Assembly: GCA_025057175.1 (NCBI GenBank)
Contig: JANWYE010000008.1
Span: 1 to 39,760 of the forward strand
From: Chloroflexus sp.
GTDB taxonomy: Bacteria > Chloroflexota > Chloroflexia > Chloroflexales > Chloroflexaceae
Length of the DNA stretch: 39,760 nt
Direction of reading: 5' to 3'
In this document: one piece after another, positions 1 to 39,760 of the stretch
Layout of the letters: every line of letters begins with the position of its first letter
Position numbering within the stretch: position 1 is the first letter of the stretch
Position numbers and translations under genes: made by a program
The notes under the pieces: model-generated
What the model saw: the letters and a program-made list of their open reading frames with translations, nothing else
The model's database searches: none
Told to the model about the DNA's origin: nothing

Positions 1-75
1 CTTGCAATAGCACGCGAATGGCAGTGGCGGCAACAACAAAAAGCTAGAAAGCGTCACTACCAGTGGGCCGAGTAG
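1..75 (+). CDS. Possible C-terminal tail of a gene entering from the left
   Basis: Frame 1 is open from the first base to a TAG at 73-75 and reads a basic, aromatic-rich tail (AREWQWRQQQKARKRHYQWA then E and stop). The other two forward frames close sooner. With only 24 codons there is no way to name a product, and chance openness is possible. If real, its plus orientation means it converges on the minus-strand transporter operon, so that operon would end at 164. Confidence 0.25.
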   Translation, partial: LAIAREWQWRQQQKARKRHYQWAE

Positions 76-163
76 AGTGACCGGCGTTTTGCGTAATACA
101 TTTTTTCAACTATCGGCAAACTACGGCAAGGAATAGCATATCGCAACGGGCTGGGTTCACCTA

Positions 164-646
164 TCAACGACGGCCAAGGTGCGCCAGTAAACTGAGTGGC
201 AACGCTTCTGGCCAGCGCCGTGGGAATGTAACCGGACGGGAAAGAGATGGCGGCACATCCGGCGCGTCACCGGTGACAGGTAATGAAGCGTCTGCCGTTT
301 CCGTATCGGTAATGAGTGAGGCTGCCGGCTCGACGCTGCCAAGGGTAAACGTGGTAGGCGGCGGCGCAGCCACGGCTGCCGCTGGCAGCGCTTTTGCCAG
401 CGCCTGTTCGGCAGTCGCGATAGCGCCATCGGCCCGCGCCGCCGCCCGCACTGCACTGCGAATTGCCTGCGCCACCGCTTCAGCGGCTGCTTCATCGGTG
501 GCGTCGCGGGCAAGTTCGGCGGCTCGCGCCGTCGCCCAACGCAATAGGCTACCGGCTTGCTCGTCGGTTAGGCCGGACATTAGCCGTTCATCCTCTTGAA
601 TGGCCTCAACCGCTAATTGTTGCAGCGGAGTCAGGTGATGAGTCAT
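164..646 (-). CDS. Small helical hypothetical protein
   Basis: A 160-residue protein whose first half (about residues 1-95) is Ala/Glu/Arg-rich and strongly helical, and whose second half is Pro/Thr/Ala-rich and probably disordered. There is no signal peptide, membrane segment or recognisable motif. The ATG at 646 is chosen because an upstream extension would run towards the end of the permease gene and has composition unlike the rest; a weak GGAAC lies before it. It is the last gene of the minus-strand ABC operon, 89 bases after the second permease, so it may be cotranscribed, but nothing in it suggests a transport role. Function unknown. Confidence 0.6.
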   Translation of the reverse strand: MTHHLTPLQQLAVEAIQEDERLMSGLTDEQAGSLLRWATARAAELARDATDEAAAEAVAQAIRSAVRAAARADGAIATAEQALAKALPAAAVAAPPPTTFTLGSVEPAASLITDTETADASLPVTGDAPDVPPSLSRPVTFPRRWPEALPLSLLAHLGRR

Positions 647-735
647 AGCTGGGTTCCAATCACAAACACACCACGCTAGTAGGCCGCGCTGCCGCACGGC
701 TCTACCGGACGGCCCTCCATCGCCATGATTGTACA

Positions 736-1764
736 TCACAACCGCGATCGTGGATCGAGCGCATCGCGCAACCCATCACCGACGAAATTAATGCTCAGCA
801 CGGTCAGAAAGATCAACGCGCCGGGGAAGAGAGCCAGCCACGGTGCGGCTTGCAGGTATTGGCTCCCATCGGTCACCAAACGGCCCCACGTCGGCGTGTC
901 GGGGGGGAAGCCAACGCCGAGGAACGAGAGGGTTGATTCGGTGATAATTGCGCTCCCGACTTCGAGCGTGGCTGCGACGATGATCGGGCCAATCGCATTG
1001 GGCAAGATGTGGCGAAACATAATCGCCGGCCGGCTCACGCCGAGCGCCGTCGCTGCCTCGACAAATTCCTTCTCTTTCAGCGACAGAAACGATGCGCGCA
1101 CGATCCGAGCCGTGCTCATCCAAGCTAGACAACCGATCACCGTCACTACAATCGTAAAGATACCAGCTTCCGGCGACCCCATCGCCTTAATTACCGGATC
1201 ACGAAACAGATAGACCACCAGAAGAGTTAGCGGGATCACCGGCAATGAAAGGAAGAGATCGGTAATACGCATCAAGATTTGATCAACGACCCCGCCAAAA
1301 AACCCTGCCGTTGCGCCGATAATCGTGCCAAGCGAAATGGCAATCGCCATCGCAGTCAAGCCAACCAACAGCGACACCCGCCCGCCGTAAAGCGCGCGCG
1401 CCAGTAGATCGCGGCCAAGATCATCGGTGCCAAAGGGATGAATCGCAGTAGGGCCGGAGAGGATATTCATGAAGTCGAGATGATCGATCGCGGTTTGCAG
1501 ATCAACCCGCTCTTGAATAAATGGCGACCCTATTGCCTCAAGTTGAGCCGCCAAGCGCGGAATGTAAAAGTAAGGGCCAACAAACGACACTAAGGCGAGC
1601 GTCAGCAAGACAAACATTCCCAACATTGCCAGCCGGTGCTTGCGAAACCGTCGCCACGCATCGCTCAGCAGAGTGCGTGGCTTAGCCGGCAAGCGGCTAG
1701 TCATCTGCTGCGCCCGCGCGCTCGGCGAAAGGCCAACCGCGCCATTGAGTTCTATTTCAGACAT
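736..1764 (-). CDS. Peptide/nickel-type ABC transporter permease (DppC/OppC family)
   Basis: Inner-membrane permease, 342 residues, of the oligopeptide/dipeptide/nickel uptake class; with the partner DppB-like permease it would form the translocation channel. The N-terminal cytoplasmic stretch is followed by one membrane helix, the family's usual extracytoplasmic segment (containing GTDDLGRDLLAR), and then five helices. The EAA loop that contacts the ATPase is visible as EAATALGVSRPAIMFRHILPN-like sequence, with the conserved Gly and His. The ATG at 1764 is preceded by GGAAAGGG at good spacing; a start 30 bases earlier lacks this. It lies 67 bases downstream of the other permease. No ATP-binding subunit occurs in the window. 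Substrate cannot be told from sequence. Confidence 0.93.
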   Translation of the reverse strand: MSEIELNGAVGLSPSARAQQMTSRLPAKPRTLLSDAWRRFRKHRLAMLGMFVLLTLALVSFVGPYFYIPRLAAQLEAIGSPFIQERVDLQTAIDHLDFMNILSGPTAIHPFGTDDLGRDLLARALYGGRVSLLVGLTAMAIAISLGTIIGATAGFFGGVVDQILMRITDLFLSLPVIPLTLLVVYLFRDPVIKAMGSPEAGIFTIVVTVIGCLAWMSTARIVRASFLSLKEKEFVEAATALGVSRPAIMFRHILPNAIGPIIVAATLEVGSAIITESTLSFLGVGFPPDTPTWGRLVTDGSQYLQAAPWLALFPGALIFLTVLSINFVGDGLRDALDPRSRL

Positions 1765-1831
1765 CGAGCGATACCCTTTCCGCTGACGACCCATTAGGTG
1801 GCAGAATTCTCATCAAACGCGCTTTAGAACA

Positions 1832-2791
1832 TTACGAATAACGCACCCGCGGATCGAGCACGCCGTAGAGAATATCGGCAATCAGATTAAACACCACTGT
1901 CAGGATGGCAAAAATGAAGGTTAAAGCCATCACTACCGGCGTATCAGAATTGTTGATCGAGGTAATCAACAGCGCACCCAACCCATTCACCCGGAACAGA
2001 TTTTCGGTAATGATTGCGCCAGCGAAAATAGTGGGAATGCCAAGGGCGATCAGCGTTACCACTGGGATCAAACTATTGACCAACACATGGCGCAACACGA
2101 CCATGCGGTCACTGAGACCCTTGGCCCGCGCCGTGCGCACATAATCAAGATTCAGGTTATCGAGCATTGATGAGCGCATGAATCGGGTCAGCGCCGCCGT
2201 CTGTTGCACCACCAGCACCGTCACTGGCAAGGTCATTTGGCGAACCTGCTGGGTAAATGTATCCCAGTCAACAACTTGCAAGGTAGTATTGTAAACAATC
2301 GGGAACCACTTCAGATTAATCGCAAACACCAGCATTAAGACAAGGCCGGTAAAGAAGGATGGCACTGAAAATCCAACAAAGGCAAAAAAGGTGGCAACAT
2401 TATCAAAAATCGAATATTGTTTGACGGCTGAAATGATACCAATTGGAATGGCCAACACCACCGCGATTAAATAGGCCGTCCCAACGACCGTCAACGTTTG
2501 TGGCAACCGCTGCCAGATCAGATCAATCACCGGCCCACGAGTGCCGAATGAAAAACCCCAATCGCCGCGCATCAGCGACGTCAGCCAGCGCACATACCGC
2601 ACCGGCCATGGTTGATCGAGACCAAACTGAATCCGGATTAGTTCCCGAGTCGATTCGGGAATGGCCGGATTAAGGGCAAACTGCGCCAAGGGGTCGCCGG
2701 GGGCAAGAGCCAGTACGGCAAAAATCACAAAGCTGATGATCAGGAGGGTTGGAATAGCGATCAAAATACGCCTGATAATGTATTGCAACAT
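1832..2791 (-). CDS. Peptide/nickel-type ABC transporter permease (DppB/OppB family)
   Basis: A 319-residue inner-membrane permease. It begins with the typical MLQYIIRRILIAIPTLL helix, then APGDP, and has six membrane segments. The ATPase-contacting loop reads TARAKGLSDRMVVLRHVLVN with the conserved Gly, and the C-terminus carries the family's LxGVLDPRVR ending. The ATG at 2791 is chosen over one 18 bases upstream because it gives the canonical N-terminus and has GGGGA at a suitable distance. It is the second gene of the operon; the 63-base gap after the binding-protein gene holds a strong hairpin (2813-2844). Confidence 0.94.
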   Translation of the reverse strand: MLQYIIRRILIAIPTLLIISFVIFAVLALAPGDPLAQFALNPAIPESTRELIRIQFGLDQPWPVRYVRWLTSLMRGDWGFSFGTRGPVIDLIWQRLPQTLTVVGTAYLIAVVLAIPIGIISAVKQYSIFDNVATFFAFVGFSVPSFFTGLVLMLVFAINLKWFPIVYNTTLQVVDWDTFTQQVRQMTLPVTVLVVQQTAALTRFMRSSMLDNLNLDYVRTARAKGLSDRMVVLRHVLVNSLIPVVTLIALGIPTIFAGAIITENLFRVNGLGALLITSINNSDTPVVMALTFIFAILTVVFNLIADILYGVLDPRVRYS

Positions 2792-2812
2792 AACAGATAA
2801 TCCCCACATCGC

Positions 2813-2844
2813 GGCGTCGGTGGCGGTGTGCCGCCACCGACGCC
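2813..2844 (-). promoter_or_regulatory. Intercistronic hairpin between binding-protein and permease genes
   Basis: A perfect 14-base inverted repeat, GGCGTCGGTGGCGG and its complement, around a 4-base loop. It starts 11 bases beyond the stop of the binding-protein gene and ends about 20 bases before the permease start. There is no U-tract, so a simple intrinsic terminator is less likely. In E. coli-type binding-protein operons, hairpins in this position protect the upstream mRNA from 3' decay so that more binding protein than permease is made; that role is inferred here. Confidence 0.75.
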
Positions 2845-2854
2845 ACCCCCACTC

Positions 2855-4645
2855 TTACGGCACGCGCCGCCACGTCGCAATGTTCCAAATGCTGCTGTCA
2901 AACGTATTGAAGGTCGGGCCTTCGAGGTTCTTCAGTTTAGCATTGGGTGTGCGGCGGTTGATTAGCGGGATGATCGCACCGTCATTCACCAACAGATCAT
3001 TCATCTTGATCGCCAGTTCAGCGCGGCGCGCCGGATCCAGTTCAACCTTCAACTGCTCGAAGAGCGCATCGTATTCGGGGTTGCAGTAGCGGCCATCATT
3101 GTTGCCATTCCACTGGTTAGCCGACGAAGCCCGCTCAGCGCAGGTCCAACCCTGCAAATATTGCTGCGGATCGGTCGAGGAAGGACCATTCGTGTACATT
3201 TGCAGATCGGCGTAGAACTTGTTCAGCGTGTCGGGGTTGCCCGGATCACCGCTGAAGAAGACGGCCGCGTCAATTGCCTTGACGTTGACCTGAATACCGA
3301 TCTCAGCGAGGTTAGACTTAATAATCGCCTGCGAGCTTTGACGCAGCGTGTTGATGCTGGTCTGGAAGGTGACGATCAATTTAACGCCATTCTTCTCGCG
3401 CACCGAACCGTTAAGCTTCCAACCGGCCTCTTCCAAGATGCGCTTAGCTTCCTCGACATTGCGATCGCACTTGGTGTTGGGCGAATTGACGCTCGCCGGC
3501 ACCACCAGCACGTTGCAGGTCGGCTCGCCAGTCGGGCCATAAAGCTGATCATCAATCGCCTTGCGGTCGATCGCCAGCGAAATTGCGCGCCGCACGGCCG
3601 GATCGGTCAGGAACGGATGTGGCTGATCCGGCTCGCTGCGCTTGTCGCCTAACGCCGGATCGGGGTTGGAGAAGTTCACCACGATACGCTCAACGCCGAA
3701 CGAACCACCGGCGATGGCATCACACTTGCCGCTGGCCAAAATTGGCTCAAGCACAGCCTTCGGGATCTGCAAGTTCCACGCGAAATCAACTTCGCCCGTC
3801 TCGCAGACTGCGCGCGCCGCTGAGGTCGCATCGCCGCCACCCTTGATCTCAACTTCGTCGAAGAAGACCTTGTCGGCATCGCGGAAGAAGGGGTTGCGCT
3901 CGTAGATCACCGTGTCGCCGGGGCGGAACTCGCGCAGCTTCCATGCGTTAGTGCCAATTGGCGCAAGATTCGCCGCTTGGCACTCGGCGCTGGTGCTGGC
4001 TGCCGCGCCGATGCAGTTCTCAAACTGCTTCTTTTGCAGAATCATACCCTGCGGGCCAACGAACGAGATGTACGGCGCAGCCGTCGGCTCTTTCCACGTA
4101 ATCTTGAGGGTCGTATCGTCGATCTTTTCGATATTCGCGATCGGATCGAACGACGCCTTGGTGGTACAAGCAGTCGCTGGATCGGCACAGTACTGCCACG
4201 TAAAGATCACATCATCAACCGTAAAATCGGTGCCATCCGACCACTTGAGGCCCGGCTTGATCTTCCACGTCACACTAGTGCCATCGGGCGCTACGCCGCC
4301 ATTCTCGACCGTCGGAATTTCGGCAGCAAGGAAGGGAACTAGCTCATCCTTCTCGTTGTAGCGGGCCAGCGGCTCAAGGATGACGGTTGCGCCATCGAAG
4401 TCCTTGGTACCGGTGGCTAGATGCGGGTTGAGCGTCGTCACCGCCTGCCAGTAGAGAATCGTCAACTTACCACCCTTCTGCGCAGCCGGCGGCGTAGTTG
4501 GGGCCGGTTCAGCAGTTGGCTGCGGCGCAGCAGTCGGTTGCGGCGCAGCAGTTGGTTGCGCTTGCTGCTGCGCACCGCAGGCCGCCAAAATGATTGCCGC
4601 CACTGCCATTAGGGTCATCCATGCCCAAAGCCGTTTGTGCGACAC
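2855..4645 (-). CDS. Peptide-type ABC transporter substrate-binding lipoprotein (SBP_bac_5)
   Basis: A 596-residue extracytoplasmic binding protein that would deliver peptides or a similar solute to the two permeases encoded downstream. The start is a GTG at 4645, preceded at 5 bases by GAGGAGG; this gives a short lipoprotein signal (MSHKRLW, hydrophobic core, LAAC with Cys23), and the longer ATG reading would spoil it. After Cys23 comes a low-complexity linker of PTAAPQ repeats to about residue 55, then the SBP_bac_5 domain, with the family's YNEKDELVPFLAAEIP and LKWSDGTDFTVDDVIFTW regions and AIDRKAI further on. First gene of the operon. A promoter candidate lies about 300 bases upstream. 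Confidence 0.95.
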   Translation of the reverse strand: MSHKRLWAWMTLMAVAAIILAACGAQQQAQPTAAPQPTAAPQPTAEPAPTTPPAAQKGGKLTILYWQAVTTLNPHLATGTKDFDGATVILEPLARYNEKDELVPFLAAEIPTVENGGVAPDGTSVTWKIKPGLKWSDGTDFTVDDVIFTWQYCADPATACTTKASFDPIANIEKIDDTTLKITWKEPTAAPYISFVGPQGMILQKKQFENCIGAAASTSAECQAANLAPIGTNAWKLREFRPGDTVIYERNPFFRDADKVFFDEVEIKGGGDATSAARAVCETGEVDFAWNLQIPKAVLEPILASGKCDAIAGGSFGVERIVVNFSNPDPALGDKRSEPDQPHPFLTDPAVRRAISLAIDRKAIDDQLYGPTGEPTCNVLVVPASVNSPNTKCDRNVEEAKRILEEAGWKLNGSVREKNGVKLIVTFQTSINTLRQSSQAIIKSNLAEIGIQVNVKAIDAAVFFSGDPGNPDTLNKFYADLQMYTNGPSSTDPQQYLQGWTCAERASSANQWNGNNDGRYCNPEYDALFEQLKVELDPARRAELAIKMNDLLVNDGAIIPLINRRTPNAKLKNLEGPTFNTFDSSIWNIATWRRVP

Positions 4646-4840
4646 AAGAACCTCCTCACTCCTAAAGCGAACACCCATATTGATGACCAGAGTTGGCCGC
4701 AGTCGCAATTGGCTCACACCCGATGCAACGTTGTTCAACGCCGCAGACTATCTGAGGTTTATTCCCGCACTGTTGCCAACTCGACATCCATTGGTGGCTG
4801 CGCCAACATGGCGCTTGGAAATTGAGTACACTAAAGAGAG

Positions 4841-4854
4841 CGGTTGATCAACCG
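4841..4854. promoter_or_regulatory. 14-base palindrome, candidate operator
   Basis: CGGTTGATCAACCG is a perfect palindrome, about 90 bases downstream of the predicted transcription start of the ABC operon. Its length and symmetry fit a dimeric repressor site, but no cognate regulator is next to it. Confidence 0.35.
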
Positions 4855-4891
4855 TTGATGCATCCCGCCTGCATTGCTCAGCACAACCTCG

Positions 4892-4903
4892 TGTTGCGCA
4901 ACA
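4892..4903. promoter_or_regulatory. 12-base CG-centred palindrome, LacI-type operator candidate
   Basis: TGTTGCGCAACA is a perfect palindrome centred on CG, the architecture typical of LacI/GalR-family operators. It lies roughly 40 bases downstream of the predicted start of transcription of the ABC operon. The assignment to LacI is by resemblance only. Confidence 0.4.
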
Positions 4904-4945
4904 TCTTCACCACTGGCTTATCTTGGAGACGTGCAGAATGCCTGA

Positions 4946-4974
4946 ACAGTACCACAGGCTCGGCAAATTGTCAA
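4946..4974 (-). promoter_or_regulatory. Candidate promoter for the ABC transporter operon
   Basis: On the minus strand TTGACA (4969-4974) is followed after 17 bases by TACTGT (4946-4951), with the extended element TGG directly before the -10. The perfect -35 and the TGG extension, which recurs in this window, support it; the -10 is imperfect. Confidence 0.5.
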
Positions 4975-5142
4975 GAAATTAAGTCATGTTGCGCCGGAAT
5001 GCGTTATTCTTCACGAAGTCACACAAGGCCAGCAGCAGATGAGGTGTAAACCAAAAAGCGCTTGTATCTTCATAGTGAACGAACGAGCTGTTGTATCCGT
5101 TTATTGAGTTTTTCTCATGCCAAGGCGTCTTGCTGCTCGGCG

Positions 5143-5643
5143 TTACGGGTTGATGGCAATATTACAGGCCCGCGCAATTTCGCCGATGAGCCAACGGCTG
5201 ACGAGGATTTCTTGATCGCTGCGTTGTTGGTTGGCGCGATCTAATGTGAGATGGCCGGTTTGTAGGCCGGCAGCGCTTTGGATGGAGAGAAAGGCATGAT
5301 CGGCGCCGCGCCGTTGGCGGTCAGTAATAATCGCTGCGGTTAGACCTACGCCGAGCAGTGGCCATTCACCCTCACTCAACACCTGCGCGCGCCGGTAGGC
5401 CCACGCTGCCATTGCTTGCGCTGTTTCGGCGCTGACTGCCGGCGCGCCAATGTCGCCGGTTAACGCTAATCGCGATCGCGATGAGTAGGCATCAATCGCC
5501 TCCAACACCGTCCGCGATGAGCCAGCGATGGCATGCAGCCACGCTAAGCCCAAGCTGCCGGCCCCGGCGAAGGCTAGCACTAGCCGGTGCGGCGCGGCAT
5601 GGATGGCGGCAATGCACTTGACTAGATCGGGTGGGACGATCAT
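5143..5643 (-). CDS. Stand-alone CinA C-terminal-like domain protein
   Basis: A 166-residue cytoplasmic protein, the size of one CinA_C/PncC domain (about 160 residues). Visible family signatures are IAGSSRTVLEA followed by YSS, the central GVGLTAAI strand-turn, and the GxxH/L-T strand near residue 135. PncC enzymes deamidate nicotinamide mononucleotide with a Ser in the N-terminal AESCTGG motif. Here the aligned stretch reads AFAGAGS, so the nucleophile appears to be missing and NMN deamidation is doubtful. The ATG at 5643 is preceded by AGAGGG at 6 bases; earlier starts lack this. Single gene, following the lipoprotein gene on the same strand. Chemistry unknown. Confidence 0.65.
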   Translation of the reverse strand: MIVPPDLVKCIAAIHAAPHRLVLAFAGAGSLGLAWLHAIAGSSRTVLEAIDAYSSRSRLALTGDIGAPAVSAETAQAMAAWAYRRAQVLSEGEWPLLGVGLTAAIITDRQRRGADHAFLSIQSAAGLQTGHLTLDRANQQRSDQEILVSRWLIGEIARACNIAINP

Positions 5644-5696
5644 GGTGTACCCTCTTGGCACGGTCATTGTAGCCTCGCCGCGCGCTGCTCTGTCGC

Positions 5697-5715
5697 GCGG
5701 CAGCATAGCTGCCGC
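5697..5715. repeat. GCGGCAGC hairpin, short dispersed palindrome
   Basis: GCGGCAGC and its complement surround a 3-base loop. On the minus strand it is preceded by ATGGAATGCGGCAG, which closely matches the palindrome at 29626-29654. Both are intergenic, so they look like members of one short repeat family. Confidence 0.55.
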
Positions 5716-5744
5716 ATTCCATGCGCTATCGAATACTTTGTCAA
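5716..5744 (-). promoter_or_regulatory. Possible promoter of the CinA-like gene
   Basis: On the minus strand TTGACA (5739-5744) is followed after 17 bases by TGGAAT (5716-5721). The hairpin at 5697-5715 would sit at the start of the transcript. The -35 is perfect but the -10 matches only four of six positions. Confidence 0.3.
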
Positions 5745-5759
5745 AAACTGTGCAAGATT

Positions 5760-7187
5760 TTACGGCGCGATACTACGCGCCAACAGCGCCTGCCACGTAA
5801 CACAGTCGATGCGGTCATCCGCTGGCAAACCGGCGGCGACGCGGAATGCGCGCACGGCGGCGGCAGTGGCCGGTCCGAACAGGCCGTCAATGGGGCCGGG
5901 ATTGAAGCCGAGCGCTGCTAACCGGCCTTGCGCATCAGCCACCGCCGGATCGAAACGGCGATCGGCTGCAATTTGTGGCGCCAGCGTGGTAAATAGACCG
6001 CAATCGCGCGCCGCCAAATCGGCTGCCGGAACCCATGTGAAGGCAAAACCGGCGGCAGCGGTGGTTAAGAGCGGCAGCCTAGGATCGGACGGCAGCCAGA
6101 CCAAGGTTTCACTGTTGGCAAAGCGCACCATCGCCCCCCGCCCTTGGCGCTCCCACAACACCAACGCCGGCTCGTCAAATTGCTCTGGACGCACTGGCGT
6201 GATCACGCCATCATTGCTCACCCGCACCATCTGCGGGCGGAAGGGGTATTCCCAGCTATAGTCATGTACCGAAACCAATTCGACAAATGCATAGATCACG
6301 CCATCGGCTAGCCGCTGCGGCGCCCGCACCAATGGGATCGTCGTTTCACTGCTTTCTAATACTGGGAACTCAACCCCATTCCCGGCATCAATCCGGTACA
6401 GACCAAACCGAATATCCGGGCCGGGGCCACCGCCAGCCACCGTCAGTTCGCTGCCATCAATGCTCCATAACTCCTCTTCGCAGCAACTGAATGCGCGCAC
6501 CACCATATCGCCCAGCCCAATAATCACTGCCTCGCCACCGGGAATGCCCATTTCTGGTCGCATGACCGCGTAGAGCAAGAGCTGCGCGCCGGTTGGCGAC
6601 CACGCCACCGGCAGGTAACGCCACGCCGGGTTGGTGAAATCCGGTTCTGCCGGCTCAGGGTCATCGGCGATGAGCAGGCTAGGCCTTCCAGCGCTGATGT
6701 GACTGAGGTAGACGCCACTCGGCGAATCCTCGCGACCAATGATGAAACCGGGGGCCGGTGCATCGAGATGATAGGCAATCTGCTGGCCATCGGGCGAAAT
6801 GCGTGGATGGCTGATGGCGCGCTCGTTGACCACCACGCGCCGCCCTGCTCCGTCAAGGGCAACCAATTCATTGCCGGTAAGATAAACTAGCGTGCCATTC
6901 TCGGCTACGCTCAACTCACGCACCGGCTGGAGTTCGTAGGTGATCTGCGTGAGGCGGTTGCCATCAGGTTCGAGCCGCATTACCTGATCGTTCTGGATCA
7001 GATAGACTGGGGCCGGCAGAGTGGCGGCAAGGACCACGGTTGGCGTGGCCGGCGGTAAGGTGGGGACAGCGGTTGGCAACTCTGCGATGGGTGTGGCCGT
7101 GGGTGATGGCACGGGCGTGGGTGGCGCAGTGCCGCAGGACACGAGCAGTAGTGCTGCGATCCCCCATATCAAGCAGCGTTTGTTCAC
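5760..7187 (-). CDS. Lipoprotein with propeller-like repeats and C-terminal peptidoglycan-binding domain
   Basis: A 475-residue surface protein. A GTG at 7187, with AGGAG 8 bases upstream, gives a short lipoprotein signal ending in LLLVSC; the longer reading adds a non-conserved tail. A Pro/Thr linker follows (PTPVPSPTATP). The middle (about 70-400) has repeated SPDGxQ/WSPTGAQ-type segments such as ISPDGQQIAYHL and AWSPTGAQLLLYA, as in TolB-like or WD40-like propellers. The last 65 residues form a PG_binding_1 domain: LAALGFNPGPIDGLFGPATAAAVRAFR, then W-Q-A-L-L. It is probably membrane-anchored and gripping the wall; a catalytic role is not visible. It is divergent from nth. Confidence 0.8.
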   Translation of the reverse strand: MNKRCLIWGIAALLLVSCGTAPPTPVPSPTATPIAELPTAVPTLPPATPTVVLAATLPAPVYLIQNDQVMRLEPDGNRLTQITYELQPVRELSVAENGTLVYLTGNELVALDGAGRRVVVNERAISHPRISPDGQQIAYHLDAPAPGFIIGREDSPSGVYLSHISAGRPSLLIADDPEPAEPDFTNPAWRYLPVAWSPTGAQLLLYAVMRPEMGIPGGEAVIIGLGDMVVRAFSCCEEELWSIDGSELTVAGGGPGPDIRFGLYRIDAGNGVEFPVLESSETTIPLVRAPQRLADGVIYAFVELVSVHDYSWEYPFRPQMVRVSNDGVITPVRPEQFDEPALVLWERQGRGAMVRFANSETLVWLPSDPRLPLLTTAAAGFAFTWVPAADLAARDCGLFTTLAPQIAADRRFDPAVADAQGRLAALGFNPGPIDGLFGPATAAAVRAFRVAAGLPADDRIDCVTWQALLARSIAP

Positions 7188-7329
7188 GCGAATACTCCTA
7201 GTGAGAGCGACCAGCGTCAGTGCGCAGGCGCTCCTGAAGCAGTCTTGCTCGGTGAGCAATGCGCGCATCAACTTCGAGTATCATCATACGGCACGCCGGC
7301 GTAGTTTGCCAGTAGTGACAGGAGGTTCC

Positions 7330-7992
7330 GTGACTGAAACGCAGTTCCCGATTGAGCAGGTGTTAGATACGCTGGAACGCGAACTAGCTAAGTTTACGCC
7401 CCCGCTGATCGACCAAATGGGTGAGGTCAGCCAGACACCTTTCCGCATTTTGATCGCCACTATCTTGAGTCTACGCACCAAAGACACCCTCACTGCCGTA
7501 GTCGCGCCGCGCCTGTTTGCCGCCGCTGATACGCCGGCAGCCATGCTTGAATTAGGCGAAGAGCGGATTGCCGAACTGATCTACCCGGTTGGCTTTTACC
7601 GTGTCAAAGCGCGCCAGATCGTCGCTATTTGCCGGATTTTGTTGGAGAAATACGGCGGCGAGGTGCCATCCGATCTCGAAGAGCTGCTCAAGCTGCCCGG
7701 CGTAGGCCGCAAGACGGCTAATCTCGTAGTGACAGCCGGCTTTGGGTTGCCGGGCATCTGCGTTGACATTCACGTTCACCGTATCTGCAATCGCTGGGGC
7801 TACGTGCAGACCCGCACCCCCGAAGAAACCGAGATGGCGCTGCGGGCCAAATTGCCCCAACGGTATTGGATCTCGATCAACCGGCTGTTGGTCACGCTGG
7901 GCCAAAACATTTGCCATCCCACCTCGCCACGGTGCAGCATCTGCCCGATCCGCGATGTATGCCCGCGCATTGGCGTCACACGCAGCCGGTGA
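7330..7992 (+). CDS. nth: Endonuclease III (DNA glycosylase/AP lyase)
   Basis: A 220-residue base-excision repair enzyme that removes oxidised pyrimidines and nicks at the abasic site. The helix-hairpin-helix LPGVGRKTANLV (residues 122-133) holds the catalytic Lys128, and Asp146 lies in VDIHVHR. The 4Fe-4S cluster ligands are Cys195, Cys202, Cys205 and Cys211 in the exact Cx6Cx2Cx5C spacing. The start is a GTG at 7330 with GGAGG 4 bases ahead; the upstream extension overlaps the lipoprotein gene antisense and is not real. It stands alone between a divergent lipoprotein gene and a convergent transporter gene. Confidence 0.96.
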   Translation: MTETQFPIEQVLDTLERELAKFTPPLIDQMGEVSQTPFRILIATILSLRTKDTLTAVVAPRLFAAADTPAAMLELGEERIAELIYPVGFYRVKARQIVAICRILLEKYGGEVPSDLEELLKLPGVGRKTANLVVTAGFGLPGICVDIHVHRICNRWGYVQTRTPEETEMALRAKLPQRYWISINRLLVTLGQNICHPTSPRCSICPIRDVCPRIGVTRSR

Positions 7993-7994
7993 AG

Positions 7995-8142
7995 TGAGGC
8001 AGAGGCGCAGAGGTCGTAAACGCAAAGGGCGCAAAGATGCCGAAGGGATGTGATCTTGAGCAATTGCCGGGGCTTTTGAACCGTCCTTACCCCCCTGCGC
8101 CCTCTGCGTTCTCTGCGGCTCTGCGTTTTCCCTCTCCGCGCC
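7995..8142. repeat. GCAGAG-type imperfect inverted repeat
   Basis: The whole gap between two convergent genes is a low-complexity element. Its left arm contains GCAGAGGCGCAGAGG and ACGCAAAGGGCGCAAAG, and its right arm contains CTGCGCCCTCTGCG and TCTCTGCGGCTCTGCG. The right arm read backwards resembles the left, so the element could fold as one long imperfect hairpin. Repeats of this flavour are common in intergenic DNA of several bacterial groups; no protein is encoded. Confidence 0.6.
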
Positions 8143-9561
8143 TTAGCTTCGCTTGTGGCGCGCCGCCAGCCGGGCCAGCGTTTCGGCGTGACTGGCTTTG
8201 GTAATTGGGTAGAAAGCGGTCAGAATCATCCCGCAGATTAAGATCACCGTCGGCATTGGCCCAATCAGCAGCCGAATCGCCAGCAACGCGCTTTCCGGCT
8301 GCTGGCCGGGCTGGAGATTCTCGTTAAAGCCGGCAAATTGCAGCGCCAGCCCGACCAAAAACAGGCCCAGCGCCAAACCCATCTTCTGCAACAGCACCAT
8401 AAACCCGTAAAACATCCCTTCGCGGCGCTGGCCAGTCTCTAGCTCATCTAGCTCGATCACATCAGGCATCATGCTCCACGGGATAAGATAAGCGGTGGCA
8501 ACGCCAGCCCCGGCAATCACACCAAGCACGATAGCAAGTGAAATCTGTTCGGGCTGGAGAAAAAAGAGAAACGCTTGCACGCCGATCCAGATCAGACTGC
8601 CGATCATATAGACCGCCTTCTTGCCGATCCGTCGGCTGACCGCGCTCCATACAAACAGGAAGATCAGTGCCGAGCCTTGCACGGCAAAGAGCATAATCGG
8701 GATCAGATCATTGGCGCTGGCAAAGGTCAGGCCAAAGGCGGTAGCCGGGAATTGCGGCACACTGCCGAGCCAAAAGACGATAAAGAAGGTCAACACGCTC
8801 GACGTCACTTGCACCGCCAACCACGAGAACATATAGATACCGACCACAAACAAGAACGGGCGGTTCTTGAACACGTAACGGATTTGGTCGAGCAAGCTGA
8901 GTTCTTCTACGCCGGGTTCCGGCTCGTAGCGTTCGCGGGTGCCGAAGAAGCACCAGAGGAAAGGTACTGCGATCAGCAGCCCAACCACTGCGCCCGACAC
9001 CAGATAGCCGGTCTGTTGATTAGTAAACTGGCCGACGATGATCTGGTGTAAAATCCCGCCCAGCAAACTGCCGCCGATACTGAAGGCGAAGCGGTAGGAA
9101 TTGAGCGCGGTACGCTCATCGTAATCGCGAGTCAGTTCGGGCGTCAGCGCCGTATACGGCACGTTAACGACGGTAAAGGCGGTATCGAAGAGTAGGGCAA
9201 TAACGAGGTAGTAAATAAACTTGCCGGTGACATCAAACGGCGGCACCACCCACTGCAAAAAGAAGAGCAGACCGAACGGCGCAGCGCCGAAGAGCAGCCA
9301 TGGCCGCCGCCGGCCCCAGCGGGTTTGGGTCTTATCGGTCAGCCAACCGATAATCGGATCGTTGATTGAGTCCCAAATTTTTACCACCAGAAGGATAGTG
9401 CCGGCCAAACCGGGTGGCAGGCCGGCAATGGTCGTGAGAAAGTAAAGTTGGAAGAATGAAGCGATGATGGTAGCAATGGCCGGGCCGAGATCACCGGCGC
9501 CGAAGGCCAGACGGGTTGCGAGCGGCAGACGCTCTGAGGATGCCGACGTCGTGACGGCCAT
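8143..9561 (-). CDS. MFS transporter of the glycoside-pentoside-hexuronide:cation symporter family
   Basis: A 472-residue, 12-helix inner-membrane symporter. The start region LATRLAFGAGDLGPAI, the loop WDSINDPIIGWLTDKTQTRWGRRRPWLL, and ALTPELTRDYDERTALNSYR are hallmarks of the GPH family (MelB, XynP, YicJ). Asp residues in the IND-P-I-IGW motif bind the coupling cation in MelB. Substrate is probably a glycoside, but this cannot be read from sequence. The ATG at 9561 has AGGAG 9 bases upstream. No glycosidase gene is next to it; the gene stands alone and is divergent from sbtA. Confidence 0.9.
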   Translation of the reverse strand: MAVTTSASSERLPLATRLAFGAGDLGPAIATIIASFFQLYFLTTIAGLPPGLAGTILLVVKIWDSINDPIIGWLTDKTQTRWGRRRPWLLFGAAPFGLLFFLQWVVPPFDVTGKFIYYLVIALLFDTAFTVVNVPYTALTPELTRDYDERTALNSYRFAFSIGGSLLGGILHQIIVGQFTNQQTGYLVSGAVVGLLIAVPFLWCFFGTRERYEPEPGVEELSLLDQIRYVFKNRPFLFVVGIYMFSWLAVQVTSSVLTFFIVFWLGSVPQFPATAFGLTFASANDLIPIMLFAVQGSALIFLFVWSAVSRRIGKKAVYMIGSLIWIGVQAFLFFLQPEQISLAIVLGVIAGAGVATAYLIPWSMMPDVIELDELETGQRREGMFYGFMVLLQKMGLALGLFLVGLALQFAGFNENLQPGQQPESALLAIRLLIGPMPTVILICGMILTAFYPITKASHAETLARLAARHKRS

Positions 9562-9684
9562 AAGAATCAACTCCTGATTTGCAGAACAGCGAACGATAAC
9601 CGGTATTGTAACACTGTCGGCGCCGTTACGCGAGATGGTAGGATATAAGTCACAAGGGAAAGCCCGCTTGCACAGGGGAATGGT

Positions 9685-10659
9685 ATGGCTATTCTGGAAC
9701 TGATGCAGATCAATCTGCTTTCGCCGATGGTATTGGCATTTGGGCTAGGCATTATCGCCACATTGGTGCATAGCGATCTGAAATTACCTGATGAACTGTA
9801 CACCACCTTATCGATTTACTTACTGCTGGCGATCGGCCTCAAAGGCGGCATTGCGCTGGCCCAAACGAGTTTGGCCGCCTTCTGGGCACCGGCGCTTGCG
9901 ACACTCCTGCTTGGATTGATCATTCCCCTCGTCGCTTATGCCATTGCCCGCCGCATAGGGAAGTTAAGCGTTGCCGACGCGGCGGCGCTCGCCGCGCACT
10001 ATGGCTCGGTGTCGGCAGTAACTTTTGCCGCCGCGCAGACCTTTCTTGACACGATTGGGATTCGCTACGAAGGATTTATGCCGGCGCTAGTAGCGATTCT
10101 GGAAGTTCCGGCGATTGTGATCGCGCTCTTGATCGCCCAGATGGCTGGCGGGCAACAAGGCGGCGACTGGCGCGAAGCGGTGCGCGAACTGCTAACCAGT
10201 AAGAGCATTTTGCTGCTCGTTGGGGGCATGGTGATCGGTTGGCTGGCCGGCCCGCGTGGCGGCAAAGAGGTAGCGCCGTTGTTCGTCGATCTGTTTAAGG
10301 GTGCGCTAACCTTCTTTTTGCTTGAACTAGGAATGGTAGCAGCCCGGCGTTTTCGTGATCTGCCCACTGCCGGCTTGTTTCTGCTTGGTTTTGCGATTAT
10401 CATGCCGATTATCAACGGCATACTCGGTGTCTGGTTCGGCCATCTTGCCGGTCTCTCGCTCGGTGGCAGCACCATCTTGGGTGTCTTAGCCGCCAGCGCT
10501 TCGTATATTGCCGCACCGGCAGCAGTGCGCATCGCCTTGCCGCAGGCCAATCCCGGATTCTACTTGACGGCGGCGCTCGGCATCACCTTCCCGTTTAACC
10601 TTGCGCTTGGGCTGCCGTTGTATTACACGTTGGCAACGTGGATAACCGGCGGAGCATAG
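9685..10659 (+). CDS. sbtA: Sodium-dependent bicarbonate transporter SbtA
   Basis: A 324-residue integral membrane protein of the SbtA family (formerly DUF897). The two inverted five-helix halves are visible: LLSPMVLAFGLGIIATL, SIYLLLAIGLKGG and AAHYGSVSAVTF in the first, and the corresponding helices with AASASYIAAPAAVR in the second. The conserved S-x-S-x-x-F segment in the first half and ASASYIAAPAA in the second are the substrate and sodium sites in cyanobacterial SbtA. It is followed 19 bases later by an SbtB-type P-II protein, which makes the assignment firm. GGGGAATGGT precedes the ATG. In a Chloroflexus-like host it could supply bicarbonate to acetyl-CoA and propionyl-CoA carboxylases (inference). 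Confidence 0.93.
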   Translation: MAILELMQINLLSPMVLAFGLGIIATLVHSDLKLPDELYTTLSIYLLLAIGLKGGIALAQTSLAAFWAPALATLLLGLIIPLVAYAIARRIGKLSVADAAALAAHYGSVSAVTFAAAQTFLDTIGIRYEGFMPALVAILEVPAIVIALLIAQMAGGQQGGDWREAVRELLTSKSILLLVGGMVIGWLAGPRGGKEVAPLFVDLFKGALTFFLLELGMVAARRFRDLPTAGLFLLGFAIIMPIINGILGVWFGHLAGLSLGGSTILGVLAASASYIAAPAAVRIALPQANPGFYLTAALGITFPFNLALGLPLYYTLATWITGGA

Positions 10660-10678
10660 GCGTAGAAAGGGCGACGAT

Positions 10679-10990
10679 ATGGAATTGACGACGGTCAAAT
10701 TGGTCACTATCATCGCCGAAGCGGTGCTGGAAGAGCGCCTTTTGCACGATCTGCGCCAACTCGGCGCACGCGGTTATACTGTCGGCGCTGTGCGCGGCGA
10801 GGGGACCCGCGGTGTCCACGCTAGCGAGTGGGAGGGAAAGAGCTTGCGGATTGAAACGCTGGTTGCGCCTGACGTAGCCGAGCGGATTTTGCAGCATCTG
10901 GCGGCAACCTACTTTCCGCACTTTGCCGTGATCGCGTACATGGCCGATGTGCAGGTGGTGCGGGGCGAGAAGTTTCGTGGGAAGCAATGA
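10679..10990 (+). CDS. sbtB: P-II-like regulator SbtB of the bicarbonate transporter
   Basis: A 103-residue ferredoxin-like P-II family protein. In cyanobacteria SbtB is a trimer that binds adenine nucleotides including cyclic AMP and plugs SbtA. Here KLVTIIAEAVLEERLLHDLRQLGARGYTVG forms the first beta-alpha-beta unit, the region RGEGTRGVHASEWEGK corresponds to the T-loop, and a second unit ends in AVIAYMADVQVVRGEKF. It lacks the C-terminal pair of cysteines that makes some cyanobacterial SbtB redox-responsive. Between sbtA and the GNAT gene, whose ATG overlaps its TGA. Confidence 0.9.
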   Translation: MELTTVKLVTIIAEAVLEERLLHDLRQLGARGYTVGAVRGEGTRGVHASEWEGKSLRIETLVAPDVAERILQHLAATYFPHFAVIAYMADVQVVRGEKFRGKQ

Positions 10991-11877
10991 ATGTTCAGCT
11001 CCGTGAGCTATCACCGGCTGATTGCGCTCAATTGGTATCACTGACTCAACGTAGCCTCAGCGATCCGGTCGATGACCGGTTGATCAGGCGTTTGTTGGCT
11101 GCCGAACCGGATGCGCGGCCAGAGCTGCATTTAGCGGCGTGGCGTAACGGGGAATTGCTGGGAGCAGCGCTAGGGAGCGTGCGCCGGCATGATGAGCTGT
11201 TGGTAGGGGGGCCGCGTTTGTTGGTGGTTGACCCGGCGTGGCAACGCCAAGGGCTTGGCGCATACCTGCTGAATGAATTGGAACAACGGCTGCAAGCGAT
11301 TGGCGTTCACGAGCTGCGGGTTGGCAATCTGGCCCCCAATTATCTCTGGCCGGGTGTGCCGGAGACGAATCGCGCGATGCAGGCGTTGCTCGCCAAACAA
11401 GAGTACGAATTGGCCGGGGAAACGCTCAATATGACGGTTGACCTCAATGGACGGGATTGGTTGGCCGGCATCAATCTCAAACGGTGGAGCATCCGGCGCG
11501 CCCGTTATGGCGAGACTGAGCTAGCCGCGTGGGCCGGTGAGCGTTGGGGCGTGGCGTGGCAATGGGAAGCAGCGCAAGCAGTGACCACCGATCCGCCTAC
11601 GGCGCTAGTTGCCGAACGCGATGGCGAGTACGGCGGATTTGCCTGCTGGGATGTGAGCGGGTTATGGGGCACCTTTGGGCCAACCGGCGTTGATGAAGCC
11701 TTGCAAGGCCATGGCCTTGGCCGGGCGCTGCTCTGCGCCGCGCTGGCCGCTATGGCAAGCGCCGGCTATCGCCAGATCGAGATTGGCTGGGTCGGGCCAC
11801 AGGAATTCTACACCCGTGTCGCCAACGCGCAGCCCGGAAGAATCTGCCTGCTGTATCGCAAACCAGTTCTCGGCTAG
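10987..11877 (+). CDS. Tandem GNAT-family N-acetyltransferase
   Basis: A 296-residue protein with two acetyltransferase folds. The first has the acetyl-CoA motif as LLVVDPAWQRQGLGAYLLNELE (near residue 85), followed by RVGNLAPNYLWPGVP. The second, more degenerate, has EALQGHGLGRALLCAALAAM near residue 240 and ends in QIEIGWVGPQEFYTR-V. The ATG overlaps the sbtB stop (ATGA), indicating translational coupling. Its acceptor is unknown; the position raises the possibility that it modifies the transporter, its regulator or a metabolite linked to bicarbonate use, but this is speculation. Its TAG and that of the convergent gene share the palindrome CTAG. Confidence 0.85.
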   Translation: MNVQLRELSPADCAQLVSLTQRSLSDPVDDRLIRRLLAAEPDARPELHLAAWRNGELLGAALGSVRRHDELLVGGPRLLVVDPAWQRQGLGAYLLNELEQRLQAIGVHELRVGNLAPNYLWPGVPETNRAMQALLAKQEYELAGETLNMTVDLNGRDWLAGINLKRWSIRRARYGETELAAWAGERWGVAWQWEAAQAVTTDPPTALVAERDGEYGGFACWDVSGLWGTFGPTGVDEALQGHGLGRALLCAALAAMASAGYRQIEIGWVGPQEFYTRVANAQPGRICLLYRKPVLG

Positions 11878-12899
11878 CCAGCCCGATCGAGCGCAATCTT
11901 CCACAGCGCCAGCCCTAGCATCTGCGGATCGTGGCGGATCGTATCGGCCTTGTTCCACAACTCACGCGGGCTGGGATCGGATTCGGCCAACTCGCGCACA
12001 AGCGGCTCGACGCCAAGCGCCCGGATCGCCTGCCGATCGGCCTCAGTCACCACGAGCGGATGCAAACCGGCAGCGCTGTAGCGAGCCGCCACCGCCGGAT
12101 GCAACGCATGAGCATCGTTTATCAGCGCTACATCGAGCACGCCAGGACCGAGCACTTCCACCAAGCGCGCCACGTGATCGGCAATTGTCATGCCATCGGT
12201 CTGACCGGGCTGTACGGTGGTATTGCAGACAAAAACCACAGTGGCCGGCGTGGCCCGCAACGCCTCAACCACTCCCGCAAAGCAGAGGGTCGCTAAAAGC
12301 GAAGTGTAGAAGCTCCCCGGCCCGATCACAACCAGATCGGCGGCAGCGATAGCCGCCAGCGCCGGCGGATACGCCGCTGCCGGCGGATCAAGGAATAACC
12401 GGCGAATTGGCGGTTTGCCGAGCGCGCGCACCGCCGCCTCCTCGACCACGATCCGACCATCGGCCAACTCAGCGCACAAGCGAGTATTGGCGGTTGACAC
12501 CGGCAATACCTGTTCAGGGCAACCGAGCATCTGGCGAGCGGTCGCCACCGCTGCAGCAAAATCACCCTCCATCTGGGCCAAACCACCCAACAACAGATTG
12601 CCCACCGCCATGCCATCGAGCAAAGGCAGCGCCGCGCTACGCAACCGGTACTGCATCAAACGAGCCAATGGGCCGTCGGGTTCGGCGGCCAGCGTCGCCA
12701 ACAGATTGCGCAGATCGCCGGGGGCAGGAATATCAGCAATCATCCGGGCCGCGCCGGTGCTCCGCCCCGAATCGGTAACGGCGATCACTGCCGCGCGCTC
12801 GCCAAAAAAGGGCCGCGCGCCCAGCAATACCTGCGCACTGCCGCCGCCGCCACCGAGGGCGACGAGGCGGGGGGAAGAGGCGCCAGAGAAGTTGGACAT
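11874..12899 (-). CDS. YvcK/CofD-like protein (gluconeogenesis factor family)
   Basis: A 341-residue Rossmann-type protein related to YvcK, which binds UDP-sugars and supports cell-wall synthesis during gluconeogenic growth, and to the F420 enzyme CofD. Visible: LVALGGGGGSAQVLLGAR at the N-terminus, PAPGDLRNLLATLA, LDGMAVGNLLLGGL, the FLDPPAAAYPPALAAIAAADLVVIGPGSFYTSLLATL block and VFVCNTTVQPGQTDGM. The YvcK motif usually written VADDGGSSG is VTDSGRSTG here, so the protein is divergent. No F420 genes are nearby, which favours YvcK. The ATG at 12899 has GGAG 7 bases upstream. It is convergent with the GNAT gene and divergent from the methyltransferase gene. Confidence 0.85.
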   Translation of the reverse strand: MSNFSGASSPRLVALGGGGGSAQVLLGARPFFGERAAVIAVTDSGRSTGAARMIADIPAPGDLRNLLATLAAEPDGPLARLMQYRLRSAALPLLDGMAVGNLLLGGLAQMEGDFAAAVATARQMLGCPEQVLPVSTANTRLCAELADGRIVVEEAAVRALGKPPIRRLFLDPPAAAYPPALAAIAAADLVVIGPGSFYTSLLATLCFAGVVEALRATPATVVFVCNTTVQPGQTDGMTIADHVARLVEVLGPGVLDVALINDAHALHPAVAARYSAAGLHPLVVTEADRQAIRALGVEPLVRELAESDPSPRELWNKADTIRHDPQMLGLALWKIALDRAG

Positions 12900-12920
12900 A
12901 GAATACTCCACGCACAGGGC

Positions 12921-12949
12921 TTGACAGCCATTACACTATACTGTATACA
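12921..12949 (+). promoter_or_regulatory. Promoter of the restriction-modification genes
   Basis: TTGACA (12921-12926), 17-base spacer, TATACA (12944-12949). This is close to the vegetative consensus and lies 41 bases ahead of the methyltransferase ATG. It overlaps an opposing promoter for the YvcK-like gene. Confidence 0.7.
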
Positions 12950-12963
12950 TCAACTATATTCAA
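12935..12963 (-). promoter_or_regulatory. Candidate opposing promoter for the YvcK-like gene
   Basis: On the minus strand TTGAAT (12958-12963) is followed after 17 bases by TATAGT (12935-12940). It is face to face with, and physically overlaps, the methyltransferase promoter, so the two could exclude one another. Confidence 0.45.
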
Positions 12964-12990
12964 ACATGAGTTCGCGCTTCACATGGATTT

Positions 12991-13995
12991 ATGAGCTATC
13001 ATCCAACCTTCATTGACCTATTCGCTGGCATTGGCGGCATCAGATTAGCCTTTGAACGAGCGGGAGCAAAATGTGTCTTCTCTTCTGAATGGGATAAGAT
13101 GGCCCGCCGTACATACGAAGCCAATTTTGGTGACACACCAGAAGGTGATATTACCCAAATACCAGCAGAAAAAATTCCGGATCATGATATACTCACTGCC
13201 GGTTTTCCTTGCCAGCCATTCAGCATTGCCGGAGTCACAAAACACAATGCTCTTGGCAATGCGCACGGCTTTGCCCATACCACACAGGGAACGTTGTTTT
13301 TCGATGTCGCTCGGATTATTGAGCGCAAACGCCCACGAGCGTTTTTGTTGGAAAACGTCAAGAATTTGATAAGCCATGATCGAGGAAGAACATTTCGCAT
13401 CATTTATGAAACTCTTACTGAAGAACTAGGATATAGTGTCTATTACAAAGTGATTGATGCTCGCTTGCTCGTACCACAACACCGCGAACGAATTTATATT
13501 GTGGGATTTTCTGAACCTATTGCGTTTGAATTTCCCACCATTCCTGATCGAAAGCCTAAACTCCGCGACATCCTTGAAGAACATGTTGATCCCAAATACA
13601 CACTTACCGATCACTTATGGAATTACCTCCAGCAATATGCCGAAAAGCACCGCACCAAAGGCAACGGGTTCGGCTTTGGGCTAGCCAATCTTGATCAAGT
13701 TACCCGTACCTTGAGCGCCCGCTATTACAAAGACGGCTCCGAAATCTTGATCCCACAAGAAGGCAAAAACCCCCGCCGTCTCACACCACGTGAATGTGCG
13801 CGCTTGATGGGATTTCCAGACAGCTTTAAGATTGTCTGTAGCGATACCAGTGCATACCGGCAGTTTGGCAATTCTGTGGTCGTGCCGATTGTTGAACTCA
13901 TTGCCCAAGAGATGATGAAAGCTTTACTTCATCCTTCACCAAAGCGCGAGCAAGCTTACAACCTGCCCTTGTTTGAATTATGCAAACTAAGATGA
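12991..13995 (+). CDS. DNA (cytosine-5)-methyltransferase, type II restriction-modification
   Basis: A 334-residue C5-cytosine methyltransferase. Motifs in order: [20 protein letters not shown] (residues 7-25, SAM binding); [10 protein letters not shown] (71-78, catalytic Cys74); VI, ENVKNL (121-126); [15 protein letters not shown] (163-173); the target-recognition region about 190-265; [32 protein letters not shown] (289-300). The recognition site cannot be read from sequence. Start ATG at 12991 with only a weak GGATT. It overlaps the nuclease gene downstream, forming a type II pair. Base composition and codon choice are clearly more AT-rich than the neighbours, so horizontal transfer is likely. 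Confidence 0.95.
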
Positions 13996-15059
13996 TTACC
14001 TCCCATCACAAGGACAATCGTCAAATGCCGTTCAATCTTCCAATTAAAGACGCAATCACATATCTAGAGCGCGTGATGGTAAACAATAAGGCGCGTGGCA
14101 TGATTGCTGAAATTGAATTAGAAAATCTTTTAACTTCATCAAAGAATGCGCAAAAACATCTTTCAGGAGCTTGGATTATTTCACCAAACACGAAGCAATT
14201 CTACCAATACCGCTACGCTATTTTCGTCCTTCCCCAAGTTTACAGCGACGATCAAGAATTAGCTGCAGAGGTTGCCAAGTGGAACAAGGACAGAGGGTTT
14301 CAGGCCTTGGCAACATTTCTCTATGATAGCGGAATAGGTGTCATTGCTACTGGAGCGATCGGTTCATCAATCAATATTGATATTGATCAACTGCGATGGC
14401 AGAATTATCTTTACACTAGGGAACAACTTACCCTACAAAACAATCTGTTTAAGTGTTGGCCTGCGCGCGGGCGTGGTTTTCGTAGTCGCGGTTGGAATGA
14501 TGATGTAAAGCAACGATTGGAGCAAGTAGGTGAAATCCAGCTTACAGCGCTTACGCTACGACAGGCATTTTATTACAGCTACCTCAAACAGCAACTGCGC
14601 AAATCACTAGCCGATCCGTATGATATAGACCTGTTTATTGCCGGTTTTCGCGGCAACGTGTTACCGGTTGAGGTCAAAGAGAAGAGTCCAACTGATCGCG
14701 GCGATTTTGGCCTTGATGCCGGTCGCATATTGATGATGCTACGACTGTGCATTGTAACGCAAAGTAATGGCATGTATTTAATCCGTCAAGTAAACAACGA
14801 TGCACAAAGAAGTTTTGTTGAATGGCGTTACACTTTACTATCCGATATTATTATGGGTTGTAGCTGGAACTTGCAAGCTGGCGGTCGCGGAATGCTCGGC
14901 GGGATGACGCAAACCGTGATGCTATCCAACGATCTCTTCAAAACTTTTGATCCCGATATGCTTACGGAAGATTGGTTACAGCAGCACAGTGATTTGACGG
15001 CTTCAGTTCGCGAGTTGGCCTACGCTTTTGCCGAAAAACTATCAGACTTTCTGCCGTAG
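13980..15059 (+). CDS. Probable type II restriction endonuclease (PD-(D/E)xK)
   Basis: A protein of up to 359 residues that I cannot place in a named restriction-enzyme family. Near residues 212-233 it has DPYDIDLF, 14 residues, then VEVKEKS; Asp217, Glu231 and Lys233 fit the PD-(D/E)xK metal site of restriction nucleases. The gene overlaps the methyltransferase gene and shares its AT-rich composition, which makes a cognate nuclease the best reading. The start is uncertain: ATG at 13980, an ATGA overlap at 13992, or ATG at 14025, which has AAGGA 10 bases ahead. No controller protein or Vsr endonuclease gene accompanies it. Confidence 0.8.
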
Positions 15060-15102
15060 TCCCCTATCACCCCTCCATTATCGCAACATTCACGTAATCG
15101 TG

Positions 15103-15231
15103 TTTGCGCGAGCCAACTTTGGTGCGCTAGCGTTTGGCGTGCCATCGGCATTATTATTGCTGCCGTGGCTGGTTAATAATCTCAAAATATACAACGATCT
15201 CTTTTTTTTGACCACAGCTCGAACCCAATAG
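15103..15231 (+). pseudogene. Truncated relic of a DUF3267 gene
   Basis: The reading from 15103 gives FARANFGALAFGVPSALLLL, which matches residues 17-36 of the intact DUF3267 protein that starts at 15281 (FAQANFGALVFGVPLALLLL). Several of the nucleotide differences are at third positions (TTT/TTC, GGT/GGC), so the copy diverged as a coding gene before decay. After about 25 codons similarity fades and a TAG closes the frame at 15229-15231. It lies directly downstream of the nuclease gene and probably marks a rearranged edge of the restriction-modification insertion. Confidence 0.7.
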
Positions 15232-15280
15232 TAACATGCAAGAGGACCTGAAATGAGTAAGCTATAGATGAAGTGACACC

Positions 15281-15832
15281 ATGGAGGTTTCACAAACTTC
15301 CTACCACCGCATCGATCGCTCAGTCTCGTTCGCGCAAGCCAACTTCGGCGCGCTAGTGTTCGGCGTGCCATTGGCATTATTGCTGCTACTAGGGCATCTC
15401 GCAATCCACCAGTCACTAACGCTAAGCGCTTCGTGGGAAGCGTTACTGGTCGCCATCGTCGGCGTGATCATCCACGAAGGATTGCACGCTGCCGGCTGGA
15501 TGATTGCCGGTCGCCTACCGCTAAACGCCATCAAGTTTGGCCTCAATGTCAAGACCCTTTCACCCTTTGCTCATGCCAAGCAACCATTGCCGATCAACGC
15601 TTACCGCTTCGGCACGGCCCTGCCATGCCTAGCGCTCGGCATCATGCCCGGCCTGATCGGGATTGCCGGCAACTGGCCGCTAGTCACCAGTTTTGGCGCA
15701 TTATTTACTCTGATCGCGGGGGGCGATCTGCTGATTCTGTGGCTGCTGCGGCGCGACCCAGCTACGGCGCAGGTGGTCGATCACCCTGACCGGGCCGGCT
15801 GTGAAGTGTGGTTGCCTGCCAACAACTCGTGA
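15281..15832 (+). CDS. DUF3267 putative membrane metalloprotease
   Basis: A 183-residue protein with about four membrane segments and the motif VGVIIHEGLHAAGW: His65, Glu66 and His69 form an HExxH zinc site inside a membrane helix, as in M50-like site-2 protease relatives. A later helix carries AGGDLLILWLLRRD, whose Asp149 could be the third ligand, as is usual for DUF3267. Substrate unknown. The ATG at 15281 has no clear ribosome site. The last 52 bases overlap the end of the convergent glycosyltransferase gene. A broken copy of its 5' part lies just upstream. Confidence 0.8.
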   Translation: MEVSQTSYHRIDRSVSFAQANFGALVFGVPLALLLLLGHLAIHQSLTLSASWEALLVAIVGVIIHEGLHAAGWMIAGRLPLNAIKFGLNVKTLSPFAHAKQPLPINAYRFGTALPCLALGIMPGLIGIAGNWPLVTSFGALFTLIAGGDLLILWLLRRDPATAQVVDHPDRAGCEVWLPANNS

Positions 15833-17061
15833 TAGAGCGCCAAGGTCTGGCGAGCCACCACCGGCCAATCGAAGGTTGAACGCACGATCCGTTCGCTCTC
15901 TGCCCCCCATTCCGGCCAGTGGGCGCGGGCGGCCAAGGCGAGACGCAGTTGAGCAGTCAGATCATCGACATTACCCGGCAGTGCCAACAGGCCGTTGCGC
16001 CCCGGAAAGACCTTGTCGGGAATGCCACCGATCGCGCTGGCAACAACTGGACGACGATGGATCATTGCTTCGAGCGTGACTAACGAACTGCCTTCGTAGC
16101 GCGTGGGATGCACGAAGAGATCAATCTCTTCGTAGAGGCTGTGCAACTCTTCATCGCTCAGCCGGCCCACAAAGATCGTATGATCGGCAATCCCGGCATC
16201 ACGCGCCTGCTGCTCCAGCGCAACCCGCGCCGAACCGCTGCCGACCAGCAACCAGCGCCAGTTGGCCGGCAACTCATTGCGCAGACGGGCCAATGCTGCA
16301 ATTAAGACATCGAACCCTTTGTTGGGTTCGAGACGGCCAACGCTAAGCAAGATCGGGCCGCCACTCGTTAGCCCCAGCCGAAAGCGCAGGGCCGCGCGCA
16401 GATCGCTGCGCACCTGCGCCAGACACTCGTTCACATCGATCGCCGAGGGGATTACCACGACCTTAGCCGGATCGACACCAAGGTACCGGGGCAGATCGTC
16501 TTTGGTGCAAGCGTCGGTAGCAATAGCGCGATCGGCTTGGCGATGGCCGTAGGCGTAGAGCAGCCGGAACGGTGCGTAGGCTAGCCACTTAGCCCGGTCG
16601 GGTGTGCGAAACTCTTCCATGCCGTGCGGGTTGGCGACAAACGGCGCACTGCGCAGGCGCGGGTCGCGCTGGCGAGCGATGGCATAGCCAAAGGCGCACA
16701 AGCCCTGCGTATGCACTACGTCAAATTCGCCGGCCAACACCCGCTGCGCGGTGTGGCGACCAATTCGCCAACTATACACCGGGAAATTGATCTGGCGACC
16801 AATGACGCCGTTTGGCGGTAAAAAGGGTGTCGTGTAGTCGTAACGTAATGTTGCGATGGCATGAGGTTTCAGATCACCATGATCAGTGTTTTCCGGCGGC
16901 GTCTGCACATAAAGCGTCACTGCTACGCCAAGGCGGGTCAGGTATTTGGTAAGATGATAGACGTGGCGCTCGATCCCGCCAAAGCCATGCAACGGGAAGA
17001 CGGCACGCGCTAGCATCGCCACCCGAATCGGGCGGGCATGAAGCGGATGGGTAGCGTCCAT
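15781..17061 (-). CDS. Glycosyltransferase family 4
   Basis: A 426-residue GT-B enzyme that transfers a sugar from an activated donor, presumably to a cell-envelope or exopolysaccharide acceptor. The N-terminal domain has the glycine loop LHGFGGIERHVYHLTKYL, and the C-terminal Glycos_transf_1 domain has LLSVGRLEPNKGFDVLIAAL, FVGRLSDEELHSLYEEIDLFVHPT and the EX7E motif YEGSSLVTLEAM. The ATG at 17061 follows GGGAGG and gives the normal N-terminus; the longer frame is non-homologous in style. Single gene; convergent overlap with the DUF3267 gene. Confidence 0.92.
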   Translation of the reverse strand: MDATHPLHARPIRVAMLARAVFPLHGFGGIERHVYHLTKYLTRLGVAVTLYVQTPPENTDHGDLKPHAIATLRYDYTTPFLPPNGVIGRQINFPVYSWRIGRHTAQRVLAGEFDVVHTQGLCAFGYAIARQRDPRLRSAPFVANPHGMEEFRTPDRAKWLAYAPFRLLYAYGHRQADRAIATDACTKDDLPRYLGVDPAKVVVIPSAIDVNECLAQVRSDLRAALRFRLGLTSGGPILLSVGRLEPNKGFDVLIAALARLRNELPANWRWLLVGSGSARVALEQQARDAGIADHTIFVGRLSDEELHSLYEEIDLFVHPTRYEGSSLVTLEAMIHRRPVVASAIGGIPDKVFPGRNGLLALPGNVDDLTAQLRLALAARAHWPEWGAESERIVRSTFDWPVVARQTLALYHELLAGNHTSQPARSG

Positions 17062-17190
17062 GGCTGCGCGATCCTCCCTCGAATGCGTATCACCAAGCTG
17101 TGGCGATGATACCACAAATTGAGAGAGAGCGACGCACAATAGCAGCTACCCTCTAATGAAACATACACCTCCCGCACCCGCCAAGTATGC

Positions 17191-18543
17191 TCACATCTGG
17201 CGGAAGAGCGAACCACGCTGCGCCCATGCCCACGCATTGTTGGGGTCAATCTCGACCGCGCGGGTCAGATCGATAAAGGCTTCTTCGTAAATCTTGAGCG
17301 CCTGATAGGTCGCGCCGCGCCGGCTAAGCACCCATGAGTCATCGGGACTAAGTTCGAGCGCGCGATTAAAATCTTCGAGCGCTTCGTTGTAATGGCGCAT
17401 CAAACGGTGGGTTTCACCGCGTTCAGCCAACACCCAAACCACATCAGGCTTGAGTTCGAGAGCGCGATTGAAATCGGCTAGCGCCTCTTCATAGCGGTTC
17501 AGCATACGATAGACTTGGCCGCGGCTACCTAATGCCCACGCGTGATCAGGCTGCAACTCGATCGCGCGGCTAAAATCGGCCAGTGCCTCAGGGTAGCGAC
17601 GGCGCAGGCGCAAGATCTCGCCCCGCTCGGCTAGCGCACTCACGTGGTTTGGCTCTAGCTCGATCACGCGGCTGAAATCGGCCAACGCCTCGTCAAGGCG
17701 ATCAGCGGCGCGGTGCAAGAGGCCGCGTTGCATATAAACCCATGCATATTCGGGATCGAGTTCGAGGGCGCGATTAAAATCGGCTAGCGCCTCCTCGGTA
17801 TCGCCAAGAGCGCGAAAGGTAGCGCCCCGGCTGCCTAGCGCCCATGCGTAATCAGGGTCAAGATCGATCGCCCGGCTAAGGTCAATCAAAGCACCATCGT
17901 AGTCATCGGCCAAGCGGCGCGCTTCACCACGCTCGGCGTACAGCCACGCCAGATTGCCTTGAAGCGCGATCGCTGCGTCAAAATCAGCTATTGCCGCCGC
18001 GTAATCGCGCAATTCGCGGTAGGCAATGCCGCGATGACCCAATGCCCATGGATAATTTGGATCGATAGCCAACGCCTGCGTAAACGCTTCAATTGCTTCG
18101 GGATACCGGCGCAATGCACGCAACGATTCGCCCCGCTCGGCATGCACCCACGCTAGGGCCGGATTCAGCGCCAATGCCGCGTCAAAATCGGCGAGCGCCT
18201 CGTGGTGGCGGCGCAGCGCCCGCCACACCTGCCCACGGCTGCCTAACGCCCATGGGTAATCGGGACGCAACTCGATCGCGCGCGAGAAGGCAGCAATAGC
18301 CTCTTCATGGCGGCGCAGCATGCGCAATGTCTCGCCGCGTTCAGCGTGATACGCCGCGTCATCAGGTTCGAGTTCACAAGCTCGGTTTAAATCGGCCAAC
18401 GACTCCTCCATCCGGCCCAATTCACGCAACACCTGCCCACGCTGAAAGTAGGCCCACGCATAGTTTTTGTCAAGCGCGATAGCGCGATTGAAATCGGCCA
18501 ACGCCGCTTCTCGCCGGTCGTGGTACAAATTTTCTAGGTTCAT
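17191..18543 (-). CDS. TPR-repeat protein built from two-TPR superunits
   Basis: A 450-residue cytoplasmic protein consisting almost entirely of 34-residue tetratricopeptide repeats, twelve complete and a partial one. The first helices alternate between W-A-L-G-S-R-G and W-x-x-A-E-R-G-E, so the true unit is 68 residues (204 bases); most second helices read EALADFNRALELxPD. Such solenoids bind other proteins; no catalytic domain is attached, so partners are unknown. There is no signal peptide. The ATG at 18543 has AAGGGGGAA just upstream. An extended -10-like TGGTAATAT lies at 18583-18591. Confidence 0.92.
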   Translation of the reverse strand: MNLENLYHDRREAALADFNRAIALDKNYAWAYFQRGQVLRELGRMEESLADLNRACELEPDDAAYHAERGETLRMLRRHEEAIAAFSRAIELRPDYPWALGSRGQVWRALRRHHEALADFDAALALNPALAWVHAERGESLRALRRYPEAIEAFTQALAIDPNYPWALGHRGIAYRELRDYAAAIADFDAAIALQGNLAWLYAERGEARRLADDYDGALIDLSRAIDLDPDYAWALGSRGATFRALGDTEEALADFNRALELDPEYAWVYMQRGLLHRAADRLDEALADFSRVIELEPNHVSALAERGEILRLRRRYPEALADFSRAIELQPDHAWALGSRGQVYRMLNRYEEALADFNRALELKPDVVWVLAERGETHRLMRHYNEALEDFNRALELSPDDSWVLSRRGATYQALKIYEEAFIDLTRAVEIDPNNAWAWAQRGSLFRQM

Positions 18544-18621
18544 TACTTCCCCCTTTCAGCGTGATCAGGCGTGTTGGCAAATATATTACCATTACGCATA
18601 AGGCTGCGCCGAGGTTGCATC

Positions 18622-19620
18622 TTACCCGCGCCGAACCGGGCCAAGCAACCCACCTAACCCCAGCGCGACGATCTCACGCCGGCCAAGCCGTTCGTTGGCC
18701 ATGAGCCGCGGCAGGATCAGATCGACAATGTTCTGGTCACGCGAACGAACACAGCCGGGAGCGCCAATCAGCGGGATCGTATCGCCGGTGTGGTGAAGGT
18801 AGGCGAGCAACAACAGATTCCCCGGCTCGACCGGCGCGCCGTAGTGCGCAATCTCGCCGCCGAGCCGCAGCACGGCGCGCGGAATGACATCATCGCGGTC
18901 AACAACAGAGGTCTCGCCAGCCGTAATGATCAGATCGGCCCCAGCCTCAACCAACGCCGACAAACCGGCGGCCACCTCCTGTTCATCCAGCGGTAACTCG
19001 CGGCAGGCAATCATCGTCGCCCCTAGATCGGAGATCCGCCCGACAATGGCCGGTAACATACCGCGTTCAACCCGCGCTCGCGCCGCTGGGCTGCTGACTA
19101 AGGCAACCCCAACGCGCTGCCGCACTAACGCAGCCACACGCAACACGCCTGCGTCGCCGGCGGCAGCGGCAGCTTGGGCCAGATCGAGCGCCGGCACCGC
19201 GAAAGGAATTATCTTGATCGTTGCCAGCATCTGCCCAGCCGTAACGAACGTGTAGGGCGGCAGCGTCGCCACGGTTAAACCATCGATCAGGTTAATCGCC
19301 AACAATGCTTCGGCATCGATCATCAGCGGGCCGGCAACGGTGGCGCGCAGATTAACGCGCCCGGCATGAGGTTCGCCGATCGCGACACCCGAACCGGCCA
19401 CGATCTGGGCCAACCGGATGGCCGCTTCATCTTCGTGAACGTCATCGGGCGCTAACACTGCCACGCGCACAGCCGATAATCCCAACTCGGCGAGGCGCGG
19501 TAGATCTTCGGCGCGCAACCGCCGCCCTTTACTCAGTGCTTTACGCCCTTGGGCATCGGCCAAATTATGGCAGAGAATATGCCCGACCGCCGCTGCCGGC
19601 GGCAACGTTTCGATCCGCAT
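18622..19620 (-). CDS. MoeA-like molybdopterin-binding protein
   Basis: A 332-residue protein. The N-terminal half has sequence like the molybdenum-cofactor proteins (PAAAVGHILCHNL, KALSKGRRLRAEDLPRLAELG). The C-terminal half holds a MoCF_biosynth/MogA-like domain: GVALVSSP, ISDLGATMIACRELP, then AGADLIITAGETSVVDRDDVIPRAV, matching the usual TGGTSxGxxD segment, and GAPGCVRSRDQNIVDLILPRL. Compared with MoeA (about 400 residues) it is short. It probably acts in molybdenum cofactor handling for a hydroxylase of the xanthine dehydrogenase type, as its relatives lie near such genes, but no such gene is here. Confidence 0.82.
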   Translation of the reverse strand: MRIETLPPAAAVGHILCHNLADAQGRKALSKGRRLRAEDLPRLAELGLSAVRVAVLAPDDVHEDEAAIRLAQIVAGSGVAIGEPHAGRVNLRATVAGPLMIDAEALLAINLIDGLTVATLPPYTFVTAGQMLATIKIIPFAVPALDLAQAAAAAGDAGVLRVAALVRQRVGVALVSSPAARARVERGMLPAIVGRISDLGATMIACRELPLDEQEVAAGLSALVEAGADLIITAGETSVVDRDDVIPRAVLRLGGEIAHYGAPVEPGNLLLLAYLHHTGDTIPLIGAPGCVRSRDQNIVDLILPRLMANERLGRREIVALGLGGLLGPVRRG

Positions 19621-19694
19621 AGAGGTTGCCTATGTGAGGGCGCGCGAACGTAGCGCCACAATGTTACCGGTCGCTAAGCCACATCTGTAAATCA

Positions 19695-19703
19695 TGGTAC
19701 CAT
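19695..19703 (+). promoter_or_regulatory. TGGTACCAT element inside a 12-base palindrome
   Basis: CATGGTACCATG (19693-19704) is a perfect palindrome in the divergent gap between the MoeA-like gene and the membrane protein gene. Read in either direction it contains TGGTACCAT, the extended -10 motif that recurs in this window. No good -35 accompanies it. Confidence 0.3.
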
Positions 19704-19739
19704 GGCTAAGGGAGAAGTAAACTATACCTTGATAAAACT

Positions 19740-20537
19740 ATGATCAAAACCTCAACAATCCCGCGGGAGCGCGGTCTTGGTTACGCCTTCATCGGCGGGC
19801 TGGCAATCACCTTCATTGCAGCCCTCCTCGGCGCGCTCTTCATCTACTGGTTTACCACTGTTCAGCGTGGCCCGACACCGGCTGAACTATTGCCGGCAGA
19901 CGTCCAACTCTACGCCAGTTTATCGCCAACGCTCAGCGATGTGCCCGAACAACCCCGGATCGAACGGGCGCTCAGCGAGGTTTTTGGCTTGAGCATGCCG
20001 GCAGATGCGGCTACCAACGTTGCTGCCTTGCTCGGCGTTAAGCTCGATAGCGATGTTATTACGTGGATCGGGAGTGATATTGCGATCGCGGTGCGCGATT
20101 TTACGCCGGTCACGCGCGATGTGGCTACCGACTTGATCACCAACGGCGAGGTGCTGGTCTTCCTTGCGTCGCGCAATGATCCGCAAGCCAAGATCTTTTT
20201 AGAGAAACATCTAGCGGTGCGGCGTAATCGTGGTGAAACGTTTAGCGCGCAGCAGGCCGGCGAGGCAACAATCTATGTGGGTGAGATTGCCAGCCCACTG
20301 CGCGCAGTTGGCCTGATCGAACACTATATCGTCTTCTCGAACCGGCCAGAGGCCCTGATTGATCTTGCCGCTGGCCCGGATCGACCGAACCGGTTGGCCG
20401 GCGTGCCGGATTTTCAGCAGTTCCGCGAAACGATAGCGGCGGTGCGCTCAGGCGCGATATATACCGATGGTTCGCCCGCTGCCGAAGCGGCGCGGGCGGC
20501 GGTGCGGGCGTGGTTGGCAAGGGTCTTGGCCCCGTGA
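19740..20537 (+). CDS. Membrane-anchored hypothetical protein (DUF3352-like)
   Basis: A 265-residue protein with a single N-terminal membrane helix (about residues 14-38, GYAFIGGLAITFIAALLGAL) and an extracytoplasmic domain. PAELLPADVQLYASLSPTLSDVPE and IGSDIAIAVRDF, followed by NGEVLVFLASRNDPQAKIFLEK, resemble the start of the DUF3352 family, in which a solute- or surface-exposed domain assesses artificial-looking beta sheets; members are usually twice this length, so this one may be a short form. Function unknown. It is convergent with the following small membrane gene. Confidence 0.7.
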   Translation: MIKTSTIPRERGLGYAFIGGLAITFIAALLGALFIYWFTTVQRGPTPAELLPADVQLYASLSPTLSDVPEQPRIERALSEVFGLSMPADAATNVAALLGVKLDSDVITWIGSDIAIAVRDFTPVTRDVATDLITNGEVLVFLASRNDPQAKIFLEKHLAVRRNRGETFSAQQAGEATIYVGEIASPLRAVGLIEHYIVFSNRPEALIDLAAGPDRPNRLAGVPDFQQFRETIAAVRSGAIYTDGSPAAEAARAAVRAWLARVLAP

Positions 20538-20540
20538 CGG

Positions 20541-20936
20541 TTATTCACCGTCCTTCTCGATGATTTGCACTTTGTTGCCGGACGGGGGCGGGGCGGCGGG
20601 GCGACGGTTCCAATTCAATACCTGTCCAAGCAGCGCCCACATGCGCTGTTCGACCTCTGCCTCGCGGCCAAGCATGAGCAAACTGATGCCACCGAGCACC
20701 AGAATGCCCGGCCACACCAAGTTGAACAGCGAGAGCAGCGCTAGACCCACGCCCCACAACAGCGCCTGGACTGCTTCGTTGGTGCGGCCAAGGCTGCGTT
20801 GGCGACGGTAGATAGCGATGCCACCGCCAGCGAGGAGCGCAATCGGCACGAGCCACCACAACTTGAAGATCGCTACTATGCCTAACGCAACCAACAACAG
20901 ACCAATGAAGCGGGTCTGATCATTCTGGAGCGACAT
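20541..20936 (-). CDS. Small membrane protein of unknown function
   Basis: A 131-residue protein with four hydrophobic stretches (RFIGLLLVALGIVAIF, WWLVPIALLAGGGIAIY, ALLWGVGLALLSLF and WPGILVLGGISLLML) and a polar tail containing RRPAAPPPSG. The pattern resembles LiaF/DUF5668-type membrane proteins in which a loop repeats N-L-x-W-P-x-x-x-x, but I do not assign it. The ATG is preceded by AGGAGGAAAGGGT, a strong ribosome site. It ends 3 bases from the convergent gene. Confidence 0.8.
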   Translation of the reverse strand: MSLQNDQTRFIGLLLVALGIVAIFKLWWLVPIALLAGGGIAIYRRQRSLGRTNEAVQALLWGVGLALLSLFNLVWPGILVLGGISLLMLGREAEVEQRMWALLGQVLNWNRRPAAPPPSGNKVQIIEKDGE

Positions 20937-21014
20937 ACCCTTTCCTCCTTCGGGGTGTAGCCTTGTTCACTGCCGGTATGACGCCTGCACCGGCGCAAAA
21001 GTTGCAGCAGTCTG

Positions 21015-21023
21015 TGGTACCAT
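21015..21023 (+). promoter_or_regulatory. Extended -10 TGGTACCAT before the aminotransferase gene
   Basis: TGGTACCAT lies 42 bases ahead of the aminotransferase ATG. I see no convincing -35 at the right distance, so it would act as an extended -10 promoter if real. Confidence 0.35.
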
Positions 21024-21064
21024 ACAGAAAGCCGGTTCTTCTGCCAGCCATCAGAGGTTCACCG

Positions 21065-22255
21065 ATGACCACATCACGCAGCGCCGAGCGCGTTCGCCAG
21101 TTTGGCACCACGATCTTCGCCGAAATTAGCGCCCTCGCCGTGCAATGCGGCGCGGTCAATCTGGGGCAAGGCTTCCCCGATTTCGCCGGGCCGGAATGGG
21201 TTAAGCAAGCGGCTGCCGATGCGATCGCCGCCGACGCCAACCAGTACGCTCCCTACATTGGCGTCCCCCGGCTGCGCGAGGCAATTGCCGCCACGTGGCA
21301 GGCTCACGGTTGGCGCGCAATCGACCCACAGACCGAAGTGACTGTCACCAGCGGCGCGACCGAGGCGCTGTTTGGCGCGGTGCAGGCCCTGATCAACCCC
21401 GGCGATGAGGTCATTCTGTTCGAGCCATTCTACGATGCGTATCTGCCCGATGTGACCATGGCCGGCGGCGTGCCGCGCTTTGTGCGCCTCCATCCCCCAG
21501 CGGACGGCCAAAGCGGGTGGTGGTTCGATCCAGCCGAATTACAAGCTGCCTTCTCGCCGCGCACACGCTTACTGATGCTCAATACGCCGCACAACCCAAC
21601 CGGCAAGGTCTTTCGCCGCGCCGAACTCGAACAGATTGCTGAGCTGTGCCAGACTTACGATGTGGTAGTGGTCTCGGATGAAGTCTACGATCAATTAGTC
21701 TTCGCCGGGGCCGAACACATCCCAATTGCCACCCTGCCGGGGATGTGGGAGCGCACGCTGACAATTAACAGCATCGGCAAGACCTTTAGCCTCACCGGCT
21801 GGAAGATCGGGTATGCGGTTGGCCCGGCTCATCTCAACACGGCGCTGCGAGCCGCACACCAGTGGATTACCTTCGCCACCGCGACACCGTTGCAATTTGC
21901 TGCGGCTGCCGCGCTCGAAGGCGCGCTACGCAATGGGTATTACGAACAGTTTCGCGCCGAGTATACCGCTCGGTATCGGCTCCTTGAAGAGATATTGGCG
22001 AGCGTTGGATTGCCGGTATTGCCGACCGAAGGCAGCTACTTCCTGATGGCTGATATATCATCAACCGGCTTTCGCGATGACGTCGCCTTCTGCCGCTATC
22101 TCACCCAAGAGGTTGGGGTAGCTGCGATACCGCCTTCAGCCTTTTATGCCCGCCCGCGCGATCTGCCGCTGCTCGCAAGATTTTGCTTCGCCAAGCGCGA
22201 AGAAACGCTACGCGCCGCCCAACAACGGCTGCTGGCGTGGCGGCAGCGTGGGTGA
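21065..22255 (+). CDS. PLP-dependent aminotransferase (class I/II, methionine/kynurenine type)
   Basis: A 396-residue fold-type I aminotransferase. VNLGQGFPDFAGP (31-43), YIGVPRLREAIA, NTPHNPTGKVF (173-183), VSDEVYDQLVF (203-213, Asp205) and NSIGKTFSLTGWKIGYAVGP with the PLP-binding Lys239 match the kynurenine aminotransferase / YbdL methionine aminotransferase branch. It would transfer the amino group of methionine or an aromatic amino acid to a 2-oxo acid; which is not decidable here. The ATG at 21065 has AGAGG upstream and gives the family N-terminus. It is followed 51 bases later by the M32 carboxypeptidase gene on the same strand. Confidence 0.93.
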   Translation: MTTSRSAERVRQFGTTIFAEISALAVQCGAVNLGQGFPDFAGPEWVKQAAADAIAADANQYAPYIGVPRLREAIAATWQAHGWRAIDPQTEVTVTSGATEALFGAVQALINPGDEVILFEPFYDAYLPDVTMAGGVPRFVRLHPPADGQSGWWFDPAELQAAFSPRTRLLMLNTPHNPTGKVFRRAELEQIAELCQTYDVVVVSDEVYDQLVFAGAEHIPIATLPGMWERTLTINSIGKTFSLTGWKIGYAVGPAHLNTALRAAHQWITFATATPLQFAAAAALEGALRNGYYEQFRAEYTARYRLLEEILASVGLPVLPTEGSYFLMADISSTGFRDDVAFCRYLTQEVGVAAIPPSAFYARPRDLPLLARFCFAKREETLRAAQQRLLAWRQRG

Positions 22256-22306
22256 TGGGCGCCCAAAACGGCAAAGCGCACACCAAAAAACAGAAAGTGA
22301 GTAACC

Positions 22307-23818
22307 ATGGAAGCCCGTTTACAAGAACTGCGCGCCCGTCTACAGGAGATTGATGACATTAACAGCGCGGCAGCCGTGCTGGGCTGGGATCAGAGCACCT
22401 ACATGCCACCCGGCGGGGCGCCAGCTCGCGCTCGCCAGCTAGCCACCCTCTCGCGGCTGGCGCACACGCGCAGCACCGATCCTGAATTGGGCCGGTTGCT
22501 GGCCGAGCTAATGCCTTACGCCGAACAGTTGCCGTATGACCACCCTGACGCGGCGCTCATCCGAGTCGCGCAGCGCAACTACGAGCGAATGACCCGCATC
22601 CCGGTTGAGCTAGCCAGTGATATTGCGGCTCACACCGCTGCCAGCTACCACGCATGGACGCAAGCCCGCCCGGCGAATGATTTCGCTACGATGTTGCCAT
22701 ACCTCGAACGCACCCTCGAATTGAGCCGGCGGGTGGCCGATTGCTTCCCCAACTACGAGCACCCGATTGATCCGCTGATTGATTTCAGTGACTACGGCAT
22801 GCGCGCAGCCGTGATTCGCGATCTCTTTGCCCGGTTGCGGGCCGGCCTCACCCCGATCATTCGCGCCATCGTCGCCCAACCGCCGATCGACGACTCGTGC
22901 CTGCGCAAGTACTACCCGCGCAACGATCAACTCGCCTTTGGCGAGCAGATCATCCGCCAATTCGGTTATGACTTTGAGCGTGGACGGCAAGACCTCACCC
23001 ATCATCCGTTTGCGACCAAATTCTCGGTTGGCGATGTGCGCATTACCACTCGCATCAATGAGCATGATTTAGCCGATGGCCTCTTTAGCACTCTGCACGA
23101 GTCGGGGCACGCGATGTACGAGCAGGGTGTCGATCCGGCCTTTGAAGGCACTCCGCTCTGTGGCGGCGTATCGGCAGGTGTGCATGAGAGCCAATCGCGG
23201 TTGTGGGAAAATCTGATCGGCCGTTCAAGGCCTTTCTGGGAGCATTTTTACCCAGAATTGCAGCAGACATTCCCACAGCAACTCGGCAACGTACCGCTCG
23301 ATGAGTTCTACCGCGCCATCAACCGCGTGCAGCCGTCGCTCATTCGCACCGACGCTGACGAAGTGACCTACAACCTGCACGTCATGATCCGGTTTGATCT
23401 GGAATTGGCGCTGCTCGAGGGCAGTCTACAGCTACGCGACCTGCCGGAGGCATGGAATGCCCGTTACGCTGAAGATTTGGGAGTAACGGTACCCGACTAT
23501 CGCGATGGCGTGTTGCAAGATGTGCATTGGTTTGGCGGCCTAATCGGCGGCGCTTTCCAAGGCTACACGCTAGGTAACATCCTCAGCGCGCAGTTCCTTG
23601 CGGCAGCTCGCGCTGCGCACCCTGCGATTGATGATGAGATTGGCCGAGGTGAGTTTGCCACCTTGCATGGTTGGCTGCGCGAAAACATCTACCGCCATGG
23701 CAGCGTCTACACGCCAAACGAGTTGATCGAGCGCGCTAGCGGCAAACCGATGACGATCGATCCGTATCTGGCTTACCTGCGCCAGAAGTATTCGGCAATC
23801 TACGGGATTGCGCTGTAA
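22307..23818 (+). CDS. Carboxypeptidase Taq family (M32) metallopeptidase
   Basis: A 503-residue cytoplasmic zinc carboxypeptidase, the normal length for M32. The HExxH is STLHESGHAMYEQG (His264, Glu265, His268), followed by GGGVSAGVHESQSRLWENLIGRS-type sequence (SAGVHESQSRLWENLIGRS) containing the third zinc-ligand Glu. The typical beginning ELRARLQEIDDINSAAAVLGWDQSTYMP and the IRTDADEVTYNLHVMIR motif are present. It trims C-terminal residues from peptides. Likely cotranscribed with the aminotransferase, which would use released amino acids. The ATG at 22307 lacks a strong ribosome site. Confidence 0.95.
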   Translation: MEARLQELRARLQEIDDINSAAAVLGWDQSTYMPPGGAPARARQLATLSRLAHTRSTDPELGRLLAELMPYAEQLPYDHPDAALIRVAQRNYERMTRIPVELASDIAAHTAASYHAWTQARPANDFATMLPYLERTLELSRRVADCFPNYEHPIDPLIDFSDYGMRAAVIRDLFARLRAGLTPIIRAIVAQPPIDDSCLRKYYPRNDQLAFGEQIIRQFGYDFERGRQDLTHHPFATKFSVGDVRITTRINEHDLADGLFSTLHESGHAMYEQGVDPAFEGTPLCGGVSAGVHESQSRLWENLIGRSRPFWEHFYPELQQTFPQQLGNVPLDEFYRAINRVQPSLIRTDADEVTYNLHVMIRFDLELALLEGSLQLRDLPEAWNARYAEDLGVTVPDYRDGVLQDVHWFGGLIGGAFQGYTLGNILSAQFLAAARAAHPAIDDEIGRGEFATLHGWLRENIYRHGSVYTPNELIERASGKPMTIDPYLAYLRQKYSAIYGIAL

Positions 23819-23874
23819 AGCAGGGCGAAGGCGCGGGGCGCAACGATGCCGATCGTTATGCCCTGTGTGAGCCA

Positions 23875-23910
23875 AACACCCATCTTTCTGCATGCGGAGA
23901 GATGGGTGTT
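23875..23910. terminator. Hairpin between convergent genes
   Basis: AACACCCATCT and its complement AGATGGGTGTT form an 11-base stem with a few further pairs inside. It sits between the ends of the M32 gene and the membrane TPR gene and could stop transcription from both sides, although T-runs are poor. Confidence 0.55.
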
Positions 23911-23940
23911 GTTATGTAAAACAAACGCAACGCCTACCGT

Positions 23941-25011
23941 TCAGCGAATCGTATACGCGCTCATCAGGCTCATCTCGCCAAGGAGTTGGCGCTGGGCTTG
24001 GAAACTGGCCTGCGCCCGCTCGATAAACGCGCGCGCCTCTTGGAAGCGGAGCGCGGCGCGATTGGCATTGGCCACATCGTAGGTGCTGTAGAATTCGAGG
24101 ATCGCATCGAGACCAGCCAACTCTAACTCTAAGCCCTGCCGATAATCTTCGTGGGCCGGCAACAACACTCCCGGCGCGCGCAGTTCGCCAAGGTTGGCCA
24201 GCGCTTGCGCCACGGTCGCACGCAGCCGCTGGGTAGCGGCCACGTGGTTGATCGAAGCGCCGCCGGGCTGGCTCGTCTCTTGGCGATAAGCAGCCGTTGC
24301 AGTGCGCAGATCGGCGCGGATCGCTTCAATTGCGGTGAGGTATGACACGGTGAGGCTCTCGACCACAGCCAACGGCTCGGCCTCAAGGGCCGGGATGGGA
24401 GTGGGGGTAGCGAATGGCTGGGCAGGGACGGTTGCAACGGTAAAGGCTGGTTGCTGCTCGGCAGCCAGCGCAGCTAACGCGCGCTCGCGGGCAACGCTGA
24501 CGCTCTGGTGCAAGATGAGCGCCACCGCCAACAACACGATTGGCAACACCCAGAGCACCACACGCACCCGCGAAGTCTCGCGGCGCTGCCAACGCCAATG
24601 GAACCACCAGTCGCGAGTTTGGGGCGGTTCTTTTGGGGTGGAGGTAGCAACAGGTGCGGGTTCGGTTGTCTCTTCCGAAACAATGGCCGGTGGTGCGAGA
24701 TCGGCTACGGGTTGAGCGGTGGTTGTGCCCTGTCGCGCAAGATAGGCAAGGCCACGCCGAGCATGGGGGTTGTTCGGGTTGATACGCAACACTGCTTGCA
24801 AGCAGAAGGCCCGCTGCGCCGGATCGTCTACCACGCCGCTCAACCATAGCCAAGCCCGTTCGTCGCGGGGATCGAGCTTGAGGGCGCGCGCCAGCAGACC
24901 GGCGGCGACGCGGCGCTGCCCGCCGCGCGCTGCTGCGATGCCGCGCTCGACTAAATCACGCGCTTCGGTTGGATTGGCCCGGACTCCGGGTTCGCCGGTG
25001 GTGGTTGTCAT
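23941..25011 (-). CDS. Membrane protein with N-terminal TPR-like region
   Basis: A 356-residue protein. Residues about 12-95 form TPR-like helices (AGLLARALKLDPRDERAWLWLSGVVDDP and VLRINPNNPHARRGLAYL). A Pro/Thr/Glu linker is followed by a basic stretch and one membrane helix (RVVLWVLPIVLLAVALILH, near residue 175). The C-terminal region outside the membrane is helical (LTAIEAIRADLRTATAAYRQ; FQEARAFIERAQASFQAQRQ). The ATG at 25011 has a weak GAGAT site. It may lie in one transcription unit with the GH18 gene, separated by the repeat array at 25048-25216. Function unknown. Confidence 0.85.
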   Translation of the reverse strand: MTTTTGEPGVRANPTEARDLVERGIAAARGGQRRVAAGLLARALKLDPRDERAWLWLSGVVDDPAQRAFCLQAVLRINPNNPHARRGLAYLARQGTTTAQPVADLAPPAIVSEETTEPAPVATSTPKEPPQTRDWWFHWRWQRRETSRVRVVLWVLPIVLLAVALILHQSVSVARERALAALAAEQQPAFTVATVPAQPFATPTPIPALEAEPLAVVESLTVSYLTAIEAIRADLRTATAAYRQETSQPGGASINHVAATQRLRATVAQALANLGELRAPGVLLPAHEDYRQGLELELAGLDAILEFYSTYDVANANRAALRFQEARAFIERAQASFQAQRQLLGEMSLMSAYTIR

Positions 25012-25047
25012 GGCGTGATCTCGATGTGTTTTGGCCGTGCGCCGGGG

Positions 25048-25216
25048 GGGACGCACGTCCGTGCGTCCCTACGATTGGGCGCCGGGGGGACGCACGTCCG
25101 TGCGTCCCTACGACCGTATCCCTACGATTGGGCACCGGGGGGGACGCATTGCCGTGCGTCCCTACGACCGTATCCCTACGATTGGGCGTCGGATGGGGCG
25201 CACGGACGCGCGCCCC
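25048..25216. repeat. Array of four hairpin repeats (GGGACGCAC...GTGCGTCCC)
   Basis: Four palindromes lie at 25048-25069, 25087-25108, 25141-25162 and 25195-25216. The first two have arms GGGACGCAC and GTGCGTCCC around GTCC; the third and fourth are diverged. Starts are 39, 54 and 54 bases apart. The links contain TACGATTGGGC, with TACGACCGTATCCC added in the two longer ones. The array fills the gap between the GH18 gene and the membrane TPR gene. It resembles REP-type elements; the equal repeat of arms and spacers argues against a CRISPR. Confidence 0.85.
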
Positions 25217-25219
25217 TAC

Positions 25220-26467
25220 CTAATGGTCGGGTAATAGGGTGTTTAATGCTCGTTGAATCAATGTTGAATCCTGCACTAAATTGGCCCGTACCGTTTGCCA
25301 ATATTCGGGCCGTTCGTATCCTAACTGCCAAATGGCGATTCCGGCTAGATCAAGCTTTTGCACTGTTGCTATTTTATCGGCTAGGCCGGTATCGGTCATG
25401 AACCAGACGGTGCGCGTGCCGGCGCTTGTGCGATAGGTAAAGGTACTCTCGCCGACCCGGCCACGGGCATTGCGTTCGATAAAGCTCACGGTTGGCTGAT
25501 ACTCGTTGATAATTTCCTCGATCACTTTCCACGGGCGAGCGGTTGCATTCCCGTCTGGCGGCCAATCGTAGCCGTAGAAGTGAACGCCAATCAGCACCTT
25601 AGACGGTTCGACCACTTCACGCGCATAGTTGGCAACGGCTTCGATCCAGTACGCCGGCGCGACCGGCCCTGGCCCCGACCCACGCCAGTGATAGTCGTAG
25701 GTCATGATGCGCAATTGGTCGACGTGAGGCCCGATCGCGCGCCAGTCTTGAAAGGCGCCTAACCCGCCATCATCGCGATCTTTGGCATGAACGGCTACAG
25801 TCAATAGTTTATCATGGGCGTGTAACGCAGCGGCAAGATCAACGATGAAGGCGGTAAAATCGTCACGCAATGAGGGCGCGAGCGATTCGTAATCGATGTC
25901 AATGCCATCGTAGCCGCGCGCCAGCACCTCATCAACGATATTTTGGATATGGCGCGCCCGTAGCTGCGGATTGGTTAGCACCGGCACGACTGCGCCGGGA
26001 TTACCGACGTTATGAATGGACGGGATGATACGCACATTGTTTTCGTGCGCAATCCGCACCAATTCGTCATCGCGCCGGCCATAGAGCCGCCCGCTCGCGT
26101 CAGTGGTGTACCAGAACGGGCTAATATCGTCGATAATATCAACGTTGGCGAAAAATGACTCGCGGGCGTCACCCTCAAAATTTGGTGGCAGCCACACCGC
26201 GATATAGCGCCCGCTCTTGGGATGATATCCAACGGTTTCTGGTTGCGGAGGCTCGGCAGTCGGCAGCGGCGTGGGCGGCACCGGCGTGGGCAGCACCAAG
26301 AGCGGCACAGCAGTAGCTGTAGGCGCAGTGGCGACTGTAGGCGTGGGCGCATTTGCCGAAAGCGCAATGAGCGCACTCGACATTTGCACCGTCTGCCACA
26401 GCAAAAGACCAGCGATCGCCAATGACCCGATATAGATGGCTCCAGTGATGATCGTGCTTATCCGCAC
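25220..26467 (-). CDS. Membrane-anchored GH18-family glycoside hydrolase (YaaH-like)
   Basis: A 415-residue protein with an N-terminal membrane anchor (residues 7-30), a Pro/Thr linker to about 75 (PTPVPPTPLPTAEPP) and a GH18 barrel. The catalytic motif DxxDxDxE is present as YDGIDIDYE, with Glu194 as acid. VDQLRIMTYDYHW and LIGVHFYGYDWP are further barrel strands, and AGIAIWQLGYE is the last. It resembles the spore-cortex/peptidoglycan muramidase-like SleL/YaaH branch rather than chitinases, so wall glycan is the likely substrate (inference). The start is a GTG at 26467 with GAGGTAAGG upstream. Confidence 0.9.
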   Translation of the reverse strand: MRISTIITGAIYIGSLAIAGLLLWQTVQMSSALIALSANAPTPTVATAPTATAVPLLVLPTPVPPTPLPTAEPPQPETVGYHPKSGRYIAVWLPPNFEGDARESFFANVDIIDDISPFWYTTDASGRLYGRRDDELVRIAHENNVRIIPSIHNVGNPGAVVPVLTNPQLRARHIQNIVDEVLARGYDGIDIDYESLAPSLRDDFTAFIVDLAAALHAHDKLLTVAVHAKDRDDGGLGAFQDWRAIGPHVDQLRIMTYDYHWRGSGPGPVAPAYWIEAVANYAREVVEPSKVLIGVHFYGYDWPPDGNATARPWKVIEEIINEYQPTVSFIERNARGRVGESTFTYRTSAGTRTVWFMTDTGLADKIATVQKLDLAGIAIWQLGYERPEYWQTVRANLVQDSTLIQRALNTLLPDH

Positions 26468-26541
26468 GCCTTACCTCACGTTACAAGACGCACTCTACAC
26501 ACTGTCGCTGCCACGCAGCGACGTTTGCTGTCTTCACCTAC

Positions 26542-26898
26542 CTAATATGCACCCAACTCACGTAGCCGTTCATCGCTAATGCCAAAATGGTGGGCAATTT
26601 CGTGGAGCACAGTGCGCCGAACTTGTTCGCGCAGCGCCGCCGTGGTGCGAAAATCACGTTCGAGCGGCTCTTGAAAGATGGTAATCATCGCTGGCGCATC
26701 ATGCTCTTCGGTTAGCGGCACCCCTTCATAAAGGCCGTAGATCGTCTGCCATGGCTTTAACCCAAGAGCGCGTCGTTGCTCACGGCTGGGACGCGGAGCG
26801 ATCACCACTTCAACCGTTGCGAGATGACGGGCAAAGGCTGGGGGTAAACTCGCGAGCACTTCAGCTACCAGATCGGCAAATTCCGGTTTTTCCATCAT
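26542..26898 (-). CDS. Small zincin-like metallopeptidase (PF06262 type)
   Basis: A 118-residue minimal metalloprotease. The motif is VLHEIAHHFGISDERL (His99, Glu100, His103, and Asp109 as probable third ligand), the exact arrangement in the small zincin-like family. Upstream, IYGLYEGVPLT and ITIFQEPLER are also conserved. The substrate is unknown for the family. Two in-frame ATGs (26898 and 26895) are possible, neither with a good ribosome site. A promoter lies just upstream. Confidence 0.9.
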   Translation of the reverse strand: MMEKPEFADLVAEVLASLPPAFARHLATVEVVIAPRPSREQRRALGLKPWQTIYGLYEGVPLTEEHDAPAMITIFQEPLERDFRTTAALREQVRRTVLHEIAHHFGISDERLRELGAY

Positions 26899-26932
26899 GG
26901 TGGCTATCGAGTATAATATAGCGCCGTATCTT

Positions 26933-26962
26933 ATTATACTGGCCGCGATTGGATGGCGTCAA
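26933..26962 (-). promoter_or_regulatory. Promoter of the small zincin gene
   Basis: On the minus strand TTGACG (26957-26962) is followed after 18 bases by TATAAT (26933-26938). The start of transcription would be near 26926, about 28 bases before the ATG. Confidence 0.65.
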
Positions 26963-27122
26963 GCATTTTGCCGGTTTTTAAGCCAGCAACGTCGCATAGT
27001 GGTCTGATCGAGATTGAAAAAAAGGGCGACATTCAATTTGGATTATACTGCCAAAGCTCGTTTATTCCAGCGAGCTACTCGTTATGGATTAATAGAATAC
27101 CACAGCAGCAAGGATCAACCCC

Positions 27123-28187
27123 ATGCAAGACACGCAAATCGCATTTCTGAAGCGGCTCCTGAACGCGCCGGGGCCATCAGGCGATGAAGATCGGGCAGCG
27201 CGGGTTTGGCGAGCTGAAGCCCGCACCTTCGCCGATCAAGTGTATAGTGATGTGCTCGGCAACAGCTTCGCCGTGCTCGAAGGCAGTGGCCCGCGCATCT
27301 TGTTAGCCGGTCACATTGATGAGATCGGCGTGATGGTTAGCCATATTGATGAAAATGGCTTTCTCTACTTTAGCCCGATCGGCGGTTGGGATGCGCAGGT
27401 GCTAATCGGGCAGCGCGTGCGCTTGCTGGGACGGCATGGCGAAGTGCTTGGCGTGATCGGCAAGAAGCCGATCCACTTGTTAAAGCCCGATGAGCGCAAT
27501 CAAGCGACCAAAATCGAGCAGATGTGGATCGATATTGGCGTAACGAGCCGCGCCGAAGCGAGCGAATTGGTACAGGTTGGCGATGTCGGCGTGATCGACG
27601 CGCCCGTCTACGAGCTACGCGGCGGGCGCATCGTCAGTCGATCGATCGACAACCGTATCGGCGCGTTTACCGTACTCGAAGCGTTACGCCTGCTCAGCCA
27701 AAACCGTCCGGCGGCCTGCGTCGCGGCAGTTGCTACCACGCAGGAAGAGATTACCTTCGGTGGGGCGACCACCGCAGCCTTTAGCTTCGATCCGCAAGTG
27801 GCCATCGTGGTTGATGTCACCTTCGCGACCGATCATCCCGACGCCGACCAACGCCAGTGGAACACAGTGAAACTGGGTGGCGGTCCAGTGCTCTCGCGTG
27901 GCTCAGCTAACAGCAGCCGCGTCTTCCGCCGGCTGGTTGAATTAGCCGAACGCGAGTCGATTCCATACAATGTGCAGATTGCGCCGCGCTATACCGGCAC
28001 CGACGCCGATGCCATCCATCACGTGCGCGGCGGGATTGCCAGCGCGGTCATTTCTATCCCTAACCGTTATATGCACTCGCCCAACGAGATGATCGAGCTG
28101 AGTGATGTAGATCATGCGGTCAAATTGATTGCTGCATTTGTGCATTCCGTGGCAAGTGTCACTGAATTCATTCCGGCTGATGAATAA
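27123..28187 (+). CDS. M42-family aminopeptidase
   Basis: A 354-residue dinuclear zinc aminopeptidase (FrvX / glutamyl aminopeptidase / TET type), usual length. Metal and catalytic residues: LLAGHIDEIGVMV (His64, Asp66), VSRSIDNRIGAF (bridging Asp), ATTQEEITFGGA (general base Glu pair), VVDVTFATDHPD and near the end IPNRYMHSPNEMIELSD (last His). The TET assemblies degrade peptides in the cytoplasm. The ATG has AAGGAT 8 bases ahead. It is followed by the glutamate dehydrogenase gene, but with its own promoter element between. Confidence 0.94.
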   Translation: MQDTQIAFLKRLLNAPGPSGDEDRAARVWRAEARTFADQVYSDVLGNSFAVLEGSGPRILLAGHIDEIGVMVSHIDENGFLYFSPIGGWDAQVLIGQRVRLLGRHGEVLGVIGKKPIHLLKPDERNQATKIEQMWIDIGVTSRAEASELVQVGDVGVIDAPVYELRGGRIVSRSIDNRIGAFTVLEALRLLSQNRPAACVAAVATTQEEITFGGATTAAFSFDPQVAIVVDVTFATDHPDADQRQWNTVKLGGGPVLSRGSANSSRVFRRLVELAERESIPYNVQIAPRYTGTDADAIHHVRGGIASAVISIPNRYMHSPNEMIELSDVDHAVKLIAAFVHSVASVTEFIPADE

Positions 28188-28223
28188 TCACATTCCTTTT
28201 TCATCTCAACTCCACGCTCGCCG

Positions 28224-28232
28224 TGGTACAAT
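28224..28232 (+). promoter_or_regulatory. Extended -10 TGGTACAAT upstream of glutamate dehydrogenase
   Basis: TGGTACAAT lies 75 bases ahead of the gene start, with no good -35. The predicted leader contains a 16-base perfect palindrome CGGCCAGCGCTGGCCG (28262-28277) whose role is unknown. Confidence 0.45.
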
Positions 28233-28306
28233 AGTTGCTGTCGCGCCGACGTTGTCGCGACCGGCCAGCGCTGGCCGCCCTTACTCATTGGAGAGGGGTA
28301 AACTCT

Positions 28307-29590
28307 ATGGTCATGACTGATGTCGAACGAACTGCCGCGCCCTCAGAGGGCGCCGATCTGCTGAGCACAGTACAGCAGCAATTTGACGAAGCCGCCGATC
28401 TGCTCGATTTGCCGGCGCGTTTACGCGGCATCTTGCGCGTCCCCCAACGCGAGTTGACGGTCAATTTCCCGGTTAAGCGCGATGATGGCCGCATCGAGGT
28501 GTTCCAAGGGTTTCGCGTTCAACATAATTTAGCTCGTGGCCCAACGAAGGGCGGTATTCGATACCATCCAGCCGTCACGCTTGATGAGACGCGCGCATTA
28601 GCAATGCTCATGACGTGGAAGTGCGCGCTGGCCGGGCTGCCCTACGGCGGGGCCAAAGGCGCGGTCATCGTTGATCCTAAACAGCTCTCGATCGGCGAGA
28701 TCGAACGGCTGACGCGCCGCTTTGCTACCGAAATCAGCGTCGTCATCGGCCCTGAGCGCGATATTCCTGCGCCTGACATCGGCACTAATCCACAGGTGAT
28801 GGCGTGGATCATGGATACGATCTCGATGCATCAGGGGTATACGGTGCCGGCAGTAGTTACCGGCAAGCCGATTAACATCGGCGGCTCGGAAGGCCGGCTC
28901 GAAGCGACAGGCCGTGGCTTGACGTATGTGTTAACTGCTGCTTCACAGCACCTTGGCTTGAATATTGCTGATGTTCGGTTAGCTATTCAGGGGTGCGGCA
29001 ATGTAGGCTCGACGGTAGCGCGCGAAGCTGCAGCGTTGGGGATGAAGGTAATCGCCATCAGCGATAGTCGCGGCGGCGTGTATAATCCGCATGGCCTTGA
29101 TGTAGAAGCAGTGCTTGCTCACAAAGTGCATACCGGCAGCGTGGCTGGCGTTGCTAACGCCGATTTGATCACCAACGACGAGTTGCTCGAAATCGAGTGC
29201 GAGGTGCTGGTACCGGCAGCATTGAGCGGGGTCATCACGGCGCAGAATGCCGATCGCATCAAGGCGCAGATCATCGCTGAAGCTGCCAATGGCCCAACCA
29301 CCAAAGCGGCGGATGCTATCTTGTACGATCGCGGCTGTCTGGTGATCCCGGATATTCTGGCCAATGCCGGCGGTGTTACAGTCAGCTACTTCGAGTGGGT
29401 GCAAGGCTTGCAAGAGTTCTTCTGGAGCGAACGCGAAGTTAATGCTCAGTTGCGCCGGGTGATAACCAATGCGTTACAGCAGGTGTTGCGGGTTGCGGCG
29501 GAACGGCAGGTTGATCTGCGCACTGCGGCGTATATGCTGGCGGTGCAACGAGTAGCCGATGCGGTAACGACACGCGGAATCTACCCGTAG
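28307..29590 (+). CDS. gdhA: Glutamate dehydrogenase (Glu/Leu/Phe/Val dehydrogenase family)
   Basis: A 427-residue enzyme that interconverts glutamate and 2-oxoglutarate plus ammonia. The N-terminal domain has GPTKGGIRYHP and MTWKCALAGLPYGGAKGAVIVDP with the two catalytic/substrate-binding lysines, and PAPDIGTNPQVMAWIMD with the catalytic Asp. The C-terminal domain has the dinucleotide-binding fold IQGCGNVGSTVARE. Length and the KGGIRYHP segment match the hexameric NAD(P) enzymes of about 420 residues. The ATG at 28307 has GAGAGGGG upstream. A hairpin follows the stop at 29626. Confidence 0.93.
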   Translation: MVMTDVERTAAPSEGADLLSTVQQQFDEAADLLDLPARLRGILRVPQRELTVNFPVKRDDGRIEVFQGFRVQHNLARGPTKGGIRYHPAVTLDETRALAMLMTWKCALAGLPYGGAKGAVIVDPKQLSIGEIERLTRRFATEISVVIGPERDIPAPDIGTNPQVMAWIMDTISMHQGYTVPAVVTGKPINIGGSEGRLEATGRGLTYVLTAASQHLGLNIADVRLAIQGCGNVGSTVAREAAALGMKVIAISDSRGGVYNPHGLDVEAVLAHKVHTGSVAGVANADLITNDELLEIECEVLVPAALSGVITAQNADRIKAQIIAEAANGPTTKAADAILYDRGCLVIPDILANAGGVTVSYFEWVQGLQEFFWSEREVNAQLRRVITNALQQVLRVAAERQVDLRTAAYMLAVQRVADAVTTRGIYP

Positions 29591-29625
29591 TCTGGCCGGT
29601 ATTAGTCTAACCTCCCTGCTGTTTT

Positions 29626-29654
29626 GGAGTGCGGCAGTTAAACTGCCGCACTCC
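29626..29654. repeat. Perfect palindrome GGAGTGCGGCAGTT, possible terminator
   Basis: A 14-base arm and its perfect complement surround a single base, about 35 bases after the glutamate dehydrogenase stop. It shares GGA(G/A)TGCGGCAG with the hairpin at 5697-5715. There is no T-run, so a repeat element is as likely as a terminator. Confidence 0.65.
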
Positions 29655-29792
29655 ATGCGTGAAAGTGAGACTGCGCGCGGTAAGTTCCATCACCACTGGG
29701 CGCTATTGCATATTATCGTTTACTTCGCTGTTATCATGCCTCATACACTAGATAATACTATTCGCGGAGTGTTGTGCAGCAAGGATGTTTCA

Positions 29793-30011
29793 ATGGACGA
29801 GCTTGACGCAATGATTGACAGCTTGATCCCCCGTCGCACCAGTGGCCGGCGTTTTTTAGCCGGCTTGTTGCTCGGCATGATTGGCGGCGCAGCGGCGGCA
29901 ATGTTGCTGATGCCACGCAGCGGGCCGGCGCTGCGCGCCTTGGTAGCCGAACGGGCACAAGCGTGGTTGGGGCAGGCGCGCAGCATATTGGCCGGCCAGC
30001 AGCAGTTGTGA
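29793..30011 (+). CDS. Small YtxH-like membrane protein
   Basis: A 72-residue protein. The membrane segment GRRFLAGLLLGMIGGAAAAM followed by LLMPRSG matches the YtxH pattern of a glycine-rich helix and an APxSG-like turn, after which a helical tail (LRALVAERAQAWLGQARSIL) follows. YtxH proteins are stress-associated in Bacillus but have no known biochemical activity. The ATG at 29793 follows AAGGA; the longer frame upstream reads unlikely sequence. A hairpin follows at 30033-30057. Confidence 0.75.
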   Translation: MDELDAMIDSLIPRRTSGRRFLAGLLLGMIGGAAAAMLLMPRSGPALRALVAERAQAWLGQARSILAGQQQL

Positions 30012-30032
30012 ACGCCAAACACCTCGCCCCAT

Positions 30033-30057
30033 CCCGCTCGCGCAAAACGCGAGCGGG
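30033..30057. terminator. Strong hairpin after the YtxH-like gene
   Basis: CCCGCTCGCG and CGCGAGCGGG form a perfect 10-base stem with the loop CAAAA, 22 bases after the stop. There is no T-run, but stability and position suggest transcription ends here. Confidence 0.6.
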
Positions 30058-30233
30058 GTGCTAGTGAGATTGCGGGAAAGACAAGACTGCATGTATCTTT
30101 CTCTCTCCCCTTCCCTGTATCACGGTTTTTGCAAAACTCAAACACTTCGCCAATACTCGCTCAATGTCTGAGAGTGGTATACTGAGCACAGCAGCAGACA
30201 TGTTCTGCACTCTATGGCGTGAGGGAGGTACGT

Positions 30234-30941
30234 ATGCCATTCTTCTTCGATCCAACCTACTTACTTTTTGCCGTACCAGCGATGCTATTCGCCCTCTGGG
30301 CTCAATTTCAAGTCCAGTCGGCCTTCAATAAATGGTCGCAAGTCGCCAACATGCGACGATTGAACGGCTTCGATGTTGCTCGCATCTTGATGCGGAATGA
30401 GGGCCTCGACCACGTCGGCGTCGAGACAATTCCCGGCATGTTGACCGACCACTATGATCCGTCAAGCAAGGTGATTCGCCTCTCTGAAGGATCGGTGCAG
30501 CCATCGGTGGCGGCAATGGCCATCGTTGCCCACGAGCTAGGCCATGCCGCGCAAGATAAAGAGGGCTATGCGTGGCTACGGGTGCGGTCGGGGATTGTCG
30601 GGTTCGCTAACATCGGCTCACAACTCGGCACATGGCTATTTTTCATCGGGATGTTGCTTGGCGCCGGCGGTGGCAGCCAGTTTGGTTTCCAACTCGCAGT
30701 GGTGGGTGTGATCCTGTTCAGCGCCGCAGTCGCCTTTACGCTGGTCACACTGCCAGTTGAATTCAACGCCAGCGCTCGCGCTCGCGAGATGCTCCGGCGC
30801 GCCGGATTGGTGACGGCGCAAGAGGCGGAAGGTGTTAATGCCGTGCTGAACGCAGCCGCGTTGACCTACGTAGCTGCAGCGGCGCAGGCGATCGCGCAAT
30901 TGCTCTACTTTGTGACGATTTTGATGCGACGGAGGGAGTAA
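30234..30941 (+). CDS. Zinc membrane metalloprotease, YugP family
   Basis: A 235-residue membrane protein with an N-terminal helix, a cytoplasmic zincin domain and two to three C-terminal helices. The motif is VAHELGHAAQDKEG (His100, Glu101, His104), preceded by LTDHYDPSSKVIRLSEGS, and followed by LPVEFNASARAREML, where the Glu is the likely third ligand. Family usual length about 230. The ATG at 30234 has GGGAGG 7 bases upstream; the longer frame is discarded. An extended -10 TGGTATACT lies near 30175-30183. Next to the small membrane protein downstream, probably as one operon. Confidence 0.9.
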   Translation: MPFFFDPTYLLFAVPAMLFALWAQFQVQSAFNKWSQVANMRRLNGFDVARILMRNEGLDHVGVETIPGMLTDHYDPSSKVIRLSEGSVQPSVAAMAIVAHELGHAAQDKEGYAWLRVRSGIVGFANIGSQLGTWLFFIGMLLGAGGGSQFGFQLAVVGVILFSAAVAFTLVTLPVEFNASARAREMLRRAGLVTAQEAEGVNAVLNAAALTYVAAAAQAIAQLLYFVTILMRRRE

Positions 30942-30944
30942 TCC

Positions 30945-31085
30945 ATGACCGAAGAAGAATTGCGCCGAAAATTGGTGCATGGCTTGATCAGCCTTGTATT
31001 GAGCTTGGCGGCAGCGTGGTTGGCGACCTATCTGACCAACAAGATTTTAGGCGAGCCATCAAAGCCGGAATCGCAGACGGCGTAG
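30945..31085 (+). CDS. 46-residue single-span membrane protein
   Basis: An ATG at 30945 with GGAGGGAG 6 bases ahead starts only 3 bases after the protease stop. The protein reads MTEEELRRKLVHGLISLVLS and continues LAAAWLATYLTNKILGEPSK with a short polar tail. One helix (about residues 11-30) flanked by charged ends suggests a single-pass protein. Strong ribosome site, spacing and absence of any competing frame support it as a real gene cotranscribed with the protease. Possible partner or substrate of the protease (inference). Its stop codon lies in the arm of a hairpin. Confidence 0.75.
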   Translation: MTEEELRRKLVHGLISLVLSLAAAWLATYLTNKILGEPSKPESQTA

Positions 31086-31134
31086 GGACGTAGCGTTGCT
31101 GTGTCAAAAAGGCATAGCAACGCGATGCCCCTAC
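31082..31134. repeat. 24-base-arm hairpin with GTAGGG/CCCTAC ends
   Basis: Arms of exactly 24 bases (31082-31105, 31111-31134) surround AAAAA. Nineteen of 24 positions pair, and most of the rest would be G-U pairs in RNA. It covers the stop of the 46-residue gene and ends 12 bases before the uridine kinase ATG, so it could serve as a transcriptional boundary. Confidence 0.7.
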
Positions 31135-31146
31135 TTGGTGTTTTCT

Positions 31147-31779
31147 ATGATGAATACCAAACCCATCATTATTGGCGTGGCCGGCGGCAGCGCCAGCGGC
31201 AAGACAAGTGTCGCGCAAGCTATTTTGCAACGGGTCGGCGCCGACCGGATCGCCCACATTGATCACGATCGCTATTACAAAGACCTCAGCCACCTACCGC
31301 TCGAAGAACGGGCAAAATTCAATTTCGATCACCCTGACGCGCTCGACAATGATCTACTCGTGGCGCACCTCGATGCACTATGCGCGGGGCAGGCCATCGA
31401 CCTGCCGATGTACGACTACGCCACTTATGTGCGCCTCCCACACACTGAACGGGTTGAACCGCGCCCAGTGATTTTGGTCGAGGGGATTTTGATTTTTTAC
31501 GAGCCGGTGCTACGCCGCCGGATGCAGATTAAGCTCTTTGTTGATACCGATGCCGACCTGCGCTTCATCCGCCGGCTACGCCGCGACATTGCCGAGCGCG
31601 GGCGTTCTGTCGAGTCGGTCATCGAGCAGTATCTGGCAACGGTGCGCCCGATGCACCTCGAATTTGTCGAACCGACCAAGCGCTACGCCGACGTGATCTT
31701 CCCCGGCGGCGGGCGCAACCCAATCGCAATTGATATGGTCGTCGCGCGTATCGAAGCAGCATTGCAAGCAATGGCTTGA
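31147..31779 (+). CDS. udk: Uridine kinase
   Basis: A 210-residue P-loop kinase that phosphorylates uridine and cytidine in pyrimidine salvage. Walker A is GGSASGKT (residues 13-20). DHDRYYKDLSHLPLEERAKFNFDHPDALDNDLL, with Asp and Tyr contacting the nucleoside, LVEGILIFYEPVLRRRMQIKLFVDTDADLRFIRRL, RDIAERGRS and KRYADVIFPGGGRNPIAIDMV-type segments are characteristic, and length matches the family. Two ATGs in tandem (31147, 31150); ribosome site weak. Isolated after the hairpin. Confidence 0.95.
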   Translation: MMNTKPIIIGVAGGSASGKTSVAQAILQRVGADRIAHIDHDRYYKDLSHLPLEERAKFNFDHPDALDNDLLVAHLDALCAGQAIDLPMYDYATYVRLPHTERVEPRPVILVEGILIFYEPVLRRRMQIKLFVDTDADLRFIRRLRRDIAERGRSVESVIEQYLATVRPMHLEFVEPTKRYADVIFPGGGRNPIAIDMVVARIEAALQAMA

Positions 31780-31861
31780 CGCGATTCGCAACCGGGAGCA
31801 AACTACATTCACAGGGAGCAGCGCGCTTAGTGATGAAGAACGCTACCGGTTGTGAGCGGTT

Positions 31862-32860
31862 ATGCCTTTAACCATCTTGGCTGAGAGTGACGAACTGCCC
31901 TTAAGTTGGACGCGAGCCGCGCTCGCTGTGCCGCGCGTGCAGCGGGTGCGGCTGCCATTGTCTGGCCTCACGTGGTTAGCTTACGCGACTGTACCGGCAA
32001 ATAACGATTGCCGCGCCTTCCCCTACGAGGACGACCATCGCGCGCGCGTGTTGTTGCGCGGCTGCCCGGTTGGATTGGCCCAGCGGTTAGCCCGCGCCGG
32101 TTGGGAGACCATCCGCGTTGGGATTGAAGGCGTGATCGATCTCACCGGCGAACATTTGCACCGGCGCGCCGTGCGCAAAATGGCCCGCGCCGCCGCTCGC
32201 TTTGGCAGAGTGAGTGAAATACCTTGGAGTCCAACAGCCGTTGCCCGGCTGCGTGGGTTGGCGCGCGAAGCGCGCCACGGGCAGCGTCCACAACTGCGCT
32301 TTCTCTTTCGCACGATCTTTGAACCAGAGACGCGCCTGTTCGTCTTCATTGATAACGATGGTCTTTGGCAAGGCGCGGTATTGCTGACCCAGCCATCGCC
32401 GAGCGTTGCTGTCACCGAATTAATGTTGCGCCGCCCGCACGCCCCTTCCGGCATCATGGAAGCGATCTTCGCCGCCGCTGGCGCTCAACTGCGTGCCGAA
32501 GGCTGCCAAACCCTAAGCCTCAACGAGGTACCCTTCCGCCATCTTGATCACAATCTGCGCCCGCTGGAACGGCTCATTACTTTGGCCGGACGCCAGATGG
32601 CCGGCGTGTACGACGCCGATGGCTTGTACCGGTTTAAAGCCAAATTCGCGCCCCACTGGCGCCCTGTCTACCTTTGCGCCCGGCCACGCCTGCCGTTGTT
32701 AGCGCTAGTAGATCTCTTCACCGTATCAGGATGTCTAGAGCTAGCCGCCAGCAGTTTCAATCGCCAGCAGGCGGCGCAGCGTGGCCAAATTGGCGACGCT
32801 GGCGCAAGAGCCGCTCGTACTCGCGCAACCGCCCAAGTTGCCGGCGGTTGGGGCGAATGA
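31862..32860 (+). CDS. MprF-like phosphatidylglycerol lysyltransferase-type acyltransferase domain protein
   Basis: A 332-residue soluble protein without membrane segments. The C-terminal half shows the double-GNAT fold of the MprF/DUF2156 aminoacyltransferase domain, with segments LFVFIDNDGLWQGAVLLTQ, TELMLRRPHAPSGIMEAIFAAA, TLSLNEVPFRHL and, most characteristic, LYRFKAKFAPHWRPVYLC. In MprF this domain transfers an aminoacyl group from tRNA to a lipid; without the usual membrane flippase part the acceptor here is unknown. Its last 104 bases overlap the convergent phosphatase gene. Confidence 0.75.
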   Translation: MPLTILAESDELPLSWTRAALAVPRVQRVRLPLSGLTWLAYATVPANNDCRAFPYEDDHRARVLLRGCPVGLAQRLARAGWETIRVGIEGVIDLTGEHLHRRAVRKMARAAARFGRVSEIPWSPTAVARLRGLAREARHGQRPQLRFLFRTIFEPETRLFVFIDNDGLWQGAVLLTQPSPSVAVTELMLRRPHAPSGIMEAIFAAAGAQLRAEGCQTLSLNEVPFRHLDHNLRPLERLITLAGRQMAGVYDADGLYRFKAKFAPHWRPVYLCARPRLPLLALVDLFTVSGCLELAASSFNRQQAAQRGQIGDAGARAARTRATAQVAGGWGE

Positions 32861-33284
32861 TCGGGCGTGCCATGCGCAACGTTGCTAACGCTGCCCGATG
32901 TTCCAACCCATGACGCGCCATCAAATACGCTGCGGCCATCAGCGGCGCCCGCCCAACTCCAGCGTGGCAATGGACGAAGACCGGCAAACCATCACTGATG
33001 GCATGGGCAATAAAATGCACCCCTTCGTCGAGCTGCTCAAAGGTCGGCGGATGAAAATCCGGCACCAAAAGGCGTAAACTGCGCGTAGGCAATGGCCCGC
33101 TGAAGGTATCAGGCCGTTCGGCCTGTAGTGAGAGCACTGCCCGCACCCCTAATGCGTAAATTGCCGGCCACTGCTGCGGATGAAATTGCCCGCCGACGAA
33201 TAACATCGGCGTGATCGGAGTAATATTGAGGCCGAAGAACCGTTGCCATTGGGTGGCAACATAGCGGCGCATCCGGTTGATCAT
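32757..33284 (-). CDS. Dual-specificity protein phosphatase-like
   Basis: A 175-residue cysteine-based phosphatase. The P-loop is FVHCHAGVGRAPLMAAAYL with catalytic Cys106 and Arg112; an Asp in LLVPDFHPPT (Asp76) is placed for the general acid. The N-terminal ITPMLFVGGQFHPQQWPAIYALGVRAVLSLQ is the usual DUSP start. It may act on phosphotyrosine, phosphoserine or a non-protein phosphate. The ATG at 33284 is chosen over an earlier start with no ribosome site; AGAGAAG is weak. It is divergent from the second GNAT gene and convergent, with overlap, with the MprF-like gene. Confidence 0.88.
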   Translation of the reverse strand: MINRMRRYVATQWQRFFGLNITPITPMLFVGGQFHPQQWPAIYALGVRAVLSLQAERPDTFSGPLPTRSLRLLVPDFHPPTFEQLDEGVHFIAHAISDGLPVFVHCHAGVGRAPLMAAAYLMARHGLEHRAALATLRMARPIIRPNRRQLGRLREYERLLRQRRQFGHAAPPAGD

Positions 33285-33294
33285 TGCACTTCTC

Positions 33295-33303
33295 TGGTAC
33301 AAT
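33295..33303 (+). promoter_or_regulatory. Extended -10 TGGTACAAT before the GNAT gene
   Basis: TGGTACAAT lies 37 bases ahead of the GNAT ATG, with TTGATC 15 bases before its TACAAT part. It lies in the short divergent gap to the phosphatase gene. Confidence 0.4.
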
Positions 33304-33339
33304 ACATAGTCAAAACTCTACGTGTATGGTAGCACAAGT

Positions 33340-34224
33340 ATGTGGCCGTTTCGCAAACCCATTGACCTAAACGCAGCCATTACCCGACCCAGCCAGCCAA
33401 CCGACATCACCGCGGTCAGCCATCTGTTTCGCGCCGCGAGTCGCCGATTTTCCGCTACCAATGGCAATGAATTGTACAGCGCAGTGGAAGAGGGGCGAGC
33501 AATCGTGATGCAACTCGACCACGAGCTGCTGGCAACAGCGGTGCTGGGCCGGCCCATTCATCGAGTGGCATGGCTGCGTGGGTTTGCGGTGAGCGAACGG
33601 CTACAACCGCGTGAAGCGGTGGCGCGGGTAGCGCCCTCACTTGAAATCTTGGCCCGCCAACAGACCATCACCCAAATCTACTATGCCGGCGATGAGCAAT
33701 CCGACCAGTGGTTGCGCCCTTTGCTCGAACAAGCCGGTTATCACCATCAGACCGATGTGGTGGTGTATGAAAAGCGCGGCTGGGAAATTCCCGACAGTGG
33801 CAATGCTGATGTGCAAGTTCGCCCTGTCCGAGCCGTTGATCTAGCCGAAGTGTTGCAACTCGACATGCGCTGCTTCGAACCGCAATGGGTGAAAGACGAA
33901 AGTATTCTCGCACCGGCTATTGCTGATGGGTCATTTTTCGTGATAGCCGAACTCAACGGACACATAGCGGGGTACAGCTATGCCACCAACCATTTTGGTG
34001 GCCGGCTCGTACATTTGGTGCGCATCGCGGTGGATCCAGCCCTGCGCGGGCGCGGCATCGGCGTGCGGCTACTGGCCGAATTCGTCACCTATGCGGCGGA
34101 AGTTGGCGCCGGGTTGCTCACTCTCAATACCCAAGCATACAACCATCATGCTCAGCGGCTCTATCGCTGGTTTGGCTTCACGCCTACTGGCGAACGCCAG
34201 CCGGTGCTCTGCCGCTGGTTGTAG
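33340..34224 (+). CDS. Tandem GNAT-family acetyltransferase
   Basis: A 294-residue protein. The C-terminal domain is a clear GNAT: VRPVRAVDLAEVLQLDMRCF, FVIAELNGHIAGYSYAT, VRIAVDPALRGRGIGVRLLAEF with the acetyl-CoA-binding RGRGIG (near residue 235), and a YRWFGFTPTGER ending. The N-terminal part (residues 10-125) is a degenerate second copy, with AWLRGFAVSE near position 73 where the CoA motif is not recognisable, perhaps a regulatory half. Resembles RimI-like enzymes acting on protein N-termini, but the substrate is unknown. Followed 12 bases later by the SH3-like gene. Confidence 0.85.
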   Translation: MWPFRKPIDLNAAITRPSQPTDITAVSHLFRAASRRFSATNGNELYSAVEEGRAIVMQLDHELLATAVLGRPIHRVAWLRGFAVSERLQPREAVARVAPSLEILARQQTITQIYYAGDEQSDQWLRPLLEQAGYHHQTDVVVYEKRGWEIPDSGNADVQVRPVRAVDLAEVLQLDMRCFEPQWVKDESILAPAIADGSFFVIAELNGHIAGYSYATNHFGGRLVHLVRIAVDPALRGRGIGVRLLAEFVTYAAEVGAGLLTLNTQAYNHHAQRLYRWFGFTPTGERQPVLCRWL

Positions 34225-34236
34225 AGAGGGAGAACC

Positions 34237-34800
34237 GTGCCACCAAAAACCGATCCGCGTGATTGGGAGCGGCTGTTTGAACGCCGCCAACGCCGTCGTG
34301 GGCCGCTTAGCGCCATCATCACCGCATTCATCGGTGGGATGATCATTCTTGGCCTGATTGGGCTAACGCCCTTTGTGATCGATCAGATTGAAACAAACCG
34401 GGCGATTACTCGCCAAACCCAAATTGCGTTACAAACCCGCGAGGCGCGGGCGACGGCTCAGCAAATGGCAACGCAGAGTGCCGCCCCCACAGCAACTGCA
34501 ACGCTCGAACCAACAGCGACCGTGCCCCCCACAGCCACGCCTGAGCCGATTATCGGCCGTGCCCAAGTGATAAATGGCGGCAACATCCGCCGTGAACCGC
34601 GTGTAGCACCAGAAACGGTTATCGGGCAGGTATGCGTTGGCGATCGAGTTGTGCTGCTCGAAGAGCGAACCTTTGGCAACAATAATCGCTGGTATGCGGT
34701 GCGGGTGGTGGAAACAGCCGGAAACTGCGTTCCGCAGCGGGTCAGCACCGGCACTGAAGGGTGGGTAAGTGCTACTCTCCTCAGCCCGCCAGAACGGTAG
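34237..34800 (+). CDS. Membrane-anchored SH3-like domain protein
   Basis: A 187-residue protein with a basic start, one membrane helix (about residues 25-46, LSAIITAFIGGMIILGLIGL), a helical segment (ITRQTQIALQTREARATAQQ), a Pro/Thr linker (PTATATLEPTATVPPTATPEP) and a bacterial SH3 domain (GGNIRREPRVAPETVIGQVC, VVLLEERTFG, TEGWVSATLL). Two cysteines in the domain may form a disulfide. Such domains often bind cell-wall peptides. It starts with GTG at 34237 after GAGGGAG and ends 50 bases from the convergent glycosyltransferase gene. Confidence 0.88.
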   Translation: MPPKTDPRDWERLFERRQRRRGPLSAIITAFIGGMIILGLIGLTPFVIDQIETNRAITRQTQIALQTREARATAQQMATQSAAPTATATLEPTATVPPTATPEPIIGRAQVINGGNIRREPRVAPETVIGQVCVGDRVVLLEERTFGNNNRWYAVRVVETAGNCVPQRVSTGTEGWVSATLLSPPER

Positions 34801-34850
34801 AACTGCAAGAAAGAGCGACGCGCACTAAATCGTTGAGCATCTGCGCCACT

Positions 34851-35978
34851 TTAATCACCCACCGCCTGCTCGTACACGGCTAGCGTAGCTTGCGCCGTCG
34901 CCTGCCACGAAAAGAGGGCGGCCCGGCGCAAACCGCGTTGGCGCAGTAGCAAGCGCAGATCGGGTGAGCGTAACACGCGCAGGATGCCCTCGGCAATCTC
35001 GTGCATGCTATGCGGATCAACTGTCAACGCTGCCTCATCAACCACTTCCGGCAGACTGCCGGCATACGCACAAACCACCGGCGTGCCACAGGCCATCGCT
35101 TCGAGCGGCGGCAAGCCAAACCCCTCATACGACGAGGGAAATACAAACAGCAACGCCCCCGCGTAGAGCGCCGGCAGATCGGCTTCGGCCACATTTGTCA
35201 GCACCTTGACGCGATTGCTCAAGCCACGTTCGGCAGCGATCGCTGCCGGCAATGGATAGCGCCGATCAAACTTGCCAGCAACCACAAGGGTAGTATCAGC
35301 GAAGGCAGCCGGCAAATCAGGGATCACCCGCTCCCATGCTCGCACAAGGCGATCGATATTCTTGTGTGGCTTGTTCGAGCCAACGTACAGCACATAGTGG
35401 CGCGGCAAGGCATAACGCATCCGTATGTCAGTAATCGCATCGACCGGCTGGGGCGCAAATGCCGGCGCCGCAGCCAGTGGCGTGACCGCGATCTGTTGGC
35501 GAGGCATGCGTAGATGAAATGCCAGATCATCGCGGGAAACGGTTGAGATCGTGATCAGCTTGCGCGCACTCTGCGCGGCAAGGCGCAACGACAAGCGATA
35601 GAAGCGGCGTCCGCGTGGGCTAAGGGTTTGCGGGTAGCGCAGCGGCAAGACATCGTAGATGGTGACTATCGAAGGGCAGGGCAGCAGGTAGGGTTTAACA
35701 ATATACGGCGAATGGAGCAGGTCAAGGCGCAGCCGGCGCGCCAGTAACGGCATTTCAAGCTGCTGGCTCAGCGCAAAAGGGCCACTGCGCACCATGGCAT
35801 ACTCTACCGTCTCAGTGGTCAGCGGTGGCAGTGACTGGTCAGCATTAACCAACACCAGCAAGCGATGAGGCCGGCAGATCGCGCTCAAGGCCGGCAAGAG
35901 GGCAGTGATATAACGACCAATGCCGGGAAAATGATCGCCAGCATAGCGGGCATCAAAACCGATGCGGAGTGGCGGCAT
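34851..35978 (-). CDS. Glycosyltransferase family 4
   Basis: A 375-residue GT-B enzyme. The N-terminus FDARYAGDHFPGIGRYITALLPAL has the donor/acceptor glycine motif typical of the mannosyltransferase-like group, and the C-terminal domain has YVLYVGSNKPHKNIDRLVRAW and the donor motif SSYEGFGLPPLEAMACGTPVV (E-x7-E). It probably adds a sugar to a lipid-linked or polysaccharide acceptor; no polysaccharide cluster is near. There is no convincing ribosome site at the ATG. It is co-directional with the regulator gene upstream, with a palindrome between. Confidence 0.9.
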   Translation of the reverse strand: MPPLRIGFDARYAGDHFPGIGRYITALLPALSAICRPHRLLVLVNADQSLPPLTTETVEYAMVRSGPFALSQQLEMPLLARRLRLDLLHSPYIVKPYLLPCPSIVTIYDVLPLRYPQTLSPRGRRFYRLSLRLAAQSARKLITISTVSRDDLAFHLRMPRQQIAVTPLAAAPAFAPQPVDAITDIRMRYALPRHYVLYVGSNKPHKNIDRLVRAWERVIPDLPAAFADTTLVVAGKFDRRYPLPAAIAAERGLSNRVKVLTNVAEADLPALYAGALLFVFPSSYEGFGLPPLEAMACGTPVVCAYAGSLPEVVDEAALTVDPHSMHEIAEGILRVLRSPDLRLLLRQRGLRRAALFSWQATAQATLAVYEQAVGD

Positions 35979-35999
35979 AGAGGTAGATTGGAATCATAA

Positions 36000-36063
36000 G
36001 GGGCGCAGTATGACGGATAGGGGGCCGGTTTACCACCGAACCCGCTATCCGCCCCTACGCCCC
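36000..36063. repeat. Nested palindrome with GGGGCG/CGCCCC ends
   Basis: GGGGCG at 36000 pairs with CGCCCC at 36058; inside, CGGATAG (36014-36020) pairs with CTATCCG (36045-36051) and GGTT with AACC. It follows the stop of the double-HTH gene and may end its transcript; it also resembles the other hairpins with GTAGGG-like ends. Confidence 0.55.
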
Positions 36064-36075
36064 GCCATCAGCCAC

Positions 36076-36789
36076 TTAGATCCCCTCGGCCAACAACGAT
36101 GCAATGTAGGTCAACGTTGCCCGGCGGCCCTGCGGATGCAACCGCCGCCATAGGTTGAGCAACCGTTGCTCGGTGTAGGCATTCACGACCGCCTCGTCGG
36201 TTGCTGAGTCAACCGCCGGTGGAGGAACGGAGTTAGCCGGAGCAGCGACTGGAACAGGATCGGCAGCCACCGGTACAGTGGCGGCGCTTGCCGCTTCACG
36301 GCTCGGCGCTGCCGGCAACGCAACACCACGTTGGCTCAATTCGGTAGCGATAATCAAACGCGCTACTTCCAACGGATCAGCGCCGAGCACATCAGCCAGT
36401 TTCATCGCATTATCGGGATCAGGCGTAGTCTGGCCATTGATGTAGTTTTTCATCGCGCTGTCGCTGATTTTCGTAGCCGTGCAGAGACTAGCGCGCGTAA
36501 ACCGCCCTTGCATCTGCTCTTTCAACCAATCGCCGAATAATTGCCCGCCATAAGGCAACAACTCAGAACGTTCGCGCACTTCGCTGGCAGGCATATCCAA
36601 CACTTTTGCCATTTGCTCAACCGTTTTGCTGCGCATTCGCGAGCGCGACCCGGCCTCGAAGAGGTACGAACGCAAAGTGGCTACACTGAGACCGAGCATA
36701 TTGGCAAAATCGGCCAGCGATGCTCGCCGTTGCATCGCGGCGTGGAACAGGAGCACTGAAAGTGGCATTTTTTGATCGGACGTGCTCAC
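36076..36789 (-). CDS. Double-HTH (XRE-like) transcriptional regulator
   Basis: A 237-residue protein with two helix-turn-helix regions in tandem: residues about 20-70 (ASLADFANMLGLSVATLRSYLF) and about 93-142 (FTRASLCTATKISDSAMKNYINGQTTPDPD), the latter a standard XRE/Cro form. A Pro/Ala-rich linker (AAPSREAASAATVPVAADP) leads to a short C-terminal helical segment (AYTEQRLLNLWRRLHP), perhaps for oligomerisation. The start is a GTG at 36789 with AAGGA upstream; an internal ATG 21 bases on is an alternative. It is driven by a perfect promoter and shares a 232-base control region with the S9 peptidase. Confidence 0.85.
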   Translation of the reverse strand: MSTSDQKMPLSVLLFHAAMQRRASLADFANMLGLSVATLRSYLFEAGSRSRMRSKTVEQMAKVLDMPASEVRERSELLPYGGQLFGDWLKEQMQGRFTRASLCTATKISDSAMKNYINGQTTPDPDNAMKLADVLGADPLEVARLIIATELSQRGVALPAAPSREAASAATVPVAADPVPVAAPANSVPPPAVDSATDEAVVNAYTEQRLLNLWRRLHPQGRRATLTYIASLLAEGI

Positions 36790-36879
36790 CGGAGTCTATC
36801 CTTTCGTTATCAACAGTTCTGATTCTATGATTACACAAGAAATTATGAAAACCACTTTAATCACTCTCGCTATTGTAAG

Positions 36880-36908
36880 ATTATAGTTGGACGTCGCTAA
36901 AATGTCAA
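36880..36908 (-). promoter_or_regulatory. Perfect-consensus promoter of the double-HTH gene
   Basis: On the minus strand TTGACA (36903-36908), 17-base spacer, TATAAT (36880-36885): a full match to the vegetative consensus. Transcription would start near 36873, giving a leader of about 85 bases. Confidence 0.8.
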
Positions 36909-36952
36909 GGTTTTGGTTATGACCATTTGATACTTTCTAGCAAAAATATCAA

Positions 36953-36981
36953 GTGACATGCACTGAGAAGTATGTTACAAT
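36953..36981 (+). promoter_or_regulatory. Promoter of the S9 peptidase gene
   Basis: GTGACA (36953-36958), 17 bases, TACAAT (36976-36981) with TG before the -10. An inverted repeat, TTGATA (36927-36932) and TATCAA (36947-36952), lies directly upstream and could be a regulator site. Confidence 0.6.
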
Positions 36982-37021
36982 AGCAACACATCGGAACCGG
37001 CTGCATAATCTCAGGACCGTC

Positions 37022-39064
37022 ATGACAACCCCAACGCTTAGTCGTTTCAAGATTGACGACCTCTACGAGCTTGGCTGGCTCGAAGACCCCCGCCTTAGCC
37101 CTGATGGGCAGTTGGTGGCAGTGGTATGGGTCACGGTGGATCGGGTAAACAATGGTTATCACCGCCAGATTGCGCTTGTATCTACCGTCGGCGGACCATT
37201 GCGCCGATTTACGCGCGGTAAGCAGGATCGCCAGCCACGTTGGAGTCCTGATGGAAAGTGGTTGGCATTTGTATCGAACCGCGATGACGAACGCGGCCAA
37301 ATTTATATCATTCCGGTCAATGGCGGCGAAGCGCAGCAATTGACGAATATGCCTAACGGCGCCAGCGATCCCGCGTGGAGTCCGGATGGACGTTGGATTG
37401 CATTCCTCTCGCCGGTTAATGCAGAAGAACAGGCGCGAGAAGACGCTGGTGAAACACCGCCGCCGCCGGCTGATGCTTGGGAGGCACGCCGCGCGCGCGA
37501 ACAGCGCCAGCACGAAGAAGAGTTGCGTCACGACCCTCGGGTGGTGACAAAATTACCGTACCGTAGCGGCACCAGTTATTTTGACGACCGCCGGCGGCAT
37601 ATTTACATGATCGAAGTTAATCCAGAAGCAGAGACGTCGGCCATCCCTCGTCGCCTCACATCGGGTGATCTGCACTATAGCGCGCCGGTCTGGATGCCCG
37701 CTGGCGATGCGTTACTCAGTACTGCCACCCGTGACCCCGAAGCCGACTCGCTCTTTGCTTACTACGATGTGGTGCGCATTCCCATTGATGGCTCGCTGCT
37801 CCAAGCGCTAACGCGGCCCGGCTTTTCGTACTTTGACCCGCAACCCTCACCCGACGGCAGCCAGATTGCCTTTCTGCGCCTCAATGAAGAGCGGCTGCTG
37901 GGTGAAGGCCGCCGGGTGGCGATTATTCCGGCTGAAGGCGGTGAGCCGCACGATCTGACTGCCCATACTGATCTGAACGTCGAACAATTCCACTGGCAAC
38001 CCGATGGGCAGGGGGTGTTGTTTAGCGCCGGCTGGCGCGGCGAGGCCCACGTCTACCAGATTGGATTGCCGGGCACGCCTACGTACCGCAATGGAGCGAC
38101 CTTGGTGGGTGGGCCGCGCATCGTCAGCGAGTTTGATGTGGGTCGTGACGGCAGCATTGCTTTCGTTGCCGGCAGTGCCGAAAACCCATGCGATCTCTTC
38201 TTCCGCAGCGCTGATGGCCACGAGCGCCGGTTGACGGCAATCAATGATCGGCTACTTAGCCAGCGGCTCATTGCCCCGATTGAAGAGATAGTCTACCTCG
38301 CGCCCGACGGTAATGAAGTGCAGGGATGGGTGCTGCACCCACCCGATTTTGATCCGGCCAACCGTTATCCGTTGGCGGTCTACATCCACGGCGGGCCGCA
38401 TGTGATGTGGGGGCCCGGTTTCCGCACCATGTGGCACGAATGGCAAGTGGCCGCAGCGCGCGGCTATGTTGTCTTCTTCTGTAACCCGCGTGGCAGCGAA
38501 GGCTATGGCGAACTGTGGCGCGATGCGATTCGCGGCAAATGGGGTGAGGCCGACGCGCCCGATATTCTGGCCGGGATCGATGCGCTGGTTGCCCGTGGCT
38601 ATATCGATCCGCAGCGCATCGCCGTTACCGGCGGCTCGTATGGCGGCTACATGACGGCATGGCTGATCGGGCACGACGATCGCTTTGCCTGCGCCGTCGC
38701 TGCGCGCGGCGTCTACAATCTGCTGACCCAACACAGCACCAGCGATGCCCACGAGCTGATCGAGATCGAGTTCGGCGGATTTCCATGGGAATTGTACGAG
38801 GAGTTGTGGGATCATTCACCATTGGCGCATGCCCACAAGATCACAACTCCATTGCTGCTCTTGCACAGCGAGTTAGATTATCGCGTGCCGATTAGCGAGG
38901 CTGAACAGCTCTTCGCCATTCTCCGCCGCCAAAAAAAGGTGGTCGAATTAGTGCGCTACCCGCGCGAAGGCCACGAATTGACCCGCAGCGGCGAACCACG
39001 CCACCGCGCCGACCATATGCGGCGCACGTTGGAATGGTTTGACCGGTATTGCCGGGGGGAATGA
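37022..39064 (+). CDS. S9-family prolyl-oligopeptidase-like serine peptidase (acylaminoacyl peptidase type)
   Basis: A 680-residue peptidase. The N-terminal two-thirds is a propeller with repeated SPDG/W motifs (LSPDGQLVAVVWV, WSPDGKWLAFVSNRDD, WSPDGRWIAFLSPVN). The C-terminal alpha/beta hydrolase domain holds the triad: Ser539 in GGSYGGYM, Asp619 in HSELDYRVP and His651 in YPREGHELT. HGGPHVMWGPGF provides the oxyanion hole. It cleaves short peptides. The ATG at 37022 follows AGGA; the extension to 36953 crosses the promoter. It is divergent from the double-HTH gene, which may regulate it. Confidence 0.95.
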   Translation: MTTPTLSRFKIDDLYELGWLEDPRLSPDGQLVAVVWVTVDRVNNGYHRQIALVSTVGGPLRRFTRGKQDRQPRWSPDGKWLAFVSNRDDERGQIYIIPVNGGEAQQLTNMPNGASDPAWSPDGRWIAFLSPVNAEEQAREDAGETPPPPADAWEARRAREQRQHEEELRHDPRVVTKLPYRSGTSYFDDRRRHIYMIEVNPEAETSAIPRRLTSGDLHYSAPVWMPAGDALLSTATRDPEADSLFAYYDVVRIPIDGSLLQALTRPGFSYFDPQPSPDGSQIAFLRLNEERLLGEGRRVAIIPAEGGEPHDLTAHTDLNVEQFHWQPDGQGVLFSAGWRGEAHVYQIGLPGTPTYRNGATLVGGPRIVSEFDVGRDGSIAFVAGSAENPCDLFFRSADGHERRLTAINDRLLSQRLIAPIEEIVYLAPDGNEVQGWVLHPPDFDPANRYPLAVYIHGGPHVMWGPGFRTMWHEWQVAAARGYVVFFCNPRGSEGYGELWRDAIRGKWGEADAPDILAGIDALVARGYIDPQRIAVTGGSYGGYMTAWLIGHDDRFACAVAARGVYNLLTQHSTSDAHELIEIEFGGFPWELYEELWDHSPLAHAHKITTPLLLLHSELDYRVPISEAEQLFAILRRQKKVVELVRYPREGHELTRSGEPRHRADHMRRTLEWFDRYCRGE

Positions 39065-39093
39065 TTGCGGAGATAGTTGCCTCGCATGGAGGC

Positions 39094-39128
39094 AACGCAG
39101 GGGCATAGCGGCGCTATGCCCCTGCGTT
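39094..39128. repeat. Perfect 17-base-arm palindrome
   Basis: AACGCAGGGGCATAGCG and its perfect complement surround one G, 30 bases after the S9 stop. The arms recall the hairpin at 31082-31134 (GGGGCAT...ATGCCCC). It may act as transcription stop or simply be a mobile-type short repeat. Confidence 0.75.
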
Positions 39129-39142
39129 TACCTATTTCTCAT

Positions 39143-39171
39143 TTGACAAGTCAACTATAACCGAGTACCAT
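39143..39171 (+). promoter_or_regulatory. Promoter of the MarR gene
   Basis: TTGACA (39143-39148), 17-base spacer, TACCAT (39166-39171). The -35 forms part of a palindrome TTGACAAGTCAA (39143-39154). Confidence 0.65.
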
Positions 39172-39175
39172 ATCT

Positions 39176-39192
39176 TTAGTTTGTCTAACTAA
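39176..39192. promoter_or_regulatory. Probable MarR operator
   Basis: TTAGTT and AACTAA flank 5 bases, a 17-base inverted repeat of the size that MarR dimers bind. It sits at or just after the expected start of transcription and 11 bases before the MarR ATG, as expected for autorepression. Confidence 0.6.
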
Positions 39193-39203
39193 TTGTTTGG
39201 TCT

Positions 39204-39632
39204 ATGGATCCAACAACCATCGCTAATGCCCAACGCCTGATCCAATTGATCGATATGCGAGCGAAGCAACCGCGTAGCCCTTTAATGCAGCAGCTCAATG
39301 AATGGGGGCTGTCGATGTCGCACGTGCGGTTGCTTGGCCTGCTCGCGCCCGATCGCGAAATGTCGATGCGCGAATTGGCTGAGGCGCTTGGCATTACGCC
39401 ACCGTCATTGACCGCGCTGACCCGCCGGCTAGCGCAGAATGGTCTGATCGAACGCCGGTCGCATCCCAACGATAGCCGAGTCACGCTGTTGGCGCTGAGC
39501 GAAGCTGGACGCAAGTTGCATCACGATCTTGAAGCCGAGCGGCTGGCGCAGATGGTGCGGTTGTTGGCCGGCTTGAGCCACGCTGAACAGCAGACCTTTC
39601 TCGATCTGTTGGAGCGAGCCATGCGGGCGTAG
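39204..39632 (+). CDS. MarR-family transcriptional regulator
   Basis: A 142-residue dimeric winged-helix regulator. The order is an N-terminal dimerisation helix, LSMSHVRLLGLLAPDREMSM, the DNA-binding MRELAEALGITPPSLTALTRRLAQNGLIERRSHPNDSRVTLLALSE (recognition helix around PPSLTALTRRL, wing around NDSRVTLL) and C-terminal dimerisation helices. The conserved Asp-Ser-Arg of the wing is present. Such proteins repress adjacent genes and their own and are released by aromatic or oxidising ligands. A candidate operator lies between promoter and ATG; a further gene begins at 39748 and may be its target. Confidence 0.93.
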   Translation: MDPTTIANAQRLIQLIDMRAKQPRSPLMQQLNEWGLSMSHVRLLGLLAPDREMSMRELAEALGITPPSLTALTRRLAQNGLIERRSHPNDSRVTLLALSEAGRKLHHDLEAERLAQMVRLLAGLSHAEQQTFLDLLERAMRA

Positions 39633-39747
39633 AACGAGTGATCACCTGTAGCCAGCGCCCATCTTAGGCAGATCATCTGGATAGAATTGCTTTACGCTTT
39701 CTGCAATGACGCCTGCGCGCCGTCGCGCCAATACCTAGGAACCATCT

Positions 39748-39760
39748 ATGCAAGCTAACC
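39748..39760 (+). CDS. Start of a further gene cut by the window edge
   Basis: An ATG at 39748 is preceded at 7 bases by AGGA (39737-39740) and reads MQAN before the window ends. Position after the MarR gene suggests it is the next gene of the unit. The product cannot be named. Confidence 0.4.

Follow-up and report, generated by a model that had tools for sequence, protein, structure and literature searches.

The sbtA-sbtB gene pair of a Chloroflexus draft genome (G000, 82% complete), from a photosynthetic bacterium of hot springs, probably encodes a bicarbonate symporter with its PII-like regulator. The tandem GNAT acetyltransferase gene behind the pair is probably a lineage-variable passenger of amino-sugar type that has no part in regulating SbtA or SbtB. 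SbtA was already known from autotrophs that use the 3-hydroxypropionate (HP) cycle; what is new in the alignments is that no sampled non-cyanobacterial SbtA retains Tyr140 or Ser327 of the cyanobacterial transporter and that the SbtB T-loop is shorter by five residues. The two positions offer a concrete residue test of whether annotated non-cyanobacterial bicarbonate permeases handle bicarbonate in the same way, and the pattern of presumed bicarbonate import without beta-carbonic anhydrase is extended from two published HP-cycle genomes to all eight Chloroflexus genomes examined. The analysis also removes, as unsupported, a tempting link between acetylation and carbon uptake, and it places an Asp-less tandem GNAT subfamily in the company of murein and amino-sugar recycling genes in three phyla.

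Organization of the locus

The features of the locus are listed in Table 1, with positions given in the window, that is, the whole stretch of 39,760 nucleotides that was analysed. A spacing of 19 bp separates sbtA from sbtB, and the ATGA overlap between sbtB and the GNAT gene suggests translational coupling. Gene order and overlap recur in C. islandicus (G206) and in a Chloroflexota MAG (G274), with protein identities of 83-94%, and the three-gene arrangement is therefore not a product of chance. An earlier sequence-only reading of this DNA had described the same arrangement, which the coordinates, the Pfam matches and the recurrence in G206 and G274 all bear out. NCBIfam contained no model scoring above its cut-off for SbtA, SbtB or the GNAT protein. 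The promoter-like match at 10685 falls within sbtB and is no better than expected by chance, and the function of the neighbouring MFS_2 gene is, as far as tested, unrelated to sbtA.

Table 1. Features of the sbtA-sbtB-GNAT locus and its flanking genes
Feature	Position	Strand	Description and evidence
MFS_2 sugar/cation-type transporter gene	8143-9570	-	MFS_2 356 bits; divergent from sbtA, conserved neighbour
sbtA	9685-10659	+	324 aa; putative Na+-dependent bicarbonate-type transporter, non-cyanobacterial Sbt_1 branch; Sbt_1 404 bits, PDB 7cye E 4e-30
sbtB	10679-10990	+	103 aa; PII-like, short T-loop, zero Cys; P-II 78 bits, PDB 2cz4 E 2e-34, 6mm2/6wue among matches
ATGA overlap, sbtB stop/GNAT start	10987-10990	+	Read from sequence
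Tandem GNAT acetyltransferase, GlmA-like, Asp-less	10987-11877	+	296 aa; two GNAT stretches (Pfam), model and fold search
cofD/yvcK-like gene	11874-12911	-	CofD 231 bits; convergent with operon, conserved locus end

SbtA and SbtB

The match of the window SbtA to the Sbt_1 profile is full-length (positions 1-307 of 308), and, as in the cyanobacterial system (Synechocystis slr1512-slr1513; PDB 7cye, 7cyf), the Sbt_1 transporter gene is followed by one for a PII-like protein. Residue mapping onto Synechocystis SbtA showed that Ser114, Ser324 and parts of the Na+ site (Gly111, Ala320 and Ser322) are kept. In the numbering of the window protein Ser110 and Ser273 are kept, whereas Val136, Ala276 and Tyr274 stand in place of Tyr140, Ser327 and Asp325. 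Two of the four residues that contact HCO3- in the cyanobacterial pocket (Ser114, Tyr140, Ser324 and Ser327) are thus replaced, and the protein was consequently filed under the Sbt_1 superfamily rather than with SbtA of cyanobacterial type. Neither Tyr140 nor Ser327 occurs in any of the 42 aligned Chloroflexota sequences or in those from Cereibacter, Anoxybacillus, Arthrobacter and Haliscomenobacter; the Synechocystis pocket set is retained by two cyanobacterial plasmid proteins in the same alignment. The Cereibacter gene, whose product has nearly the same pocket signature as the window SbtA, lies two genes from cbbLS, with cbbQ also adjoining.

The second protein is assigned to SbtB by its PII-type sequence, by the position of its gene beside sbtA and by the SbtB structures 6mm2 and 6wue among its PDB matches. 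It contains no cysteine, so the C-terminal CGPxGC redox loop is absent, and the sequence-only reading was right that the redox cysteine pair is lacking. This motif is conserved in some SbtB homologs (PMC8352866) and, being confined to some, does not define SbtB. Nor is the Cys-less window protein special in this respect, since the C-terminal pair is also missing from Pseudanabaena SbtB and from the aligned part of Cyanobium SbtB (6mm2). In addition to lacking the pair, Chloroflexus SbtB differs from the cyanobacterial proteins in its T-loop, which aligns as five residues shorter than that of Synechocystis SbtB. The Synechocystis T-loop enters a cleft on the cytoplasmic side of SbtA (PMC8352866), and because that loop is five residues longer, the gating of SbtA by the Chloroflexus protein may differ in detail. 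The closest solved structure is Thermus thermophilus TTHA0516 (PDB 2cz4, E 2e-34), which aligns without gaps over 99 residues and has an identical short T-loop length, but which is named a hypothetical protein in the PDB and whose function is not described in the papers found.

Inorganic carbon supply in the genus

All eight Chloroflexus genomes contained sbtA and none contained beta-carbonic anhydrase. The host draft genome has four carboxyltransferase-domain matches and, as a further difference from the cyanobacterial system, no RuBisCO match; a RuBisCO large-subunit match was absent from seven of the eight genomes. The sole RuBisCO-large-domain match in the genus (G134:C1:404560-405297, 107 bits) is probably a RuBisCO-like protein. 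The MC_hydratase profile, a marker of the 3-hydroxypropionate bi-cycle, was matched in all seven other Chloroflexus genomes, most of them weakly, and its absence from the 82%-complete draft is read as incompleteness. These genomes resemble the HP-cycle Chloroflexota of an earlier survey, which recorded dissolved inorganic carbon (DIC) transporters, SbtA among them, and no carbonic anhydrase for two HP-cycle genomes (PMC10880623); SbtB is unmentioned in the text of that survey and the GNAT protein is outside its scope. The sequence-only reading had placed SbtAB in a non-cyanobacterial carbon fixer, which stands, and had proposed that it supplies bicarbonate to carboxylases, which is plausible from the counts given above; the part of its proposal that gave the acetyltransferase a share in control does not stand.

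An anticorrelation of beta-carbonic anhydrase with sbtA across the whole family was considered and set aside. Fisher's test gave p 0.008 with Chloroflexus and 0.22 without it, ignoring kinship and counting a sub-cut-off carbonic anhydrase match in G403 as present, and the pattern was relied on within the genus only. In several Chloroflexaceae (L086, L087, L091 and L092) no recognisable sbtB lies beside sbtA and the homologue is on another contig (in G222, C177 versus C12), and the two genes thus do not form an operon in every genome. A second sbtA copy in G166 (C1:4809988-4810913) was matched in two pieces, one with an internal TGA stop, and is apparently a decayed paralogue.

Distribution, fold and neighbourhoods of the tandem GNAT protein

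Presence and absence across the genus and the family rule out the idea that the GNAT gene is a conserved third member of the sbtAB operon. The sbtA and sbtB genes lie beside the divergent MFS_2 gene in all eight Chloroflexus genomes, with the convergent cofD/yvcK gene on the other side in seven; only three genomes (G000, G206 and G274) have the GNAT gene in the space that separates sbtB from cofD. The gene was found nowhere in the remaining five (G118 and G238 among them), all of which have intact sbtAB, and no relocated copy was detected. Where cofD follows in the species that lack the gene, the interval after sbtB is at most ~320 bp, and no GNAT remnants were found there by tblastn (E 1e-4). 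In the family survey 25 of 41 genomes had an sbtA match and four had the GNAT gene beside it, the fourth being OHK40 (G413), the only case outside Chloroflexus, in which the protein is 50% identical and its gene begins ~120 bp after sbtB. The sequence-only reading had itself named a lack of conservation next to sbtAB as grounds against its proposal, and the gene is not conserved there. A tree of SbtA, SbtB and the MFS protein grouped the three GNAT-bearing Chloroflexus (support 0.54, weak) against the other five (0.71, weak), and one ancestral presence with losses explains the history about equally well as two separate gains. Within the three genomes dN/dS was 0.11-0.17 for the GNAT gene and 0.03-0.07 for sbtA and sbtB, showing that the former is under purifying selection, though looser than that on the latter two.

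An AlphaFold model of the GNAT protein, built from six sequences (pLDDT 85.5, pTM 0.80), had as its best matches the glucosamine N-acetyltransferase GlmA of Clostridium acetobutylicum (5kf1 and the mutants D287N and Y297F) and the corresponding region of fungal RmNag (4zm6). Foldseek E values against 4zm6, 5kga and 5kf1 were ~1e-17 and VIA-align Z scores ~26 over 286 residues, compared with 22 for the next family, and sequence-profile searches ranked the relatives in the same way. The predicted full-length tandem fold is therefore closest to 5kf1 and 4zm6. Likeness to GlmA (5kf1/5kga/5kgh) and RmNag extends to Trp288, which is Trp268 in the window protein, and to the active-site Tyr297, which is Tyr275 and invariant in the alignment. 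The active-site Asp287 (Asp834 in RmNag), in contrast, is Gly267, identity is ~20%, and the gene lies behind sbtAB. Owing to the missing Asp, the protein is described as GlmA-like and is not filed as GlmA. The Asp-less motif GWVGP is common to the window protein and its Oscillochloris and actinomycete relatives, and the structural model together with the relatives' neighbourhoods points to an Asp-less GlmA-like subfamily with amino-sugar chemistry.

Amino-sugar or murein recycling is the commoner setting of the GNAT relatives over three phyla. The Oscillochloris RM1_1_4 gene begins at 7620, 6 bp after nagA (which ends at 7613), and closes an operon of two ABC sugar permeases, a Gfo/Idh oxidoreductase, AnmK, MurQ, a NagK-like kinase and NagA; the contig ends 89 bp further on. 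In Nonomuraea and Sphaerisporangium the relative follows ABC transporter genes (of oligopeptide type in Nonomuraea) and precedes MurQ, and the Nonomuraea locus also holds genes for a NamZ exo-N-acetylmuramidase and a protein of the beta-lactamase family. Among Rhizobiaceae, Rhizobium and Shinella have a relative with a single domain, which lies before beta-N-acetylhexosaminidase. OHK40 has the Oscillochloris amino-sugar operon (first permease 87% identical) without a GNAT gene after nagA, and carries its GNAT gene behind sbtAB on another contig, from which it follows that in this family the gene has moved from one neighbourhood to another. In Chloroflexus neither AnmK nor MurQ gave a match above the curated cut-offs, leaving the GNAT protein without obvious recycling partners there. 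As a separate observation, the OHK40 amino-sugar operon (L118:10354-12727) is convergent with a cofD/yvcK gene 63% identical to that of the window, the orthologue of the gene that faces sbtAB, with or without GNAT, in Chloroflexus.

Proposed function and alternative explanations

In the favoured reading, SbtA, as a member of the non-cyanobacterial Sbt_1 branch, would bring in HCO3- by Na+-dependent symport and hand it to biotin carboxylases in a genus without beta-carbonic anhydrase. SbtB, judged by its fold and gene pairing, probably binds SbtA on its cytoplasmic side and gates transport according to adenine nucleotides, and would do so with a shorter T-loop and no redox switch. The GNAT protein, presumably co-translated with SbtAB by way of the ATGA overlap, would act on a small substrate of amino-sugar or muropeptide type. 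The replaced Tyr140 and Ser327 contacts make the substrate of SbtA less than certain. Bicarbonate is the best guess because of the Cereibacter member beside cbbLS and cbbQ, the constant presence of sbtA with no beta-carbonic anhydrase in Chloroflexus, and the rescue of carbonic-anhydrase-less E. coli by two Thiomicrospira pelophila Sbt proteins, which indicates DIC transport (PMC12628692). These same three points weigh against the idea, raised by the loss of both contacts throughout the branch, that SbtA carries a different small anion, or bicarbonate through a different pocket, with SbtB then sensing a signal other than inorganic carbon; the T. pelophila point does so by analogy. That idea, which we consider unlikely, is favoured by the uniformity of the pocket substitutions in 42 Chloroflexota and four other non-cyanobacterial sequences, by the mere ~10-40% of transport left in Synechocystis SbtA when Ser114, Tyr140, Ser324 or Ser327 is changed to Ala (PMC8352866), and by plasmid-borne sbtA genes in organisms that are not known to be autotrophic, such as Arthrobacter and Haliscomenobacter.

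For the GNAT gene, the passenger reading has to accommodate the recurrence of the sbtB-GNAT adjacency outside Chloroflexus, in OHK40 of another genus, a recurrence not required of a chance passenger. Lineage-specific control of bicarbonate uptake, by acetylation of SbtB, SbtA or another protein, would explain this adjacency, the retention of the ATGA overlap in three Chloroflexus genomes and the purifying selection on the gene. It is nevertheless very improbable, as five of the eight Chloroflexus genomes have intact sbtAB without the gene, the best structural relatives of the modelled protein are glucosamine acetyltransferases, and the loci that hold its relatives in three phyla are of amino-sugar or murein type and contain no sbtAB. 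What speaks for acetyl control of SbtAB comes down to adjacency, and it is not supported; the new control layer suggested by the sequence-only reading gives way to amino-sugar recycling, to which the structure and neighbourhoods of the relatives point. A possible history, though one we hold doubtful, is that the gene is the remnant of an amino-sugar operon that once faced cofD and was later replaced by sbtAB. The OHK40 operon does converge on the cofD orthologue as sbtAB does in Chloroflexus, and GNAT ends the same operon in Oscillochloris, but the OHK40 GNAT gene is already behind sbtAB, on a different contig and away from cofD, and the gene after GNAT in Oscillochloris is unseen because the contig stops. 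Hardly likely either is a broader proposal, in which non-cyanobacterial SbtA-SbtB is a distinct type of transporter and regulator to which a small number of Chloroflexaceae have joined an amino-sugar acetyltransferase, linking bicarbonate entry with cell-wall-sugar or acetyl-CoA status; if true, the rebuilt SbtA pocket and the shortened SbtB T-loop would go with a different function. A symporter and regulator pair for bicarbonate with an amino-sugar-type passenger remains the preferred explanation.

A methyltransferase gene downstream

Beyond cofD, a lower-GC stretch of the window (12991-15059) encodes a C-5 cytosine DNA methyltransferase (PF00145, 318 bits), with DrmMII and type II methyltransferase as its best PADLOC matches. 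The methyltransferase gene is overlapped by a 359-aa ORF that matched nothing in Pfam or PADLOC, and the two may form a type II restriction-modification pair in which the nuclease is of an undescribed kind.
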